From Meiothermus sp. (GTDB lineage Bacteria; Deinococcota; Deinococci; Deinococcales; Thermaceae): a DNA stretch of 64,000 nucleotides. Location of the stretch: positions 2,024,041 to 2,088,040 of the forward strand of contig NZ_BPIK01000001.1 in the NCBI RefSeq assembly GCF_026004075.1, given 5' to 3'. Shown here piece by piece: positions 1 to 64,000 of this stretch. The notes beneath the pieces were generated by a model, which searched no databases, was not told the DNA's origin, and saw only the letters and a list, made by a program, of their open reading frames with translations. Within the stretch, counting starts at the first letter, position 1. Each line of letters begins with the position of its first letter. The position numbers and the translations under genes were made by a program.

Positions 1-130
1 CATCGAACAAAAAGCTTTGAGCGGCTATCTTTTTGAATCCTAGAGCACTCCCGTTCCAAGAGGCGGTATCGCCCTCACTTCAGTCGGGTTAGTTCGCCAC
101 CGTTCGGTGACGAACTAACCGAATCTGGTA
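1..130. other. Intergenic DNA downstream of holA with a strong inverted repeat
   Basis: No gene is visible here. Positions 87-102 and 105-120 form a near-perfect inverted repeat (arms GGTTAGTTCG-C-CACCG and CGGTG-A-CGAACTAACC) with only a TT loop and one C/A mismatch. It sits about 10 nt beyond the holA stop on the minus strand. It lacks a following T-run, so it is not a classic intrinsic terminator; it could be an mRNA 3' stabiliser, a factor-assisted terminator or a repeat element. The remaining sequence shows nothing I can identify. Confidence 0.5.
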
Positions 131-1048
131 TTAGCCGGCCAGTGCCACCAAAGCCCGCTCCAGAGCCAGGCGCATATCCCGGCCCGTTTTGGCTGCTTCC
201 TCGGCCTCCATGAGGATCTCCAGGGCCCGTATGATTGCCCCCTCCGACATTGACTTTGCCAGCAGCAAGGTTTGTTTAGCGGCGTAGGGGTGCATGCCCA
301 GGGCGCTGGCGGCCACCCCCTCCCCCATCAGGGGGTCGTCCTGCAGCAGAGCCCAGGCTTTAGCCACCCGCACATACTGCCAGGAGAGCGCACCCAGAAT
401 GCGCAAAGGGTCTTCCCCCCGCTCCAGTAGCTCACGGGCAATCTTGAAGGCCAGGGTGGCTTTACCCTCGGTGATCGAGCGCACGAGGTCGAAACCGGAG
501 ATGGGGGTGTCCAGAGCGGCCAGGGCCTGCACTTTCTCGAGGGTGATGGGGGGCGTGACCAGGCAGAGTTTGCGAAGTTCCTGGTCGAGGGCCTCGAGGC
601 CCATGGCCGGGTTCTCGGCGCTGCCTTTGCCCCCCACCAGGCCCGCCAGGTACGAGGCGATGGCCCCCGGTAGCTTCAGGTCGTAGTGGCGGGCGCGGTT
701 CACCACCCAGTTGGTCATCTCCTTGGGGCCGGGGGTGGGGTGGTCGCGCTTCTGGGCTTTTTCGGCGTACCACTTGCTGCGGGTCGCGGTGGGCCGGGGG
801 TCGAGCAGCAGCACCACCGCATCGGGCGGCAGGCCTTCCAGCACCTCCCTGAGGGGCTTCCACTCGGCCTCGCTTAGGTCGCGCAGATCCACCAGAGCCC
901 CACCAGGGCCAAACAGCCCGCCACTGGCCTCCTGGGCCACCAGGGCCGGCTCCGGGGGCATCAGGCGGGGGGGCAGGCCCTGCAGGCTGGCCTCCTGGAG
1001 CAGGGCCTCTCGAGCCAGAAAGCTGTCGCCGGTAAAGACCTGAATCAT
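131..1048 (-). CDS. holA: DNA polymerase III delta subunit
   Basis: A 305-residue protein of the HolA family, the clamp-loader subunit that opens the beta sliding clamp. The N-terminus (MIQVFTGDSFLAREAL) fits the usual HolA start, in which a short strand precedes 'GD.fL..EAL'. A middle region (about 75-200) is the AAA-like domain that in delta lacks a working Walker A, and the C-terminal third is all-helical as in the collar domain. Length is slightly below the usual 330-340. A TATCCT -10 box (1059-1064) lies 10 nt before the ATG, so the message may be leaderless. It is convergent with nothing inside the window and is followed by the inverted repeat at 87-120. Confidence 0.85.
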   Translation of the reverse strand: MIQVFTGDSFLAREALLQEASLQGLPPRLMPPEPALVAQEASGGLFGPGGALVDLRDLSEAEWKPLREVLEGLPPDAVVLLLDPRPTATRSKWYAEKAQKRDHPTPGPKEMTNWVVNRARHYDLKLPGAIASYLAGLVGGKGSAENPAMGLEALDQELRKLCLVTPPITLEKVQALAALDTPISGFDLVRSITEGKATLAFKIARELLERGEDPLRILGALSWQYVRVAKAWALLQDDPLMGEGVAASALGMHPYAAKQTLLLAKSMSEGAIIRALEILMEAEEAAKTGRDMRLALERALVALAG

Positions 1049-1141
1049 GCGCAGTGGCAGGATACCAGATGGCAGGTAGTTACAGCTTAGGCTGGTAGCC
1101 TAAGAAGAAAAGCCTGAACGGGGCCACAGAGCTTTCCTTCC

Positions 1142-1486
1142 TCAAACCGCCTCGAGCGCCGCCGGTTCGGAGCTGGGCTCGAGCGGCGCGGCAGGGGCTG
1201 GGGCGGGCCCGTGTTTCTTCTCTTTCTCGGCCTCGGGCCTGACCCCCTGGGTGATGGCATACTCCCACCAGAGCTGCAAAAGCTGGGGCTCGAGGTCGGC
1301 CACCATCCCCTGCAGCCGGGTGAGCTCGTTGCGGGCCAGGCCGCTGTTGATCACCACCCCTACCGGCTTCAAGGTGAACTTGGCCCAGGTGTCCCCGTCG
1401 CGGGTTACAAAGATGTGCGGCTTTTCCTGGGCGCTGCCCGACTTAACATAAAAGCGAAAACCACCCCGGCGCATGAGCGTCAACAT
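1142..1486 (-). CDS. DUF4160-like small protein
   Basis: A 114-residue protein. The core (about 9-80) reads as an RFYVKSG...PHIFV strand pair, then 'AKFTL', then a helix containing LWWEYA. This resembles the DUF4160 pattern of a short 'HFHV' segment plus a C-terminal helix ending in W-x-E/N-x. The last 30 residues are Ala/Pro/Glu-rich and look disordered. A -10 box TAAACT (1493-1498) ends 6 nt before the ATG, supporting this start and a leaderless mRNA. DUF4160 proteins often accompany DUF2442 partners or act as antitoxin-like proteins, but no partner is adjacent here, so I assign no role. Confidence 0.6.
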   Translation of the reverse strand: MLTLMRRGGFRFYVKSGSAQEKPHIFVTRDGDTWAKFTLKPVGVVINSGLARNELTRLQGMVADLEPQLLQLWWEYAITQGVRPEAEKEKKHGPAPAPAAPLEPSSEPAALEAV

Positions 1487-1606
1487 AACCTGAGTTTATC
1501 CATTCGGGGGCCCTCCCGCGGTGCTTCTGACCATCTGGGTAGCACGGCATCCATCCCTTCACCATCCCACCTTCGGCCCTTCGGTTTTCGGATAGATTGG
1601 ATACCG

Positions 1607-2293
1607 GTGGACAACCGTCTGCGGCTCCTGTTGGTGCTCTTCCTGCTGGGCAGCTTTGCGCTTTTTAGCTGGCGCGGCCTGGGCGAGGTCTTTCGCGAAC
1701 GCGGGCGCTACACCGATGCCCTGGGGCTGATCCCCGCCGCCACGCCACCGCTTCGTTTTGGGGTTCCCTCGCTGCAGGAGCTCGCGGTGCGCTACCACCT
1801 CGAGCCCACCCAGGCCACCTGTTCGATCTGCCACCTCGGCCCCCTGGGCAGCAAGCAGTTCAACCCCTTCGGCCAGGACTATCAGGCCATCGTCCATCGG
1901 CTCCTGGACGAAACCGTGGGGCCCGACAGCCCCGAGTCGCGCAGCATCTTTCAGCTAAGCGCGGTGCAGATTCGCCAGGCCCTGCAGCAGGTGACCCAGG
2001 ACGGGCTGGACTCCGACGGGGATGGCTTCGACAACGACCTCGAGCTCCTTTTTGGCTTTCTGCCCGGTGATGCCAACTCCAGGCCCCGCCTGCGCGTGGA
2101 AACCCTGCAAAACTACCGCACCCGGTTGCGCCAGGCTGCCCAGGAGGGCCGGCTGGAAGCCTTGCTACGCCAGGGTGAAGAGCCCGCCGGGGCCCCGCCT
2201 GCTTTTTGGGGGTTTGCGGCCAACCAAACCCCCCTCGTGCGCGCAGAGCGCCTGGCCCTCTATAAAGCCGTGCTCGACCGTAAGTTGCGCTAG
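1607..2293 (+). CDS. Membrane-anchored mono-haem c-type cytochrome-like protein with Ca-binding loop
   Basis: Translated from GTG 1607 this is 228 residues. An N-terminal hydrophobic segment (about 5-21, LRLLLVLFLLGSFALF) is a signal anchor or uncleaved export signal. A single CxxCH haem-attachment motif (CSICH, 72-76) follows, then an Asp-rich loop (DGLDSDGDGFDNDLE, about 132-146) of the thrombospondin type-3/EF-hand-like calcium-binding kind. I see no partner oxidase nearby. The longer reading frame upstream overlaps the divergent small gene and has no export signal, so I prefer the internal GTG. TAGATT (1593-1598) could be its -10 box. Role: probably electron transfer or haem sensing outside the cytoplasm; the partner is unknown. 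The stop overlaps the convergent TRAP permease gene by 4 nt. Confidence 0.6.
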   Translation: MDNRLRLLLVLFLLGSFALFSWRGLGEVFRERGRYTDALGLIPAATPPLRFGVPSLQELAVRYHLEPTQATCSICHLGPLGSKQFNPFGQDYQAIVHRLLDETVGPDSPESRSIFQLSAVQIRQALQQVTQDGLDSDGDGFDNDLELLFGFLPGDANSRPRLRVETLQNYRTRLRQAAQEGRLEALLRQGEEPAGAPPAFWGFAANQTPLVRAERLALYKAVLDRKLR

Positions 2294-4653
2294 TCGGTGG
2301 CCTGGGGCGAGGCGGTGGCTTTGCCCTCACCACGCAGGAAGAAGAGCAGCCCCAACACAAAGGGGATAAAGGCCATCCAGAGGTTGGGGTAGGGGTAGAA
2401 CAACGCCAGGGCCAGGAGCCCCATCACCCAGCTTTCCCAGCGCCGCAAGGGGCGGCGGGTGTAGCCAACGGTGGCCGCGGCCAGGAAGACAATGGCCGTG
2501 GCGGTAAAGAAGAAGCGCTCGAGGATGATCAGCCATCCCTCGAGGCCCGGCAGGTTCTGCAAAACCGGCAAAATCAGCAGTCCGGTGCCGGTGAAGGAGA
2601 GCAGGAAGAAGAAGCCAATGATGTACTTGGCCAGCGCCACCCGCGCCGCGTATACCCCGGTGAGGATGGGGTTGGTTTTGAAGACCGAGGCCGCCGCATA
2701 GCCCGAGAGCGCCACCGGCGGGGTCACGTCGGCCAGCACCGCGTAGTAGAAGAGGAACATGTGGGTGGCCAGGGTGGCGGCCAGCACCGCCTGCTGGGGC
2801 TCGAGGCCAAAGCCCTGGAAGTTGGCCGCGGCAATTTTGATGATGGCCGGCGCAGTGAGCGAGGCCGTGAGCACGTAGGTGGCCGTCGGGGGCACGCCCA
2901 TCCCCAGAATCAGGCTGAAGATGGCCGTGACCAGGGTAGCCAGCAGCAGGCTTTCCCCCGAGACCTGCCCCAGAAAAATGGAGAACTTGGAGGGCAGGCC
3001 GGTGATCACCATCATCCCGAAAATCAGGTTGGCCGCCACGATAGCCGAGCCGATGGGTATAAGCTGGCGGAAACCCTCCACCAAACCCTGGGCGATGGGC
3101 TCGAGGGCCCCCCGCAGCTTACCCGCGGCAGCCGCCGGATAAACAAACGTACCCAACAGCAACCCCAGCACCGCCAGCGTTATGGGCAGCACCGGGATAT
3201 TGCCCAGGTTCCACCCGGCCAAGAGCGGAAGGAAGGCACCGCCCACAGCCAGCCCAATTCCCAGGGGCAGGCCCACCTTGTAGGCGGGGCTTTGCATGGC
3301 CTCGGCCAGCGGGGCCGGCCGCAGGGTGGGGTCGAGGTAGCAGATGAGCACGAAGGCCAGCGCCGCCAGGTACACCGCGGTGGCCACCTCGGTGCCCAAA
3401 AAGAGCAGCACCACAATTAACACAATCGGGATGAAGATGGTGCTGTAGCGCAGGGCGTAGCGTTTTCCCAGGGCAATGTCTGCGCCCACCGGGGGCAGCT
3501 TGGCCTTGCGGGTATAAAACTCGTTGAAGGTGAGAATGCCCAGCAGGTACAAGAGCATGGGCCCCAGGGCCATAATCACCACCCACAGGTAACTAATCTG
3601 CAGGATTTCCACCATCACAAAGGCGATGGAACCCAGCACCGGCGGCGTAATCAGGGCAATGGTACCCGCAGTAGCCACCAGGCCGGCGGCGATCATTCTG
3701 TCGTAGTTGGCCTTCTCGTAGAGGGGCTTGGTCAGGGTAGCCACGAACTGGGTATCGGCCGCCCCGGAGCCGCTGAACATTCCCATAAACACCGAGGCGA
3801 TGCCGGTCACCCGGCCCGGGGTCTGGGGGGTGCGGCCCACCATGGCCAGGGCGATGTTCGCCACCACCTTACCCAGCCCCAGCGCCCCAATCAGGCCCGA
3901 GAGGATGGTGAAGTAGACCAGGTACTTGGCCGAAACCCCGGTAATCAGGCCGTAGATGCCGGCCTCGGTTTCGTTGTAGGTTTTACCCAGAATCAGGTCG
4001 ATGCCGTTTTTGGCCCCACGGAAGGTGCCGGGCACGTACTGACCGTACATGTTGTAGGTCAGGAAGACCAGCACCAGCGAGGGCATGATGGGGCCCAGCA
4101 GCCGGCTGACCAGCCCCAGCACCAGAATGATGACCGTAAAGGACATGGCCATATCCCAGCCCGCGGGAATCACCGCCCGATTGACCAGCTCCTCGTAGTA
4201 GCGCACCTGGTAGGCCCAGGGCGCGATGGCCAGCAAAGCCGCGGCGATATCGGCGTAGCGCCGCAACCGGGGTAGCAAATTAGGCCCCACCGCCAGGGCC
4301 CAGGCTAAGGTGCCCACGAGTTTTCCCGCTAGGGGAATTTCCACACCCGGCACGTTGGGCACCCAGAAGGTGTACAGGAAAGGCAGCGACAAAAGCGCAA
4401 ACACCCAGGCCCCCACGGTGGGCCGGGCCGCCTGAAGCTGCGAGGTAATCAGGTAGCCCGCCACCAAGAGCAGCAAGACGTGGGTGGCCCGCCGTAGCTG
4501 CACCTGATCCAGGATGCTGATGTCCAGCCGGCTCAAGGGTGTGAAAGGGTGAAGCACCAGGTACAGGCTGAACAGGGCTGCCGCCAGCAGGATCCACCAG
4601 ATAAGGCGTCCCAGCGGGGTGGTTCTACCTGCACTGTCTCGAGGTATCTCCAT
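2290..4653 (-). CDS. TRAP transporter fused permease (4TM-12TM, TAXI type)
   Basis: A 787-residue integral membrane protein. The first ~130 residues hold a four-helix DctQ-like part, followed by the DctM-like domain with repeated hydrophobic helices. The GSGAADTQFVATLT segment and the 'GMGVPPTATYVLTA' segment are the two inverted hairpin motifs of DctM permeases. Fused 4TM/12TM permeases work with TAXI-family binding proteins, one of which is encoded directly upstream. They couple uptake of an organic anion (often glutamate, 2-oxoglutarate or similar) to Na+ or H+. The substrate cannot be read from sequence. It is transcribed after the binding-protein gene with a terminator-like hairpin between, so expression is probably lower than that of the binding protein. 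Confidence 0.9.
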   Translation of the reverse strand: MEIPRDSAGRTTPLGRLIWWILLAAALFSLYLVLHPFTPLSRLDISILDQVQLRRATHVLLLLVAGYLITSQLQAARPTVGAWVFALLSLPFLYTFWVPNVPGVEIPLAGKLVGTLAWALAVGPNLLPRLRRYADIAAALLAIAPWAYQVRYYEELVNRAVIPAGWDMAMSFTVIILVLGLVSRLLGPIMPSLVLVFLTYNMYGQYVPGTFRGAKNGIDLILGKTYNETEAGIYGLITGVSAKYLVYFTILSGLIGALGLGKVVANIALAMVGRTPQTPGRVTGIASVFMGMFSGSGAADTQFVATLTKPLYEKANYDRMIAAGLVATAGTIALITPPVLGSIAFVMVEILQISYLWVVIMALGPMLLYLLGILTFNEFYTRKAKLPPVGADIALGKRYALRYSTIFIPIVLIVVLLFLGTEVATAVYLAALAFVLICYLDPTLRPAPLAEAMQSPAYKVGLPLGIGLAVGGAFLPLLAGWNLGNIPVLPITLAVLGLLLGTFVYPAAAAGKLRGALEPIAQGLVEGFRQLIPIGSAIVAANLIFGMMVITGLPSKFSIFLGQVSGESLLLATLVTAIFSLILGMGVPPTATYVLTASLTAPAIIKIAAANFQGFGLEPQQAVLAATLATHMFLFYYAVLADVTPPVALSGYAAASVFKTNPILTGVYAARVALAKYIIGFFFLLSFTGTGLLILPVLQNLPGLEGWLIILERFFFTATAIVFLAAATVGYTRRPLRRWESWVMGLLALALFYPYPNLWMAFIPFVLGLLFFLRGEGKATASPQATD

Positions 4654-4721
4654 TAATCAGACCTCCCAAAAAACCTGTTGAGCGATTATACCGAGTTCAT
4701 AAGAGGCTGTAGCACCTATAA

Positions 4722-4750
4722 AAAAGCTCCCCCGGCTCGAGGGAGCTTTT
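4722..4750 (-). terminator. Terminator/attenuator between TAXI binding protein and permease
   Basis: AAAAGCTCCC (4722-4731) and GGGAGCTTTT (4741-4750) form a perfect 10-bp stem with a 9-nt loop, flanked by A/T runs, so it can end transcription in either direction. Its position between the two TRAP genes suggests partial termination that yields excess binding-protein mRNA. Confidence 0.75.
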
Positions 4751-4765
4751 AGGGTTAGGCCTGGT

Positions 4766-5767
4766 TTAGCGGATGGCTCCGACCTCGCGCAGGTACTTTA
4801 TGGCGCCAGGGTGGAAGGGAATCACCGTTTTCTGGTTGTACAGGTCAACGGTGTTCTTCAGGGTGGTGTCCCGCGCGGCGGCTGTGGTCGTGACCAGGGT
4901 TTGCAGGTTGCTGAACACCGCTTTCATGATGGCAGCGGCCAGGTCGTCGGGCATGGAAGCCGGGCAGAGGAAGACGTTGCCGGTATAAAGGGCAAAGACG
5001 TCATCTTTGGTGCCATAGGCGCTCTTGGGCAGCTTGCCAGTGGTGATGATGCCAGGGAACTCCTTGAGCAGCAGTTGGGCAGTGGGGCCGGTGCGGGGTG
5101 AGTCTACTAGCTTAATCTGGTCGCCTTTGCGGGCCAGGCTCTGGGCCAGTTCGACCACGCTCGAGGTTGGCACACCCCCTACCCAGAAGTAGGCGTCAAT
5201 GGTGCCCTCGGAAAGGGCCTTGGCCGACTCGGCGGCGGGCAGGCGCTCGCGCTTGGCAAACTCGCGCACATCCACCCCGGCGCCCTTAAGCACCAGCAGG
5301 GCCAGGTTTTCGGTGGAGGAGCCGGGCTGGCCGGTCGAGACCCGCTTGCCCCGCAGGTCACCCACAAACCTGATGCCCGACTTTTCGGTGGTCACAATGT
5401 GAATGAGGCTCGGATACATGTAAAACATGATCCGCTGCATATCGGCTTTGCGCTGGGCAAAGCGGGGCTCTTCGCCGGTGAAGGTGACCAGGGCCGAGTC
5501 GGTGGTGGCCAGTGCGCAGTAGTAGGTGTTGGAACGGGGGTCGGTGCGGTCGCGCAGCAGCAGGAGGTTGTCGTAGGAACCCCCGGTCTGCTGGGCGGTG
5601 GCGTCAGCGACCCCAGCCTCGCTCAAGATTTTAGCGATGGCCTGCCCGTAAAAGAAGAATACCCCACCGGTACTCCCCGTGGGGATGACCACCCTGGGAC
5701 GCTGCTGGGCTACAGCCATGCCCGCTAACAGCGTCAAGGCAACAATGGTTAGTTTCCAAAACTTCAT
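4766..5767 (-). CDS. TAXI-family TRAP transporter substrate-binding protein
   Basis: From ATG 5767 the protein is 333 residues with a Sec signal peptide (MKFWKLTIVALTLLAGMAVAQ, cleavage near AVA-Q). The mature start 'VVIPTGSTGGVFFFYGQAIAKIL' is the diagnostic TAXI opening (TG..GG.YY..G..ia..L). It binds the substrate outside the membrane and presents it to the fused permease. A strong Shine-Dalgarno (AGGAGG, 7 nt before ATG) fixes the start; the open frame extends 42 codons further upstream without coding character. A promoter candidate lies about 100 nt upstream. Two Cys in the mature part (YYCAL, FLCPA) could form a disulfide. Confidence 0.9.
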   Translation of the reverse strand: MKFWKLTIVALTLLAGMAVAQQRPRVVIPTGSTGGVFFFYGQAIAKILSEAGVADATAQQTGGSYDNLLLLRDRTDPRSNTYYCALATTDSALVTFTGEEPRFAQRKADMQRIMFYMYPSLIHIVTTEKSGIRFVGDLRGKRVSTGQPGSSTENLALLVLKGAGVDVREFAKRERLPAAESAKALSEGTIDAYFWVGGVPTSSVVELAQSLARKGDQIKLVDSPRTGPTAQLLLKEFPGIITTGKLPKSAYGTKDDVFALYTGNVFLCPASMPDDLAAAIMKAVFSNLQTLVTTTAAARDTTLKNTVDLYNQKTVIPFHPGAIKYLREVGAIR

Positions 5768-5865
5768 TAAAGAACCTCCTAAAACGGCTCGGGAGCAAGC
5801 ATTGGGTCGCACCCAAAACCCAATACAGGCCGATGCGACCACGGGTTTGGCTTCCGGCTGTGGAC

Positions 5866-5893
5866 AGTTTACATTGTGCGCCCAACAAGTCAA
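5866..5893 (-). promoter_or_regulatory. Promoter of the TAXI-TRAP operon
   Basis: On the minus strand TTGACT (5888-5893) and TAAACT (5866-5871) are 16 nt apart, giving a start near 5859 and a leader of about 90 nt. The leader contains a 7-bp hairpin (ATTGGGT/ACCCAAT, about 5803-5826). Confidence 0.55.
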
Positions 5894-5944
5894 GGGATAA
5901 AGGCAACACAGCCGCCTTAAGGCAAAGGCCTATGCGACGCACAT

Positions 5945-5977
5945 AAACTGACCCGTCGGTCAGTTTGGGAGTATGAT
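5945..5977 (+). promoter_or_regulatory. TetR-type operator overlapping the MFS exporter promoter
   Basis: AAACTGACC (5945-5953) and GGTCAGTTT (5958-5966) form a perfect 9-bp inverted repeat with a 4-nt spacer, the layout of a TetR/AcrR operator. A -10 box TATGAT (5972-5977) follows, and the left arm supplies the likely -35 (CTGACC). The GTG start lies 6 nt after the -10, so the mRNA is probably leaderless. A repressor bound here would block RNA polymerase. No TetR gene is in the window. Confidence 0.7.
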
Positions 5978-5983
5978 GGGCAG

Positions 5984-7231
5984 GTGCTGGCATTAGCCTT
6001 GTTGCGTGACCCCAAATACCGCACCTACTGGATCGCACTGTTTCTCTCCCAACTGGGCACCTGGATGCAGGCTGCCACCCAAGGCTGGCTGGTGCTCGAG
6101 CTCACCGGCAGCGCCGAACGGCTGGGTCTGGTGGTGGCCTTGCAGTTTCTGCCCTCGCTCTTGTTCTCCATACCCGCGGGTGTGCTCTCCGACCGCTACA
6201 GCCGCCGCAACCTGCTCTTTATCACCCAGGGCGGCATGGCCTTGCTGGCTTTGGGTATGTTTGTGCTCATCGCCGGCGGCTGGGTGCGTTACGAGCATGT
6301 GCTGGTGTTTGCTTTTCTGTACGGCATGTTCAACGCCGCCGACCTGCCGGTGCGGCAGGCCTTCACGGTGGAGCTGGCCGGAAAAGAACGCTATCCGGGG
6401 GCCATTGCCCTCAACTCGTTTGGCTTCAACACCTCGAGGCTCGTAGGGCCGGCCCTGGCGGGGTTGCTGATTGCGGGTTTTGGCCTCTCCTGGAGTTATC
6501 TAGCCAATGCGCTCTCCTTTTTGCCGCTCATCTTGGTGTTGTTCGGTGCACCCAATCCCAAAGTGGAGGCCAAGCGCGATGGGGTCTTGCGAGAGGCCCT
6601 CGAGGGCATGCGTTTTGTCTGGGGGCATCCTTTGGTACGGCAGGTGGTGGTGCTGGTGGGCCTGACCAGCCTCCTGGGCATGAACTTCCAGACCATTGTG
6701 CCGGCCTACGCGCGGCTCGAGCTCAAGCTCGATGCCCAGGGCTTCGGCTTCCTGATGTCGGCGGTAGGGCTGGGTTCCATCGTGGCGGCCCTCATCCAGG
6801 CTCTGGCTTCCAGGGCCCGTCCCTTGCGCGCGGTGCTGGGCAGCGCCTTGCTGGGCCTGGCCCTTATAGCCCTGGCCCTACCCCTGCCTACGAGCTGGGT
6901 GGCTTTTATTTTCGGCCTGGCTGGCCTGGGCATGATCACCACCCTGATCAACTCCAACACCACCGTGCAGCTCCTGGCGCCCGACCACATCCGGGGCCGG
7001 GTGATGTCGGTCTACTCGATGGTTTTGCTGGGCTCCGGCCCGCTGGGAGCCTACATTTCAGGTCTGCTGATCGACACCCTGGGGGCCCGCTTTGGCGTGG
7101 CCGTTATGGGCTTACTCACCCTCTCGGCGGCCCTCTGGATGTCTCGCTTTCCCTGGCCCAAAACCCTGGCCCACACACCACCCTCCAAGGTCGATCCTTC
7201 GGTTCCGCCCCCGCAGGTTGCCTCGGACTGA
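5984..7231 (+). CDS. MFS transporter (MFS_3/EntS-like exporter)
   Basis: A 415-residue protein with about 12 membrane segments. The N-terminal stretch 'YWIALFLSQLGTWMQAATQGWLVLELTGSA' and the loop 'AGVLSDRYSRRNLLF' (motif A variant) are typical of the MFS_3 branch, which includes enterobactin exporter EntS and many drug or metabolite exporters. It is a single gene under a palindromic operator, which suggests ligand-inducible efflux controlled by an unlinked TetR-type repressor. The C-terminal 25 residues are Pro-rich and cytoplasmic. Substrate unknown. Confidence 0.85.
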   Translation: MLALALLRDPKYRTYWIALFLSQLGTWMQAATQGWLVLELTGSAERLGLVVALQFLPSLLFSIPAGVLSDRYSRRNLLFITQGGMALLALGMFVLIAGGWVRYEHVLVFAFLYGMFNAADLPVRQAFTVELAGKERYPGAIALNSFGFNTSRLVGPALAGLLIAGFGLSWSYLANALSFLPLILVLFGAPNPKVEAKRDGVLREALEGMRFVWGHPLVRQVVVLVGLTSLLGMNFQTIVPAYARLELKLDAQGFGFLMSAVGLGSIVAALIQALASRARPLRAVLGSALLGLALIALALPLPTSWVAFIFGLAGLGMITTLINSNTTVQLLAPDHIRGRVMSVYSMVLLGSGPLGAYISGLLIDTLGARFGVAVMGLLTLSAALWMSRFPWPKTLAHTPPSKVDPSVPPPQVASD

Positions 7232-7248
7232 CCTGGTGCGGGTATCCT
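7218..7248 (+). promoter_or_regulatory. Promoter of the phosphotransferase gene
   Basis: TTGCCT (7218-7223) and TATCCT (7243-7248) are 19 nt apart and the GTG start lies 7 nt downstream; leaderless arrangement, located inside the end of the MFS gene. Confidence 0.5.
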
Positions 7249-7255
7249 GTGCAAG

Positions 7256-8104
7256 GTGGAGATCCTACCGGCCCTCGAGGCCCGCTACCAGATGCGCCTG
7301 ACCCCCCTGGCCGGAGGCGCCGAGGCCCGCACCTTTGCCGGCGACGGGCTGGTATTCAAGGTATATCCTCCCACCTCCCAACCCGGCGGCATCTACGCCG
7401 CGCGGCTCGAGGCCCTCAATATGACCAAGGCCGGGCTGGGCGACTGGGTGGTGGAGACCTACAGCCTTAATCAGTGTGGCATCCTGGTCACCAAGCGCTA
7501 CCCAGGGGCCAACTTCACACCCGAGCGCTTCAGTCAGGCCGCCCTGGAGGAACTGGCCCGGTTTTTCGTCCGCCTGCACGCCATCCCGGAGCCCGGCGTG
7601 ATCAGCCGCACCCGCCTGCAAGACCGCCTCCAGCAGTTTGGCAGCACCCTGCACGACCTGCCCCAGGCCCAGCAGTTGGTTGGCTGGCTTGGGCAGCACA
7701 TCGGTGAGGTGGCCGGAACCCCCCAGGCCTTCTGCCACCGCGATCCCCACGCCGGCAACATTCTCCTCAAGCACCCCGAGGCTCAGGGGGTGCCGGAGGC
7801 CCTGGTGGTGGACTGGATACGGGCCCAGCCCGACGACCCCGCCCGCGACCTGGCCATTCTGACCACCGGAACCCTGGTGATGCTGGGCGAAGCCCAGGCA
7901 CTGGCCGCCTTGCAGTACATCGTGTCGTGCTACCCAGAGCCGCAAGCCCTGTGGCGCCGTCTACGCTTCTGGGTTCCCCTCACCTACCTACACGACATGC
8001 ACTGGTTCCGCACCAAAGAACCCTCGGGCTTCGAGGCCGCCGTCGCCGACAAGATGCCCAAAGCCCTGCGCTTCTACCAGGAGTTTCGCCCGGAGCTGGC
8101 CTGA
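7256..8104 (+). CDS. Aminoglycoside phosphotransferase-fold (APH) kinase
   Basis: A 282-residue protein of the APH/choline-kinase fold. Visible features are a candidate ATP-binding Lys in VFKVY (K35), the Brenner catalytic loop HRDPHAGNIL (H161, D163, N168) and the metal-binding VVDW (D186) that replaces the eukaryotic DFG. APH-fold enzymes phosphorylate small molecules such as sugars, homoserine, thiamine or antibiotics; nothing in the sequence or context picks the substrate. It is unlikely to be part of an upp operon because upp has its own promoter. The GTG start is supported by a -10 box 7 nt before it. Confidence 0.8.
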   Translation: MEILPALEARYQMRLTPLAGGAEARTFAGDGLVFKVYPPTSQPGGIYAARLEALNMTKAGLGDWVVETYSLNQCGILVTKRYPGANFTPERFSQAALEELARFFVRLHAIPEPGVISRTRLQDRLQQFGSTLHDLPQAQQLVGWLGQHIGEVAGTPQAFCHRDPHAGNILLKHPEAQGVPEALVVDWIRAQPDDPARDLAILTTGTLVMLGEAQALAALQYIVSCYPEPQALWRRLRFWVPLTYLHDMHWFRTKEPSGFEAAVADKMPKALRFYQEFRPELA

Positions 8105-8110
8105 CATGAT

Positions 8111-8140
8111 TTGCCCCCACCCTTGCCCCGGTGTTACGAT
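8111..8140 (+). promoter_or_regulatory. Promoter of upp
   Basis: TTGCCC (8111-8116) and TACGAT (8135-8140) are 18 nt apart; the upp ATG is 9 nt after the -10, consistent with a leaderless transcript. Confidence 0.6.
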
Positions 8141-8149
8141 TCACTCAGC

Positions 8150-8776
8150 ATGAAACTGACCGTGGTAGATCACCCCCTGGTACAGCACAAGCTAGCCATC
8201 ATTCGCGATAAGAACACCGGCAACAAAGAGTTTCGCGAACTCATGGAAGAAGTCACCATGCTTATGGCCTACGAGGCCATGCGCGACCTCGAGCTCGACC
8301 CAGTCACCATCGAAACCCCCCTTACCACCATGACCGCCCACATGCTCTCAGGCAAAAAGCTCGCCGTGGTTGCCATCTTGCGGGCCGGGCTCATCATGGT
8401 GGATGGCATTCTGAAATTGGTTCCCGCGGCCAAGGTGGGCCACATTGGCCTCTACCGCGACCCCCAAACCCTGCAACCGGTGGAGTATTACTGCAAACTG
8501 CCTTCTGACATTGCCGAGCGGCGGGTCTTCCTCACCGACCCCATGCTGGCCACCGCAGGCAGCGCCGTGCACGCCCTTTCAATCCTGAAGTCCAAAGGAG
8601 CCCACCACATCAAACTGATGAGCATCATCGCCGCCCCGGAGGGGATTAAGCGTGTACAGGAGGCCCATCCCGATGTGGAGATTGTGGTAGCCGCGGTGGA
8701 CAGCCACCTCAACGACCACGGTTATATCGTGCCCGGCCTGGGCGACGCCGGTGACCGAATTTACGGCACCAAATAA
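8150..8776 (+). CDS. upp: Uracil phosphoribosyltransferase
   Basis: From ATG 8150 the protein is 208 residues, exactly the usual UPRT length; an upstream in-frame start would add 13 residues with no family counterpart. It converts uracil and PRPP to UMP (pyrimidine salvage, cytoplasm). The PRPP-binding loop [14 protein letters not shown] (about 127-140) and the C-terminal uracil-binding [16 protein letters not shown] are both intact. It is monocistronic with its own leaderless-type promoter, then a 46-nt gap to the next gene. Confidence 0.96.
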
Positions 8777-8822
8777 AGCAGTTACATTCCTCACCCATTC
8801 GCGGTAGCCTGAATCAATTGGG

Positions 8823-9941
8823 ATGATCGAGTTTCTGAAGTTCATCGGCATCGCCAACCCGAGCGGTTCGGGCTGGCTGATTGTGATTTTCACTTTTGTG
8901 GTGGCCTGGGTGGTCACCTGGCGGTTCATGCCCAAGGTACGGCAGTTTGCCCTTAAGGTGGGTTGGGCCGATCAGCCCAATGCCCGCCGCCTCAATAAAG
9001 AACCCCTGCCCAACGCGGGTGGCCTTGCAATCTTTGCGGGAGTAATCGCCGCTTTGATTGTAGCCACCACCCTACGCCCCATCCTGATTCAGGAAGTACA
9101 GGTGCAGGTGCTGGCCATTTTGCTGGGCGGAGCCATCCTGGTGCTGGTTGGCTTTGTGGATGATCAGTTCGGCCTGCCGCCGCTGTTTCGGCTTTTGGTG
9201 CAATTTCTCGCAGCCTTGTTGCTAGTAGCGGTGGATATTCGTTTTCATGCCGCTTTCGGCACTGCGCTTGATCCTCTTTTGGGCGCGATACTGACGGTGG
9301 TGTGGATCATTGGCGTTACCAACGCAATTAATCTGATGGACGGCATTGACGGGCTGGCCGGTGGCATCGCCTTTATTACCGCCATGAGCCTGCTGGCTGT
9401 CTCGGCCCAGAACCCTCAGTGGGCTGCGGCCACGCTGGTGCTGGCTGCGCTTGCAGGGGCCGCGCTTGGCTTCCTGCGGCACAACTTTTATCCTTCAAAA
9501 ATCATTATGGGCGATGCCGGGGCCTACTTCTTCGGCTACGTTTTGGCTGCCACAGCCCTGCTGGGTAGCCTCAAAGTTACCACGGTATTCTCGCTGGTTC
9601 CCACCGCGCTTTTTTTGCTGCTGCCCATTCTGGACACCACCCAGGTGTTCATTCGTCGGCTACTCAGGCAGCAAAACCCCCTGTCTACCCCCGGTAAAGA
9701 CCACATCCATCACCGGCTCCTGGCCCAGGGCTTCTCACAACGCCGCACCACTGTCACCTTGTGGGCCATAACCCTAAGTTTCAATCTTGTTGCCATGCAG
9801 GTTCAGGGAGTAAACCCGCTAGTCATAGGGGTTACTGCTGTAGGGATTACATTCCTACTGGGGTTCACTGTGTGGCGAAGGCTGAGGGCTGTTTGGAAAG
9901 AAGCCTCGCAGTCCCCCATAAGCCCCAGCCAGGCCCCCTGA
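8823..9941 (+). CDS. WecA/TagO-type polyprenyl-phosphate N-acetylhexosamine-1-phosphate transferase
   Basis: A 372-residue polytopic protein (about 10-11 membrane helices) of the MraY/WecA family. It transfers a UDP-amino sugar phosphate to undecaprenyl phosphate, starting lipid-linked glycan synthesis. Catalytic signatures are present: FVDDQFG (DD at 113-114), NAINLMDGIDGLAGG (about 168-181), GDAGAYFFG, and the cytoplasmic HIHHRLL that marks WecA/TagO rather than MraY. The genuine donor (UDP-GlcNAc is most usual) is inferred. The C-terminal tail is short and cytoplasmic. No other glycan gene is adjacent. Confidence 0.88.
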   Translation: MIEFLKFIGIANPSGSGWLIVIFTFVVAWVVTWRFMPKVRQFALKVGWADQPNARRLNKEPLPNAGGLAIFAGVIAALIVATTLRPILIQEVQVQVLAILLGGAILVLVGFVDDQFGLPPLFRLLVQFLAALLLVAVDIRFHAAFGTALDPLLGAILTVVWIIGVTNAINLMDGIDGLAGGIAFITAMSLLAVSAQNPQWAAATLVLAALAGAALGFLRHNFYPSKIIMGDAGAYFFGYVLAATALLGSLKVTTVFSLVPTALFLLLPILDTTQVFIRRLLRQQNPLSTPGKDHIHHRLLAQGFSQRRTTVTLWAITLSFNLVAMQVQGVNPLVIGVTAVGITFLLGFTVWRRLRAVWKEASQSPISPSQAP

Positions 9942-9980
9942 AAGGCTTTCCGCAGGCCAACCACAACCCCAGACCGGGTA

Positions 9981-11588
9981 TTAGTTGCTCAGCAGCAACA
10001 ACTGCACCAGCAGTATCTTGAGCAGCATGGCGAAAGGGTAGACGGTGGCATAGCCAAGGTTGGGCCGGTCGTTTCCAGTTTTTTCCAGGGCAAAGGCCAG
10101 CACCGCAGGCTGGGTCTGAAGCCCTGCCAGCACGCCGCCTAGCACATCCAGCGGAATCTTGAGCCAGCGGTAGCCAATCCATAGGGTCAGCAAGGCCGCC
10201 CCCAGGGTGATCACGACCCCGATCAAGAAGAGCTTCAGGCCCTCGCCTTGGGTCAGGGTTTGCACAAAGGCATAGCCCGAGCGGGTACCGATCCCGGCCA
10301 GGAACAGAATGAGCCCTAGCTGGCGCAGGGTTATGTTGGCGCTAAAGGGAATCTGCCACAAGATGGGGCCAGTACGTCCCAGCGCACCCAGCAGAAGGCC
10401 TACCACCAAAGGCCCCCCGGCAAAGCCCAGCTCGAAGGTCTGGCCCCCCGGCAATGGAATGGGTAGGCTGCCCAGCAGCAGTCCCAGCGCTATCCCTAGG
10501 CTAAAGCTGACTACATCTACCTCGGCCAGGGCCCGGTAGGAGTCGCCCAGATAGCGGCTCACCTCTCGGATACGATCCTTGGGGCCTACCACCCGTACCC
10601 GGTCGCCAAGCTCGAGGATAGTCTCCTTGTCCGGCAAAAACTCCACCTCGCCCCGGCGCACCCGGGTAATCACCACGCCAAAGCGTTGGGGCAGCTCGAG
10701 CTCGGCCAGGCTGCGCCCAGCAACTGCCCGGTTACTCACAAACACCCTGCGAAAATCCAAGGCGTGGCGGTCTTCTTCCAGCCGCTCCGGCACCGCGACC
10801 CCCAGGGTCTCCACCACGCGCTTCAGTTCGTCGGCAGTGCCGACAACGTTCAGGCGATCGCCCAGTTGCAGCTCGGTATCGGGGGTCATGACCTGCTGTT
10901 TTCCGTCGCGTTGCAACCGTCCAAACACCACCCGCCACCGATGCGCACGGGTCAGCTGCTCGATTGTCCAGCCCACCACCCTGGGCTGGGTTACCTCTAC
11001 CGTCTGGGTAACCAGACCTTCCGCTTCGGCCATCAGGGTTTTCTCCCGGTTTCCCCACCAGCGCCAGGCTATATGAAAGGCCAGCAACATCCCAATCACG
11101 CCCACGGGGTAGGCCACCGCGTAGGCCGCTACCGGCAAGCCCTGCACTGCCTCGGCGACCCCTCTTCCCTTGAGGGCTTCTAGAGCTGCTGCCAGGGCCG
11201 GGGTATTGGTGAGTGCGCCCGCAAATAGGCCGGCTTTTAGGGCACCATTCAAGCTCAAAAGCGTGCCAACCGCTGTTATCATCATGGCCGCTACCCCTAC
11301 TACCCCTGCCACCAACAGGTTGTAACGCAGCCCACGCTTACCAAACGAAGCAAAAAACCCCGGGCCACTGGCCAGTGCAATGGTATAGACAAACAGCACC
11401 AGGCCAAACAAATAGACAAAATCCGGCAGTCTTAGCTCGGGTGAGAGAGCCCCAAAGGCCAACCCCACAAACAAAACCGCCGAAACCCCCAGGCTAAAGC
11501 TTCCCAGGCGAATTTGGCCGATTAGATAGCCAAGGGCCGCGACTAGGAAGAGTAGTAGTAAGGGGTTTTCTCTTAGCAGCTCGAGCAT
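9981..11588 (-). CDS. AspT/YidE-family transporter with two RCK_C (TrkA-C) domains
   Basis: A 535-residue protein: N-terminal membrane half (about 1-165), two central cytoplasmic TrkA_C domains (about 190-265 and 275-345, each with an 'ELGDRLNVVG / ELGDRVRVVG' strand), then a second membrane half (about 355-535). This is the aspartate:alanine exchanger (AspT) and YidE/YbjL duplication architecture. The physiological substrate of the YidE branch is generally unknown. RCK_C domains usually bind nucleotides or anions and gate transport. ATG 11588 is preceded by GGGAG. It is convergent with the WecA-like gene. Confidence 0.82.
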   Translation of the reverse strand: MLELLRENPLLLLFLVAALGYLIGQIRLGSFSLGVSAVLFVGLAFGALSPELRLPDFVYLFGLVLFVYTIALASGPGFFASFGKRGLRYNLLVAGVVGVAAMMITAVGTLLSLNGALKAGLFAGALTNTPALAAALEALKGRGVAEAVQGLPVAAYAVAYPVGVIGMLLAFHIAWRWWGNREKTLMAEAEGLVTQTVEVTQPRVVGWTIEQLTRAHRWRVVFGRLQRDGKQQVMTPDTELQLGDRLNVVGTADELKRVVETLGVAVPERLEEDRHALDFRRVFVSNRAVAGRSLAELELPQRFGVVITRVRRGEVEFLPDKETILELGDRVRVVGPKDRIREVSRYLGDSYRALAEVDVVSFSLGIALGLLLGSLPIPLPGGQTFELGFAGGPLVVGLLLGALGRTGPILWQIPFSANITLRQLGLILFLAGIGTRSGYAFVQTLTQGEGLKLFLIGVVITLGAALLTLWIGYRWLKIPLDVLGGVLAGLQTQPAVLAFALEKTGNDRPNLGYATVYPFAMLLKILLVQLLLLSN

Positions 11589-11813
11589 CCCGTCTCCCTA
11601 ATCCATCATCCACTCAACCCATGGGACAGATTGCCCCAAGGTTGTGGCAGTTCTGGCTATTTTTCCCCGCGCTTTCAGCGGAGACAAAAAATTCCTCCAC
11701 TGTTCCGGGCTTTTCCGGTGGGGGGATGCGCTTTGGCAAACTCGGCCAACCTTTTCGTCGTACCGGCCAGGTTTTGGCAACAGCCGTAAGGGGATGGTTT
11801 TTAGGCCTGCTCC
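11589..11813 (-). other. 225-nt intergenic leader of the AspT-like gene
   Basis: No convincing gene on either strand. On the minus strand, which would be the 5' leader of the transporter gene, several local stems are possible, for example CCGC-TGAAA-GCG near 11668-11683 and CCGGAAAAGCCCGG near 11704-11717. I could not match any riboswitch consensus I know, including c-di-AMP. A TTGAGT box occurs about 30 nt before the ATG. Confidence 0.4.
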
Positions 11814-12218
11814 TTATACCTTGGCCAGCGCAGTTCTGGCCCGGTCGGCCATCTGGTAGAGCTTTTCTTTGGTAAGGGGAAACTTACCCTCGAGCACCAG
11901 GCCTTTGCCGTCTTCCCAGTGGGCATGGTAGTGCACATGCCCGCCCGGCACCCGGAACGCCACGTGCTTGAGCTTGGCATGGCGGGGCGAGACCGAGGCG
12001 AAAAAGAAGGGTTCCCCTCGTTCGTCCGACAGCGAAACCGCCATCATGGTGGTGGGCAGTTCGTAGGGGCGCTCCATGCGGTAGATGAAGTCGGGGAAGT
12101 CGGATTCCTTGCTGAACTGCACGCCTTTTTCGGCGGCGTATTCCTTCATCCACTCGATAACCTGCACCCAGGCCCGGTAGAGCATTTCGTCGTGTTGGTG
12201 GTCGTGCGCAGCACTCAT
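11814..12218 (-). CDS. Conserved hypothetical protein, His-rich N-terminus
   Basis: 134 residues, soluble, no signal peptide. It starts MSAAHDHQHDEM (possible metal-binding or simply disordered). The middle has alternating strands (MMAVSLSDE, PFFFASVSP, HVAFRVPGGHVHYHAHW), suggesting a small beta-rich fold. I do not recognise the family. A -10 box TAAACT (12226-12231) ends 7 nt before the ATG, supporting the start and a leaderless mRNA. It is divergent from uvrC, with about 118 nt between start codons. Confidence 0.65.
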   Translation of the reverse strand: MSAAHDHQHDEMLYRAWVQVIEWMKEYAAEKGVQFSKESDFPDFIYRMERPYELPTTMMAVSLSDERGEPFFFASVSPRHAKLKHVAFRVPGGHVHYHAHWEDGKGLVLEGKFPLTKEKLYQMADRARTALAKV

Positions 12219-12322
12219 GGCCCTTAGTTTAGCGGTTTGGGGCCATAAAGTCTAAAAAACACCGGCATTTTCTTACAGCCCAGCTCCAGAGTCAGGTCAC
12301 ACAAAGCCCGGAGGGCTGTACT

Positions 12323-12328
12323 AGGATA
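12323..12328 (+). promoter_or_regulatory. -10 box of uvrC (leaderless)
   Basis: TAGGAT lies 8 nt before the uvrC ATG. No good -35 is visible at the standard distance. Confidence 0.45.
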
Positions 12329-12336
12329 GGGCTCAG

Positions 12337-14133
12337 ATGCGGCTCGAAGACCTACCCCCGCTCCCCGAAACGCCGGGCGTGTACCTCTGGAAAACCGGCG
12401 AGCGCATCGTTTATGTAGGCAAGGCCAAAAACCTCAAGGCCCGCGTGACCAGCTATTTCCACGCCGAGGGCAAGGGCCTGCGCATCTGCCAGGAGGCCAC
12501 CCACCTCGACTTTATCGTGGTGCGTGACGAGGTGGAGGCGCTTTTGCTCGAGGCCAACCTCATCAAGCACCACCGCCCCCCCTACAACATCCTGATGAAG
12601 GACGACAAGCACTACCCCTTCCTCAAGCTCACCCAGGAGGAGTGGCCCATGCTGATGGTGGTGCGCCGGGTGCAGGAAGATGGGGCCCGCTACTGGGGGC
12701 CCTTCCCCGATGCTTCGGCGGTGCGGCGCATCAAGCGCCTGGTGGATCGCTTCTTCCCCCTGCGCAAAAACTCCGGCTTCCCCTTCAAGAAAAGGCGCTA
12801 CCCCTGCCTGAACCACGCCATGGGCCGCTGCCTGGCGCCTTGCGTGGGCCAGGCCGACCCGGCGCAGTATCAGATGGCCGTGCGGCAGGTGGAAAATCTG
12901 CTGGATGGCAAAATTGAGGCCCTCTACGAGAGCCTCGAGCAGCAGATGCGCCAGGCGGCCAGAAACCAGGACTTCGAACGGGCCGCGGAAATCCGCGACC
13001 AGATCAGCGCGGTGCGCAGCTTTTTTGGTACCAGCCAGCAAGCCTACGACCCCGAGCTGGGCGACCTGGACTTCCTGGGCTTTGCCCGCGCAGGCGACTA
13101 TGCCCTCATTCAGCACTACCAGGTGCGCGGGGGCCAGATGCTGGGGCGCATCAGCCGCTTCGTGGAGGGGGTGAAGGAGGCCAGCGACGCCGAGTTGCTG
13201 GAAGCCTTCCTGCGCGACTACTACCTCGAGGCCACCCCCCTACCCCCATTGGTGCTGCTCCCTTTCGAACTGGAAGCGCAGGAGGCTTTCTCGGCTTTCC
13301 TGAGCTCCAAAGGGCGCAGGGTGGAAGTGCGCGTCCCCCAGCGCGGCGACAAAACCCGCCTGATCGAGCTGGCCCAGCACAACGCCCAGACCGCCTTGCA
13401 GACCGAACTCAAGCTACTGGAGCGCAAGGGCGACCACCCCGGCCTCAAGGGGCTGATGGAGGTGCTGGGGCTCACCCGCCGCCCCTACCGCATCGAGGGC
13501 TACGACATTTCCAACCTGCTGGGCGAAAGCGTGGTGGGTTCCATCACGGTCTTTGAAGGGGGCCGCCCCAAGAAGGCCGAGTACCGCCGCATCAAAATTA
13601 GGGGCCTGAAGGGCCAGCCCGACGACTTTTTCTCGATGGAGCAGACCATCCTCCGACGCTTCACCGGCAGCCTGGCCGAGCAGATGCCCATCCCCGACCT
13701 GATTCTGATTGACGGCGGACTGGGCCAGGTGCGGGCCGCGCAAAAAGCCCTGCAGCAGGCCGGGCTGGAGATTCCGCTGGTGGGGCTGGCCAAGCGTGAA
13801 GAAACCCTGGTTTTGCCCGACGGAAAAACCATCGCCCTACCACTGAGCCATCCTGCGCTGCAACTGCTCATCTACCAGCGCGACGAGACCCACCGCAACG
13901 GCCTCGAGTTCCACCGCAAGCTGCGCAGCCAGAAAGCCCTCAAGAGCATCTTCGACGATATAAAGGGCATTGGCCCGGCCCGCAAGCTGGCCCTGATGAA
14001 CCACTTCTCAACCCTGGAAGAACTCAAAGCCATGAGCGTGGAGGAGCTGGCCAAGCTGCCAGGCCTCGACAAGCGCAGCGCCCAGGCCGTGCTGAAGGCG
14101 CTGAGCAATCTGCCGATGGGAACCAAGGTATGA
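12337..14133 (+). CDS. uvrC: Excinuclease ABC subunit C
   Basis: 598 residues. UvrC makes both incisions around bulky DNA lesions after UvrA/UvrB loading. Domains in order: GIY-YIG nuclease (about 9-90, PGVYLWKTGERIVYVGKAKNLKARV), a Cys cluster (PCLNHAMGRCLAPC, about 158-171), the UVR UvrB-binding helix (FERAAEIRDQISAV, about 212-226), the RNase H-like 5' nuclease domain (about 380-530, GYDISNLLGE... LILIDGGLGQ), and tandem helix-hairpin-helix motifs (IKGIGPARKLAL, KLPGLDKRSAQAVL) at the C-terminus. All expected parts are present. The stop overlaps the next methyltransferase start by 4 nt, although that gene has a different base composition. Confidence 0.97.
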   Translation: MRLEDLPPLPETPGVYLWKTGERIVYVGKAKNLKARVTSYFHAEGKGLRICQEATHLDFIVVRDEVEALLLEANLIKHHRPPYNILMKDDKHYPFLKLTQEEWPMLMVVRRVQEDGARYWGPFPDASAVRRIKRLVDRFFPLRKNSGFPFKKRRYPCLNHAMGRCLAPCVGQADPAQYQMAVRQVENLLDGKIEALYESLEQQMRQAARNQDFERAAEIRDQISAVRSFFGTSQQAYDPELGDLDFLGFARAGDYALIQHYQVRGGQMLGRISRFVEGVKEASDAELLEAFLRDYYLEATPLPPLVLLPFELEAQEAFSAFLSSKGRRVEVRVPQRGDKTRLIELAQHNAQTALQTELKLLERKGDHPGLKGLMEVLGLTRRPYRIEGYDISNLLGESVVGSITVFEGGRPKKAEYRRIKIRGLKGQPDDFFSMEQTILRRFTGSLAEQMPIPDLILIDGGLGQVRAAQKALQQAGLEIPLVGLAKREETLVLPDGKTIALPLSHPALQLLIYQRDETHRNGLEFHRKLRSQKALKSIFDDIKGIGPARKLALMNHFSTLEELKAMSVEELAKLPGLDKRSAQAVLKALSNLPMGTKV

Positions 14134-15071
14134 TAAGTATGGCTATGACAGAACTGAGCATTAAGAGCAGGTTTGACTCAGAAGCATATGTGGTTATCTA
14201 TCCTGGCGACTGCGCAGAGTTGCTCAAACAAATCCCAGACGCCAGCATCTCTTTGGTGATCACCTCGCCGCCCTACAACATTGGTAAGCCCTACGAAAGC
14301 CGTAAAGCCTTGGATGCTTATCTGGCTTGGCAAGAAAGCATTGTCAAGGAATCTGTCCGCGTGCTCAAGCCAACCGGCAGTCTGGTGTGGCAGGTTGGGA
14401 ATTACGTGGACAACGGTGAAATCCTCCCGCTGGATATACTTCTTTTTCCTATCTTTACCAATTTGGGATTAAAGCTCCGCAATCGCATTGTATGGGCGTT
14501 TGAGCATGGTCTTCATGCAAAGCGTCGTTTTTCCGGACGCTACGAGGTGGCTTTGTGGTTCACCAAAACTGACGATTACACCTTTAATCTGGACAGTGTA
14601 CGGGTTCCACAAAAATATCCCAATAAAAAACATTTCAAGGGCCCCAAAAAGGGTGAACTCTCCGGCAATCCCCTGGGCAAAAATCCCGGTGACGTGTGGG
14701 TATTTCCTAATGTTAAGGCCAACCACGTAGAAAAAACCGACCACCCGGCACAGTACCCCGTGGAGCTGGTGGAGCGTTTTGTCCTGGCCCTGACGGAAGA
14801 AGACGACTGGGTTTTGGATCCGTTCGGCGGATCGGGAACCACCCTCATCGCTGCTTTAATGCACAGAAGGCGGGGGGCCATGGCCGAAATAATCCCCGAT
14901 TACGTTGAAATTGCCCAGCAGCGCCTTCGTGAAGCCTGGGAAGGCCGTCTGCGGGTGAGGCCCATGGAGCGCGAAGTGTATGACCCTTCCGGTAAAGGCA
15001 CTTACATTCCCCCTCGTGCCGTTGATCTGCAAGCCATCTGGAACCCCCCCTTACTGGTAGAACCCAAATGA
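14130..15071 (+). CDS. Site-specific DNA methyltransferase, probable N4-cytosine type (BstYI/BglII-like system)
   Basis: 313 residues. Motif IV is TSPPYNIG (SPPY at 46-49), and SPPY rather than D/NPPY favours N4-cytosine methylation. Motif I DPFGGSGTT (FGGSG 232-236) comes after it, giving the beta-class domain order. The target-recognition part lies between (about 130-210). It should protect sites cut by the endonuclease encoded immediately downstream (4-nt overlap). Coding GC is visibly lower than uvrC and hom on either side, which suggests horizontal acquisition. ATGs at codons 1, 4 and 6 are all possible starts; the first overlaps the uvrC stop. Confidence 0.88.
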   Translation: MISMAMTELSIKSRFDSEAYVVIYPGDCAELLKQIPDASISLVITSPPYNIGKPYESRKALDAYLAWQESIVKESVRVLKPTGSLVWQVGNYVDNGEILPLDILLFPIFTNLGLKLRNRIVWAFEHGLHAKRRFSGRYEVALWFTKTDDYTFNLDSVRVPQKYPNKKHFKGPKKGELSGNPLGKNPGDVWVFPNVKANHVEKTDHPAQYPVELVERFVLALTEEDDWVLDPFGGSGTTLIAALMHRRRGAMAEIIPDYVEIAQQRLREAWEGRLRVRPMEREVYDPSGKGTYIPPRAVDLQAIWNPPLLVEPK

Positions 15072-15616
15072 GAATCGTCTACGAGTACTCCCATTTAGGC
15101 GGTCGAGAGATTCTCCAGGTGCGTTTTCCAATAGTGCTGGAAGAAATCTATGCCGTTATCAAAGAGGTAAGTGCTGTTCGGGGCAAAAAAAGTAAAGAAA
15201 AAACCAAACTAGGTAAAGAACTCTACGCACCCAAAATCATAAACCAGCGCCTGAAGGAGGCTTTCCACAAGCGAGGTTTCCACGAACTCAGGGACTACTA
15301 CGAGATTCGGCTGCCGGGCCAGGAGGAGCCGGTGGTTCGCGGAGCCTACAAGCAGATAGATTTCTTCAAAGAACGGGTTCTCGTCGAGGCTCAGTTTGGG
15401 AAATACGCATTTATGTTCTACGACATGGCTAAGTTTCAGTACTTCTTCAACGAGACCAGGGCCGATGTGGGCGTCGAAATTGTACCAGCCTATGCGCTGC
15501 ACAAGGAAATGTCCTCGGGCGTGGCTTACGGTGAGCAGCTCATCTACGATATCGAGCGGCTAAAACGACACTTTCCCGCCGTACCCGTTCACATCATTCT
15601 GATTGATGCGGACTGA
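15068..15616 (+). CDS. Type II restriction endonuclease, BstYI/BglII family
   Basis: 182 residues. The N-terminus (MRIVYEYSHL..E.LQV) and the KSKEKTK, FGKYAF, DVGVEI and KEMSSG segments match what I recall of BstYI (203 residues, R^GATCY). The catalytic pattern D98-x8-E107-x-Q109 (IDFFKERVLVEAQF) is the unusual D...ExQ centre of BglII and BstYI rather than ExK. It cuts unmethylated DNA, most likely at a GATC-centred site such as RGATCY or AGATCT; specificity is inferred from family, not visible directly. Overlap with the methyltransferase stop indicates co-transcription. The protein is somewhat shorter than BstYI but the core is complete. Confidence 0.88.
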   Translation: MRIVYEYSHLGGREILQVRFPIVLEEIYAVIKEVSAVRGKKSKEKTKLGKELYAPKIINQRLKEAFHKRGFHELRDYYEIRLPGQEEPVVRGAYKQIDFFKERVLVEAQFGKYAFMFYDMAKFQYFFNETRADVGVEIVPAYALHKEMSSGVAYGEQLIYDIERLKRHFPAVPVHIILIDAD

Positions 15617-15639
15617 TTTGTTGTCATAGGCGCGCCTCT

Positions 15640-15667
15640 TTCACAACGAGGCCAGTAGCGGTAGGCT
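15640..15667 (+). promoter_or_regulatory. Promoter of hom
   Basis: TTCACA (15640-15645) and TAGGCT (15662-15667) are 16 nt apart; the hom ATG is 7 nt downstream, so the transcript is probably leaderless. Confidence 0.5.
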
Positions 15668-15674
15668 TACCCCT

Positions 15675-16691
15675 ATGGAAACCGTGCGTGTGGCCCTGAT
15701 GGGGGGCGGAACAGTCGGGAGCGCTTTTGCACAGCTTTTGCCCGCGCACCAGGCCCGCTTTAGTGCGCTAGGCGTCAAGGTCGAGCTGGCTCGAGTGCTG
15801 GTGCGCGACATAGAGAAAAGCCGCCCTGGCATTCCCTCGAGACTCCTGACCAACAACCCTGAGGGTTTTCTGGACGATGTGGACGTGCTGATGGAGGTAG
15901 CCGGGGGCACCACCACCGCCGGCGACCTGGTATTGCAGGCCCTGGAGATGGGCCTACCGGTGGTCACGGCCAACAAAGCTCTGCTGGCCGAGCGCTGGAA
16001 CGAGCTCCGCGAATACGCCGAGCAGGGCGACCTGCATTATGAGGCCAGCGTGATGGCCGGAACGCCCATCATCGGGGCCTTGCAAAGCCTGTGGGGCAAC
16101 CAGCCCCTGGAGATGCACGGCATTGTCAACGGCACCTGCAGCTACCTCATCCGGCGCATGGAAGAAGGCGCTACCTACGAACAGGCCTTCAAGGAAGCGG
16201 ACGACCTGGGCTACCTCGAGGCCGACCCCAACCTGGACGTGGGCGGCATAGACTCGGCCCACAAGATTTGCGTGCTGGGCCGGCTCACGGTAGACCCTGG
16301 GCTCTCCTGGGAAAAGGTCTTGCGGCGCACTCGAGGCATCCAGCATCTCACCCCGGAGCTGCTCCGGCAAGCCCGGGCCGAAGGCTATGCCATCAAGCTG
16401 GTGGCCAGCCTCTACCCCGAAAATGGCGAATGGGTGGCGGCGGTACGCCCGGTGCGCCTGCCCGAGTCGCACCCGCTGGTTACCATGGGCAGCGGGCGCA
16501 ACGCTATGGTTTATAGGGGCGAGCCGGTCGGGCAGTTGGTCTTTGCCGGGGCCGGGGCCGGTGGGGGTGTGACGGCCAGCGCCGTGCTGGGCGACCTGTA
16601 CCGGGTGCTGCTCGGCACGCCCGGCCACCTGCCCATTCCCAGCGTGGCCCCCCTACCCCAGCAGGCCGTGGAGCAGCTCGAGGAGGTATGA
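15675..16691 (+). CDS. hom: Homoserine dehydrogenase (no ACT domain)
   Basis: 338 residues. Reduces aspartate semialdehyde to homoserine in the Thr/Met pathway. An N-terminal Rossmann motif GGGTVGS (10-16), the TANK motif (98-101) and the catalytic-domain signature DDLGYLEADPNLDVGGIDSAHK (about 176-197, with the active-site Lys in AHK) are all present. The chain ends right after the dehydrogenase domain, so the C-terminal ACT domain that gives threonine feedback in many longer homologues is missing. thrC follows after 265 nt on the same strand, so the two genes form a threonine branch unit. Confidence 0.95.
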   Translation: METVRVALMGGGTVGSAFAQLLPAHQARFSALGVKVELARVLVRDIEKSRPGIPSRLLTNNPEGFLDDVDVLMEVAGGTTTAGDLVLQALEMGLPVVTANKALLAERWNELREYAEQGDLHYEASVMAGTPIIGALQSLWGNQPLEMHGIVNGTCSYLIRRMEEGATYEQAFKEADDLGYLEADPNLDVGGIDSAHKICVLGRLTVDPGLSWEKVLRRTRGIQHLTPELLRQARAEGYAIKLVASLYPENGEWVAAVRPVRLPESHPLVTMGSGRNAMVYRGEPVGQLVFAGAGAGGGVTASAVLGDLYRVLLGTPGHLPIPSVAPLPQQAVEQLEEV

Positions 16692-16766
16692 TACCGTTCC
16701 CGCTTGAATCCTTCACCGCCATGCGCAGCCAGAGGTGAAGGATTCAGGCCGACCGAAGGGAGTAGA
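16691..16766. repeat. Hairpin repeat family 1, copy A
   Basis: TGAATCCTTCACC (16705-16717) pairs perfectly with GGTGAAGGATTCA (16734-16746), flanked by ATACCG on the left and CCGACCGAAGGGAGTAG on the right. The same flanks and a variant stem occur at 55882-55955 (copy B), and a decayed copy at 25971-26025. Immediately downstream of hom. Confidence 0.75.
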
Positions 16767-16956
16767 GAGACCTTTGGTTGGCGTTTTACCAGCCGGAGCT
16801 ACCCATGCACACCCGCGGGCCGAGAACCCGTATGTTCGAGATGTTCTGTGCGAATGCGAGGAAATACATGCCCCGTTCACCCCAGGCCCAAACCGCTCAG
16901 GGGCGATTGAGCGGTTCGAAGGAGCATGGGGCTTCCAGTTATCATAAATACCCATC
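16767..16956 (+). promoter_or_regulatory. thrC upstream region with inverted repeat and -10 box
   Basis: No gene. AACCGCTCA (16891-16899) and TGAGCGGTT (16908-16916) form a perfect 9-bp inverted repeat with an 8-nt spacer, placed just before a probable promoter: TTCGAA (16915-16920) and TATCAT (16940-16945), 19 nt apart, with the thrC ATG 11 nt after the -10. The repeat could be an operator overlapping the -35. No attenuator peptide is evident. Confidence 0.45.
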
Positions 16957-18261
16957 ATGGTTCGCTACTACAGCACCCGCGACCCCCATAAAAAACTGGT
17001 AAGTTTCGAGGAAGCCCTGCTCAAAGGGCTGGCCCCCGATGGGGGGCTGTACATCCCCGACCGCATTCCCCATATTGCACCGGAGGCCTGGCTGGGCGCC
17101 CGCTCCATCGCCGAGGTGGGCGTGGCCGTCCTGGGGGAATGGCTCAAGGAGGATATTCCTGTCCCCGACCTGGAAACCATCGTCCACGATGCCCTGAATT
17201 TCCCCTGTCCGCTGGTCAAGCTATCGGACGACCTGTATGTACTCGAGCTCTTCCACGGCCCCACGCTTTCCTTCAAAGATTTTGGGGCCCGCACCATGGC
17301 CCGCCTGATGCAGTATTTTCTGCGCCAGCGGGGCGAACGCCGCATCATCCTGGTAGCCACCTCGGGCGATACCGGTAGCGCCGTGGCCGATGGCTTCGCC
17401 GGGCAGGAAAACATCGAGGTGGTCTTGCTGTACCCCAAAGGCAAGGTGAGCGAGGTGCAGGAGCGCCAGCTCATCACCCAGCGCCCCGGCGTGCGCAGCT
17501 TTGCGGTGGAGGGCACCTTCGACGACTGCCAGCGCATGGTCAAGGAGGCCTTCGTAGACCCCGAACTCGCCCACCTGCCCCTGAGCAGCGCCAACTCCAT
17601 CAACATTGGGCGCCTGCTCCCCCAGGCCCTCTACTACCTGTGGGCCGCTGCACAGCTTCACCGCCACACCCAGAACACAGGGGTGAATTTCTGCGTTCCC
17701 AGCGGCAACCTGGGCAACCTGATGGCCGGAATCCTGGCCGCACTGATGGGGCAGCCCGTCCACCGCTTCATCGCCGCCCACAACGACAACCACTTCTTCC
17801 CGGACTTTTTGCAAGGCAAGGCCGAAGCCTACCAGTTCCACCCCACCATTGCCACCCTTTCCAACGCCATGGACGTGGGCTCACCCAGCAACTTCGAGCG
17901 CCTGTACACCCTCCTGGGGCCGGAAAAGCTGCGGGCGTGGGTCTGGGGTACCACGGTCTCGAATGAAGCCACCCTCGAGCGCATGAAAAAAACCTACGAG
18001 GCCACTGGCTACATGGCCTGCCCCCATACCGCGGTGGGCCTGGAGGCCCAGGCCCGCTACCGCCAGCAAACCGCCGACCCCACCCCCCTCATCAGCCTGG
18101 CCTGCGCCCATCCGGCCAAGTTCCCCGATGTGGTGCTGAAAGCCCTGGGCCAGGAACCCCCCCGCGAGCCAGCGCTGCAAGCGCTTTATAGCCGTCCTAC
18201 CAGCGTGCTGACCATCGGCCCCACCTTGCAGGCCCTCAAGAAGTTTTTGCACGAGCTTTGA
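16957..18261 (+). CDS. thrC: Threonine synthase
   Basis: 434 residues, PLP-dependent, converts O-phosphohomoserine to threonine. The start 'YYSTRDPHKKLVSFEEALLKGLAPDGGLYIPD' is the classic long (class I) threonine synthase N-terminus. The PLP Lys is in LSFKDFGAR (K107). The phosphate-binding region ATSGDTGSAV and PSGNLGNLMAG are intact. It works with hom upstream. The following gene is unrelated and separated by about 180 nt. Confidence 0.96.
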   Translation: MVRYYSTRDPHKKLVSFEEALLKGLAPDGGLYIPDRIPHIAPEAWLGARSIAEVGVAVLGEWLKEDIPVPDLETIVHDALNFPCPLVKLSDDLYVLELFHGPTLSFKDFGARTMARLMQYFLRQRGERRIILVATSGDTGSAVADGFAGQENIEVVLLYPKGKVSEVQERQLITQRPGVRSFAVEGTFDDCQRMVKEAFVDPELAHLPLSSANSINIGRLLPQALYYLWAAAQLHRHTQNTGVNFCVPSGNLGNLMAGILAALMGQPVHRFIAAHNDNHFFPDFLQGKAEAYQFHPTIATLSNAMDVGSPSNFERLYTLLGPEKLRAWVWGTTVSNEATLERMKKTYEATGYMACPHTAVGLEAQARYRQQTADPTPLISLACAHPAKFPDVVLKALGQEPPREPALQALYSRPTSVLTIGPTLQALKKFLHEL

Positions 18262-18439
18262 CCCAGTCTCGTTAATGCGTCCGTTACAGGTGCGTTGTAT
18301 TCGCCACAGAACCCCCAGCCACCCTTAACGAATCGGAGCAACCCGCAACCAAAGCTAACAAACTCCGATAACGCTACAATTACGGTTAGATTCGTACCCT
18401 TTTTGTCATACAGCCGCATACGTGGCCCAGGGGATTTGC
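18262..18439 (+). other. Intergenic DNA before the C-methyltransferase-like gene
   Basis: No gene seen. A consensus-like -10 box TACAAT (18375-18380) lies about 60 nt before the ATG, with no clear -35. The sequence is richer in A/T than its surroundings. An AGGGG Shine-Dalgarno (18429-18433) precedes the ATG at 18440. Confidence 0.35.
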
Positions 18440-19648
18440 ATGAAAAAACCTAAGACCTGTCGCTCGTGTGGCTCGGGTGAGCTACTGCTTTTTCTCAGCC
18501 TGGGCAGGATTCCCCTCTCGAGCATCCTGAGCAGCGATCAGCTGGCCACTCCGGAAGAACGCCGGAGCATCGAGGTCGCTTTTTGTAGACGCTGTACGCT
18601 GGTTCAACTCGTCGAGGGTAGCCTTTCCACACCCCCAGTGGTTTCAGCGCCTCAGGTGGGTGGGGTGCTCGAAGGGCTTGGCCACCAGCTTGGCCCGCAC
18701 ACCGTGGTTTTGGCCCTGGAAGGTAGTAGCCCTATTCAGTTACAAGAGTTCGTGCAGGCAGGAGCTAAAGTGGTTTGGCTCGAGCCCAACCCAGAACGAA
18801 GCAAAGCGCTTGCAGGTCAGGGTATCCACGTCCGACCAGTGCCTTTCGGTCACAGTAGCGCCCAAGCGTTACTCGAGGAGGGCCTACAAGCCGATGTAGT
18901 GCTGGTCAATCCACTGCCTGCTTATAGCAGCGATCTTAACGGACTATTCGAGAACCTGGCTGCTCTTCTTGGCAGCGCGGGCGTAGCGGTAGTCGAGCTA
19001 CCTTATGTGCGGGCATTGCTCGAGGCGCGACATTTTGAGCATTTTTCGCACCAACAGCTCAACTACTTCTCGGTGCACGCCGTCTGTCAATTGGCTCACC
19101 GTCATGGCCTGCAGCTCCAAAACGTCGAACCCCTAGCAGCAGGCTACTTACGCTATTTCCTTGGCAAGGCCCAGCATATCGGAAATTCGACCCGCTGGTA
19201 TCTGGAGGAGGAACGGGCACTAGGTATGACCGACGCCACCTACTACATCGAGTTCACCTCTCACGTAGTCGCAGTACGTGAAGCCCTGGTAGCCCTACTC
19301 ACCGAGTTGCGTGCACGCGGGCGAAGGCTGGCCGCTCTAGGGGCCAACATTCATAGTATGGCCTTGCTCAATTATGTTGGACTGGGTCGCGAGGTAATCG
19401 AGTTTGTGGTAGACCCCAACATTGGCACACATGGGCGCTATTTGGCCGGGGTACATATCCCCATCTATGGGCCCAAAAAGCTGCTGGAGGAGCAGCCCGA
19501 CTACTTACTCTTAATGGGCGACCCATCCAGCGAAGTAGCCAGAGAGTACCAAGCCTACCTGCAAGGCGGAGGCAAGTTCATCGTTGCCATACCCTATCCC
19601 GAGATCCTGAAGGCTTCGCCCCAAAGCACAGTTCCTACCAGCAAGTAG
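18440..19648 (+). CDS. SAM C-methyltransferase-family protein with zinc-ribbon N-terminus, atypical SAM site
   Basis: 402 residues from ATG 18440 (AGGGG 6 nt upstream). Layout matches the NovU/TylCIII sugar C-methyltransferase family: an N-terminal zinc-binding domain (C7, C10, C49, C52), a central Rossmann-like domain (about 85-250) and a C-terminal domain with 'GRRLAALGANIHSMALLNYVGLG' and 'VVDPNIGTHGRYLAGVHIPIYGP', which in the family binds the nucleotide sugar. The central domain departs from the norm: the glycine-rich SAM loop (usually E-x-G-x-x-x-G) reads VLALEGSSPIQL, so methyl transfer is doubtful. No dTDP-sugar genes are near. It may be a structural or regulatory homologue. An upstream GTG is possible but lacks support. 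Confidence 0.65.
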   Translation: MKKPKTCRSCGSGELLLFLSLGRIPLSSILSSDQLATPEERRSIEVAFCRRCTLVQLVEGSLSTPPVVSAPQVGGVLEGLGHQLGPHTVVLALEGSSPIQLQEFVQAGAKVVWLEPNPERSKALAGQGIHVRPVPFGHSSAQALLEEGLQADVVLVNPLPAYSSDLNGLFENLAALLGSAGVAVVELPYVRALLEARHFEHFSHQQLNYFSVHAVCQLAHRHGLQLQNVEPLAAGYLRYFLGKAQHIGNSTRWYLEEERALGMTDATYYIEFTSHVVAVREALVALLTELRARGRRLAALGANIHSMALLNYVGLGREVIEFVVDPNIGTHGRYLAGVHIPIYGPKKLLEEQPDYLLLMGDPSSEVAREYQAYLQGGGKFIVAIPYPEILKASPQSTVPTSK

Positions 19649-19842
19649 GATCATCCGGGCTGGCTCTAGCCATTCCAACCGACTCCAATCAGGCGCGCCG
19701 TACCGAGCCTTCGTGTGATGTCGGATTCGGTTTTTTGGTCGCCGGTCAGAGAGCTTAATGCCTCGTCTGTCGTGCTTTGTGTATCATACAACCGATTTTT
19801 TGGCGAGCTCCTGGGGCTTTTACAGGTTACGCGCACAAATTG
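19649..19842. other. Convergent intergenic region
   Basis: No gene. Several T-runs (for example 19730-19735 and 19797-19801) follow weak GC pairs such as ACCGA...TCGGT, so a leaky bidirectional terminator is possible, but I see no clean stem. Composition is more AT-rich than flanking genes. Confidence 0.3.
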
Positions 19843-20229
19843 CTATTTCCTGGTTTTCTTATTTTCGTTATGCATATCCGCTTTGAATTCCTGCCAGCCT
19901 TCGAAAGCCTCGGCAAAGTGGGCCTCGAGCACCCCCTGCGCGCTCGACATAAAGCGCCGATACCGCTCCACCAGCTCTAGGGCATCGCTGGTAAGGGAAC
20001 TGCCACCCCCCCTTTCACCCCCTGAAAAGCGCTCGAGTAAAGCAAACCCCAAGCCTTCCTCGGCTTTCTTTAGCCGATCCCATGCTGTCCGGTAACTAAG
20101 CCCCACCAGCCTGGCCCCAGCCTTGAGGCTGCCCTGCTCAGCCACCGCCAGTAGTAAGCGTAAGGTGCCGGGGCCCAGCATAAAGTTGCCCGATTCGGAC
20201 TCGAGCCAGAATTTCGTCCTGAGCCGCAT
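19843..20229 (-). CDS. ModE-like winged-helix transcriptional regulator (N-terminal domain only)
   Basis: 128 residues from ATG 20229, which lies 6 nt after a -10 box TACCCT (20236-20241). The segment LRLLLAVAEQGSLKAGARLVGLSYRTAWDRLKKAEEGLGFALLER is the ModE/LysR-type winged helix (about 22-70), with LSYRTAW as recognition helix. The 'SGGERGGGSSLTSDALELVERYRRF' that follows is the usual ModE wing-plus-helix. The molybdate-binding TOBE domains of full ModE are absent, as in many short bacterial homologues, so the effector is unknown. It is divergent from the 616-residue protein gene and probably regulates it or itself. Confidence 0.75.
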   Translation of the reverse strand: MRLRTKFWLESESGNFMLGPGTLRLLLAVAEQGSLKAGARLVGLSYRTAWDRLKKAEEGLGFALLERFSGGERGGGSSLTSDALELVERYRRFMSSAQGVLEAHFAEAFEGWQEFKADMHNENKKTRK

Positions 20230-20399
20230 AACCCTAGGGTACATGGCTTACCGCCATAAGCCCAAATACGCTCAACCAGAATTAGAACGTAACCTGTAGG
20301 TGTTATGTCGCCGTTTCGTCTTCTGCCATCGCGCGCATGGGCGTAACATTCCGAAACGCCTATTGTTAGGCGCAGAGATTACTGGGCTTCACGTTGACG

Positions 20400-20417
20400 T
20401 TATGCAAGGTCGCATAA
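20400..20417. promoter_or_regulatory. Palindrome in the ModE-like/jelly-roll divergent promoter
   Basis: TTATGC (20400-20405) and GCATAA (20412-20417) are inverted with a 6-nt spacer, just before ATG 20425. TTATGC also recurs at the ModE-like gene's own start (minus strand 20231-20226). This is a candidate operator for the neighbouring regulator. CATAAA (20413-20418) may be the -10 of the plus-strand gene. Confidence 0.4.
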
Positions 20418-20424
20418 AGTCGGA

Positions 20425-22275
20425 ATGACACATGGGGTTCTGATGAAAAGCTCCAAACCCACCATCGCTGAAATTCTAGACCGCTTTACACAGGAAGTGC
20501 TGTACGGCGAGGTGGTGGGCAGCGCCAGCGACTGCGGGGTTATCCGTTTAGGGGTAGACGCGGAGGCCAAAATCTCGGTAGAGGCTGGGGGGTTGCGCTT
20601 TGCGCCCTTGGATACCCCGGGATGGGGGCGTCAAGGCATTGCCTATGGGCCTTTTACCTGGCAGGCCGGTCTGGCTTTTGGGGTCTTTATGCTCAACGGG
20701 CACAACAACTCTCAAAGTTTTCCTCGAGGCTCTGGCCCCGCCTCAAACATGCTCCTCGGGGCGCATTTTTCTTCCAAACAACTGCTCGAAAATCTGGCGG
20801 TGGGCTGGTTCGATCATCCCGCCTCCGAACGTCCCCTCGAGACTGGCCAGGCTTTTGTGATGCAAGGACACCCTACCGCCAACGGCAGGTTGTGTGTAGC
20901 CAAAGTACAGGGCCTGCACCATCTGCTGCTGGACATGCCCAATGTGCCCATCTACTTCCTGATAGTGCTGCGTGCCAAGGGAGTGGCCTTTTATGCAGGT
21001 TCGCTCGAGGGCAACCGGCACCTACCCGCGCTACCCAGGCTACGACCGCTGGCCATAGACCCCTACGATCTGGGAGCCAAGCAAGTGTATGCCGGTATTT
21101 ACCAGTCCATCCTGGGCGAAAACGGACACCGCGTGGACACCCGCGTCTACGGAGTACGCGTAGCGACCGTGCCCGGGTGGCAAGGACACGGTACCGCCCT
21201 GGTCGTGGATCCTCAGCCCCAACTCGGACGCAAGGCCACCCTGGGGGGTGTATGGCAGCTAGATGGCCCAGGCATGCTACTACGGCCGGATGAGCCTGGC
21301 GGGCTCTTCCATGTGCGACTTACAGCCCCGGCCAGCCTGATCTGGCGCTATCGCGACCCTGAGCATTACCTGGCCCTCGAGCTCACCCTCCGAGAAGCCC
21401 GGCTAAGCCTGCAGTTGGGGGGGAAGCAGCACATGCTGGTCGCTGAGCGCCACAACTTCAACACCCAAGAGCCCCACTGGGTACAGGTGCTGGACAATGG
21501 GCATGCCCTCAATATCACCCTGGACGGTAGCCCGCTCTTCGGTGAAAGGCCTCTGCTCGAGTCCCGCCTGGGCCAGGAGACTGGGGTGGGGTTGAAAGGT
21601 CAGGCCGCCGACCTCGAGGTACACCCCCGGGAAATAAACTTGCCACCCACACTGGAACTGGGCCGCCCCTGGCAGGTAAAAGGCCAGCAGACGGTCTTCG
21701 TCCCACACCTCGACCAGGCCGCCGAAAACCTGCTGCTCACCTGGGAGCCCACCATGGGGCCCGGCAACTTGATGCCTGCCGAGGGCGGGCTAACCATCGA
21801 AGCCGCGGGCCTCGAGCGCACCGTCTACACCATCCCTTGGGATCATCCCCAGCTCGCCGATTTGGAAAGCGAGATTCTTCCTCCCGAGCAGCATAAAAAG
21901 CGCCAATCACAATGCCGGGCCGGGGTCTGCTTCTGGCAGGACGCCCAGCACCATCTGGTGGTGACCCTGTGGCTCGACAAAACAGAGCACGCAGTGGTCA
22001 GCATGTTGCGGTTTGCAGGCTACGAAGATCCTCACAGCAAAGTTTGGACCCACGTACCCGGCAAGCTCTATCTTGGCGTGCCGGTAAAGCTTCGGGTGGT
22101 CTGCGATGGTATGCAATTTCAAGTCTATCTCGACGATGAGCCCGTGCTGTACCGAGCCCTTCGCGACATTTACCCAGGCGCCGACCGCCTCGAGATCCGG
22201 CGGGTGGGTCTGGCCCTGAGCGGCTATGGCAAAGATACCGGCAGTATCTTTCGCACCTGGATTGCACGAAAATAG
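20425..22275 (+). CDS. Large protein of unknown function with two lectin/glucanase-like jelly-roll modules
   Basis: 616 residues (610 if the second ATG at 20443 is used). No signal peptide or membrane segment. The first ~220 residues (GWGRQGIAYGPFTWQAGLAFGVFMLNGHNNSQSFPRG...) are unfamiliar. From about 230 to 400 and again from about 430 to 616, the pattern 'L.WRYRDPEHYLALEL......W.QVLDNGHALNITLDG' and 'GVCFWQDAQHHLVVTLWLD......LRVVCDGMQFQVYLDDEPV' looks like concanavalin/LamG-type jelly rolls used to bind or cleave polysaccharides. Without export signals it would act inside the cell, or leave by an unknown route. Closest-sounding families are cytoplasmic nucleotide- or sugar-binding proteins; I do not assign a function. 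The terminator at 22308-22337 ends it. Confidence 0.6.
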   Translation: MTHGVLMKSSKPTIAEILDRFTQEVLYGEVVGSASDCGVIRLGVDAEAKISVEAGGLRFAPLDTPGWGRQGIAYGPFTWQAGLAFGVFMLNGHNNSQSFPRGSGPASNMLLGAHFSSKQLLENLAVGWFDHPASERPLETGQAFVMQGHPTANGRLCVAKVQGLHHLLLDMPNVPIYFLIVLRAKGVAFYAGSLEGNRHLPALPRLRPLAIDPYDLGAKQVYAGIYQSILGENGHRVDTRVYGVRVATVPGWQGHGTALVVDPQPQLGRKATLGGVWQLDGPGMLLRPDEPGGLFHVRLTAPASLIWRYRDPEHYLALELTLREARLSLQLGGKQHMLVAERHNFNTQEPHWVQVLDNGHALNITLDGSPLFGERPLLESRLGQETGVGLKGQAADLEVHPREINLPPTLELGRPWQVKGQQTVFVPHLDQAAENLLLTWEPTMGPGNLMPAEGGLTIEAAGLERTVYTIPWDHPQLADLESEILPPEQHKKRQSQCRAGVCFWQDAQHHLVVTLWLDKTEHAVVSMLRFAGYEDPHSKVWTHVPGKLYLGVPVKLRVVCDGMQFQVYLDDEPVLYRALRDIYPGADRLEIRRVGLALSGYGKDTGSIFRTWIARK

Positions 22276-22307
22276 CGATTCAGCTACATCCAGGTAAAAC
22301 AAAAAAA

Positions 22308-22337
22308 ACTCCAGCGTAAATAAGCGTACGCTGGAGT
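22308..22337. terminator. Bidirectional intrinsic terminator
   Basis: ACTCCAGCGTA (22308-22318) pairs perfectly with TACGCTGGAGT (22327-22337). The minus strand has a run of eight T after the stem (serving the peptidase gene); the plus strand has CTTTT (serving the 616-residue protein gene). Confidence 0.9.
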
Positions 22338-22352
22338 CTTTTCAGTCGAAAA

Positions 22353-23399
22353 TCAGCCGATGCCTTCGGCCACTTCTATGCGCAGCAACGAGCGCACGTG
22401 CTCGAAGTGGTTGACAATGGTTGCCACCGAGGAACCGGCAAACAGCAGCCCAAGGGCCAGGTTACCCCGTTCGCTGAGCACCAACGAGCCCGAATCGCCC
22501 GGCGCCGAAATGTTGGTGGTCACAATCTGGTCAATAAACCGGGCTACTCGACCGCCGCCAAAGTTGACATCTACTGTGGCTCCCAGCACAGTAATACGGC
22601 CGGTGGTCATGTTGGTAGTACGGCCGGTTTTCTTGACCCGCTGCCCCACCAGGGTCTTGGAGCGGGGCTGCCAGCCCTGCACGTAGCCATTCCAGTAAAT
22701 TTCCCGGTCGAGATCGTGGAACTGCCCCTCGGCTATGGCCGCATCGACGAGGTTGCGGTGCAGGCCCCTTGGCACCGGGGGCTCGAAGGTGATGGGGATA
22801 AAGCGGCTGAGGCGAGCGATCAGATCGGCTGGCAGGGTACCCCCATCGAACACCCCTGGTTGCAGAATCGGGTCGCCAGGGCTGGCATTGTTGGAATTGG
22901 CCAGCACATGGTTGTTGCTTAGGATGTAAAACCGAGATGGAATACCCAGGCCGTGGGCAGGAGGGCTCACGGTGGCCCCCGGTAAAAAGTCATAAACAAC
23001 CGTAGCCATCGTACCTGCCGTAATCTTGAAGTGGCCCACGCTGTAGCCGCCCTCTGCAGGCCGTACCCGCCGGGTCAGGGTCTGCACCCCCGGTTCTTCG
23101 GCGTTCCCTGCAAACACCTCGCCAATGGCCAGCACATCAGTCTGCATATCCCCCAGCTTGGCCGGAATTAAATCGGCGCGGCTCAGCAGATTGCGCTCGA
23201 GCTTCTGGCTCACCAGCACCACCAGGGCCGGTTCACCGGTCGGCTCACCGTTCTTCCACTTGACACCCACCCCTACCCCACGCACATTGGCGCGCATAGT
23301 CTCGGGTGCTAGAAAATCGTCCTGCGTGGCCATTTTGGCCTTTTCTGCTTCGGCCTGGGCGCTGGCCGAAAGCATGGCTTTAGCTTCATTAATAGGCAT
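22353..23399 (-). CDS. Trypsin-like (S1/chymotrypsin-fold) serine peptidase with N-terminal accessory domain
   Basis: 348 residues. An N-terminal helix (about 5-25) is followed by a ~60-residue alpha/beta domain (about 38-96, GVGVGVKW....VVLVSQKL....IPAKLGDMQTDV), then the protease domain. The catalytic triad reads His164 (LSNNHVLA), Asp219 (VDAAIA) and Ser303 (APGDSGSLV). KKTGRTTNMTTG (about 257-268) is typical of this bacterial subgroup. There is no signal peptide, so it is probably cytoplasmic. A stand-alone copy of the N-terminal domain is encoded 115 nt upstream on the same strand. Targets are unknown. Confidence 0.82.
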   Translation of the reverse strand: MPINEAKAMLSASAQAEAEKAKMATQDDFLAPETMRANVRGVGVGVKWKNGEPTGEPALVVLVSQKLERNLLSRADLIPAKLGDMQTDVLAIGEVFAGNAEEPGVQTLTRRVRPAEGGYSVGHFKITAGTMATVVYDFLPGATVSPPAHGLGIPSRFYILSNNHVLANSNNASPGDPILQPGVFDGGTLPADLIARLSRFIPITFEPPVPRGLHRNLVDAAIAEGQFHDLDREIYWNGYVQGWQPRSKTLVGQRVKKTGRTTNMTTGRITVLGATVDVNFGGGRVARFIDQIVTTNISAPGDSGSLVLSERGNLALGLLFAGSSVATIVNHFEHVRSLLRIEVAEGIG

Positions 23400-23514
23400 A
23401 CCTACCCCCTGCGGTTAGGAAATACACACCTGCAAACGCGAAGGTAAACAAATAGCTAGTAGCTAGAAGCAACTTGTAGCCGATGGCCTCGACGCTTCAC
23501 TCACCGAAAAAACC

Positions 23515-23754
23515 CTACTCTTTGCTTTGGGCCTCGAGCACACCTGCTTCGCGCACCCGAACCGGTACCCCCTCGAGGTTCTTAGGCACCCGCTCGTGTG
23601 GCTGTAAGGCCTCGAGGGGTAGTTTGCGGCTTACCAGTACCACCACCACCCGACGGCCTTGCTCTTCCCCCCACCCCACCCCTATCACGTTGGGTAGGGA
23701 CATCAGGCTGGGGGTGTGCCGCTCGATCAGCGCTTGTAGGGCTTCCTCGGTCAT
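23515..23754 (-). CDS. Small protein homologous to the N-terminal domain of the adjacent peptidase
   Basis: 79 residues from ATG 23754, preceded by GGAGGG. The stretch NVIGVGWGEEQGRRVVVVLVSRKL and the later VPKNLEGVPVRV follow the adjacent peptidase's GVGVGVKW....ALVVLVSQKL....IPAKLGDMQTDV element by element. The domain therefore exists both fused and free. As inference, the free copy might act in trans on the peptidase (as inhibitor, chaperone or scaffold). The two genes are probably co-transcribed from the -10 box at 23773-23778. Confidence 0.7.
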   Translation of the reverse strand: MTEEALQALIERHTPSLMSLPNVIGVGWGEEQGRRVVVVLVSRKLPLEALQPHERVPKNLEGVPVRVREAGVLEAQSKE

Positions 23755-23986
23755 ACACCCTCCGTTTCTCCCAGTGTACTTTCGCGCGCAAGCCACCGGG
23801 TTAGGCAATTCGGTGTTACCGGTTTACACCGTGCGCTGATGCTAAACGGCAAGGCGTTACGCAAGCGTTACAAAAGACGCTTTCAGTCTTAATCTAAGGC
23901 CTCACCCAGAAACAGCCCATCCAACACCCATCGTCCTTAGGGTGGGAGCGACTCTTGCGGTCTTTGGGCCGGGTGCCAAGCAGTTT
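23755..23986 (-). promoter_or_regulatory. Region upstream of the small peptidase partner gene
   Basis: No gene seen. On the minus strand TACACT (23773-23778) is a plausible -10, giving a roughly 12-nt leader that carries the Shine-Dalgarno. GGTGT (23811-23815) and ACACC (23825-23829) lie in a short inverted repeat around TTACCGGTTT; its role is unknown. The part near 23880-23980 is the 3' flank of aspC with no clear terminator. Confidence 0.4.
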
Positions 23987-25138
<1,152 letters not shown>

Positions 25139-25146
25139 ATCCGTAG

Positions 25147-25175
25147 ATTGTCCTGAGTTTGGGGCCTCCGGTCAA
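25147..25175 (-). promoter_or_regulatory. Promoter of aspC
   Basis: Minus-strand TTGACC (25170-25175) and GACAAT (25147-25152) are exactly 17 nt apart; the aspC ATG starts 8 nt later. Confidence 0.6.
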
Positions 25176-25181
25176 GGGCAG

Positions 25182-25703
25182 TTAGAGCCGCTCGAGCCAG
25201 CCCATCACCTGCCCTGGAGGCTTCACCGGCCATGCGCCCTGCCGCATGTGCTGCTCAACCTGCTGCACCGCCCGCAGGGCCTGCTCCACCCATTCAGCCG
25301 GGTAAAGCGGGGCTTTGGCCGCGAACTCCTCGAGGTCGAAGGTCTGGCAGGTGTGGTCGGCCTTGCACTTGACATCTATTTCCAGGTCGTACTGCCAGAT
25401 GCGATCGGGCTCGAAGCGCGGGGGGGTCTGGATGTTCCAGTAGTACTCGAGCACCCTTCCCTCCGCATCCAGGTCGGGGCCGCCCGAGTACCAACGGCCC
25501 ACAAAAAAGGCGACGTAGGCCTGGTGGTTCACCCGCAGCACCCGCTGCTTGCTCTCGTGGTGAAACTCAAAGCCCAGCGGCATGTGCACCAGCACCGCGC
25601 CCTCGCGCGTTTCGTGAACCTGGGCTTCCCACCAGTAGTGCAGGGTGTGGGCCGGGTATTTCCAGAATTCGATGCGCACAACCTGTCCAATCGCGTAGTT
25701 CAT
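25182..25703 (-). CDS. DUF402 family protein (FomD-like/nucleotide phosphatase fold)
   Basis: 173 residues, soluble. The DUF402 hallmarks are visible: VEFWKYP/HYWWEAQVHE near the N-terminus, FFVGRWYS, and the acidic core 'EYYWNIQTPPRFEPDRIWQYDLEIDVK' (about 88-115), where the conserved Tyr, Asp and Glu would bind metal. Some members are nucleoside di/triphosphatases and FomD hydrolyses a cytidylylated phosphonate; which reaction applies here is not clear. aspC lies 43 nt downstream but has its own promoter. Confidence 0.75.
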   Translation of the reverse strand: MNYAIGQVVRIEFWKYPAHTLHYWWEAQVHETREGAVLVHMPLGFEFHHESKQRVLRVNHQAYVAFFVGRWYSGGPDLDAEGRVLEYYWNIQTPPRFEPDRIWQYDLEIDVKCKADHTCQTFDLEEFAAKAPLYPAEWVEQALRAVQQVEQHMRQGAWPVKPPGQVMGWLERL

Positions 25704-25710
25704 TCTTTGA

Positions 25711-25905
25711 TCTGCCCCCTACAACGCCAGCTTAGAAGCCTACGTGCTGGTATCTTACGACCGCAGGCTGGTGCAAACCCACCGGCGGCTTGCGGATGGA
25801 ACCTGGCGTTACGAAACCCCAGAGAAAAGCGGGGCGCTCGAGCGCCCCTGCCTGGATACAAAACTGAGTTTAGACGAAATCTACGCCGACACAGACTTGG
25901 CCTAG
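25711..25905 (+). pseudogene. C-terminal remnant of a Uma2-family endonuclease gene
   Basis: The frame from 25711 to the TAG at 25903-25905 translates to a C-terminal piece containing ASLEAYVLVSYD, VQTHRRLADGTWRYE and LSLDEIYADTDL. This is the characteristic tail of Uma2 (DUF820) proteins. It has no start codon or N-terminal half; a TGA precedes it at 25708. An intact Uma2 gene of different tail sequence lies 2 kb away at 27500-28024. Confidence 0.7.
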
Positions 25906-25970
25906 GTGAGGCCAAACAATGCAGTCACTCTAAAACGCAACCCTGCGCTCTACTTGGCTCCTTGGTGGCG

Positions 25971-26025
25971 ATACAGACTCCGCTTGAATCCTTCTAGGTG
26001 TAATCAAAGTGGGGAATTCGGGCCG
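25971..26025. repeat. Hairpin repeat family 1, decayed copy C
   Basis: ATAC....CTCCGCTTGAATCCTTC (about 25971-25994) then GGTGTAATCAAAG (25997-26009) and GGGAATTCGGGCC. It matches copy B at 55882 in order and wording but the stem is eroded. It lies between the Uma2 remnant and the AT-rich nuclease gene. Confidence 0.6.
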
Positions 26026-26131
26026 GCCCTGGGCTGGCGAAAATGAGCTGGTAGTGCGGCGGGGGACGCAATACATCCACAGGTAGGTGCACAAAGGTTT
26101 TGAACACACTTTACCTCGCCCATCCCATACT

Positions 26132-27394
26132 ATGAAAGAAATGCAACTCAATCCATCAACTGGCCTACACAATCAACTCAAGGGCGTAGGAGGCAAAAAG
26201 CTAGAAGTGCTTGCCTCGGCTGTTTTCGCTTCGATTGGCTACGGTGTTTTCCGAAACTTGATTATCGAGTTTGGAGGAAAACAAGCAGCAGAAATAGACA
26301 TATATGCGTCTCTTTTCACCCCTTTTCGAGAAACCAAAACAATAGTTGACTGCAAGGGTGGAGATCCCACACCAAAGGAACTCCGTGAGTTTGCTTCGCT
26401 TAGTGTCTTAATTGACGAACCACCAGACTCACTGCTTTTCATCTGCAAACACGACCAGCCTGACGCAACGGTGGCACTTGCAAAACGTTTGAACGTTGAA
26501 CTACTTGAAAGGGTAAACCTGACCTACATAGCACTCCCCATTCTTCAATCTGAAGGTTCCTCAACAAAGAAGGAGAGAATCAGGAAACTCAATACCTACA
26601 TAGCTTGGCAAGTCATTTACGATTACCTTCTAACTTATACCTCAAAGCAACCACTCCTGAGGTCTTACCGCAGGTTCTTGCTGACATGCTTGTGGATGCC
26701 AAGAGAGCCTATTGATCAGGTCAAGAAATCCTTCGATGCCCATCAAAATAAATTCAAAGATGTTACGCAGCGCATAGCAAAGCTGCATGCTACTTCTGCA
26801 AACAAGGCTGTAATCTATGCAAGCAACGATGAGATAGAGTCTGCTATGCTTTTGGAACTCATTCATAGAGTGCTGAACATATATGCCATTTGTCGTTTGA
26901 CAATCAGGTGTGTCAATAAACACAGCCCTGAATATTTGCTGAATGAGGAGAGGATCTTGCCTAAAGTGCGGCAAACCATTGCATCGCTTTCCTTGCATCC
27001 CTTGTATTTCGGCAGATTTGTACCATTCATTCAAAACTTTCTGTTTAGATGGGGAGGATTTATTTACGTTCCTGAGGAACAGTTCGAGCTGGAACACATG
27101 AGCAACGATGTTGGAGTTCCAGTTAACATAGGGCAACTGTTCCTTGACACTATCGACAATTTGTTCAATAGTGGCCGATCATTGTTTATTACTAAAAATA
27201 CCAATGCACCCTCTGTTAAATTTTTCGCTTATGTTCCAGGGGCTTTCCGGGGGCTAGGCATTCTGCACCGTAAGGCTCTAAATAGTTCTAGATACTCGAG
27301 TGCAAGCTTTTTCAAACACGAAAATAACTATATTAATGCCCTAGATCGTGCTTTAAGTACTGAGATAGGCAGCCATAAGAACTTAGTGATCTAG
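26132..27394 (+). CDS. Mrr-like restriction endonuclease-fold protein, AT-rich
   Basis: 420 residues from ATG 26132. The N-terminal ~110 residues fit the Mrr PD-(D/E)xK layout: a helix with LEVLASAVFASIGY, then E54-I-D56 (AAEIDIYA), then D73-C-K75 (TIVDCKGGD), then 'SLLFICKHDQPDATVALAKRLNVELLER', the usual distal helix-strand of Mrr domains. The remaining 300 residues are helical and unfamiliar. Coding GC is clearly lower than all neighbours and codon choice is unlike them, indicating recent transfer. There is no methyltransferase beside it, so it may be a type IV-like (modification-dependent) or solitary defence nuclease. It is flanked by repeat copy C and Uma2 genes. Confidence 0.6.
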   Translation: MKEMQLNPSTGLHNQLKGVGGKKLEVLASAVFASIGYGVFRNLIIEFGGKQAAEIDIYASLFTPFRETKTIVDCKGGDPTPKELREFASLSVLIDEPPDSLLFICKHDQPDATVALAKRLNVELLERVNLTYIALPILQSEGSSTKKERIRKLNTYIAWQVIYDYLLTYTSKQPLLRSYRRFLLTCLWMPREPIDQVKKSFDAHQNKFKDVTQRIAKLHATSANKAVIYASNDEIESAMLLELIHRVLNIYAICRLTIRCVNKHSPEYLLNEERILPKVRQTIASLSLHPLYFGRFVPFIQNFLFRWGGFIYVPEEQFELEHMSNDVGVPVNIGQLFLDTIDNLFNSGRSLFITKNTNAPSVKFFAYVPGAFRGLGILHRKALNSSRYSSASFFKHENNYINALDRALSTEIGSHKNLVI

Positions 27395-27499
27395 GCTCTT
27401 AATTGCAAGAGTCAAGTGCGCGCTCTCGAAGCCTAGCGCGCTTTGCAGCTACTCCCTCAAGCTGAGCAAGAACCAGTAGCCCTCAGACACCTGTGACTC

Positions 27500-28024
27500 C
27501 TACAACCACCACTCGAGCCCGTCCCCCCCGATCGCGATCGGTGCAACCGCCGTGCCCTTCTCGAAGTAAAGGGGCTGATAACCCGGGGCGCGGTAGACTT
27601 CCAGTTTCTCTTCCAGCAGGTTCACAATCCATACCTCAGGAATGCCCGCCTGGGCATACAGTGGCACCTTCAGGCTGCGGTCTTGGGCGAGGGTGGTATC
27701 GCTCACCTCGATCACCAGTAGCACGTCTTGTGGGTAGGGGTCGCGGTCTTTGTAGGTAGAAAGGGGCGGCTTCAAAAGCATCAGATCGGGCTCGGGCTCG
27801 GATTCGGGCGCAATGATCAGCGAGCACTGCGGCATCACCACAACACGCTCGGAAAAGGTTTTGACCAGCATCTGGGTGAGTGCTGTGACGCAATAGCGAT
27901 GACGATAGCCCATTGGCGACATGTGATAAACCTCACCATTCAACAGCTCCACCCGGCCCTGCCCCAAAGCGCCTGCAGCATAGGCTTTGTGGTAATCCTC
28001 GACGGTGAAACGGTGCTTCACCAT
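27500..28024 (-). CDS. Uma2 family endonuclease-fold protein (DUF820)
   Basis: 174 residues. Clear Uma2 features: FTVEDYHKAYAAGAL, 'GRVELLNGEVYHMSPMG' (E in the first strand), PEPDLMLLKPP (the PD), VLLVIEVSDTTLAQDRSLKVPLYAQAGIPEVWIVNL (E-V as the ExK-like element) and a VYRAPG tail. These proteins carry a PD-(D/E)xK fold; many copies occur per genome in cyanobacteria and Thermaceae and their role is unsettled. The start is supported by TATACT ending 6 nt before the ATG (28031-28036). Confidence 0.85.
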   Translation of the reverse strand: MVKHRFTVEDYHKAYAAGALGQGRVELLNGEVYHMSPMGYRHRYCVTALTQMLVKTFSERVVVMPQCSLIIAPESEPEPDLMLLKPPLSTYKDRDPYPQDVLLVIEVSDTTLAQDRSLKVPLYAQAGIPEVWIVNLLEEKLEVYRAPGYQPLYFEKGTAVAPIAIGGDGLEWWL

Positions 28025-28056
28025 GGCTCGAGTATAGCAAGCGTAATCGAGGCACT

Positions 28057-28110
28057 TTGATTTTTGAGGTGCCTCGAGCTAAACTAGCAAAAACTAACGA
28101 GCGTTAGTTT
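28057..28110 (+). promoter_or_regulatory. paa promoter with PaaR operator
   Basis: TTGATT (28057-28062) and TAAACT (28080-28085) are 17 nt apart. AAACTAACG (28091-28099) and CGTTAGTTT (28102-28110) form a perfect palindrome over the predicted transcription start. Its core CTAACGAGCGTTAG (28094-28107) fits the CNAACGNNCGTTNG consensus published for the TetR-family PaaR of Thermus thermophilus, which is released by phenylacetyl-CoA. A GGAGGAG Shine-Dalgarno follows. Confidence 0.85.
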
Positions 28111-28127
28111 GGTAGGTGGGAGGAGAT

Positions 28128-29099
28128 ATGCCAATCAAGTACGGAGTACCCAGCGACCCCGACTACAACGAGCGCCTGCGCGAGTTTGAGGCCCGCATCG
28201 CCCGCGGGGAAAAGATCGAGCCCGGCGACTGGATGCCCGAGGAGTACCGTCGCCAGCTTATCCGCATGATTTCCCAGCACGCCCATTCCGAGGTGGTGGG
28301 GATGCTGCCGGAAGGGGCCTGGATCACCCGCGCCCCCACCCTCAAGCGCAAGATGATCCTGGTAGCCAAGGTGCAGGACGAAGCCGGCCATGGCCAGTAC
28401 CTCTACCACGCCGCCGAGACCCTGGGCATATCGCGCGAGGCCATGCTGGAAGCCCTGCTCTCGGGCAAGGCCAAGTACTCCTCCATCTTCAACTACCCCA
28501 CCCTGACCTGGGCCGACATCGGCACCATCGGCTGGCTGGTGGATGGGGCCGCCATCAAGAACCAGACCATGCTGGCGGCCTGCTCGTATGGCCCCTACAG
28601 CCGGGCCATGGTACGCATCTGCGCCGAGGAGACCTTCCACCACAAGCAGGGCAAGGAGATGGTGCTCCTTTACGCCAAGGGTACGCCCAAGCAGCGCCAG
28701 ATGGCCCAGGACGCCATCAACCGCTGGTGGTGGCCGGCCCTGATGATGATGGGCCCCCACGACAAGGACAGCCCCAACACCGAAATTCTGGTGCGCTGGG
28801 GGATCAAGACCAAGACCAACGACCAGGTGCGCCAGGAGTTTATCAACGAGCACGCGCCCGAAATCCTGGAAGCGGGCCTCACCATCCCCGACCCCGAGCT
28901 GCGCTACGACGAGGCCACCGGCAACTGGCTACACGGCCCCATCAACTGGGACGAGTTCTGGCAGGTGGTGGCTGGCAACGGCCCCATGAACAAAGAACGC
29001 CTGGAGGCCCGTCGGCGGGCCCATGCCGAGGGGGCCTGGGTGCGCGAGGCCCTGGAAGCCTACGCCGCCAAGAAGCAAAAGACCGCCGTCGCGGTGTAG
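28128..29099 (+). CDS. paaA: 1,2-phenylacetyl-CoA epoxidase, catalytic subunit A
   Basis: 323 residues from ATG 28128 (GGAGGAG 5 nt upstream; an earlier GTG overlaps that Shine-Dalgarno). PaaA carries the di-iron centre that epoxidises the ring of phenylacetyl-CoA, the first ring-attacking step of aerobic phenylacetate breakdown. Iron ligands sit in helices with [10 protein letters not shown] (E85, H88) and [12 protein letters not shown], spaced as in PaaA. It forms a complex with PaaC (structural), PaaB and the PaaD assembly factor encoded downstream. The reductase PaaE and the later enzymes PaaG, PaaZ and PaaJ are not in the window. Confidence 0.96.
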
Positions 29100-29117
29100 C
29101 GCTGCGGAGGAGGCCCT

Positions 29118-29687
29118 ATGGATACACAATGGCCCCGCTGGGAAGTCTTCAAGCAGGACACCCCCCACAAGCCCCATCAGGCGGTGGGCTCGGTGCACGC
29201 TGCCGACCCCGAACACGCCCTCCTGACCGCCCGTAACGTCTTTGCCCGGCGGCCCCAGGCGGTGAGCATGTGGGTGGCTCGAGCCGAAGACGTCTACGCC
29301 TGGACCCGAGAGGAGGTTCTCGAGGGCCTGGCAACCGCTAAAGCCGATACCGGCCTGGGCGCAGCCTGCCGATACCTGGTCTTTCGCAAAACCACGCACA
29401 AGCGCTCCATGACCTTTGTGGACTATGTGGGCGAGGTGGAGGCCACAAGCCCCGAGGAGGCCCTCCAGCAGGCCCAGGCCCGGTTCACCGACACCGAGGC
29501 CCTGGCCTGGTGGGTTGTGCCCGCCGATAAGGTGTATCAGAGCGACCCCAGCCAGGAGACGGTGGAAAGCTGGTTTGCCCCAGCCAGGGAAAAAACCTAC
29601 AAGCAGCAGCAGTTCTATGCCACAGTGGGTTCCCACATCAGCAAGCACAAGGTGGGGCGGGGGGTGGAAGATGACGAATGCTGCTAA
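29118..29687 (+). CDS. paaB: 1,2-phenylacetyl-CoA epoxidase subunit B, duplicated form
   Basis: 189 residues, about twice the usual PaaB (about 95). The first half (WEVFKQDTPHKPHQAVGSVHAADPEHALLTARNVFARR) and the second half (YLVFRKTTHKRSMTFVDYVGEVEATSPEEALQQAQARF) repeat the same pattern, so this is a tandem fusion of two PaaB units. PaaB bridges PaaAC dimers in the epoxidase. The C-terminus HKVGRGVEDDECC is unusual, ending in two Cys. Its end overlaps paaC by 17 nt. Confidence 0.9.
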   Translation: MDTQWPRWEVFKQDTPHKPHQAVGSVHAADPEHALLTARNVFARRPQAVSMWVARAEDVYAWTREEVLEGLATAKADTGLGAACRYLVFRKTTHKRSMTFVDYVGEVEATSPEEALQQAQARFTDTEALAWWVVPADKVYQSDPSQETVESWFAPAREKTYKQQQFYATVGSHISKHKVGRGVEDDECC

Positions 29688-30429
29688 AGAGGTTCTGATC
29701 GCCAAACTGACCGCGCTGGCCGACGACGAGGTCATCCTGGCTCACCGCAACAGCGAGTGGACCGGCCACGGGCCCATTCTGGAAGAGGACATTGCCCTGG
29801 CCAACATCGTGCAGGACGAGCTGGGCCACGCCACCTTGTGGTACGGTCTGCGCCAGCAACTCGACAGCTCCGACCCCGACCAACTGGCCTTTTTCCGCGA
29901 CGCCAACGAGTACCGTTGCTGCGAGCTGGTGGAGCTGCCCAAAGGCGACTGGGCCTTCACCATGCTGCGGCAGTACCTGTTCGACCTTTACGAGGCGTTC
30001 TGGCTCGAGGCCGCCCGGCACAGCACCTACCAGCCCCTGGCCGATGCCGTGCAGAAGATTATCCGCGAGGAGCGCTTCCACCTGCAGCACACCCAGGCCT
30101 GGATAGAGCGGCTGGGCCAGGGCACCGAGGAGTCCAACCGGCGCTTGCAGCAAGCCCTGGAGATGCAGTGGGGCTATGCCCAGCAGCTTTTTGTGCCCAT
30201 CCCTGGCGAAGAACTGCTGGTAGCCGAGGGCATCGTGCCCGACCTGGCCCCTGTAAAAGAACGCTGGCTCGAGCACAGCACCCGCCACCTGCAAGCCGCT
30301 AGCCTCAAGCTGCCCATCAACCCCGGTTACCAGCCCACCTCCCGCACCTACCACACCGAGCACCTGTGGAGCATACTGGCCGAGATGCAGTCCACCGCCC
30401 GCTGGGACGCCGAAGCCAAGGTTTGGTAA
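29671..30429 (+). CDS. paaC: 1,2-phenylacetyl-CoA epoxidase, structural subunit C
   Basis: 252 residues from ATG 29671, inside the end of paaB (translational coupling). PaaC is a ferritin-fold partner that lacks a functional metal site and stabilises PaaA. Recognisable parts: LADDEVILAHRNSEWTGHGPILEEDIALANIVQDELGHA near the N-terminus and REERFHLQHTQAWIERLG in the middle. An earlier in-frame start would lengthen it by 85 residues of paaB-shadow sequence and is rejected. Confidence 0.94.
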   Translation: MTNAAKEVLIAKLTALADDEVILAHRNSEWTGHGPILEEDIALANIVQDELGHATLWYGLRQQLDSSDPDQLAFFRDANEYRCCELVELPKGDWAFTMLRQYLFDLYEAFWLEAARHSTYQPLADAVQKIIREERFHLQHTQAWIERLGQGTEESNRRLQQALEMQWGYAQQLFVPIPGEELLVAEGIVPDLAPVKERWLEHSTRHLQAASLKLPINPGYQPTSRTYHTEHLWSILAEMQSTARWDAEAKVW

Positions 30430-30430
30430 C

Positions 30431-30925
30431 ATGACTGCCCTACCCAGTACCGAGCAAGTCTGGAAGGCCCTGGCCCAGATTCCCGACCCCGAGATTCCGG
30501 TGATCAACGTGGTCGAGATGGGCATTGTGCGGGATGTGGAGATCGAAGGCAATAAGGCCACCATCACCATGACCCCCACCTTCTCGGGCTGCCCGGCCCT
30601 GCACCTTATCCGAGAACAGCTCGAGCGCACCGCGCGCGCCCTGGGCTTCGACCCGGTCGAGGTTAAAACCGTGCTATCGCCGGCCTGGAGCACCGACTGG
30701 ATTAGCCCGGAAGCCAAGGAGCGCCTGCGCCAGTATGGGATTGCACCTCCCAAACCCAAAGGCGCGCAGGACTTTTTGATAGAGCTCGAGGCCGCCCCCA
30801 CCCCCTGCCCGCGCTGCGGCTCACTCAACACGTCCGTCAAGAACACCTTTGGCCCCACCCTGTGCAAGGCCATCTACGTCTGTAACAACTGCCAGGAGCC
30901 CTTCGAAAGCTTCAAGACCGTGTAG
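30431..30925 (+). CDS. paaD: Phenylacetyl-CoA epoxidase maturation protein PaaD
   Basis: 164 residues. N-terminal MIP18/DUF59 domain (IPDPEIPVINVVEMGIVRDV, about 17-36; TFSGCPALHLI with the conserved Cys near 56) and a C-terminal zinc ribbon (CPRCGS ... CNNCQEPF). PaaD-type proteins assist iron-centre assembly in PaaA. It starts 1 nt after paaC, as last gene of the visible paa operon. Confidence 0.93.
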   Translation: MTALPSTEQVWKALAQIPDPEIPVINVVEMGIVRDVEIEGNKATITMTPTFSGCPALHLIREQLERTARALGFDPVEVKTVLSPAWSTDWISPEAKERLRQYGIAPPKPKGAQDFLIELEAAPTPCPRCGSLNTSVKNTFGPTLCKAIYVCNNCQEPFESFKTV

Positions 30926-30947
30926 GCAGCAAAACCTTTGAGTAACG

Positions 30948-30966
30948 CCCAAAAACCCGTTTTGGG
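30948..30966. other. Short hairpin after the paa operon
   Basis: CCCAAAA (30948-30954) and TTTTGGG (30960-30966) form a 7-bp stem with a 5-nt loop 20 nt past paaD. There is no T-run after it, so it would be only a weak terminator. Confidence 0.4.
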
Positions 30967-31001
30967 TCAAATGTAACTGAATTCCCCCCTGGGCATGGGT
31001 G

Positions 31002-31007
31002 TACAAT
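31002..31007 (+). promoter_or_regulatory. -10 box of the lipoprotein gene
   Basis: TACAAT, 33 nt before the ATG, with an AGGAGGAA Shine-Dalgarno in between. The -35 (CTGAAT, 19 nt upstream) is poor. Confidence 0.45.
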
Positions 31008-31040
31008 TTCACTGCTTCAAAGAGCGAGCAGGAGGAATTT

Positions 31041-31634
31041 ATGAAACGTGTAGCACTACTCGGCAGTGTTTTGGCTTTGGCTTTTGCTGGCTGCGGGCTC
31101 ATTAGCAGCCCACCCATTAACAACCCCTTTGGACTGGATGGGCTGCAAACCACCATTAACCTCGGCCCCAGTGCAGCTGCCACCGGTACAGCCAACGTGA
31201 CCGCTACCTTTGAAGACCTCACCAACCTCAACCTTCCCGCCAACCCAAGTGGTTTTTCTTATAATCTGGCAATCTCGAGCGTAAGTTTTGGCACGGGCTG
31301 CCCGGCCACTACCCCCTCACCCATCAACGTCACCATGAGCGCTACCCTTACCGTCTCTGATAACGGAGGAGCCGGAGGTGCCCAGCGCAGCAGCACAGCC
31401 TCTGCCAACAGCGTGCAGTTCACCCTTACCAGCAGCGGCAGTCAAGTTACCGTAGGCAACCTGACCAACGGAACCCTTAATCTCAACGTGGGTCAGATTC
31501 TACCCATCCTCCAAAACGGTGGACAGAACACCGCCGTACTCGAAGCCCAAATCACCACCGTCAGCACCCCCGACCTGGCCGGCTGCGCCATGACCATCAC
31601 CTGGGGCGGCGGTCAGGGCGTCCTGCGCTTCTAA
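31041..31634 (+). CDS. Predicted surface lipoprotein, unknown function
   Basis: 197 residues from ATG 31041 behind AGGAGGAA. The signal peptide MKRVALLGSVLALAFAGC ends in a lipobox (LAFAG-C18), so the mature protein should be lipid-anchored. The mature chain is Ser/Thr/Asn/Gly-rich with strand-like repeats (TGTANVTATFEDLTNLNL, VTVGNLTNGTLNLNVGQI) and two Cys (GTGCPATT, LAGCAMT) that may pair. No enzyme motif. It resembles a small beta-sandwich envelope protein. It is followed by a strong terminator. Confidence 0.75.
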   Translation: MKRVALLGSVLALAFAGCGLISSPPINNPFGLDGLQTTINLGPSAAATGTANVTATFEDLTNLNLPANPSGFSYNLAISSVSFGTGCPATTPSPINVTMSATLTVSDNGGAGGAQRSSTASANSVQFTLTSSGSQVTVGNLTNGTLNLNVGQILPILQNGGQNTAVLEAQITTVSTPDLAGCAMTITWGGGQGVLRF

Positions 31635-31648
31635 CAGCCTGCTAGAGA

Positions 31649-31678
31649 AAACCCGCTCAGGGACGAGCGGGTTTTTTT
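31649..31678. terminator. Bidirectional intrinsic terminator
   Basis: AAACCCGCTC (31649-31658) pairs with GAGCGGGTTT (31665-31674) and is followed by TTTT; on the minus strand the stem ends in TTTTC, so it can also end the convergent gene, whose stop lies at 31677. Confidence 0.9.
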
Positions 31679-32930
31679 ATGGCGGCGGCAGCTCAAAGTA
31701 GCGCCGCAAAACGTCGCGCACCTCGGGGGGAAGGGGCTCGGACTCGAGGTACTTCTCGGCCTGGCGCTGCACGTTCTGCGGGGGCTGGCCCGAGGCCCAG
31801 GGGCTGGGCAGGGGTGCCGGTCTCCCCTGTCGGTTTTCCCCCCGGCTGAGCGGCGCTTCGCCTGCTGGGCGCTCGGTACGCGAGGGCAGATTCTGTGGTG
31901 GGCGGGCCTGCGGGGTCTGTCCCTGAGGGCTTCCGCCTTCGCCACCGCGAGCCTGACTCTGGCCCGGATTATCTCTCGAAGGCTGGCCCTGCCCTGGCTG
32001 TTGTCCTGGCTGTGCTTGCCCAGGTTGGGGGGGTTGTGCTTGTCCAGGTTGGGATGGCTGTGCTTGCCCTGGACGGGATGAGTTGCCCGGTTGAGCTGGC
32101 TGCGCTTGCCCAGGTTGAGGTGGCTGCGCTTGCCCAGGTTGAGGAGGCTGTGCTTGACCCGGCTGATTGGTTTGCGGCTGTCCTGTCGGATTGGGTGAAT
32201 TCTGCCCAGACTGCGCGGGATCTTGCCCGTTTGGGCTGGATGAAGGCTGTTCGCGGCCTTGCAGGTTTTCAACCGTTTGACCGGGGCGCGTTGCATCCTG
32301 GCCGACCGCGTCCTGCGGTTGGTTCTGGCCTTGTGCATCCCTTCCCTGTGCTTCCTGTATAGGTGCGTCTGGTTGCGTGGGCTGCGTCTCTTCTGCTGGG
32401 GTGGGGGCTGCCCCCGGCTCCGAACCAGGTGGCTGGCTTTCGGATGGGTTCCCCTGCGGAGGTGGAGGCTCGGCTTGCCGTGGGCTGGGCTGGGCTGGAT
32501 CGGTTGAACGGGTGGTTTGTGATATGGGAGGGGGGCTCGAGGCCACCGCAGGTGAAGAGGACGGCAGGCGCAGGGGTGGCAGCACCCAGACCAAGCCCAG
32601 CAATAGCACGTAAAGAGCAGCAAAAGCCCAAGGAAAAACCGGCAGCCGGGCTCCGCGCAGACTGGCCGCCGCCTCGAGCTGCAACTGATTGCGCCAGGGG
32701 TGGTGGGGAGGGGCCTCCAGCGCGCTACGGTAGGCCAGGCCGTACTGCCGATCCAGGTCGGCCAGGGCGCGCCGCTCCTCCCAGCGGGAGGGGTACAGCA
32801 AACCCAGCAACGATCCCAGCACCCAGGCCGGATGCACCAGCCAGGCCAGCGGAAACAGCAGCAAGGCCAGCCCTATAGCCAGCCAGAGCCGCACCCGCCA
32901 AGCCCGCCTTGCAGCCCATGCCCGGTGCAT
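31677..32930 (-). CDS. Membrane protein with long Pro/Gln-rich repeat tail
   Basis: 417 residues from ATG 32930; TACCCT (32937-32942) lies 6 nt upstream. Two or three hydrophobic helices occur near the N-terminus (LWLAIGLALLLFPLAWLV, VLGSLLGLLYP, FAALYVLLLGLVWVL), ending near residue 120. From about 125 on the chain is low complexity: Pro, Gln, Ser, Gly with tandem PGQAQPPQ-like units (about 250-320). The final 40 residues (NVQRQAEKYLESEPLPPEVRDVLRRYFELPPP) regain helix character and resemble tails of aerotolerance (Bat)-type membrane proteins. A small membrane-anchored gene lies just upstream. Function unknown. Confidence 0.65.
   Translation of the reverse strand: MHRAWAARRAWRVRLWLAIGLALLLFPLAWLVHPAWVLGSLLGLLYPSRWEERRALADLDRQYGLAYRSALEAPPHHPWRNQLQLEAAASLRGARLPVFPWAFAALYVLLLGLVWVLPPLRLPSSSPAVASSPPPISQTTRSTDPAQPSPRQAEPPPPQGNPSESQPPGSEPGAAPTPAEETQPTQPDAPIQEAQGRDAQGQNQPQDAVGQDATRPGQTVENLQGREQPSSSPNGQDPAQSGQNSPNPTGQPQTNQPGQAQPPQPGQAQPPQPGQAQPAQPGNSSRPGQAQPSQPGQAQPPQPGQAQPGQQPGQGQPSRDNPGQSQARGGEGGSPQGQTPQARPPQNLPSRTERPAGEAPLSRGENRQGRPAPLPSPWASGQPPQNVQRQAEKYLESEPLPPEVRDVLRRYFELPPP
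32000..32165. repeat. Tandem coding repeat (PGQAQPPQ units)
   Basis: On the plus strand a roughly 24-nt unit reading like TTGCCCAGGTTGAGGTGGC recurs about six times with substitutions. It encodes PGQAQPPQ-type octapeptides of the membrane protein on the minus strand. Such repeats are prone to copy-number change. Confidence 0.7.
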
Positions 32931-33005
32931 GGCTACAGGGTACTGGGGAAGGGTTGAGTTCAGATAGGATGCAGTACACCATGACACTGCCAGTACGAGC
33001 GCGCC

Positions 33006-33251
33006 CTAAAGACGTTCCAGAACCTCCTCGGCTTGCTGGAAGTAGCCATCCTTGGGAATCAGCACATAGCCCCTCGAGCTTCGCGCGGGGTAATAGGGCA
33101 CCTCGAGGCTCAGCTCCCGCCGCACCCCTTCGTAGCGGCGGATCTGCGCGGGGTTGAAGGCCGGCCTGGGCCGGAACTGCACAGCCTGGGAGAGGCGTTC
33201 GATGAGGAGGGCCAGGTAGGCCGCGATTCCCCAGGCTCGGGCCGTTTTCAT
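33006..33251 (-). CDS. Small membrane-anchored hypothetical protein
   Basis: 81 residues from ATG 33251, 7 nt after TACACT. A hydrophobic stretch (AWGIAAYLALLIERL) is followed by basic/aromatic sequence (FRPRPAFNPAQIRRYEGVRRELSLEVPYYPARSSRGYVLIPKDGYFQQAEEVLERL). I do not recognise a family. It lies just upstream of the repeat-rich membrane protein gene on the same strand and may be co-transcribed. Confidence 0.5.
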   Translation of the reverse strand: MKTARAWGIAAYLALLIERLSQAVQFRPRPAFNPAQIRRYEGVRRELSLEVPYYPARSSRGYVLIPKDGYFQQAEEVLERL

Positions 33252-33311
33252 AAAGGGTAGTGTAGCCGGAAGCGAAGGGCAAAGCATGAGTGCCGACCAG
33301 TGACCATCGCC

Positions 33312-33340
33312 TTCGAACTTGTACAGATTTATTGTACAAT
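33312..33340 (+). promoter_or_regulatory. yefM-yoeB promoter with TGTACA operator boxes
   Basis: TTCGAA (33312-33317) and TACAAT (33335-33340) are 17 nt apart, and the ATG lies 6 nt further. Two TGTACA hexamers (33320-33325 and 33333-33338) lie between and over these boxes. TGTACA palindromes are the autoregulatory sites reported for E. coli YefM, which fits autorepression here. Confidence 0.75.
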
Positions 33341-33346
33341 AGGGTT

Positions 33347-33634
33347 ATGGCTATTGAAACGAGTTACAGCCTGGCTAGAGAGCAGCTTGCTACCCTGCTC
33401 GATCGCGTGACCAACGATCTGGAGGTGGTCATCATCAACCGTCGCAACGGGAAGCGCGTGGCTATGATTGACGCCGATGAGTACGAGCGCCTCATGGAAA
33501 CCGTGCATTTGCTGCGCTCTCCCAAGAACGCCGAGCGGCTGTTAAAGGCGCTCGAGCAGGCTCAAAAAGGCGAGGGTCTGAAGGGCAGCACCGCAGATCT
33601 GCGGCTCGAGGTACTGGGTGGCCAAGGCAAATAG
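33347..33634 (+). CDS. yefM: YefM/Phd-family antitoxin
   Basis: 95 residues from ATG 33347. Typical YefM N-terminal DNA-binding fold: SYSLAREQLATLLDRVTNDLEVVIINRRNGKRVAMIDADEYERLMETVHLLRSPKNAERL. The C-terminal part (about 65-95), which wraps the toxin, is charged and presumably disordered. It neutralises YoeB and represses its own promoter. Overlaps yoeB by 17 nt. Confidence 0.92.
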   Translation: MAIETSYSLAREQLATLLDRVTNDLEVVIINRRNGKRVAMIDADEYERLMETVHLLRSPKNAERLLKALEQAQKGEGLKGSTADLRLEVLGGQGK

Positions 33635-33893
33635 GCCGCGCGAGGCCCTTTTCACGCCGGTCTTTCTCGAGGATCTTCGCTTCTGGGTGGATACCGACCG
33701 AAAGGTTGCGCTCAAAATTTTCGACCTGATCGAATCGGTCTTGCGCGAACCCTTTGCTGGGATCGGAAAGCCCGAACCCCTCAAATACCTTGGCCCTGGC
33801 ATGTGGTCGCGCCGGATCACCCAGGAGCACCGCCTGGTTTACCGCGTCTCGGACGAGCGGATTGATTTCCTGCAAGCGCGATACCATTACTAA
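33618..33893 (+). CDS. yoeB: YoeB-family mRNA interferase toxin
   Basis: 91 residues, RelE superfamily. Ribosome-dependent mRNA cleavage is the known activity of YoeB. The catalytic positions appear intact: the Glu in GKPEPLKY (E53), Arg in the MWSRRI/EHRLVYRV strands and the C-terminal ARYHY (His-Tyr). The start overlaps the antitoxin frame. It is about 6 residues longer at the N-terminus than E. coli YoeB. Hairpin repeat family 2 begins directly after its stop. Confidence 0.93.
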   Translation: MAKANRPREALFTPVFLEDLRFWVDTDRKVALKIFDLIESVLREPFAGIGKPEPLKYLGPGMWSRRITQEHRLVYRVSDERIDFLQARYHY

Positions 33894-33897
33894 TGCC

Positions 33898-33944
33898 GTT
33901 TCCGCCTTCAATAGTGAACGATGCTGTCGAAATGCGTATAATCG
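33898..33944. repeat. Hairpin repeat family 2, partial copy
   Basis: The string CGTTT..(4 nt)..CTTCAATAGTGAACGAT then AATGCGTAT matches the right part of the hairpin at 55961-56018 with scattered substitutions. The left arm has decayed. It lies between yoeB and the convergent VWA gene. Confidence 0.6.
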
Positions 33945-33987
33945 CTTCTCGGAGTACAGGTGTTCTACAGGCCTGGTTAGATACCGT

Positions 33988-35208
33988 CTAATTGCGGCTC
34001 ACCTTGCGGTTCAAAAAGTCCATCAACACATACCGCCCGATGTTGCCGGGGGTGGTAAGGTAGGCCTTGCCCTTGGTGATCTGAGTGATTTTTTTGACGA
34101 AGGCCAGCAGCTCGGGCTCGCGGGCCAGCATGAAGGTATGAATGGGAATGCCTTCCTTGCGGGCCAGGGTGGCCTCTTTGAGGGTCTCGGCCAGGATTAC
34201 AGGGTCGAGGCCCCAGGCGTTTTTGTAGATCTGACCCGAGGGCAGGGTGAGGGCGGAGGGCTTGCCATCGGTAATCATGATGATCTGCTTCATCTCCCCG
34301 CTCATCTTCTTGAGCATCTTGCGGGCCAGCTTGAGACCCTCGGCGGTGTTGGTGTGGTAAGGCCCAACCTGCACGGTGGGGAGGCGGCCCAGCGGTACTT
34401 CCTCGGCGCTGTCGTGGAAGACCCCGAAGCGCACCTGGTCGCCGGGGTACTGGGTGCGGATCAGGTGCGCCAGCCCCAAAGCCACCCGCTTGGCCGGGGT
34501 GAAACGGTCTTCGCCATAGAGGATCATGGAGTGGGAGCAGTCCAGCAGCACCACGGTGTTCATGGCGGCGGTGTACTCGGACAGCTCGATGGTCAGGTCG
34601 CGTTCTTCGATGTTCTCCAGCCCCTTCATCACCACCTGCTTGAGCGTCTCGCCGATGTTGATGTTGGGCTGGTCGCCGAACTCGTAGGGCTTGGTCTCAC
34701 CGCTCGACTCCACCCCCGAGGCAAAGTGCCGGGTGACGTGGGCGCCGGGGGCGTTTTTTCCCAGGGAACCCAACAGGGTGCGCAGGCTCTTGAGGCCCAG
34801 AAAGTCCACCGACTTATTTGTGAGTTCCAACCGGGTGTCCTGGGCTTCGCCCTGCATACCCTGCCCCTGCGGGTTGGTGGGGTACTGGCCGGGCAGCCGG
34901 ATGTAGCCCTCGTCTTGCAGGCGTTGCATCAGGCGCTGCAATTCCTGGCCCAGTCGGGTTTCCTGAAAATTCCGGGCGTTCTGGGCCTCACGCAGCCACT
35001 CCTCGGGGATGCGGTCTTGCTCCAGCAGGGCTTGCAGCAGGGCATCCATCAGGTCTTCGGCGGTGGGGCCGCGGTTGGGGTCGGGCTGGTAGCGGTTGTA
35101 GGGGTCCGAAAAGCCCGAGTCCATCAGGAAGTCCTGGATCATGTCCATCAGGTCGGCGCCGGTGAGGTCGTCGAAGCCTGGCTCGTATTTGGAGTATCGG
35201 ACGCGCAT
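33988..35208 (-). CDS. VWA-domain protein, partner of the MoxR-type ATPase
   Basis: 406 residues. A helical N-terminal region (about 1-215) precedes a von Willebrand A domain with a [13 protein letters not shown] (DxSxS, about 223-230), the Thr of HTNTAEG and the Asp of MITDGKP. Such CoxE/ChlD-like proteins pair with MoxR or ChlI-type AAA+ ATPases to remodel or insert metal into client proteins. It is encoded 14 nt after the ATPase gene (one operon). No client gene is obvious beside it. Confidence 0.85.
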
Positions 35209-35222
35209 GGGTTTACTCCCGA

Positions 35223-36644
35223 TCAGTTGCCGCTCCCCCAGCGCTCGCGCTCTCGCTCGATGGGGGCGCTGTAGCTCTCCTCGCCGCGGGCGATCTTGCG
35301 GCGGCCTGCCAGGCCCTCGAGGATGAACTCCCCGGCAGCCACCAGGGCCTCGGGGGTGGTCTGGGGCTCGAGCTTCTGGGCAGCCGCGATCAGCCCCGGC
35401 ACCTTTTCCATCTCCTTCAGCACCGCTTTGGCGCTGCCCTCGGGCAGGGTGAGGAGGTTGCCATCGGCGAAGTACTGCACGATCTCGTCTACCTGCAGAC
35501 CCCGGGCCCGTTCGCCATAAGCCAGGCCAAAGGCTTTTTGCAAGAGGTCCTTGGCGACCCGCTCAGCACCCTGGAGTTCGCCCTCGTACTCGAGTTCGAT
35601 TTTGCCGGTAATGGCCGGCAGCGCCGCGTAGAGGTCGAGGGGCCGGGCCACCGGCCGCTCCCCCGCCAGAAGCGCCCGCCGCTCGGCGTTGGAGGCCACC
35701 AGTTCCAGCAGGCTAATGGAGAGGCGCTGCGAGACCCCCGAGGTCTTGTCTACCCGTTTGTCCTCGCGGGCCACAAAGGCCACCGCTTCCGAAGCCTCGG
35801 CCACGTAGGCAGGGATGTACATCCCTTCCTCTCGAGCAATCCAGGCCTCCTGCCGGGTGATGGAAAGGCCCTCCTCGAGGGTGCGGGGGTAGTGGGTGCG
35901 GATCTCCGAGCCGATGCGGTCTTTGAGGGGCGTGACGATCTTGCCGCGGGCGGTGTAGTCCTGCGGGTTGGCGGTGAAGGCGATCCAGACGTCGAGCTGG
36001 AGGCGCACCGGATAGCCCCGGATCTGCACATCACCCTCTTGCAAGATGTTGAAAAGCGCCACCTGCACCTTGGGGGCCAGGTCGGCCACCTCGTTGATGC
36101 CGAAGATGCCCCGGTTGGCACGGGGCAAGAGGCCGTAGTGGACGGCCTCGAGGTCGGCCAGCCCGGTGCCGCGCTTGGCGGCCTTGATGGGGTCAATGTC
36201 GCCCAGAATATCGGCCACGGTGGTGTCGGGGGTGGCTAGCTTTTCCACGTAGCGCTCCGAGCGGGGAATCCAAACGATGGGGGCGTCGTCACCGGCCTCC
36301 TCCAGCAGGCGCTTAGCCTCAGCCGAGAGGGGGAAGAGGGGGTTGTCGCGGATCTCGGTGGGCAGGGCTGGTACCTCGTCGTCCAGCAGCTCGGTTAGCT
36401 GGCGCAAAATGCGGCTTTTGGCCTGCCCACGCAAGCCCAGCAGAATGAAGTTGTGCCGGGCCAGGATGGCATTGACCAGGTTGGGAATTACCGAGTCGTC
36501 GTAGCTCTGGATACCGGGAAAAAGACGCTCACCGGAACGCAATTTGGCAATCAGGTTCTCCCGCGCCTCGTCCTTTACGCTGCGGCGGAGTTTTTCCAGG
36601 GGGTAGGTGCGCTTGAGTTCACCGAGGGTTCGGGCCTTGGTCAT
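35223..36644 (-). CDS. MoxR/magnesium-chelatase ChlI-like AAA+ ATPase
   Basis: 473 residues. Walker A GLRGQAKS (about 74-81). The region expected for Walker B reads [11 protein letters not shown] (about 184-194), that is I-N-E instead of the usual I-D-E, so the metal-coordinating Asp is replaced by Asn. Sensor 1 is AFTANPQDY; an arginine-finger-like stretch ([16 protein letters not shown]) follows. Works with the VWA protein downstream. TACACT (36651-36656) ends 6 nt before the ATG (leaderless). A Bacteroidetes/Thermus 'sigma-54-like' annotation would be misleading: no GAFTGA loop is present. Confidence 0.86.
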
Positions 36645-36746
36645 GGCTCGAGTGTAGTCGGATTTGCCCTCAGATTATGTAAAGTAGGTGGGTATTCCCT
36701 AGTATACCCCGCATTTTTCTTGTCTGAGTCTGTGGCCCTCGAGGTT

Positions 36747-37328
36747 TCAGCCTTCTATTCTGGCAATCACCCCTGCAATCAGCCGCCCCGGCCCATGCAC
36801 CCCCTTGACCATAATCTGGCCGATGTCGGCAGACTTGCTGGGGCCCGAATGCAGTCCGATAGCCGAGGGGAGCGAGGGCTGTAGGGCTTGGAGGGCCTCC
36901 AAGAGGGTCGGGTACATTTTTTCTTGCGGCACGAACACCAGGTGCACAGGGGGCAAAAGCTGGGTGCGGCGGCCCTCCTGGCTGCTGAGGATGACCGTGC
37001 CGGTCTCGGCTACCGCGCCCAAAGCCCAGGAGATGCCGAGGGGGGCTTCTTCGGGGGGCAGGAGGGGCAATTGGGGGCGCAACGCCTCTGGAACCATCTG
37101 TCCCACCACCACCCCAGCAAAGGTCTGGGCAAAGTGGCCAAGCCATTCCTGAGCGGCCTGCAGGCTCTCCAGCCGCACCACCTCTCCCCCGTTCTCTGTA
37201 AGGCGCTGGGTGAAGAGGGCCAGGGCCTCCTCGGGTAGGCAGGCTGGCAGGGCCAGCGGCTCCGGCAGGGCAATCTGGGGGCGGTGCTCGAGGCCCCGGC
37301 GGATGCGGGCCAGGATGCGTTCACGCAT
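36747..37328 (-). CDS. LUD-domain protein (LutC/YkgG family)
   Basis: 193 residues. LutC-like: LGISWALGAVAETGTVILSS (about 97-116) and the C-terminal signature GLHSGPSKSADIGQIMVKGVHGPG (about 158-181). LutC joins LutA and LutB to oxidise L-lactate, but neither is adjacent, so this is a solo LUD gene whose partners may be elsewhere. TATACT ends 6 nt before the ATG. It is divergent from aroQ (61 nt). Confidence 0.85.
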   Translation of the reverse strand: MRERILARIRRGLEHRPQIALPEPLALPACLPEEALALFTQRLTENGGEVVRLESLQAAQEWLGHFAQTFAGVVVGQMVPEALRPQLPLLPPEEAPLGISWALGAVAETGTVILSSQEGRRTQLLPPVHLVFVPQEKMYPTLLEALQALQPSLPSAIGLHSGPSKSADIGQIMVKGVHGPGRLIAGVIARIEG

Positions 37329-37351
37329 GGCAGGAGTATACCAAGCAAGCG

Positions 37352-37381
37352 TTGCCCGATGGCCCGCGGGGCCTTTACCAT
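37352..37381 (+). promoter_or_regulatory. Promoter of aroQ
   Basis: TTGCCC (37352-37357) and TACCAT (37376-37381) are 18 nt apart; ATG 8 nt after the -10. Confidence 0.55.
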
Positions 37382-37389
37382 AGGGTCAA

Positions 37390-37830
37390 ATGATCCTGAT
37401 TCTCAACGGCCCCAACCTGAACCTGCTGGGCAGGCGTGAACCCGAAATCTACGGCCATACCACCCTCGAGGAGCTCGAGGAGCTGTGCGAGGCCTGGGGG
37501 GCCGAGCTGGGCCTGGGGGTGGCCTGCCGCCAGTCCAACTTCGAGGGGCAGCTGGTGGAGTGGATTCAGCAGGCCGCCGACGAAGGCTTCCGGGCCATCG
37601 TGCTGAACCCGGGGGCCCTCACTCACTACTCAGTTGCACTGCTGGACGCGGTGCGCGCCCAGACCTTGCCGGTGGTGGAGGTGCACCTCTCCAACATCCA
37701 CGCCCGCGAGGAGTATCGCCGCCACTCGGTTACGGCCATGGGCGCTAAGGGCATCGTATCGGGCTTTGGACCCATGTCCTACAGGATGGCGCTGGTCTAC
37801 CTGGCCGACCTGCTCGAGGCCCAGCCATGA
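37390..37830 (+). CDS. aroQ: 3-dehydroquinate dehydratase, type II
   Basis: 146 residues, the standard type II length. Removes water from 3-dehydroquinate in the shikimate pathway. Visible: ILNGPNLNLLGRREPEIYG (catalytic Tyr21 in the flexible loop), CRQSNFEGQLVEWIQ, LNPGALTHYSVAL and EVHLSNIHAREEYRRHS (catalytic His). Dodecameric in the family. Its stop overlaps the start of the next small gene by 4 nt. Confidence 0.96.
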   Translation: MILILNGPNLNLLGRREPEIYGHTTLEELEELCEAWGAELGLGVACRQSNFEGQLVEWIQQAADEGFRAIVLNPGALTHYSVALLDAVRAQTLPVVEVHLSNIHAREEYRRHSVTAMGAKGIVSGFGPMSYRMALVYLADLLEAQP

Positions 37831-38090
37831 GGGTGCAGTGGCAGGAGGTGGCGATGGTCGCAGCCATCGCCGGCATCTTCACCCTGGTGGCCCAGATTCC
37901 GCAAGTGGGCTTCTGGGGTGCGCTGTGGCTGGGTCTTCCGGTGGCCCTGCTGGCGGGAGGGGCCTATGGGCTGCTGATGCCCTGGGTTCTCCGCTGGGCG
38001 GCCCGGGGGCTAGCCAAAGAAAACCCTCCCCCGCTCGAGGGGGAGGGGCAGAACCTCGAGGCTACCGACGAAAGAGACGCCAGGCGGTAG
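37827..38090 (+). CDS. Small two-helix membrane protein, unknown function
   Basis: 87 residues, translationally coupled to aroQ (ATGA overlap). Two hydrophobic helices (VAMVAAIAGIFTLVAQI; FWGALWLGLPVALLAGGAYGLLMPWVL) then a charged cytoplasmic tail. No family recognised. The tail codons contain a GC-rich hairpin (38024-38047) and overlap the end of bioY on the other strand by 29 nt. Confidence 0.55.
   Translation: MRVQWQEVAMVAAIAGIFTLVAQIPQVGFWGALWLGLPVALLAGGAYGLLMPWVLRWAARGLAKENPPPLEGEGQNLEATDERDARR
38024..38047. terminator. GC-rich hairpin at the convergent aroQ/bioY ends
   Basis: CCCTCCCCC (38024-38032) and GGGGGAGGG (38039-38047) pair perfectly around GCTCGA. There is no T-run, so termination efficiency is uncertain. 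It lies inside the small membrane protein frame. Confidence 0.4.
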
Positions 38091-38658
38091 GAAGCAGGGC
38101 TGCAGCGATGGCGGCTTTAATCAGGTCACCCAGCAGAAAGGGAATCATACCGGCCTGCAGCACCCCCCAGACCCCGCTGTAGCGCCCCGCGCCCGAGAGC
38201 GCGAAGCCCAGCCAGGTCACACCGATGGCGTAGATGAGCAGGCTGGCCAGCAGCATGGCCCCAAAGGTCTTGAGCGCGCTGCGGTCGGTGCCGTAGCGCT
38301 CGACCAGGTAGCCCACCAGGTAGGCCGCCAGGGGGAAGGCCAGCAGGTAGCCGGCGGTAAAGGCGATGCGTGGGTGGAACCAGGTGGCCCCCCCCGCAAA
38401 CACCGGCAGCACCAGGCCCTCGAGCAGGTATGCCACCACCGCCAGAAAACCCAGCCGGCTGCCCAGCGCGGCCCCTACCAGGAGCACCCCCAGGGTTTGC
38501 AGGGTGATGGGCACCGGCTGCAAGGGGATCACCGCCTGCGACAACAGCGCCAGCAAAAAGCTGCCTAAAAGCACCAGCAGCAGGTCGCGCTGCCAGCTCC
38601 GGGCCGGAAAAAGCGACTTCGAGAGGGGTAGATAGGGTAGGCTTTGGGTTGGGTTCAT
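38062..38658 (-). CDS. bioY: Biotin transporter BioY (ECF S component)
   Basis: 198 residues, six hydrophobic helices. BioY signatures: QPVPITLQTLGVLLVGAALGSRLG (about 47-70), LPVFAGG, and GYLLAFPLAAYLVG. BioY captures biotin alone or with an EcfAAT energising module encoded elsewhere. The start overlaps the birA stop by 4 nt, so both are made from one transcript under the BirA operator. Confidence 0.94.
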   Translation of the reverse strand: MNPTQSLPYLPLSKSLFPARSWQRDLLLVLLGSFLLALLSQAVIPLQPVPITLQTLGVLLVGAALGSRLGFLAVVAYLLEGLVLPVFAGGATWFHPRIAFTAGYLLAFPLAAYLVGYLVERYGTDRSALKTFGAMLLASLLIYAIGVTWLGFALSGAGRYSGVWGVLQAGMIPFLLGDLIKAAIAAALLPTAWRLFRR

Positions 38659-39578
38659 CTGCTTCCTCCTAAAAAACCGATCAGTTCCACATCACCCGCC
38701 CCGATGTGGTGGGTTGTGTCTGCGCTTTGCACCACCAGCGCGCCATCCGGGCCAATGTCGGTGGCCTGGCCCTCGAGCACACCCCGCGGCGTGGTCACCC
38801 GCACCCGCTGGCCCAGGGTGTAGCTATGGGTGCGGTAGTCCTGCAACAGCGCCTCTGGGTGGCGGAGCTGGACGTAGCGGGCCTCGAGGCGCTCCAGCAG
38901 GCGCGCCAAAACCTGAACCCGGCTCACCTCGAGGAACTCCTCCAGAGCCGCCGCGCCATCCGGGAGCACACCCCGGTGCACGTTGAGGCCGATGCCCAGA
39001 AGCACCCAGGCCACCTCTTCGCCGCTCACCTGGGCCTCCAGCAGCACCCCCGCCAGCTTGCGCCCATCGGGGCTCAAGAGGTCGTTGGGCCACTTGAGCC
39101 CCCCCAGCCCACAGGCCTCGCGCAGGGCCAGGCCCGCGGCCAAGGGCAGCAAAGGGAGCGCGGATAGTGGCAGCACAGGGCGCAACAAAACCGAAAAGGT
39201 AAGGCTCCTGCCCGGCTCGCTGGCCCAGGCCCGCCCACGGCGGCCCCGGCCTTTGAGCTGCCGCTCGGCCAGCACCACCGCCCCTTCTTCGGCCCCATCC
39301 AGGGCCCAGTTTTTGAGCACCTCCTGGGTGCTCTCCACCGTGCCCAGGTAGGCGTAAAAAGCGCCGAAGCTCCCCTTTCGTAGGGCCTCGAGGGCGGCTG
39401 GGGTGGGGCTTCCGGGGGCCAGGCGGTAGCCCCGGCCTTTCTGGGTCTCCACCGGATAACCGGCCTTACGGAGCTCCGCTACCTGCTTCCAGACTGCCGT
39501 GCGGCTTACCCCCAGCGCCGCAGCCAGGGCCTCGCCGCTCTGGAAGCGGTCGTGGAGGTAGTCGAGCAAAGCGGACAC
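38655..39578 (-). CDS. birA: Bifunctional biotin protein ligase/biotin operon repressor
   Basis: 307 residues from GTG 39578 (a TTG 3 codons earlier is the alternative). N-terminal winged helix (about 12-42, GEALAAALGVSRTAVWKQVAELRKAGYPV) followed by the ligase domain with GRGRRGRAW (about 110-118, biotinyl-AMP loop) and GLKWPNDLL. It biotinylates acetyl-CoA carboxylase and, as biotinyl-AMP complex, represses this operon. TATTTT (39586-39591) ends 7 nt before the GTG, and TTGTCT (39610-39615) 18 nt above it would be the -35. Confidence 0.94.
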   Translation of the reverse strand: MSALLDYLHDRFQSGEALAAALGVSRTAVWKQVAELRKAGYPVETQKGRGYRLAPGSPTPAALEALRKGSFGAFYAYLGTVESTQEVLKNWALDGAEEGAVVLAERQLKGRGRRGRAWASEPGRSLTFSVLLRPVLPLSALPLLPLAAGLALREACGLGGLKWPNDLLSPDGRKLAGVLLEAQVSGEEVAWVLLGIGLNVHRGVLPDGAAALEEFLEVSRVQVLARLLERLEARYVQLRHPEALLQDYRTHSYTLGQRVRVTTPRGVLEGQATDIGPDGALVVQSADTTHHIGAGDVELIGFLGGSR

Positions 39579-39609
39579 GTCAACCAAAATACCCTGCTCT
39601 GGTTGACAA
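39577..39609 (-). promoter_or_regulatory. BirA operator over the birA-bioY promoter
   Basis: On the minus strand TTGTCAACC (39601-39609), a 15-nt spacer and GGTTGACGT (39577-39585). This is the two-arm architecture of BirA sites (TTGTNAACC, 14-16 nt, GGTTNACAA). It spans from just below the -35 to the start codon, so bound BirA would shut off birA-bioY. Confidence 0.85.
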
Positions 39610-39739
39610 AGACAAGCCCATACGAAAGCGGTCGGACTCGGTGCAAAGAGACCTCGAGCGGCGTGTGTCGGCTGGGTTTGTGTGGCTTAAGGCTGGCTTC
39701 AGCTTGGGTGGCTATGTTGGAGACATCTGGAGTTTTGCT
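39610..39739 (+). other. Upstream region of the DUF1800 gene
   Basis: About 130 nt between the BirA operator and ATG 39740. An open frame runs through it from 39641 but its translation has no DUF1800 character before MARPLSFSN. TATGTT (39712-39717) and GGAG (39729-39732) may be the -10 and Shine-Dalgarno. Confidence 0.35.
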
Positions 39740-40939
39740 ATGGCCCGTCCCCTCAGTTTTTCCAACGCCGCTCACCTGCTACGCCGCGCCGCTGCACGGG
39801 GGCGCAGGGAAGAAGCCCAGCAACTGGCCGAAATGGGCCTCGAGCCTGCCGTAGACTTCCTGCTGCGCGACCCGGCCCCGGCCCCCAGCTACCGCACCGC
39901 GGCCACCCGCAACGAGCGCGGCCAGCAGCACCGCGAGATCAGCCAGCTCTGGCTCAACCACTGGCTCACCACCCCCACCCCGGCCGCCGAGCGCCTGGTG
40001 CTGTTCTGGCACGGCCACCTGACCTCCGAGTTTCGCGAGACCATGGGGGCCCAGGGCATCGATTTCTGGCAGCAGTTCGCCACCTTCCGGCAACTGGGGT
40101 ATGGCCCCTACGGCGACCTGCTGAAGGCCATCGCCCGCAACCCGGTGATGCTGCTCTACCTCAACAACGCCCAGAGCCGCAAGGAACACCCCAACCAGAA
40201 CTGGGCTCGAGAGCTTCTGGAGCTTTACACCCTGGGGCCCGGCCACTACACCGAGCAGGACATCCTCGAGGCCGCCCGCGCCTTCACCGGCTGGACGGTG
40301 CGCCTCCCCGGCAACCAGCGGCCCCGCGAGGCCAGCGCCAACCTGGCTTTCGAGTTCGTCTTCAACCGCAACTGGCACGACCCCGGCGAAAAAACCTTCC
40401 TGGGCCGGCGCGTCCGCAGCGGCGAGGAGGTGCTGGAAATTCTGATCGAGCACCCCCAGACCTACCTTTTTGTGGCCCGCAAGCTGCTGCGCTTTTACCT
40501 GTGCCCCGAGCCGCCCGAGGCCCTGGTGCAGGAGGGGGCCCGGGTCTTCCGCGCCGAGGGTACTCGAGGGTTCCTGCGCTGGCTTTTCACCCACGAGGCG
40601 TTTTATAGCCCGGCTTACCGCAACGCCCTCATCAAAAGCCCCCTGGAATACCTGGTGGGGCTGTGGTACGCCGCCGGGGTGAGCCAGGTGAGCTTCGAGG
40701 AACGCCCAGGACGGGCCCTTTACCAGTCCCTGGCGGCCATGGGTCAGATTCCCTTCGACCCGCCCAATGTGGCCGGATGGGACGGGGGCCTGGCCTGGCT
40801 GGCCGAGTCGCCCTTCCTGACCCGGCTCAACCTGCTGGCCGGCTTCGCTGGCCGCGAACGCCGCCTCGACCTCGAGGTCTTCATGGACAACGCCGATGGG
40901 GCTTTGTCCCTGGTCAAACCAGAAGCACAACTCCTGTAA
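39740..40939 (+). CDS. DUF1800 domain protein
   Basis: 399 residues from ATG 39740. DUF1800 landmarks: AAHLLRRAAARGRREEAQQLAEMGLEPAVDFLL, LVLFWHGHLTSEF, LLKAIARNPVMLLYLNNAQSRKEHPNQNWARELLELYTLGPGHYTEQDILEAARAFTGWTV (the most conserved part, about 140-205) and PPNVAGWDGG. These proteins are nearly always encoded with a DUF1501 partner, as here (21-nt gap). The pair is associated with cell-envelope or export functions but its biochemistry is not established. No signal peptide visible. Confidence 0.88.
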   Translation: MARPLSFSNAAHLLRRAAARGRREEAQQLAEMGLEPAVDFLLRDPAPAPSYRTAATRNERGQQHREISQLWLNHWLTTPTPAAERLVLFWHGHLTSEFRETMGAQGIDFWQQFATFRQLGYGPYGDLLKAIARNPVMLLYLNNAQSRKEHPNQNWARELLELYTLGPGHYTEQDILEAARAFTGWTVRLPGNQRPREASANLAFEFVFNRNWHDPGEKTFLGRRVRSGEEVLEILIEHPQTYLFVARKLLRFYLCPEPPEALVQEGARVFRAEGTRGFLRWLFTHEAFYSPAYRNALIKSPLEYLVGLWYAAGVSQVSFEERPGRALYQSLAAMGQIPFDPPNVAGWDGGLAWLAESPFLTRLNLLAGFAGRERRLDLEVFMDNADGALSLVKPEAQLL

Positions 40940-40960
40940 CCCTGCTTTTGCGAGGCCGAT

Positions 40961-42133
40961 ATGAACCGACGCGAGTTTATCCAGAAGTCCTTGCTCACGC
41001 TGGCCCTGGGCCAGGGGGCCCCTTCGCTGCTCTCGAGAACCGCCCTGGCTGCCCAGTCCAAAGAAAAAATCCTGGTGGTGGTGAACCTGTTTGGCGGCAA
41101 CGATCAGCTCAACACCCTGGTGCCCTACCGCAACGAGCTGTATTACCGCCTGCGCCCCAACATCGCCATCCGGCGAGAGGAGGTGCTCGACCTGGGCACC
41201 AACGGCGAACGCCTGGGCCTGCACCCGGCCCTGAGACCCCTGATGCAGATGTGGAACAACGGCGAGCTGGCGGTTATTCCCCAGGTGGGCTACCCCAACC
41301 CCAACCGGAGCCACTTTATCTCCACCTCCATCTGGCATACTGCCGACCCCAGCCGCCGGCTGGAAACCGGCTGGCTGGGCCGCTGGGGCGACCTGCAGGA
41401 CGACCCCTTCTGCGATACCTTTCTGGGGGGGGCCACCCCCCAGGCCCAGATGGGCGAGCGCCGCAGCGCGCCGGCCATCAGCAGCATCGATACCTTCAGC
41501 ATCCGGCTGCCCCGGCCCTTCGAGGAGGCTTTCGACCGGGAAGCCCAGCGGGTGCGCAGCGGCACCGCCGAAGAGGTGCGCCGGGCCATGCTCTCGCTGC
41601 GCGGCGCCCTGGACAAGGTGGGGCAGCTACGCCTGGTTCGGAACCAGGCCCAGTACCCCGACAACGCCTTTGGCCGCAGCATAGCCGACATCGCCCGCAT
41701 GATTGCCGGTGGGCTGGGCAGCAGCGTCTACTACACCACCCTGGGGGGCTGGGATACCCACGCCGGGCAGCCCCCGCGCCAGGCCGAGCTGCTGGGGTAT
41801 CTGGCCCAGACCCTGGCAGCCTTGCGGGCCGACCTGAGGGCCATTGGCCGGGATAAGGACGTCATGGTGATGGTGTTTAGCGAGTTTGGGCGCCAGGTGG
41901 CGGAAAACGCCTCGTTTGGCACCGACCACGGGGAGGGTGGGCTGATGCTGGTGCTGGGCGGTGGCATTCGGGGCGGGCTGTACGGCAGCGAGCCCAACCT
42001 GGAAGACCTCGAGCTCAACGCGCTCAAGTACCAGACCGATTTCCGCAACGTCTACGCCGCCGCCCTGCAGTGGATTGCCGCCAACCCCCAGCAGGTGTTG
42101 GGGGGCGATTTCCAGCCCCTGCGCCTGATTTAG
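40961..42133 (+). CDS. DUF1501 family protein with twin-arginine signal
   Basis: 390 residues. The N-terminus MNRREFIQKSLLTLALGQGAPSLLSRTALAA has the RR-x-F and hydrophobic core of a Tat signal, so it is exported folded. Domain features: ILVVVNLFGGNDQLNTLVPY, the LHPALRPLMQMWNNGELAVIPQVGYPNPNRSHF segment, GGWDTHAGQ, and VMVFSEFGRQVAENASFGTDHGEGG (sulfatase/alkaline phosphatase-like core). Partner of the DUF1800 protein upstream. Confidence 0.9.
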   Translation: MNRREFIQKSLLTLALGQGAPSLLSRTALAAQSKEKILVVVNLFGGNDQLNTLVPYRNELYYRLRPNIAIRREEVLDLGTNGERLGLHPALRPLMQMWNNGELAVIPQVGYPNPNRSHFISTSIWHTADPSRRLETGWLGRWGDLQDDPFCDTFLGGATPQAQMGERRSAPAISSIDTFSIRLPRPFEEAFDREAQRVRSGTAEEVRRAMLSLRGALDKVGQLRLVRNQAQYPDNAFGRSIADIARMIAGGLGSSVYYTTLGGWDTHAGQPPRQAELLGYLAQTLAALRADLRAIGRDKDVMVMVFSEFGRQVAENASFGTDHGEGGLMLVLGGGIRGGLYGSEPNLEDLELNALKYQTDFRNVYAAALQWIAANPQQVLGGDFQPLRLI

Positions 42134-42162
42134 AGCACCTGCACTTTTCGGTTTGATGGGGT

Positions 42163-42187
42163 GGCCCTTCCCTGCAACGAAAGGGCC
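42163..42187 (+). terminator. Weak hairpin after DUF1501
   Basis: GGCCCTT (42163-42169) and AAGGGCC (42181-42187), 11-nt loop; followed by TCCCTGTT rather than a T-run. Possible terminator. Confidence 0.4.
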
Positions 42188-42193
42188 TCCCTG

Positions 42194-42228
42194 TTCAGTT
42201 AATCAGATTTTAGATTTATAATCTAAAA
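42194..42228 (+). promoter_or_regulatory. Promoter and palindromic operator of the Gfo/Idh/MocA gene
   Basis: TTCAGT (42194-42199) and a perfect TATAAT (42217-42222) are 17 nt apart; ATG 9 nt later. TTTTAGATT (42208-42216), TAT and AATCTAAAA (42220-42228) form a perfect palindrome over the -10. The word AGATTTTAGAT (42205-42215) is also present, on the minus strand, in the suyA promoter at 55838-55859. The same regulator, probably the GntR protein at 56031, may act on both. Confidence 0.7.
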
Positions 42229-42231
42229 AGC

Positions 42232-43449
42232 ATGAAACGCAACAAGGAGTTCGCCAACCGCCTCCACGCGCTCACCCCCAAGTTTGCCTACGTGCCGCAG
42301 GAGGACCGCTTCCTGATGAACCCCGGCCCCCTCAAGTACCGCTTCAATGTGATTGGGGTGGGGGTGAACGGGCAGGAGCACATCCGGGTGACGCTGCTCG
42401 AGGGCCGCTGCACCATTCACGGCGTCTACGACCCCAACCCCAGTAGCGTGGAGGCCGCCCAGCGCATCAAGGCCCAGTTCACCGAGGAACCCCTGGTGGT
42501 CTACGAAAGCCTCGAGGCCGCCTGCCACGACCCCGCGGTGGACGGGCTGATCATCTGCACCCCCAACCACACCCACCTGGAGGTGCTAAAGGTGGCCGCC
42601 CAGTCGGGCAAGCACATCCTCCTGGAAAAGCCCATGGCCACCAACCTGCAGGACGCCTACGAGATCTGGCAGATTGCGCAGAATTACCCCAGGGTGTTGC
42701 AAATCGGCCTGCAGTACCGCTTCAAGCCCATCTACGTGGAGGCCATCCACGAGGCCAAGGAACGCAAAAGCCTGGGCGAGATCAAGACCATCACCATCCT
42801 CGAGCACCGCGAGCCTTTCCTGGACAAAGTGAAGCAGTGGAACAAGTTTTCCAAGTACTCCGGCGGCACCCTGGTGGAGAAGTGCTGCCACTACTTCGAT
42901 TTGTTCAATCTGTTCGCCGAGTCGCGCCCGGTGAGCGTGTACGCCTCGGGCAGCCAGGCGGTCAACTTCCGCGACTTCGAGTACGGCGGGGAGAAGTCGG
43001 ACATCCTGGACAACGCCTTTGTGATCGTGGAGTACGCCAACGGTATCCGGGCCAACTTCAACCTGTGCATGTTCGCGCCCATGGTCTACGAGGAAATTGT
43101 CATCTGTGGCGACGAAGGCCGGCTCAAGGCCAGCGAGGGCGTGAACGGGCAGGCCTACTCCAAGTGGGAAAACTACCTCGAGGTCATCTGCCTCCCCGAC
43201 CGCACCTCCCGCACCATGACCCCCAGCTACCCCGCCCTGATCGAGGAGAGCGGCCACAGCGGGGCCACCTACTACGAGCACCTGCGCTGGATCGAGGCCA
43301 TGGACGGAAAACCCAATACTGCCGCCACCGCCGAAGAGGGCTTCTGGAGCGTGGTGGTGGGGGTGGCCGCCGAGGAGTCGGTGAAACGGGGGGAGAAGGT
43401 GTGGGTGAAGGAGTTGCTCGAGGCCAATGGGTTGGGGCAGTTGGTGTAG
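42232..43449 (+). CDS. Gfo/Idh/MocA family protein; candidate NAD-dependent sulfoquinovosidase
   Basis: 405 residues. N-terminal Rossmann fold after a 35-residue extension: VIGVGVNGQEH (GxGxxG, 40-50), CTPNHTHLEV, and the family hallmark LEKPMAT (E132-K133-P134). The C-terminal domain carries GGTLVEKCCHYFDL (about 211-224). The fold covers oxidoreductases and also NAD-dependent glycosidases (GH109, GH188); GH188 members cleave sulfoquinovosides in sulfoglycolysis loci. Its promoter shares an 11-bp word with the sulfolactate/sugar cluster promoter 13 kb away, so a role in the same pathway is plausible. Plain sugar dehydrogenase is the alternative. The protein is soluble and cytoplasmic. The TATAAT promoter makes it leaderless. 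Confidence 0.72.
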   Translation: MKRNKEFANRLHALTPKFAYVPQEDRFLMNPGPLKYRFNVIGVGVNGQEHIRVTLLEGRCTIHGVYDPNPSSVEAAQRIKAQFTEEPLVVYESLEAACHDPAVDGLIICTPNHTHLEVLKVAAQSGKHILLEKPMATNLQDAYEIWQIAQNYPRVLQIGLQYRFKPIYVEAIHEAKERKSLGEIKTITILEHREPFLDKVKQWNKFSKYSGGTLVEKCCHYFDLFNLFAESRPVSVYASGSQAVNFRDFEYGGEKSDILDNAFVIVEYANGIRANFNLCMFAPMVYEEIVICGDEGRLKASEGVNGQAYSKWENYLEVICLPDRTSRTMTPSYPALIEESGHSGATYYEHLRWIEAMDGKPNTAATAEEGFWSVVVGVAAEESVKRGEKVWVKELLEANGLGQLV

Positions 43450-43552
43450 GTTGCGTCGCCCAACCCCTGACCACGCTATCGTTGGCCTCGCGAGCATCGA
43501 GGCAGGCCGGGGCCGCCTGTTCAACCACTGATTCGATCATCTGCGCTACGAT

Positions 43553-44181
<629 letters not shown>

Positions 44182-44185
<4 letters not shown>

Positions 44186-44405
44186 AACCCGCGCTCCTTC
44201 AAGAGCCAGTACGCATCCTTCACCCAAATCTCACCTGAGATGAGCTTGGGCATCAGCATGTCGCACAGGGCAGTGAGGGTGCGGGATTCCATAGCGATTG
44301 TTTGAACGTGGTCTTCAAGAGACTTGAGCATTTTTTCAAATACAACCACAACCTTCTGCGGGTTGTTGCAATGCTCCCAGAGCGCCCCCCCGGCACAAGT
44401 CCGCT
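44182..44405 (-). pseudogene. C-terminal remnant of a type I restriction specificity subunit (hsdS)
   Basis: The minus-strand frame ending at TGA 44184-44182 reads ...VFEKMLKSLEDHVQTI...SRTLTALCDMLMPKLISGEIWVKDA. The 'R.LT.LRD.LLPKLISGEI.V' ending is the signature C-terminus of HsdS proteins. Upstream the frame is closed by a TAG near 44405 and no target-recognition domains remain. hsdR and hsdM are absent. A type I system was probably lost here. Confidence 0.75.
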
Positions 44406-44560
44406 ATTTGCCCTGCAAGCATGTTTGCTCTTTATGCTACGCAATCATAAAACCATACGCCAAGTCATTTGCACAGAAATAGCACCGGTCTATTCCCGCC
44501 AGTCATGCCCCGGTCATCCTGGGCTGTGTAAGCTAGCTGTGAACCACAGGAGGTGGGCGC
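44406..44560 (+). other. Intergenic DNA before the secreted protein gene
   Basis: No gene. AT-rich to about 44500, then GC-rich. A CAGGAGG Shine-Dalgarno precedes ATG 44561 by about 8 nt. The promoter is not clear; GTGTAAGCT near 44525 is a weak -10 candidate. Confidence 0.3.
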
Positions 44561-45889
44561 ATGAAACGGCTGGCTGGGTTTTTAGGTGCGGTGCTGCTGC
44601 TGGGGTGCGGCCTGGGGGTAGCCCTGGCCGATAGTTTCGACATTTTCGAGTACACCCCACCCCAGGGGTGGAAGAAGAGCAACCTGCAAGGCGGGGTGAT
44701 GCTGGCACTGCAGACCAAGGACTCGTTTGGGGCCATTGTGCTGTATGCCAGCACGCCCGCCGGCAACAACCCCGAGCAGAACTTTAGGGGCGAGTGGAAG
44801 CGGCTGGTGGAAGAGGGCCTCGAGCTCTCCGGCGAACCCACCACCGAGATGGGGCCGCCCAACGGGGATTATCAGAACCTGGCCGGGGGGATTGCCGTTT
44901 CCAAGGATGGGCTGGACTATGTGGTGCTGCTCTCCACCTTCACCGGCAACGGGCGCGTGGCCAGCATCCTCTACATCACCACCACCGAACAGCACCTCGA
45001 GCTCTTCGACCGCTTCAACAGCAGCCTCAAGCTTGCCAGGCCCAGAGCCACCCAGGCCCCACCCGCCAGCGCAGCCCGCCCCCCAGCCAACACCCGCACC
45101 ATTTCCACCCCCACCACCCGCTTCAACGATGGCTGGGTGGCTACCATCGAGCAGGGCTTCGTGCGGGTGGCCAAGGGCGAGGTGGTGGTGCTGCTGCACT
45201 ACGGCATACCACTCTCGGAATTGCCGGAAGGCCCCAACGAGGTCGTCCGCTACTGGAACCGCCTGGTGGCCCCCCGCTACCGGGTGGACGGCCTCAAGGT
45301 CTTCGAAAACGGCCCCTGCTATATTTGCCTCTATTTTGGCGAGGGCAGCGCCACCGAGATCGCCACCGGCGCGCGCAAGCACGTGGCTTTGTACGTGCAG
45401 TTCAATAAGGGCCTTGGCTATGCCATCCAGGTGGTGGCCCCCAGCTTTGCCACCTTCCAGAAGGAATTCCCCAACATCGAGGCCGTCGGCAAGATGTACG
45501 GCTACAACAAGTTTGCGGTCAAAGCCGCCGACCTGACCGGCAAGTGGACCTCCAGCACGGGCGCCGCGGCCCAGTACTACAACTCCGTCACCGGCGCCTA
45601 TGCCGGTATGAACGCGGTGAGCATGGCCGATAGCTTCACCTTCAACCGGGATGGAACCTATAGCTCCGCCCACAGCGGGGCCAGCGGCTTTGTGGGTTCG
45701 CAGCAGTTCTACTCGCAAAAATACCAGGGCCGCGCGACCCTGAACGGCTGGCAGATGAGCCTCACCAACCGCTTCAACAACAAAACCGAGGTGTTCGAGG
45801 CCTACTTCGAGATGACCGCAACCGGGCCGGTGCTAAATCTGATTCAGGTGGATGCAAGGGGCATCCACTATCGGCTGGTGCGGGAATAA
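44561..45889 (+). CDS. Secreted protein of unknown function
   Basis: 442 residues with a Sec signal peptide (MKRLAGFLGAVLLLGCGLGVALA; a Cys lies inside the hydrophobic core, and lipoprotein processing at LLGC is a possibility). Three parts are visible: an N-terminal domain (about 25-155, FDIFEYTPPQGWKKS...), a Pro/Ala/Thr linker (about 160-185), a second similar domain (about 190-310) and a C-terminal beta-rich domain (about 325-442, LTGKWTSS...SFTFNRDGTYSSAHSGA...) of lipocalin-like appearance. No catalytic motif seen. It is convergent with the aldolase gene (3-nt gap). Confidence 0.7.
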   Translation: MKRLAGFLGAVLLLGCGLGVALADSFDIFEYTPPQGWKKSNLQGGVMLALQTKDSFGAIVLYASTPAGNNPEQNFRGEWKRLVEEGLELSGEPTTEMGPPNGDYQNLAGGIAVSKDGLDYVVLLSTFTGNGRVASILYITTTEQHLELFDRFNSSLKLARPRATQAPPASAARPPANTRTISTPTTRFNDGWVATIEQGFVRVAKGEVVVLLHYGIPLSELPEGPNEVVRYWNRLVAPRYRVDGLKVFENGPCYICLYFGEGSATEIATGARKHVALYVQFNKGLGYAIQVVAPSFATFQKEFPNIEAVGKMYGYNKFAVKAADLTGKWTSSTGAAAQYYNSVTGAYAGMNAVSMADSFTFNRDGTYSSAHSGASGFVGSQQFYSQKYQGRATLNGWQMSLTNRFNNKTEVFEAYFEMTATGPVLNLIQVDARGIHYRLVRE

Positions 45890-45892
45890 TTT

Positions 45893-46882
45893 TTAGCCTG
45901 CGATGCCCTCGAGCCGCCAGTCCACCTCGGGGTGAATGGGCTTGATGGTGTGCAGGAGTTCGTTCAGGCGGTGGAGGGTCTCGAGGCCCTCCTCGCGCAG
46001 GGCCTCGCGCAGCCGGGAGCGGTCGGGGTAGAAGCGCAGGGGGTGCTGCCAGACCGCGCGGCCCGCCAGGTAGCCCCGTGCACCGGCCCGCAGCGCTGCT
46101 TCCAGCACCTGCACGAACTGGTCGGCGTTCAGGCCGCCCGAGAGCAGCAGCCAGGGGGCCGGGAGTTCGCTGTAGGCCTTCATGTCGGCCTCGAGGTCGT
46201 CCAGCGAGTAGCCCTTGCCGCCAAACTCCCGCACCAGCCCCGCCGCGCCGGGGAAGGCCAGCTTGTAAAGGTCAATGTGAAAACCGGGGTCGGCGAAGGC
46301 CGCGGCGATTTCCAGCGACATCTCGCGCAGCTTGGCGTTGTAGGTAGGGGCATCCTCGCCGGGGAGGGGGTAGGGCAGCACCTCGAAGATGAAAAGGCGG
46401 TCGGCCTTTCGGCAGGCTTCGCCCACGCTTCGCACAAAGTTCAGTTGGTGCTCGGTAATTTCGGGCGGGGCATCGGGGCGGTGCCAGGCCAGAAGCTTCA
46501 GGCCATCGGCCCCCATGCGCACCGCCTGCTCCACGCTCCAGCCGGGAATAATCGCACTTTTGCGCCAGCCGCCCTCTACGGTAAGGAAGCGGTGGTGCTC
46601 GAGGGTCAGCATCAGGCCGGTCTCGCGCGGCAGAACGGGCATGGCGGCAGGAAAAGCGTAGTGCGGGTCTACCAGGATTCCGGTCACGCCCCGGGCCAGG
46701 GTCTCGGCCAGCAGGCCCTTGAGTTCGGTCACTTCGGGCCCCACGCTCTCCGGGTCGCGGCCCAGGGCCTGGGCGACGATCTGCATCAGGGGCGGGCGCT
46801 GGTCAATGGCCAGGGTGCCAAAGCGCATGGCCCCATCGCCAATGCGGGCATAGGCGCGGGCTTTTGCTGGGGTGGTTTTCAT
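45893..46882 (-). CDS. LacD/YihT-family class I aldolase; candidate 6-deoxy-6-sulfofructose-1-phosphate aldolase
   Basis: 329 residues from ATG 46882 (GAGGAG upstream). The pattern follows E. coli YihT as I remember it: FGTLAIDQRPPL near residue 21 (YihT AMLAVDQREAM), LKLLAWHRPD (about 128-137), the Schiff-base Lys in IDLYKLAFP (K207; YihT DLYKVEMP), WLLLSGGLN (about 244-252) and GYLAGRAVW (270-278; YihT GFLAGRAVW). It is about 37 residues longer than YihT. It would split sulfofructose-1-phosphate to DHAP and sulfolactaldehyde. The alternative is a tagatose-1,6-bisphosphate (LacD) aldolase; the linked sulfo-lyase genes argue for the sulfo-substrate. It is last in the minus-strand cluster, 40 nt after the kinase. 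Confidence 0.75.
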   Translation of the reverse strand: MKTTPAKARAYARIGDGAMRFGTLAIDQRPPLMQIVAQALGRDPESVGPEVTELKGLLAETLARGVTGILVDPHYAFPAAMPVLPRETGLMLTLEHHRFLTVEGGWRKSAIIPGWSVEQAVRMGADGLKLLAWHRPDAPPEITEHQLNFVRSVGEACRKADRLFIFEVLPYPLPGEDAPTYNAKLREMSLEIAAAFADPGFHIDLYKLAFPGAAGLVREFGGKGYSLDDLEADMKAYSELPAPWLLLSGGLNADQFVQVLEAALRAGARGYLAGRAVWQHPLRFYPDRSRLREALREEGLETLHRLNELLHTIKPIHPEVDWRLEGIAG

Positions 46883-46922
46883 GCGTCTCCTCGTGTATCT
46901 AGCTTGCTTAGGGTTTTGGGGT

Positions 46923-47771
46923 TCAGGGCAAGGAAGCCAGAAAGGCCCGCACCTCGTCCCGGCGCGGGGGGCTGGCCTGGGCGCAGTGCAGGGCGGCGGT
47001 CGCCGTGGCAAACCGCAGCGCCGCCACTTCGTCCTGCCCTTCGGCAAGGGCCAGGGTAAAGGCTCCGTGGAAGACGTCCCCCGCCCCGGTGGTGTCGCGC
47101 ACGTGCACCGGGTAGGCCGGCAGGTGTCCGCCCGCATAGGCCACCCCCTGGGCCCCCAGGGTCACCGCGGCGAACACCCCAAGGGCTTGCAGTTGGGCCA
47201 GCAGCGCGTCCACGCCGCCTTTCTGCGCGGCCAGCTCCTCCGAAGCCACCACGTGCGTGGCCACCTGGGTGAGCATCCAGTCCTCGTCACGGTCGCGGTC
47301 CAGATCCAGCACCACCGGGAGGCCCCGCTCACGGGCGGCCTGGCCCAGGCCATACCCCGCCGAGGCCCAGCGCCCGTCCAGCAGCAGCGCGCCGGTTCCT
47401 TTGAGCAGGCGCTCTTCGCCCAGCACCAGCCCGTCGGGCAGCTCGGGCCGGTAGGGGAAGATGTAGCGCTCACCCTCCGGCGTGACCAGCACCGCCGAGA
47501 CCGGGGTGGCCGCGCCAAGCTGGAAGTGGGCCTTAACCCCTTCGGCCTCGAGCATCTCCTGCAGGCGTTCTCCCGTGGCATCGTGGCCCCGGCGGCTCAC
47601 CAGATGGGCCTCGGCCCCCAGCCGGGCCGCCGCCACCGCGGCCACCGCCGCCGGCCCCCCGATGGTCTCGCGGTAGCCCAGCACCCCGGTGCGGCTGGCA
47701 CGGGGTGGGAAGGTCTCGATGTAGTAGCGCTGGTCCAGGTTGGCCCAGCCCACGGTCAGGATCTTCACCAT
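46923..47771 (-). CDS. PfkB-family sugar kinase, YihV-like; candidate 6-deoxy-6-sulfofructose kinase
   Basis: 282 residues from ATG 47771 (overlaps the isomerase end by 7 nt). PfkB signatures: IGGPAAVAAVAAARLGA (37-53) and DTTGAGDVFHGA (226-237, catalytic D232). The match to remembered E. coli YihV is unusually close: GGGPAATAAVAAARLGA, VVLADVRW against ALLLDGRW, and DTTGAGDVFHGA. Of the residues I recall as sulfonate-contacting in YihV, R138 aligns with R134 and K27 with R27, whereas N109 is replaced by Pro. It would phosphorylate sulfofructose at C1. A ribokinase-type sugar kinase is the alternative. Confidence 0.78.
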   Translation of the reverse strand: MVKILTVGWANLDQRYYIETFPPRASRTGVLGYRETIGGPAAVAAVAAARLGAEAHLVSRRGHDATGERLQEMLEAEGVKAHFQLGAATPVSAVLVTPEGERYIFPYRPELPDGLVLGEERLLKGTGALLLDGRWASAGYGLGQAARERGLPVVLDLDRDRDEDWMLTQVATHVVASEELAAQKGGVDALLAQLQALGVFAAVTLGAQGVAYAGGHLPAYPVHVRDTTGAGDVFHGAFTLALAEGQDEVAALRFATATAALHCAQASPPRRDEVRAFLASLP

Positions 47772-49087
47772 ACCAGTCGGTTTTCCTCGGGCCGGGCAGG
47801 CAGCGCCTCCAGGCCCAGCCAGGCGCACATCTCCAGCAGGGCCTCTTCATGCGCGCCCATCCCTACGGCCAGGTGGTGGGGGATGCGGTGGTTGAACCAG
47901 CTTGCCAAAAACTGCCGGGGGGTGAGGGGTTCGGCGGCCCAGGTGGGGCGGGTGAGGTAGCCAGAGTCCCCATCGTAGCCTTTCTCACCGCTCAACACGC
48001 CCCCGTGCACCACGGCTTTGCGACCCGGCAGCAGGCGCAGGCCGCTAATGGGCCCCGCCCGCAGCGCCATGTCACGCACGGCGGGCAGGTGGCGGTTGAA
48101 GTGCGGCACCAGCCGGGTGGGGCCCGCGGCCCAGGCCTGGGGTGCTTCGCCCCCGTGCCAGAGCATGATCCCTTTGGCCGAAAAGTGCGAGATGTCCAGC
48201 AGGATGGCCGGCCGGCCCGAGATGGCCTTCAGGGCTAGCTGGCTGGCCAGGCCCATCACGTCGCCCTCGGGGGCCAGGGTGTAGCCCACATCGGCCAGGC
48301 GGGCCATGGCTGCATAGGCCATGACCCCGGTCTGGTCGGGGATTTCCGGCCACTCCCGCAGGGCCACCCCGTCGTAGGGCCGGGCCAGTTGCTCTAGGGC
48401 CAGCTCGAGGCGGAAGCTCTCGCGCAACTGCTCCAGCGGGTACTCGGAAAGCTCGTGGAACTCTGCGACCCGCGCCTCTAGCTCGGCCTCCGAGACCGCC
48501 GCCAGGGCCTCCCACAGCTCGGCCAGCTCGGCTTTCTCCACGGTGAGGCCGGTCTCGGGCAGGGCCCCAAAGGCAAAAAAGCCGGGCGCGTGGCCGCCCA
48601 GCCAGAGCACCCGGCCTTCGCGCAGCACCTTCACACCCCGCAGGGCCTGCAGGGTGAGCTTAAGGCGGGCCTGAAACCAGGCGTCCTCCACCGAGCCGTA
48701 GAACCACTTGGTGGGCTTTTGGGCCAGCGAAACCCCCAGGTTGAGGCCGCAAACCGCGTTCTGCGGCAGCGGGCCGCTGTCCCACACCTCGGGCAGGGCC
48801 CACAGCCCCACCGGGATGGGCAGTTCCAGCAGCGGCAAAAAGGCATCGCCGGTGGCAAAGGTCACGTGCTGCACCAGCAGCAGATCCAGCCGGGCGTCCT
48901 GGGCCGCGCGGGCCGCCGCCTCGGCTTGGGCGGCGTCGGCCACTGGCTCGGCCACATAGGCCAGATCGAAGCCCAGCCGGGGGCCCAGGGCCTCCAGGGC
49001 CTGGCGGGTGGTGGGCTCGAGGCCCAGCTTGGAACCCCTAAACAGGGGCCGCACAATGGGAACTAAACCAACTCGTAGATTTGACAT
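47765..49087 (-). CDS. FucI/AraA-fold sugar isomerase; candidate sulfoquinovose isomerase
   Basis: 440 residues from ATG 49087; no strong Shine-Dalgarno, and a GTG at 49114 is an alternative start. The layout is that of L-fucose/L-arabinose isomerase-like proteins: three domains with the metal site in the C-terminal half. EGDVMGLASQLALKAISGRPAILLD places E274 and D298 24 residues apart, equal to the Glu337/Asp361 spacing in E. coli FucI; H311 or a later His (KAVVHGG) could be the third ligand. In this context the aldose may be sulfoquinovose, isomerised to sulfofructose in place of the AGE-fold YihS. It lies 33 nt after the inner-membrane permease gene and overlaps the kinase gene. Confidence 0.7.
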   Translation of the reverse strand: MSNLRVGLVPIVRPLFRGSKLGLEPTTRQALEALGPRLGFDLAYVAEPVADAAQAEAAARAAQDARLDLLLVQHVTFATGDAFLPLLELPIPVGLWALPEVWDSGPLPQNAVCGLNLGVSLAQKPTKWFYGSVEDAWFQARLKLTLQALRGVKVLREGRVLWLGGHAPGFFAFGALPETGLTVEKAELAELWEALAAVSEAELEARVAEFHELSEYPLEQLRESFRLELALEQLARPYDGVALREWPEIPDQTGVMAYAAMARLADVGYTLAPEGDVMGLASQLALKAISGRPAILLDISHFSAKGIMLWHGGEAPQAWAAGPTRLVPHFNRHLPAVRDMALRAGPISGLRLLPGRKAVVHGGVLSGEKGYDGDSGYLTRPTWAAEPLTPRQFLASWFNHRIPHHLAVGMGAHEEALLEMCAWLGLEALPARPEENRLVW

Positions 49088-49120
49088 ACCGTTTAGCATT
49101 CGCTTGCAGGACACAGCTGT

Positions 49121-49951
49121 CTAGCCCTTCACCCCCCCCTGGGTCAGGCCGCCCACCACCCGCTCCTGGAACAGCGCAATCACCAGGGCCACCGGCACCA
49201 GCGCCACCACCAGCGCCGCCGAGATAAGGGGCCAGGGAAACACATACTCCCCCTGATACAACTGGATGCCCACCGGCAGGGTGCGCATGGCCTTGGCTGG
49301 CAGAAGCGTGGAGGCCAGCAAAAACTCGTCCCAACTGTTTACGAAGGCCAGAATGGCCGCGGTAAACACCCCCGGCGCCGATAGCGGCACCACCACGTGC
49401 CACAAGGCTCCCAGGCGGGTGCTGCCGTCCACCATGGCAGCGGACTCGAGGTCTTTGGGAATGCCGGCAAAAAAACTGACCAAAGTCAGGGTAGCCACCG
49501 GCAGGGAGAGCGCCGCATGGGGCAGAATCAGGGCCAGGTAATTGTTGCGCAAGCCCAGCTCCACAAAGGTCTGGTACAGCGGCACCATCAGCGAGGCCAC
49601 CGGAAACATCGAGACCCCTACCAGCAGCGACAAAATCAGGTTGCGGCGGGGCACGTGAAGCCGGGCCAGCGCATACGCTGCCAGGCTCGCCACCCCCACG
49701 CACAACAGGGTCGAGGCCACCGCCACAATCACACTATTCAGAAAGTAGCGGCCCAGTGGTTGTTCGCGGAAGGCCTGCACGTAGTTTTGCAGGGTGGGAT
49801 TCTCCGGCCAGTAGGTGATGGGAATGCGGGTCAGCTCGGCTTCGCCCTTAATGGAGGTAAAGAAAATCCACAACGAGGGAAAGAAGCCGTTGATCATCAC
49901 GATGGCCGCAGCAATCCACAACCAGATGCGCGGGTTCTTAAAGGGATTCAT
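49121..49951 (-). CDS. Sugar ABC transporter permease (MalG type)
   Basis: 276 residues, six membrane helices. Binding-protein-dependent transport signature near the C-terminal half: ESAAMVDGSTRLGALWHVVVPLSAPG (EAA loop, about 168-195), the contact site for an ATPase. MalG-like N-terminus with LWIAAAIVMINGFFPSLWIF. It pairs with the MalF-type permease 9 nt upstream. No ATPase gene is present; many CUT1 sugar importers share one MsmX-type ATPase encoded elsewhere. Confidence 0.92.
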   Translation of the reverse strand: MNPFKNPRIWLWIAAAIVMINGFFPSLWIFFTSIKGEAELTRIPITYWPENPTLQNYVQAFREQPLGRYFLNSVIVAVASTLLCVGVASLAAYALARLHVPRRNLILSLLVGVSMFPVASLMVPLYQTFVELGLRNNYLALILPHAALSLPVATLTLVSFFAGIPKDLESAAMVDGSTRLGALWHVVVPLSAPGVFTAAILAFVNSWDEFLLASTLLPAKAMRTLPVGIQLYQGEYVFPWPLISAALVVALVPVALVIALFQERVVGGLTQGGVKG

Positions 49952-49960
49952 GCGACCCTC

Positions 49961-50860
49961 CTAGTCATCGGCCCCCCGGATGTAGCGCAGGTAAACCAGG
50001 GTGATGGCCATGCTGAGCAAGAACAGCAGCACCGCCAGGGCCGAGCCATAGCCAAAGTTAAGGTTCTCGATGCTGGTTACCCGCACGTACATGGCCAGGG
50101 TCTCGGTGGCATTACCAGGGCCGCCTTTGGTCATGGCGTAGGGAATGTCAAAGGTTTGAAAGGCCGTGATGGTACGGAAAATCAGGGCCACCAGAATTGA
50201 GGGCACCAGGAGCGGTAGGGTCACCCGCCAGAACACCTGCCAGCGGGTAGCCCCATCCACCGCGGCGGCCTCGTAGAGTTCCTTGGGGATGGTTTGCAGA
50301 CCAGCTAGCAGAATCAAGGCCACAAACGAGCTGGTCTTCCAGATAATCGTCCAGCAGATGGCCCAGAAAGCCAGGTCGGGCTTAAACAGCCAGAACTGCC
50401 GCTCACCCCCCAGCCGCACGATCAGGTCGTTGACCACCCCGTACTGACTGTCAAAAAACCACTGGAAGATCAGACCCACAAACACCAAGGGCAGCGCCCA
50501 GGGCAAGAGCAGTCCCAGCCGCACCGGCCACTTGTAGCGGAAGGGCAGGTTGGCCAGCATGGCCAGGCCCAGGCCCACCACCAGCGCACCAGGCACGGTA
50601 ACCAGCACAATCAGGGTCGTATTTTTGAGGGCATTCCAGAAGCGCGGGTCACTCAGGGCCAGGGCGTAGTTGGCCAACCCGTTGAAGCTGGCCTCCGGAC
50701 TCAGGGTTAGCTGGTACTGGTAAAAGCTGGTGTAGATCAACCGGGCCACCGGATACAGGGCAATAAAGCCCAGTAGCAGCGCGGCAGGAACCAGCAGCCA
50801 GAGCGCCAGAGCTCGCTCGGACATATCTCCGAAACTGCGTCGGTAGGGTCGTGGCTGCAT
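49961..50860 (-). CDS. Sugar ABC transporter permease (MalF/UgpA type)
   Basis: 299 residues from ATG 50860, behind a GGAGGGAGGAG Shine-Dalgarno. Six helices and the EAA motif ELYEAAAVDGATRWQVFWRVTLPLLVPS (about 198-225). The longer frame to 51019 adds a basic, non-conserved 53 residues from the leader and is rejected. Partner of the MalG-type permease; imports the sugar delivered by the binding protein encoded upstream. Confidence 0.93.
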   Translation of the reverse strand: MQPRPYRRSFGDMSERALALWLLVPAALLLGFIALYPVARLIYTSFYQYQLTLSPEASFNGLANYALALSDPRFWNALKNTTLIVLVTVPGALVVGLGLAMLANLPFRYKWPVRLGLLLPWALPLVFVGLIFQWFFDSQYGVVNDLIVRLGGERQFWLFKPDLAFWAICWTIIWKTSSFVALILLAGLQTIPKELYEAAAVDGATRWQVFWRVTLPLLVPSILVALIFRTITAFQTFDIPYAMTKGGPGNATETLAMYVRVTSIENLNFGYGSALAVLLFLLSMAITLVYLRYIRGADD

Positions 50861-51122
50861 GGTTACGCTCCTCCCTCCAAACTCACAAAGCAGGTCTTGC
50901 ACATACAGCGTCTTGAAAAATGTTCTTTGTTTGCTGGCTCTAAACCGCACTTCATTTACTGAATCGCGGCTCCCTCCATTTTTTGTCCCTCGAGCTGGCA
51001 GTAAAAATCTTTTCAGCAAAGCCTTCTAACCATTGAAGATGGCTGGGCTCTTTCCCAGAACCGCTCGCGCCGCTCCAAAGTAAAAGTGGGGGTGGCAGCC
51101 GGGGCCACCACCCCCAGGAGGT
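50861..51122 (-). terminator. Binding protein-permease spacer with terminator hairpin
   Basis: No gene. On the minus strand GGGGGTGG (51115-51108) pairs with CCACCCCC (51095-51088) and is followed by ACTTTTACTTT, a likely partial terminator just after the binding-protein gene. It would set binding-protein mRNA above permease mRNA. The rest of the spacer (50861-51080) shows no clear promoter. Confidence 0.6.
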
Positions 51123-52382
51123 TTATCTTGGGTAGAGCGCCCGCAGGCCGTCTATCACTTCTTTGGCGGCCACTTCGGGGGTCTTGGTACGGGCCAGCAC
51201 GGCGTTGAGGGCCTTACGCATCACATCCGCCACCTCGGGGTAGCGCGGGTTCACCGGGCGGGCCCGGGCGCTCTGCACCACCGGCAGGGCATCGGCAAAC
51301 CAGGGGTTGGCTTTTAGCACGTCGGGGTCGCGGTACAGCGAGGGGAAGACCGGTAGGTTGGAGGCCTCGATGGCCAGAATCTTGGAGACCTCGGGGCTCG
51401 AGAGGTAGCGCACCAGGCGGTAGGCCTGGGCCTTGTTGCGGCTGAAGTCGGAGATGGTCCACTGCCAGCCGCCCAAGCAGCTCGCTGGACGTCCACCCTC
51501 GAACTTGGGCAGCGGCACTACACCAATCTTGCCCTTGACCTGGCTATCGGCATCGTTTTGGAAGCGAGCCCAGGCATAGGCGAACAGGGTGCCGAAAATC
51601 CAGCGCCCGGCCTGCATCTCCTGACGGATGGTGTCCTGGGCTTTCTCAGCCATGTTGGGCGGCGAGACCCGGTGCTTGTCCATCATGTCCAGCCAGAACT
51701 GCAACGAGTTGCGGGCCTGGGCCTCGGTCAGGATTAGCCGGCCCGCGCTATCGTTGACATCCCCGCCTGCCGCCCAGATGGGTAGCAGGAAGCTGCACAC
51801 GGTGCCCTCGGAGATGTTGCCCATGAAGCCCACCCCGTTCAGGTTGGGGTTGTTTTCCCCACGCAGGATGGTCTGCGCCTGCTGGATTACCTCGTCCCAG
51901 GTGGTGGGCGGCTTCAGGTTGTACTTTTCCAGCAGGTCTTTACGGTAGTAGAGGAACTGGGCATCAGCAAAGCTGGGCAGGGCAATGAGCTGCCCGTTAA
52001 TCACGTTGGCCTGGGCATAGGCCGGCAGGTACTGGCGCAACAGGGCCTGGCGAGAGGCCGCGGGCAGGTACTTATCCAGGGTATCGGCCCATTTGGCCGC
52101 CGCATACTGGGCCGGCCGGATGACGTCGATCAGAATCACGTCAATCGAGGGGTCGCGCGAGGCCAGCACGGTGGTGAGGTACTGCTGCTGCTGATCGGAA
52201 GTGGCCCCGCCCACCTCGATCTCCACCCGCACCCCTGGGTTGCGCTGCTGGTAGGTGTCCAGAATTTTGCGCATGATATCGGGGCGCTGCTGCCCCCCCA
52301 CGAACACCCGCAAGCGGGTTTGCTGCGCCAGCGCAGTAGACATCACCAGCACAGCGACGAGTAGCCAAAACAACTTCTTCAT
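51123..52382 (-). CDS. Sugar ABC transporter substrate-binding protein (CUT1)
   Basis: 419 residues with a Sec signal (MKKLFWLLVAVLVMSTALAQ, cleavage ALA-Q); not a lipoprotein. SBP family 1 features: RLRVFVGGQQRPDIMRKILDTYQQRNPGVRVEIEVGG at the start, YRKDLLEKYNLKPPTTWDEVIQQAQ (about 150-175) and GGWQWTISDFSRNKAQAYRLVRYLSSPE (about 300-328). Its start codon overlaps the stop of the ComC-like gene (ATGA), placing transport and sulfolactate genes on one transcript. Ligand not deducible; sulfoquinovose or a sulfoquinovoside fits the neighbours. Confidence 0.92.
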   Translation of the reverse strand: MKKLFWLLVAVLVMSTALAQQTRLRVFVGGQQRPDIMRKILDTYQQRNPGVRVEIEVGGATSDQQQQYLTTVLASRDPSIDVILIDVIRPAQYAAAKWADTLDKYLPAASRQALLRQYLPAYAQANVINGQLIALPSFADAQFLYYRKDLLEKYNLKPPTTWDEVIQQAQTILRGENNPNLNGVGFMGNISEGTVCSFLLPIWAAGGDVNDSAGRLILTEAQARNSLQFWLDMMDKHRVSPPNMAEKAQDTIRQEMQAGRWIFGTLFAYAWARFQNDADSQVKGKIGVVPLPKFEGGRPASCLGGWQWTISDFSRNKAQAYRLVRYLSSPEVSKILAIEASNLPVFPSLYRDPDVLKANPWFADALPVVQSARARPVNPRYPEVADVMRKALNAVLARTKTPEVAAKEVIDGLRALYPR

Positions 52383-53377
52383 CTTGTCCCTCCTCCTTGT
52401 AGATGCAAGCCTAGTTTACCGAGTTCGGCCTGAAGCGTCGCGTTAACCTCCACGCCTTCGGTGAGTGCTTTTTCTCGTAAAGCGGCCCGGCGTGCACCGG
52501 GAATCCGGCCTCCGGCCGCTTTAAGAGCCTCGATGAGCTGGGCCACCCGGCCCCCGTAGCCTGTGCCAAAGGCAGCGGGGTCGAAGGCCAGCAGCAGCAG
52601 CCCCGGCTTGGCGGCCTGCTCCGGGGGCATCCAGGGCAGGGGTAGCTCGGGCGAGAGGACGTCGCCCGCCAGGGCCCCGGCCAACACCTCCACCAGCACC
52701 GCCAGCGCAAACCCCTTACCCTCGCCAATCGGCAGCAGTGAGCCTTCCAGCGCGGCTTGGGCGTCGGTGGTGGGCTGGCCCTCCTTGTCGAGCGCCCAGC
52801 CCGGTGGGATGGGCTCGCCCTTTTTAGCCGCGGCGATGATCTTGCCCCGCGCCACCACCGAGATGGAGGTATCAATGATGACCGGCTGGGGCTCGGCTGG
52901 CGCACCCAGGGCGATGGGGTTGGTGCCCAGCACCGGCCCCGGGGCAATGGCCGGGGGGGTGTTGGCAAAGGCCAGGGCCACCAGGCCCTCTTGGGCCAGC
53001 CGGCCCACGTAAGCCGAGAGCACCCCGGAATGCCCCGCGCCCCGCACGGCCAGCGCGGCGCTCCCCTGCTCCCTGGCCATCGGGGCCAGTGCCTGCACTG
53101 CAAAAAGGCCGGCCACCGGCCCCGGTGCGCCATCGGCATGGAGAACCGCAACGCCGGGTTTGGTTCGTTCCAAACGCATCTGCGGCCGGGGGTTGAGCCC
53201 GCCGGCTTGTAGCTGGGCGGTGTACTGGGCAATCCGGGTCAGGCCGTGCCCCAGGTTGCCCTCGAGCTCGGCCTCGAGGATCACCTCGGTGAAGGCCTCA
53301 GCCTGATCCGGGGCCAGCCCCAGGCCCTGGAAGTGGCTCGAGACCGCCTGCTTGAGTACGGGATAGGGAACCCTCAT
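52379..53377 (-). CDS. comC: Ldh2/ComC-family NAD(P)-dependent dehydrogenase; candidate (R)-sulfolactate dehydrogenase
   Basis: 332 residues from ATG 53377 (ATGA overlap with the upstream dehydrogenase). Malate/L-lactate dehydrogenase 2 family, distinct from Rossmann LDHs: EAELEGNLGHGLTRI (about 36-50), GAGHSGVLSAYVGRLAQEG, FANTPPAIAPGPVLGTNPIALGAP and PIGEGKGFALAVLVEVLAGALAGD. ComC interconverts sulfopyruvate and (R)-sulfolactate. The neighbouring SuyAB- and SlcC-like genes make this reaction more likely than malate or ureidoglycolate oxidation. The upstream in-frame extension of 32 residues is Gly/Pro shadow sequence and is rejected. Confidence 0.78.
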   Translation of the reverse strand: MRVPYPVLKQAVSSHFQGLGLAPDQAEAFTEVILEAELEGNLGHGLTRIAQYTAQLQAGGLNPRPQMRLERTKPGVAVLHADGAPGPVAGLFAVQALAPMAREQGSAALAVRGAGHSGVLSAYVGRLAQEGLVALAFANTPPAIAPGPVLGTNPIALGAPAEPQPVIIDTSISVVARGKIIAAAKKGEPIPPGWALDKEGQPTTDAQAALEGSLLPIGEGKGFALAVLVEVLAGALAGDVLSPELPLPWMPPEQAAKPGLLLLAFDPAAFGTGYGGRVAQLIEALKAAGGRIPGARRAALREKALTEGVEVNATLQAELGKLGLHLQGGGTR

Positions 53378-54300
53378 GCCACCCCCAGGAGGTTCAAAAC
53401 CCCCTCGGCCACCCGCAGGCCCACCGCTTCCTGGGCCTCGGCGGTCAGGCCGGCCACATGGGGGGTTATCCACAGGTTCTCCACACCCCGCAGCAGGTGT
53501 TCAGGGGGCAGGGGCTCAGGGTCTACCACGTCCAGCACCGCCCCGGCCAGGTGGCCCGAGCGCAGGGCCGCCACCAGGTCGGCCTGGTGCACCAGCTCGC
53601 CGCGGGCGGTGTTGATGAGAAAGCTGCCCCGGGGCATGGCGGCCAGGGTCTCGGCCCGGATCAGTTCTTTGGTCTCGGGGGTCAGCGGGGCGTGCAGCGA
53701 GAGGAACTGGGCCCGCCGCAGCACCTCCGGGGTCGAGACCAGCTCGATCTCCAGGTCTTCCACCGCGCTCTCCCAGGGCAGGCGCACGGGGTCGGAGGCC
53801 ACCACCCGCATGCCAAAGGCCCGGGCCCGCCGGGCTACCCTGAGCCCCACCTCGCCCAGGCCCACCAGGCCCAGGGTCTTGCCCGAGAGCTCGAACCCCC
53901 CAAAGGTCGCGCGGTTCCAGCCGCCCTCCGCCACATGGGCCGCCGCACCTGCGATGTTGCGGGCCAGGTGCAGCATGGCGGCCATTACATACTCGGCGAC
54001 GCCATTGGCGTTGATGCCCCTGGCAAAGTAGAGCTGAACCCCGGCGGCCTTCAGGTCGGGCTGCACGATGTTGTCCAGGCCCACCCCCAGCCGCCCTACC
54101 ACCCGCAGCTGGGGCGCGGCGGCCAGCAACTCGGCGTTGACCTGGGTCTGGTTGCGCACAATCAGCGCGGTGGCCCCGGCCAGCCGGGCCTTGAGGGCTT
54201 CGCGGTCTTTCCATAGGTTGGGGTCGTAGTGCACCTCGAGGCCGCTTCGCTGCAGGCGCTGCAGGCCGCTGGGTGTGATGAACTCACAAACCACAATCAT
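53374..54300 (-). CDS. slcC: D-3-phosphoglycerate dehydrogenase-like; candidate (S)-sulfolactate dehydrogenase
   Basis: 308 residues. D-isomer 2-hydroxyacid dehydrogenase family: substrate domain with ALIVRNQTQVNAELLAAAPQLRVVGRLGVGLDNI (about 47-80), Rossmann GLVGLGEVG (GxGxxG, about 143-151), INTARGELV, and catalytic Arg, Glu and His in NTARGE, DVVDPEPLP and ITPHVAG. SlcC oxidises (S)-sulfolactate to sulfopyruvate. It sits 3 nt after suyB. Combined with the ComC-like enzyme it could invert sulfolactate from S to R via sulfopyruvate, which SuyAB needs. Ordinary phosphoglycerate or glycerate dehydrogenase is the alternative. Confidence 0.78.
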   Translation of the reverse strand: MIVVCEFITPSGLQRLQRSGLEVHYDPNLWKDREALKARLAGATALIVRNQTQVNAELLAAAPQLRVVGRLGVGLDNIVQPDLKAAGVQLYFARGINANGVAEYVMAAMLHLARNIAGAAAHVAEGGWNRATFGGFELSGKTLGLVGLGEVGLRVARRARAFGMRVVASDPVRLPWESAVEDLEIELVSTPEVLRRAQFLSLHAPLTPETKELIRAETLAAMPRGSFLINTARGELVHQADLVAALRSGHLAGAVLDVVDPEPLPPEHLLRGVENLWITPHVAGLTAEAQEAVGLRVAEGVLNLLGVA

Positions 54301-54303
54301 GGT

Positions 54304-55485
54304 TCAGGCGCTGGGGTACAGCTTGGTAATCACGAACTCGTTGTGCCGCAGGAGCTCGGCAGCGGTCAGGCGGCCGTTGACGGTGCGGGCGAAGACCTCG
54401 AGGATGCGGTCGGCGGCCTGGTCGAGGCCGATATCGCCCACCAGCAGATCCGGCAGTTTGACGTCGATGTGCTCGCTCATGGTGCTGCAGGTGATGGGGT
54501 TGGGCGAGACCTTGATGACCGGAATCAGGGGGTGCCCCACGATGTTGCCCTGCCCGGTGGTGAAGAAGTGCAGCACGCTGCCCCCCGCCGCGCACAGCGT
54601 CACCTGCTCGGCCCCGGCGGAAGAGCTGTTCATGAAGACCAGGCCCTGGCCCGGCTTGACCGGCTCGGCGTAGTCGAGCACCGCCTGGATGGGGCGGGTG
54701 CCGGTTTTCTGGATATTGCCCAGGGCTTTTTCCTCGATGGTGGAGAGGCCGCCGCGGATATTGCCCTCGGTGGGCTGGGAGCCCAGTAGGTCGACGCCCT
54801 GGGCCTCAATCATGCGGATGTAGTCGTTGTAGATCTGCATGAATTTGCGCTTGAGGGCGGGCGTGGCGCAGCGGTTGGCGATCAGGTGTTCGCCGCCGGT
54901 GAGCTCGGAGGTCTCGCCAAAGATGACCGAGGCCCCCATATCCACCAGTCGGTCTACAGCCCGGCCCTGGGCTTTGTTGCCAGCCAGCCCTAAGGTGGGG
55001 TCGGACTCGCCGCACTTGATGGAGAGCACCAGCTCCGAGACCTGGATGGGCTCGCGCTTGAGCTCGGAGGCATCCTGTGCCATCTGGTAGGCCACCCGGC
55101 TGGCCGCGTTGATTACGTTGAGGTCGCCGTGGCGCTCGATGGAGAAGGTCTCCACCGGTTTGCCGGTCTTGGCGATGGCCGAGGCCACCCGGTCGGTCCA
55201 TTTGGGCTCGATGCCGATCACCACCACCCCGTGCACGTTGGGGTTGGCCCCGTGGCCCGAAAGGGTGCGGAAGGTGAGCTCGAGGTCGGCGCCAAACTGC
55301 AAGCGCCCATAAGGGTGGGGCAGGGCGGTGGTTCCGTGGATGAGCCGGGCCACCCCCTCGGCAGCGGCGTTGGAAAGGTCGTCCACCGGCAGGATGAGCA
55401 CGTGGTTGCGCACCCCCACCGCCCCGTTCGGGCGGCGGTAGCCGGTCAGTTGCTGGCCTTTGGAAGCTGCTTTCCTAGGCATCAC
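54304..55485 (-). CDS. suyB: (R)-sulfolactate sulfo-lyase large subunit (UxaA family)
   Basis: 393 residues. UxaA C-terminal family (altronate/galactarate dehydratase-like). The N-terminal LTGYRRPNGAVGVRNHVLILPVDDLSNAAAEGVA and ALPHPYGRLQFGADLEL, then SIKCGESDPTLGLAGNKAQGRAVDRLV, FGETSELTGGEHLIANRC and HFFTTGQGNIVGHPLIPVIKVSPNP correspond to what I recall of SuyB. Cys and His residues in KCGESD and NRCATP are probable iron ligands. It forms with SuyA an enzyme that splits (R)-sulfolactate into pyruvate and sulfite. Altronate dehydratase (UxaA) is the main alternative, but UxaA is usually one fused chain with UxaB/UxaC neighbours, absent here. Confidence 0.82.
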   Translation of the reverse strand: MMPRKAASKGQQLTGYRRPNGAVGVRNHVLILPVDDLSNAAAEGVARLIHGTTALPHPYGRLQFGADLELTFRTLSGHGANPNVHGVVVIGIEPKWTDRVASAIAKTGKPVETFSIERHGDLNVINAASRVAYQMAQDASELKREPIQVSELVLSIKCGESDPTLGLAGNKAQGRAVDRLVDMGASVIFGETSELTGGEHLIANRCATPALKRKFMQIYNDYIRMIEAQGVDLLGSQPTEGNIRGGLSTIEEKALGNIQKTGTRPIQAVLDYAEPVKPGQGLVFMNSSSAGAEQVTLCAAGGSVLHFFTTGQGNIVGHPLIPVIKVSPNPITCSTMSEHIDVKLPDLLVGDIGLDQAADRILEVFARTVNGRLTAAELLRHNEFVITKLYPSA

Positions 55486-55814
55486 CGGCCCCCTTTGGCT
55501 TTGGGCTTTTGGCCCTTGCTCTTGCTTCCGTAATCCCAGCGCAGGGTGCGGATGTTGTGCACGTGTACATAACCACCTTTTTTGACGGGCTGGGTCATGC
55601 GGCCCACCTTTTCGCCGTACTCGATAACCACATGGCCCTCGGGCATGTCCTTGAGGGCGATTTTGTGCCCGAGGGGGACATCCTCCAGCAGTTTGACCTT
55701 GTGGGCTTTTCCGCCCTCGAGGCTGTGAATGACCAGCTCCTCGCCGGCTTTTAAGTCGGCCACTGCGACCGCTACATCATCGGTGCTTTTATGCGCTAAG
55801 GCCCTGTGTGCCAC
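55482..55814 (-). CDS. suyA: (R)-sulfolactate sulfo-lyase small subunit (SAF domain)
   Basis: 110 residues from GTG 55814 with AGGAGG 6 nt upstream. SAF-domain protein: MAHRALAHKSTDDVAVAVADLKAGEELVI, DVPLGHKIALKDMPEGHVVIEYGEKVGRMTQPVKKGGYVHVHNI. The PLGHKIAL...GG.VH.HN pattern is the small-subunit/N-terminal part of UxaA-type lyases, and the stand-alone size fits SuyA. The Lys/Gly tail after residue 93 is extra. First gene of the long minus-strand string; overlaps suyB by 4 nt (ATGA). Confidence 0.82.
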   Translation of the reverse strand: MAHRALAHKSTDDVAVAVADLKAGEELVIHSLEGGKAHKVKLLEDVPLGHKIALKDMPEGHVVIEYGEKVGRMTQPVKKGGYVHVHNIRTLRWDYGSKSKGQKPKAKGGR

Positions 55815-55837
55815 CTAAACCCTCCTTTGATTTCTGC

Positions 55838-55869
55838 AAGATTTTATATCTAAAATCTTTTATGGTCAA
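55838..55869 (-). promoter_or_regulatory. suyA promoter with palindromic operator
   Basis: Minus-strand TTGACC (55864-55869) and TAAAAT (55841-55846) are 17 nt apart, leaving a leader of about 20 nt with the Shine-Dalgarno. An AAGATTTTA...TAAAATCTT palindrome (55838-55859) covers the -10. It contains AGATTTTAGAT, shared with the promoter at 42205-42215. The divergent GntR regulator is the natural candidate to bind it. Confidence 0.7.
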
Positions 55870-55881
55870 TGTGCTAAACTG

Positions 55882-55955
55882 ATACCGGTTCCGCTTGAAC
55901 CCTTCACCTTTGGGTGTAATCAAAGGTGAGGGGTTCAAGCCGACCGAAGGGAGTA
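55882..55955. repeat. Hairpin repeat family 1, copy B
   Basis: GCTTGAACCC-T-TCACCTTTG (55893-55912) pairs with CAAAGGTGA-G-GGGTTCAAGC (55921-55940) around GGTGTAAT, with one T/G. The flanks ATACCG and CCGACCGAAGGGAGTAG equal copy A. The T-to-C change in the left arm relative to copy A is matched by A-to-G in the right arm. Confidence 0.8.
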
Positions 55956-55960
55956 GGAGT

Positions 55961-56018
55961 GCATTCCGGCAGTATCGTTTAGACTTTCAAAAGTGAACGA
56001 TACAGCCGGAATGCGTAT
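55961..56018. repeat. Hairpin repeat family 2, complete copy
   Basis: GCATTCCGGC-A-GTATCGTT (55961-55979) pairs with AACGATAC-A-GCCGGAATGC (55996-56014) with one A/A mismatch and a 16-nt loop, followed by GTAT. It lies just upstream of the gntR start. A partial copy follows yoeB at 33898. Confidence 0.8.
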
Positions 56019-56030
56019 GAGAGGCTAAGA

Positions 56031-56690
56031 ATGACCCTGAACCGCACCACCCTGAACCGCGAAGCCTACAAGGCGCTCAGGCAGGCCATTCTGGGGCGCA
56101 AAATTCCCCCCGGCCAGAAGCTGGTGGTGCGGGTGCTGGCCGAGGAGCTGGGCCTCTCCCCCACCCCGGTCAAGGAGGCCTTAGCCGCGCTGGAGCGGGA
56201 AGGGCTGGTGGTGGCGGTGCCGCACCGGGGCTACTTTGTGCTGGAACCGAGCCTCGAGGACGTGCGCGAAATCTACAGCCTGCGCGAGGTGCTGGAGGGG
56301 CTGGCGGCCCGGCTGGCCGTAGAAAACGACGGAAGGGCGCTGTTGCGGAAGCTCGAGCGACTCTTCGAAAAGCAGCGCGAAGCGGCAGAGCAAGGGGATA
56401 TAGAGGCCTATGGCGACCTCGACCTGGCCTTCCACCGCACCTTCTGGGAAGCCGCTGGCAGCAAACGCCTGCTGGCCACCGCCGAGACCATAGACGGCCA
56501 GATTCGCATGCTCATCAACAGCTCGGCGGCCATTCCCGGGCGCCTGCCACAGTCGCGGGCCGAACACCAGGCCATTTTGCAAGCGGTGCGAGACAAAGAC
56601 CCCCAGGCCGCCGAGGCCGCCATGCGCACCCACGTGCGCAACGCCGGGCAGGCCCTGGAGCAATTCCTGCTGCGCCAGGCAAAGCGCTAA
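56031..56690 (+). CDS. GntR-family regulator, FadR (FCD) subfamily
   Basis: 219 residues. Winged helix at the N-terminus (REAYKALRQAILGRKIPPGQKLVVRVLAEELGLSPTPVKEALAALEREGLVVAVPHRGYFV, about 9-68) and an FCD ligand domain (about 75-215) with the metal-binding pattern D-x3-H (LDLAFHRTFW) plus later His in SRAEHQAI and MRTHVRNAG. FadR-type proteins sense organic acids, often hydroxy or sugar acids. The position, divergent from suyA with an operator between, suggests it represses the sulfolactate/sugar cluster. ATG preceded by GAGAGG. Convergent overlap with murQ of 4 nt. Confidence 0.9.
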   Translation: MTLNRTTLNREAYKALRQAILGRKIPPGQKLVVRVLAEELGLSPTPVKEALAALEREGLVVAVPHRGYFVLEPSLEDVREIYSLREVLEGLAARLAVENDGRALLRKLERLFEKQREAAEQGDIEAYGDLDLAFHRTFWEAAGSKRLLATAETIDGQIRMLINSSAAIPGRLPQSRAEHQAILQAVRDKDPQAAEAAMRTHVRNAGQALEQFLLRQAKR

Positions 56691-57586
56691 GATCGCGCCG
56701 CCAGGGCCTGCCGCACACTCCCCCCTACGCGCTCGAGCAAGGCCTGGGCTGCCGGGGCATCCAGGCTTTTTTTGATCATCACAATGGCGGTCTTGACGCG
56801 GTAATCGCAGGCTTCCAGCGCCGCTTTGGCCTGGGCCTCGGAGGCCCCTGTGGCCGCCACGGTCAGGCGCACCGCCCGCGCCAGCAGCTTGGCGTTGGTG
56901 GCCTGCACATCCACCATCAGGTTGCCATACACCTTGCCCAGTCGCACCATCAGGGCGCTGGAAAAGGCGTTGAGGGCGATTTTTTGCGCGGTACCGGCCT
57001 TGAGGCGGGTTGAACCCGAGATCACCTCAGGGCCGGTCTCGAGCACAATTCCTATCTGGCTCTGTTGCACCAGCGGCGTCTCGGGGTTGTTGGCCAGGCC
57101 GATGGTCAGGGCCCCCACCTCCCGAGCAGCCGCCACCGCCCCCAGCGGGTAGGGGGTGGTGCCGGAAGCCGCAATCGCGATCACCACATCGTGGCGTGTG
57201 GGTTGCAGGGCCAGCAGGTCGCGCTTTCCAGCCTCGAAATCGTCCTCCGCGCCCTCCACCGCTCGCCACAGGGCTTCCCGACCTCCTGCGATGCAGGCCA
57301 CCGCCCGCTCCCTTGGCCAGGAAAAGGTGGGGGGCAGTTCGGAGGCATCGAGCTGCCCCAGGCGTCCGCTGGTGCCGGCGCCCACGTAAATCAGGCGGCC
57401 GCCCACTCTCATGCGTTCGGCCGCTTGTTCAACTGCGTCCACCAACTGGGGTATGGCCCGCCGCACGGCCTCCACCGCCCGGAGCTGATCCTCCACCAGG
57501 GCCTGCAGGATCGCTGGGGTAGGACGGGTCTCGAGGTCGCGAAAGGCCTCGCTGATCTGCTCGGTGGTCAGATGCGGTTTACTCAT
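56687..57586 (-). CDS. murQ: N-acetylmuramic acid 6-phosphate etherase
   Basis: 299 residues, standard MurQ length. Cleaves MurNAc-6-P to GlcNAc-6-P and D-lactate during cell-wall recycling. SIS-domain signatures: YVGAGTSGRLGQLDASELPPTFSW (about 66-89, catalytic Glu in SELPPT), IAIAASGTTPYPLGAV, GPEVISGSTRLKAGTAQKIALNAFSS. The Shine-Dalgarno is AGGAGC. It follows the kinase gene by 16 nt in the same operon. Confidence 0.96.
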   Translation of the reverse strand: MSKPHLTTEQISEAFRDLETRPTPAILQALVEDQLRAVEAVRRAIPQLVDAVEQAAERMRVGGRLIYVGAGTSGRLGQLDASELPPTFSWPRERAVACIAGGREALWRAVEGAEDDFEAGKRDLLALQPTRHDVVIAIAASGTTPYPLGAVAAAREVGALTIGLANNPETPLVQQSQIGIVLETGPEVISGSTRLKAGTAQKIALNAFSSALMVRLGKVYGNLMVDVQATNAKLLARAVRLTVAATGASEAQAKAALEACDYRVKTAIVMIKKSLDAPAAQALLERVGGSVRQALAARS

Positions 57587-57602
57587 GACTGCTCCTGCGA
57601 TT

Positions 57603-58505
57603 CTAATGGGAAACCCCCGTCCTGAGCAGTTCCAGGGCCATGCGGGCCGCAGCCTCGGCGCTCGAGGCGTGTTGAACGGTCAGCTCCAGTAATTCGCGGG
57701 CTCCTTGCTCGATGAGCGGGCTCACCTGCAAGGCCCCCCCGCACAGCACCACCGGCAGGGGCCCCAGCCGCTGGCGCAGGGTCAGGGCCAGGTCGGCCAG
57801 CGCACGCCCGGCCTGAAGCAAGATCTGGGTTGCGGCCTGGTCGCCCTCGAGGGCCGCCCGGCCCACCGCCGGGGCCAGCGCGGCCACGGCCTGCCGCCCA
57901 CCCCCGTACACATACGCGCGAATGTGCGGCCAGTCGCGGCCCCCCAGCGCTCTATACAGGTGCCGGGCCAGCGGGTACGAAGCAGTATCCAATCCCATAT
58001 CGTGCCAGCGCAACACCTGGCGCAGCGCGGTTTTCCCTATGCAGAACCCGGCCCCCTCGTCCCCAATCAGAAAACCGTGCCCGCCCGCACGGTAGACCGT
58101 GCCCTCCTGGGCAATGCTGTAGGCCACCGAGCCGGTTCCGGCATAGACCACAATCCCCTCCCCAGGGGCGAAGTGGGCCCGGTAAGCCAGGTCCATATCG
58201 TTAAGGACACGCACCCGGTTTTGCGGAAGCCCCAGGGCTTGCTGGATATATGCACCGAGCTGCTGGGCCTCGAGGCTGCCCGCATCCAGGCCGGTGATGC
58301 CCGCCACCACCGCCACCGGCGCGTAGGGCCGGCTCTGCCAAAGTAGCGCATCCAGCGCGGCCAGCGTCTGGGCCTTTACTTTTTCGTCCAGCAGATGGCC
58401 CACGATGGGGGCTGTCCGGCCCTGGGCCACCAGTCGGCCTGCCTCATCCAGCACCGCCCATTTACCGCTGCTGGCCCCGCCGTCGATACCCAGGACGTAG
58501 CGCAT
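57603..58505 (-). CDS. BadF/BadG-type N-acetylglucosamine/MurNAc kinase
   Basis: 300 residues from ATG 58505. ASKHA-fold ATPase: phosphate-1 loop VLGIDGGASSGKWAVLD (4-20), phosphate-2 IVVYAGTGSVAYSI and adenosine region VLCGGALQVSPLIEQ. Relatives phosphorylate GlcNAc, MurNAc or glucosamine. Linkage to murQ suggests it makes MurNAc-6-P (or GlcNAc-6-P) for the recycling path, comparable to MurK. The 15-residue upstream extension is not conserved in character. Confidence 0.85.
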   Translation of the reverse strand: MRYVLGIDGGASSGKWAVLDEAGRLVAQGRTAPIVGHLLDEKVKAQTLAALDALLWQSRPYAPVAVVAGITGLDAGSLEAQQLGAYIQQALGLPQNRVRVLNDMDLAYRAHFAPGEGIVVYAGTGSVAYSIAQEGTVYRAGGHGFLIGDEGAGFCIGKTALRQVLRWHDMGLDTASYPLARHLYRALGGRDWPHIRAYVYGGGRQAVAALAPAVGRAALEGDQAATQILLQAGRALADLALTLRQRLGPLPVVLCGGALQVSPLIEQGARELLELTVQHASSAEAAARMALELLRTGVSH

Positions 58506-58515
58506 GGGCCTTCTC

Positions 58516-59943
58516 CTAAAGCTCGAGGCCGCCCCTAAACACCCGCCCAACAGGACGCCCGTTTTCCCACAGGGTCAGGTCGGCGGGGGCCTGTGGGCGA
58601 ATCTGGCCGTACTGGGGCCAGCCCGCCGCCAGCGCCGCCCCCCTGGTGTGGGCCCACAAAACCTCGGCCGGGGTCAGGCTCTGGGCCGGGTTCAGGGGGT
58701 GCTGGGTGGCGGCCTGGAGGTTCAGTTCGTAAAGCGGTTTCATCACCGGGGCATCCGAGCCAAAGGCCATGGGCAGGCCGGTGTTCCAGAGGTCGCGCAG
58801 GCGGAAGGCCTCGTGCTCCTGGCCCTTCAGGTGAAACCGCACCAGCTCGGCGTCGCCCAACAGGTGCATGGGCTGCATAGAGAGGGCCAGCTTGAGGCCG
58901 GACAGCCGGGCCAGCTCGGCATCGCGCACGTGCTGGGCGTGCTCGAGCCGAAAGATGCGCCTGGAGACAGGTTGCAGTTGGTGGAACACCTCCAAGACCC
59001 CCTGCACCGCCCGGGTTCCAATGGCGTGCACCACCAGGCCCAGGCCGACCTTCAGGGCTGCGCGCCCTTCGCTCAGGATGAGCTCGAGGGCATCGAGCGC
59101 CAGCCCGTGCGAGCCGTCGGGGTAGGGCTCCACCATCCAGGCCGTGCGGCTGCCCAGGGCCCCATCGGCAAAAAACTTGACCGCGGCGATCTCCAGGCTG
59201 TCGCCCCGCCAGCCGGGCCGGGCTTCCCGCCAGTGGTCACGATCCAGGGCCCACCACAACCGCACCGGCAGCCGGCCCGATTCGGCCAGTTGTTCGGCCA
59301 GGCTAAAGTGGCACCAGCCCATATGGTGCACGGCGGTGTAGCCCCGGCGGGCCAGGTCATGGAGGCCGCGCTCGAGTTCGGCCGGGCCGGGTTTTGGCAT
59401 CACCTGCTGCACAAGCTCCTGGGCGGCTTCCAGCAGGTAGCCGGTAGGCTGGCCCTGGGCATCACGCACCACAACCCCACCGGGCGGATCGGGGGTCTGG
59501 GCGGTAATACCGGCCTGCTCGAGGGCTGTGGTGTTGGCCCAGCCCGAGTGCCGGTCGCGGCTTTGCAGGAAGACGGGGTGGTGGGGGGCTGCCGCATCCA
59601 GCAGTTCACGGGTGGGATAGGCCCGAAAAAGATAGCCACCCCCGCGAATCCAGTTACCGGGGGGCAGGGTGCGGGCCTTCTCGGCCACCTGCTGCGCCAC
59701 CGCCTGGGGGTCGGTCAGCCCCTCCAGATCCAGGCTGTCGAGTTGCAGGCCCCACATCTGCGGGTGGGCGTGGGCTTCGTGCAGACCCGGGGTGATCTGC
59801 TCGAAAAATTGCTTTTTAGCACCGGGATACCGCGCGCTCAGGTCTTGCAGACTGCCCACATCGGCGATGCGCTCACCCTCCAGGTACACCGCTTCGGCCC
59901 GGCCGGCCTCGGTCATGGTTTCAACGCGCCCGTATAGCAGCAT
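58516..59943 (-). CDS. Amidohydrolase family 3 (YtcJ-like) metal-dependent hydrolase
   Basis: 475 residues from ATG 59943. Metal-binding signatures of the amidohydrolase_3 family: PGLHEAHAHPQMWGLQLDSLDLEGL (HxH, about 51-75), RGGGYLFRAYPTRELLDAAAPHHPVFL, VKFFADGALGSRTAWM and GSDAPV near the end. YtcJ-like enzymes act on N-substituted formamides or related amides; the natural substrate here is unknown. First gene of the kinase-murQ operon, so amide removal from a cell-wall fragment is a reasonable guess, no more. Confidence 0.83.
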   Translation of the reverse strand: MLLYGRVETMTEAGRAEAVYLEGERIADVGSLQDLSARYPGAKKQFFEQITPGLHEAHAHPQMWGLQLDSLDLEGLTDPQAVAQQVAEKARTLPPGNWIRGGGYLFRAYPTRELLDAAAPHHPVFLQSRDRHSGWANTTALEQAGITAQTPDPPGGVVVRDAQGQPTGYLLEAAQELVQQVMPKPGPAELERGLHDLARRGYTAVHHMGWCHFSLAEQLAESGRLPVRLWWALDRDHWREARPGWRGDSLEIAAVKFFADGALGSRTAWMVEPYPDGSHGLALDALELILSEGRAALKVGLGLVVHAIGTRAVQGVLEVFHQLQPVSRRIFRLEHAQHVRDAELARLSGLKLALSMQPMHLLGDAELVRFHLKGQEHEAFRLRDLWNTGLPMAFGSDAPVMKPLYELNLQAATQHPLNPAQSLTPAEVLWAHTRGAALAAGWPQYGQIRPQAPADLTLWENGRPVGRVFRGGLEL

Positions 59944-59950
59944 AGAAGGC

Positions 59951-59979
59951 ATCCTATCCCGCTTTGGAAGGCGGCTCAA
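59951..59979 (-). promoter_or_regulatory. Promoter of the amidohydrolase-kinase-murQ operon
   Basis: Minus-strand TTGAGC (59974-59979) and TAGGAT (59951-59956) are exactly 17 nt apart; the ATG is 7 nt further (leaderless). Confidence 0.65.
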
Positions 59980-60070
59980 GCAGGGGCCCGGCCCGGCTAC
60001 CTGGGAGGTTATTAAGACTTGTCCATACCGATTGGGTTACTCCCTTCACATCCGGCCAACATAGGGCGGC

Positions 60071-60076
60071 TATACT
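60071..60076 (+). promoter_or_regulatory. -10 box of the VanW-family gene
   Basis: TATACT ends 8 nt before ATG 60085. A weak TTCACA (60045-60050) lies 20 nt above it. Confidence 0.45.
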
Positions 60077-60084
60077 CAAACCCA

Positions 60085-61824
60085 ATGAGACGGGGCTTGC
60101 TGATTGGCTTGGGCATTTTTACCGGGTTGGTACTGGGCTGGGCTGGATTCGAGCGCTACCACCACAACCGGGTGTTTGCGGGCGTCGAGGCCGCCGGGGT
60201 CAGGGTTGGGGGCCTGACCCTGGAGGAGGCCACCGCCAGAATTGCCGCAGAAACACAAAACATCGCCCCACCCCGGCTCACCCTCAAGGCGGGGGACAAG
60301 GCCCTCGAGGTCTCGGCCAGCGAGCTGGGCTGGAAACCCGACGCCAGGGCCACCGCCGAGCGCGCCTTTGCGATAGGCCGCAACCGTTTGGCCGAGCGTA
60401 TCGCCGCCCTGCGCGGACAGATCCAAATTCCTTTGGTTCCCAGCGTAGACCCGGTCGCGCTAGAGAAGCGGTTGCAAGCAATCGCCCAGTCTCTCGAGTA
60501 CGCCCCCATCAACGCCAGGGTGGTGTTCAAGGACGGGCAGTACACCGTCACACCCGAAAAGGCCGGTTTGAAGCTGGATATCCAGACCGCCATCGAGACC
60601 TATATCAAATATCCCGAGCAGACCGTGCTCGAGTTTTTCCCTAAAGCCATCACCCCCCGCGTTACCGCCGCCATGCTCGAGCCCGTGGCCCGCAAGGCCA
60701 ACGAACTCCTGCGGCCCATTACCCTGGTGTATACCGAAGCTCCCCCCGCTGGCAAAAGAAAGGTGTACACGCGCACCTTAACTGTGGCTGAGGTGGCCTC
60801 GTTGTTGCAGGTTGGAGAAGAAATCGGGGTCGATTCCAAAGCCCTGAGCAAAATTCTGGCCCAAATTGCCGCCCGCCACGACCGCCTACCCCTGGATGCC
60901 CGCTATACCCTGGGCCCCGAAGGTCAGCTCGCGGTACGGCCCGAGGTCAATGGCTGGAAGATGAACCAGCTCGAGAGCCGCAAACGCCTCGAGTTAGCGC
61001 TTCTGCGACCCGACCTGAGCGAGTTCTACCTGACCGTAGTACCCAAAGCCGCCCAGGTGCGGGCCGCCGATTTGCCGAAAGCCGAGAATCTTCAGCTCCT
61101 GGCTGAAGCCACCACGCACTACGGCGGCTCGAGCCCCGAGCGTATTGCCAACGTACACGCCGCCGCCCGCAACCTCGACGGCTATGTGGTGCCCGCGGGA
61201 GGCATCTTCAATTTCAACGACGCTATCGGCAGCATCAGCCCCGAAAACGGCTTCAAGGAGGCTTTGGTCATCTCCGAAGGCCGCACCGTCAAGGGGGTGG
61301 GAGGTGGGGTCTGCCAGGTCTCCACCACAGCCTTCCGGGCTTTGTACCAGGCCGGGCTGCCCATCCTCGAGCGCAATCAGCACGCCTACCGGGTGCGCTG
61401 GTACGACCCCATCGTGGGCTACGACGCCGCAGTGTACCAGCCCTACCTGAACCTTCGGGCCAGCAACGACACCCCCGGCCCGTTGGTTGTGCGTACCACG
61501 TTTACCCGATCCAGCCTCACAGTGCAGCTATACGGCCTTCCCGACGGCCGCAAGGTGGTGGTCTCCAAGCCCGTCATCCTGGCCCGCACCCCCCACCCAC
61601 CTCCGCAGTACATCGTAGATCCCAGCCTGCGCCCCGGGCAGATTAAGCAGGTGGACTGGGCCGTGGATGGCTTCCGCACCCGCATCACCCGCACCATCAC
61701 CCGCTCCGATGGGCGGGTGGAGGTGGACGTACTCAACTCCAACTTCCGCCCCTGGCGGGCAGTGTACCAGGTGGGGCCTCAAACACCGATACCAGGGAAT
61801 GAGATAGCCTCGAACGAACCCTAG
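60085..61824 (+). CDS. VanW-family envelope protein
   Basis: 579 residues from ATG 60085. N-terminal membrane anchor (RRGLLIGLGIFTGLVLGWAGF), then two putative peptidoglycan-binding (YoaR/PG_binding_4-like) repeats (about 35-260), then the VanW domain (about 345-490): VVPAGGIFNFNDAIGSISPENGFKEALVISEGRTVKGVGGGVCQVSTTAFRALYQAGLPILER. This GGGVCQVSTT... with an AGL..I.ER tail is the most conserved VanW element. VanW is linked to vancomycin operons, but chromosomal homologues are common and their function is unknown. The extracellular C-terminal tail is beta-rich. Overlaps the convergent diguanylate cyclase gene by 4 nt. Confidence 0.9.
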   Translation: MRRGLLIGLGIFTGLVLGWAGFERYHHNRVFAGVEAAGVRVGGLTLEEATARIAAETQNIAPPRLTLKAGDKALEVSASELGWKPDARATAERAFAIGRNRLAERIAALRGQIQIPLVPSVDPVALEKRLQAIAQSLEYAPINARVVFKDGQYTVTPEKAGLKLDIQTAIETYIKYPEQTVLEFFPKAITPRVTAAMLEPVARKANELLRPITLVYTEAPPAGKRKVYTRTLTVAEVASLLQVGEEIGVDSKALSKILAQIAARHDRLPLDARYTLGPEGQLAVRPEVNGWKMNQLESRKRLELALLRPDLSEFYLTVVPKAAQVRAADLPKAENLQLLAEATTHYGGSSPERIANVHAAARNLDGYVVPAGGIFNFNDAIGSISPENGFKEALVISEGRTVKGVGGGVCQVSTTAFRALYQAGLPILERNQHAYRVRWYDPIVGYDAAVYQPYLNLRASNDTPGPLVVRTTFTRSSLTVQLYGLPDGRKVVVSKPVILARTPHPPPQYIVDPSLRPGQIKQVDWAVDGFRTRITRTITRSDGRVEVDVLNSNFRPWRAVYQVGPQTPIPGNEIASNEP

Positions 61825-62876
61825 ACCAGGCTCATCTCAACCCGGTTGCGGCCCAGGCGCTTGGCCTCGTACAGGGCCCTATCGGCCCGCTCTACCAGAG
61901 CGTGAATGCTGTCGCCTATATGCCCTTCGGCCACCCCAAAGCTCGCCGAAACCGGGCCCACCAGTTTAAACGGCCAGAAGGAGATGTCTTCCCGTAAGCG
62001 CTCCACCGCTGCCAGCACATCCTGCTGGTTCTCACCGCGCATCAAGATCATGAACTCCTCGCCCCCCCAGCGTCCGAGCACATCCTCCTTGCGCATGGAA
62101 ACCCGCAGGCGACGGGGCACCTCCCTGAGCACCTCGTCGCCGGCTGCATGACCAAAGCGGTCGTTGACCTGCTTGAAGCGGTCGATATCCAGTAGCACCA
62201 AATACAAACCATGCATATGCTGCGAGGCTTCCTCTAATAGCTCGCTCAGGGCCAGGCGGTTGGGCAGCCCGGTCAGGGGGTCGGTGCGGGCCAGGGCGTG
62301 CATCTCTTCCACCTGCCGGTTGGCCAGGACAAGCTGGTCCTTGACGATAGCCAGGGCATACAGCAGACCTGCCATCGCAAAAAGCCGCATTTCCGAGCGC
62401 ACAAAGGCCAGAAACTCGGTTCTGTACAGGCCCTGGGCCAACTCACCTCCCAGGCGCAGCAGGCCCAGGATCAGGGTCACCACGGCCAGGGCCAGGCTAT
62501 ACACCAACCCCGTCCGGGCATCAAAGACGATGTAGAGCAAAACCATGACAAACGCCATGACCCAGTAGGTGCTCTCGATCTCGACCCAGTTCTGCTCGAG
62601 GTCGCCCCAGAACAGGGAATAGGCCAGCTTGATGGTAAAAAAAAGCGTTACCGTGGCAATAGTCTCGCGCTCTATACGACCCAGATGGGCCCCTCGATAC
62701 AACCGCCAGGCCCAGCTCACGCTCATCAGGATAAAAGCCGGGTACAACCAGCGGATAAAACCTTCCTCGGGCCGCATCAGCCAAATCAAAAAAAGCACCG
62801 GTATGGCCAGGACAACTGTCCAAAAGTAAGCCGCCCGTCTTCCGGCTTTAGCGACGGTTAAAGGTTGCCCCTGCAC
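61821..62876 (-). CDS. Membrane-bound diguanylate cyclase (GGDEF)
   Basis: 351 residues. About six hydrophobic helices in the first 185 residues (TVVLAIPVLFLIWLM, WLYPAFILMSVSWAW, VMAFVMVLLYIVF and others), a short coiled linker, then a GGDEF domain (about 190-351) with DPLTGLPNR, DIDRFKQVND and the active site RWGGEEFMIL. It makes c-di-GMP from GTP. An inhibitory-site RxxD is not obvious just before GGEEF (KEDVLGRWGGEEF). The sensor part is only transmembrane, so the signal is unknown. Confidence 0.93.
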   Translation of the reverse strand: MQGQPLTVAKAGRRAAYFWTVVLAIPVLFLIWLMRPEEGFIRWLYPAFILMSVSWAWRLYRGAHLGRIERETIATVTLFFTIKLAYSLFWGDLEQNWVEIESTYWVMAFVMVLLYIVFDARTGLVYSLALAVVTLILGLLRLGGELAQGLYRTEFLAFVRSEMRLFAMAGLLYALAIVKDQLVLANRQVEEMHALARTDPLTGLPNRLALSELLEEASQHMHGLYLVLLDIDRFKQVNDRFGHAAGDEVLREVPRRLRVSMRKEDVLGRWGGEEFMILMRGENQQDVLAAVERLREDISFWPFKLVGPVSASFGVAEGHIGDSIHALVERADRALYEAKRLGRNRVEMSLV

Positions 62877-62933
62877 CCCTCCAGTTTAGAGGAAGCTCGA
62901 GGTTCCTCATACATAATTGGCACGTAAAGCCCG

Positions 62934-63554
62934 CTAAGACGTAACGGCGTCGTCCGAAACCTTGGCCTTCTCTCCTAGGCGGCGCTCGTTGCCTTCTTGC
63001 AGACGCTTGATATTCTCGCGGTGGGTCCAGAAAACCAGCGCCGCCAGCACCGCTACCGTCAGAATCTCCCACATGGGCCGGCCCAGGGCCACCGCCAAAA
63101 CGGTTGATGTAAGCGCGCCAATCATGCTACCCGCCGATACGAAGCGGGTAAGTCCCATGGTTGCCACGCCTACTGGAAAAGTGAGGAGGGCCAGTACGGG
63201 ATCCAGGAACAAAAGCGTGCCAAAGCTAGTCGCCACTCCTTTACCCCCGGTAAAACGCAGGAAAACCGAGTAGTTGTGGCCTAGCACCGCCGCCAGGGCC
63301 ACCCCGCCCAGCAAATAGCCTTCAATGCCCACCAGCCGGGCCAGCCACACCGCGATTCCACCTTTGAGCACATCGAAGGCTGCCACCACCAGCGCCGGGC
63401 CTGCCCCGAGGGTACGCAGGATGTTGGTGGCGCCGGTATTTCCGGAGCCCACTTTCTGAATGTCTATCCCGTAGAGGCGGGCCACCCATGCGCCTGCAGG
63501 GATCGCACCAAACAAGTAAGCCAGCAACAGGATGAGCCAGTTTGTCCAGTCCAC
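62934..63554 (-). CDS. plsY: Acyl-phosphate:glycerol-3-phosphate acyltransferase
   Basis: 206 residues from GTG 63554; TATAAA (63563-63568) ends 8 nt before it. Integral membrane enzyme that acylates glycerol-3-phosphate using acyl phosphate, starting phospholipid synthesis. The three PlsY motifs are present: [32 protein letters not shown] (about 14-45), [21 protein letters not shown] (about 93-113) and the third cytoplasmic loop after [19 protein letters not shown]. The C-terminal tail is basic and longer than usual. Confidence 0.95.
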
Positions 63555-63629
63555 TGGGGCATTTTATACCCAACTGGCCCTGACTTAAAGGTACTTCAAA
63601 TGCCCAGACCCCCAAAGACCAGGGGGCGC

Positions 63630-64000
63630 CTAGTCGCTAAAGCGTTCTTCTTTCCAGGGGTCGCCCCGGCGGTGGTAGCCGTTGACCTCCCAGAACCCCA
63701 GTTCCTCCCTGTCCAAAAACTCCAAACCCCGCACCCACTTGGCGCTCTTCCAGGCGTACAGGTGCGGCACCACCAGGCGCAAAGGGCCGCCGTGATCCCG
63801 CGGGAGGGGCTGGCCGAACAGGGTATGGGCCAGGATATTCTCTGCGCGCAAAAAGTCATCGAGGCTCAGGTTGGTGGTGTAGCCCCCGTAGCAGTGCACC
63901 AGCACCGCCCTGGCCTGCGGCTTGAGCTGAACCTGCTGCATTAAGTCGGGCACCCGGACGCCGCTCCACTGCACGTCCAGCTTGCTCCAGCGGGTCACGC
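63630..64000 (-). CDS. Molybdopterin-dependent (sulfite oxidase-like) oxidoreductase, C-terminal part
   Basis: Partial: the gene runs off the right edge, so the visible GTG at 63998 is probably an internal Val. The last ~123 residues match the MsrP/sulfite-oxidase-like molybdopterin domain: VTRWSKLDVQWSGVRVPDLM directly after what would be the Mo-ligating Cys (the preceding codon ends GC), VHCYGGYTTNLSLDDFL, LPRDHGGPLRLVVPHLYAWKSAKWVRGLEF and GFWEVNGYHRRGDPW. The subfamily is close to YuiH/short sulfite oxidase-like proteins. True substrate not visible; a link to the sulfite-releasing cluster 8 kb away is only suggestive. Confidence 0.85.
   Translation of the reverse strand, partial: VTRWSKLDVQWSGVRVPDLMQQVQLKPQARAVLVHCYGGYTTNLSLDDFLRAENILAHTLFGQPLPRDHGGPLRLVVPHLYAWKSAKWVRGLEFLDREELGFWEVNGYHRRGDPWKEERFSD

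Follow-up and report, generated by a model that had tools for sequence, protein, structure and literature searches.

We describe a recently acquired 1.26-kb gene that probably makes up a previously undescribed defence system on its own. It lies in a 64,000-nucleotide stretch of a Meiothermus sp. genome (hereafter the window; positions 2024041-2088040 of the first contig, in a genome of 3.25 Mb) and encodes a 420-residue protein, the N-terminal ~140 residues of which are predicted, from conserved residues and a modelled homologue, to be a PD-(D/E)XK nuclease. The gene stands alone, it is mobile, its product has two domains, it is under purifying selection and its relatives are found among defence genes; it is therefore best read as a one-gene defence.

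An insertion at a variable site

The putative nuclease gene (26132-27394, + strand) was delineated from its open reading frame, its composition and family searches. An alternative in-frame GTG located upstream, at 26087, would yield a protein of 435 residues. The GC content of the gene is 42.9% (0.49/0.36/0.44 by codon position), and its GC3 of 0.44 compares with 0.57-0.91 in the remaining long genes of the window; the AT-rich 420-residue protein among GC-rich genes that a sequence-only reading of this DNA had described is thus confirmed. Promoter and terminator scans returned scores not above those of shuffled sequence.

The gene order is: a DUF402-family gene (25182-25703, - strand), a 61-codon Uma2 remnant, the 420-codon nuclease gene, an intact Uma2 gene and the phenylacetate operon, which starts with PaaA (from 28116, + strand; PaaA_PaaC and PaaB profile matches). 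The DUF402 gene is present in 17 of the 18 genomes of the genus and served as left anchor for comparing the site. Both Uma2 genes are as previously read. The remnant (25720-25905, + strand) is 60% identical over 58 residues (E 6e-24) to the C-terminus of a 187-residue Uma2 of relative G013 (L060), which is full length, on the + strand and at the position of the remnant; no alignment of the remnant to the neighbouring intact Uma2 was obtained. The intact gene (27500-28024, - strand; 174 residues) matches PF05685 at 8.4e-31 and occurs in relatives that have no nuclease gene.

Comparison with these relatives delimits the insertion. In the nearest one, G012 (L055), only 57 nucleotides separate the counterparts of window positions 25886 and 27499, the Uma2 remnant runs nearly straight into the intact Uma2 gene, and the nuclease gene is absent. 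The segment missing there, 25904-27498 (ends known to within about 50 nucleotides on either side), measures ~1.6 kb and lies between the 3' ends of the truncated and intact Uma2 genes. In G008, the intact Uma2 gene is present alone, the DUF402 gene being 5 nucleotides from the stretch that contains it, while G016 and G010 have neither the remnant, nor the nuclease gene, nor the intact Uma2. Together with G013, these states of the site indicate that the Uma2 genes were in place before the insertion and are incidental neighbours of the nuclease: both belong to the older background of a site that varies, to which no more than ~25904-27498 has been added. An ancestral unit of three genes is refuted by the empty site in G012, and the "island with Uma2" of the earlier reading is not supported. 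That the locus is accessory or foreign, as also proposed, is upheld by the same empty site, by the presence of the gene in only one of 111 Deinococcota genomes and by its deviant GC3. No transposase, integrase or clear target-site duplication was seen in the insert.

The whole stretch between DUF402 and paaA (25703-28104) varies within the genus, where, in relatives including G013, G002 and G015 (L060, L061 and L063), the site may be empty, hold Uma2 only, hold a Uma2 pair or, in three relatives, hold a ~155-residue lipoprotein-like gene. A dispersed palindromic intergenic repeat of ~60 nucleotides, GGTTCCGCTTGAACCCTTCACC...GGTGAGGGGTTCAAGCCGACC, occurs in the genome in good and decayed copies. 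One of the latter lies in the left part of the insert (25970-26028, + strand), where a decayed repeat had been noted and is now seen to be a degraded copy of this palindrome; other copies are located at 55881-55945 of the window and at G000:C1:615386-615450. A CRISPR-repeat reading was ruled out, the palindrome being dispersed and in no array.

A rare family scattered over mobile and chromosomal DNA

The window protein has no match in Pfam, NCBIfam or PHROGs, and its family is without any Pfam, NCBIfam or PADLOC-DB model. Paper searches found no description of it, and the plasmid records that list members call them "hypothetical protein". Relatives were obtained by several routes. A tblastn search of plasmids with the window protein hit two Streptomyces plasmids, at a query coverage of 37-41%; a Gordonia plasmid match (1e-4) runs from the last part of paaE into the first part of paaK and was treated as chance. 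When a Streptomyces member served as query, four full-length plasmid records were found. Alignment-based scans added a phage contig (L005/L029), members in eight Streptomyces genomes and one in a probably mislabelled actinobacterial genome (L011), and genome searches added a divergent actinobacterial member (L024/G291), an intact Streptomyces member (G989) and one fragment. The phage contig was recovered twice by viral scans with alignments; viral scans with single proteins as query found nothing, and neither did tblastn of the Phages collection (50,697 records) with the window protein or with L024. L011 (WNZI01000006.1) is titled "Vibrio cholerae strain 35D". Its contig is GC-rich with genes of actinobacterial type, and it shares its phylum sample with a Streptomyces genome. 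The record is probably a mislabelled actinobacterial isolate, and we did not count it as a Vibrio member.

Intact members are 430-461 residues long, align end to end and share 20-26% identity with the window protein (22% for L011). The family is sparsely distributed: the other 110 Deinococcota genomes are without it, two of 396 genomes in the sample of G113's phylum carry it (G113 being one of the two), G113 is alone among 376 genomes of its order, and four of 198 genomes in G114's order are carriers. Because the genome collections were sampled and pattern scans depend on short conserved stretches, members at a greater distance have probably escaped detection. The dN/dS ratio is ~0.2 (0.12-0.31 among Streptomyces copies), which indicates purifying selection, and broken or partial copies also occur (L007, L014, L072). 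Such a combination would fit the pattern of fast-turnover defence genes.

No neighbour is common to all family loci; the gene stands alone and is often oriented against the genes around it. On the phage contig, it is the only + strand gene within a - strand replication operon. Some Streptomyces copies are close to the ends of linear replicons, several are near a long helicase-type gene and one is near a Ku gene. The neighbours that can be identified are often defence genes: Lamassu LmuA and LmuB immediately upstream in L009 (1e-54 and 3e-116), a Schlafen AlbA_2 gene in L013, an ABC-three-component (ABC-3C) system in L006, and, in L011, a GmrSD/NsnA-type gene, an FRG-domain candidate (PDC-S15) and a cytosine methylase. 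This setting is suggestive of a defence role, an argument tempered by the abundance of accessory genes at Streptomyces chromosome ends in general. The C-5 cytosine methylase of L011 (9073-10299, - strand), which adjoins the FRG and GmrSD-type genes, consists of two same-frame open reading frames split by one stop codon. Beside the family member of G291, an open reading frame at L024:2828-3787 has an IEVK nuclease-like motif, no Pfam match and an IS3-type transposase gene after it; it is possibly another undescribed defence gene.

The two domains of the protein

The predicted PD-(D/E)XK domain spans approximately residues 15-140 (26174-26551, + strand), as judged from alignments, the fold of L011 and weak sequence matches. 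Its putative active site, derived from the alignments, comprises E25 (26204-26206), located in the first helix, followed by an ExD motif, E54 (26291-26293) and D56 (26297-26299), and by a (D/E)xK motif, D73 (26348-26350) and K75 (26354-26356). E25, E54, D56 and K75 are invariant in the aligned full-length members, and residue 73 is D or E. The core of ExD and DCK (D73-C74-K75) that had been read from the sequence is indeed present in the window protein. Can2 depends on its ExD pair, E276/D278, mutation of which abolishes activity (PMC7969007).

The AlphaFold model of the window protein is poor (pLDDT 39.6). That of the 22%-identical L011 has an alpha-beta-beta-beta-alpha-beta core (H15-29 E33-36 E51-56 E61-69 H75-88 E92-97 H103-112 E115-119), with pLDDT of 60-82 in most blocks of residues 15-135. 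Together with the conserved acidic and lysine positions, it supports the nuclease with a restriction fold that the sequence-only reading had expected, and metal-dependent nuclease activity would follow from this resemblance. Among PDB structures, the closest neighbours of the L011 domain are Can2 (8bao, Z 12.5 over 127 residues at 3.0 Å), VC1899 (1xmx, 11.1) and Can2 (7bdv, 10.8); AF1548, Cdn1 (9.7), FokI and Card1 (8.8) are further ones, the REase-fold neighbours being at Z 8-12.5. Can2/Card1-type structures take ranks 1, 2, 3, 5 and 8 in VIA-align, while Foldseek, run with the L011 model, places Cap4 first by E-value (~2e-3). The sole PADLOC match of the window protein, a weak one (E 0.017), is to a PD_DExK model described as "fused to CARF, 1XMX". 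This match and the structural neighbours of L011 are independent lines leading to one nuclease family. A profile search of solved structures yielded nothing (best 0.73).

The C-terminal domain (approximately residues 141-420; 26552-27391, + strand) is mostly helical, a description based on alignments and on the models of the window protein and of L011, in which pLDDT is mostly below 50-55. Alignments show both halves of the protein to be conserved between the window protein and the actinobacterial members. An alignment of ten members, one row of which is without the N-terminal part, has 35 invariant columns, almost all of them in the C-terminal half, and two motifs stand out there: F-x-Q-x-F-L-x-x-[WF]-G-G-F (residues 299-310) and G-[VIL]-P (328-330). 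This conservation indicates a function under selection. By sequence, no known domain was found in the C-terminal part with Pfam or PADLOC, no CARF domain with Pfam, NCBIfam or PADLOC, and no SAVED or other known C-terminal domain. The earlier statement that this part resembles nothing nameable stands in so far as no profile matches it, but it does have relatives, all uncharacterised, and measures ~280 residues. With the domain modelled at low pLDDT and the structural match lists spanning residues 5-148 of L011, there is no evidence for a new fold.

Function and relation to known systems

We propose that the gene, acquired horizontally, encodes a stand-alone defence nuclease held off by its own C-terminal sensor, i.e. 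a triggered effector, a reading which we regard as evenly poised. The N-terminal domain, by its predicted fold, would be a metal-dependent, DNA- or RNA-cutting nuclease of the Can2/Card1/Cap4-effector kind, and the ~280-residue helical domain would be the sensor or recognition module that keeps it off, a role guessed from the architecture. The trigger might be a signal, or a nucleic acid, that comes from a phage or a plasmid. Given that no neighbour is conserved, the nuclease probably works without a partner gene, and neither a cyclase nor a CRISPR partner was seen for it. The gene would spread via plasmids, chromosome-end regions and phages, and would probably protect its carrier replicon or cell from competing phages. 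Should it protect against phages, a compact defence gene that needs no partner would join those known, and the C-terminal domain would constitute a new module for sensing a trigger. Members come from a probable thermophile as well as from mesophiles, so a heat-stable version may be at hand for biochemistry.

The main rival, possible but doubtful in our view, is type IV (modification-dependent) restriction, in which the C-terminal domain would read a modified base and the N-terminal domain would cut directly. Most predictions are common to this and the triggered effector; what differs is the trigger. Modification-dependent restriction is known in Streptomyces and this counts for the rival, as do the solitary REase-fold gene with no methylase beside it, the rank of Mrr_cat as top Pfam model in two homologues (16.5 and 12.7 bits, both below cut-off), and MspJI and AspBHI among the structural neighbours. 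Separate binding and cleavage domains are moreover usual in this class (PMC3874153). However, the nuclease domain is nearer to Can2/VC1899/Card1 than to MspJI (Z 12.5 versus 6.8), and no known modified-base reader was found by sequence. The host also has an N6/N4 methylase of its own 10.5 kb away, the mark of which, at least, has to be tolerated. This methylase (14130-15068; PADLOC 1.2e-110; M.RsrI 1.8e-38; GC3 low, at 0.57) is followed by a BstYI-related endonuclease (6.1e-36) in a type II restriction-modification pair (14130-15613, + strand) absent from the earlier reading, which had the nuclease lacking a methylase: none is adjacent, as the flanks hold DUF402, Uma2 and paa genes, but one is present in the window. 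Since the pair forms a complete unit at a distance of 10.5 kb, it is not joined to the nuclease. Its presence does mean that host DNA is probably methylated, and the nuclease would have to tolerate this mark.

It is improbable that the protein is a mobile-element competition factor without sensing, damaging rival replicons or aiding its own retention in a toxin- or homing-like manner. A lone gene on linear plasmids and in a phage would suit such a factor, but no self-splicing element was seen, the insertion is not inside a conserved gene, and the 420-residue two-domain protein is under purifying selection in chromosomes too. A nucleic-acid repair or maintenance nuclease (EndoMS/NucS- or helicase-associated) that is incidentally mobile seems very unlikely: EndoMS and Bax1 are among the structural neighbours of the domain and the helicase-type and Ku genes near Streptomyces copies point the same way, but the very patchy distribution, the foreign base composition and the want of a single conserved partner argue against it. 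That the Uma2 pair and the nuclease form one functional accessory island is scarcely credible, for although the three genes are adjacent and all encode predicted REase-fold proteins, relatives carry both Uma2 genes or the intact one without the nuclease, or none of the three.

How, then, does the proposed triggered effector compare with known systems? Uma2 (PF05685), its incidental neighbour, belongs to the same PD-(D/E)XK superfamily, but is a separate family with one domain only. Mrr, MspJI and AspBHI resemble it in having a REase fold, a lone gene and a separate second domain, but here no SRA-like reader was found. "Mrr-like", the term first applied, holds at superfamily level and no further: the window protein has no match to Mrr_cat (PF04471), the best homologue scores 16.5 bits against a cut-off of 21 and all scanned members are below it, and the nearest structures are Can2/VC1899/Card1. 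The domain order is also reversed, for Mrr has an N-terminal winged helix and a C-terminal nuclease (PMC3874153), whereas here the nuclease starts at about residue 15 and 280 residues follow. Cap4 and LmuA, of CBASS and Lamassu, do share the order of an N-terminal PD-(D/E)XK domain and a C-terminal regulatory domain; Cap4 fills the top Foldseek rows and LmuA scores Z 7.3. However, no SAVED or CTD7 domain and no cyclase or SMC partner were found here, whole-chain TM-scores are ~0.2, and a scan of six members with Cap4_nuclease (PF14130) returned nothing at E <= 10. Can2, Card1 and VC1899 (DUF1887, the CARF-nucleases of type III CRISPR) are alike in nuclease fold, ExD motif and defence setting, and theirs is the one nuclease family matched in PADLOC. 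They differ in that their nuclease is C-terminal and ours N-terminal, in second domains unrelated by sequence, and in that no CARF domain or type III CRISPR partner was seen here. Tentatively, the protein may be a Can2/Card1-type nuclease that has exchanged its cyclic-nucleotide sensor for a new helical domain able to recognise infection directly, and would as such represent an undescribed class of single-gene defence.
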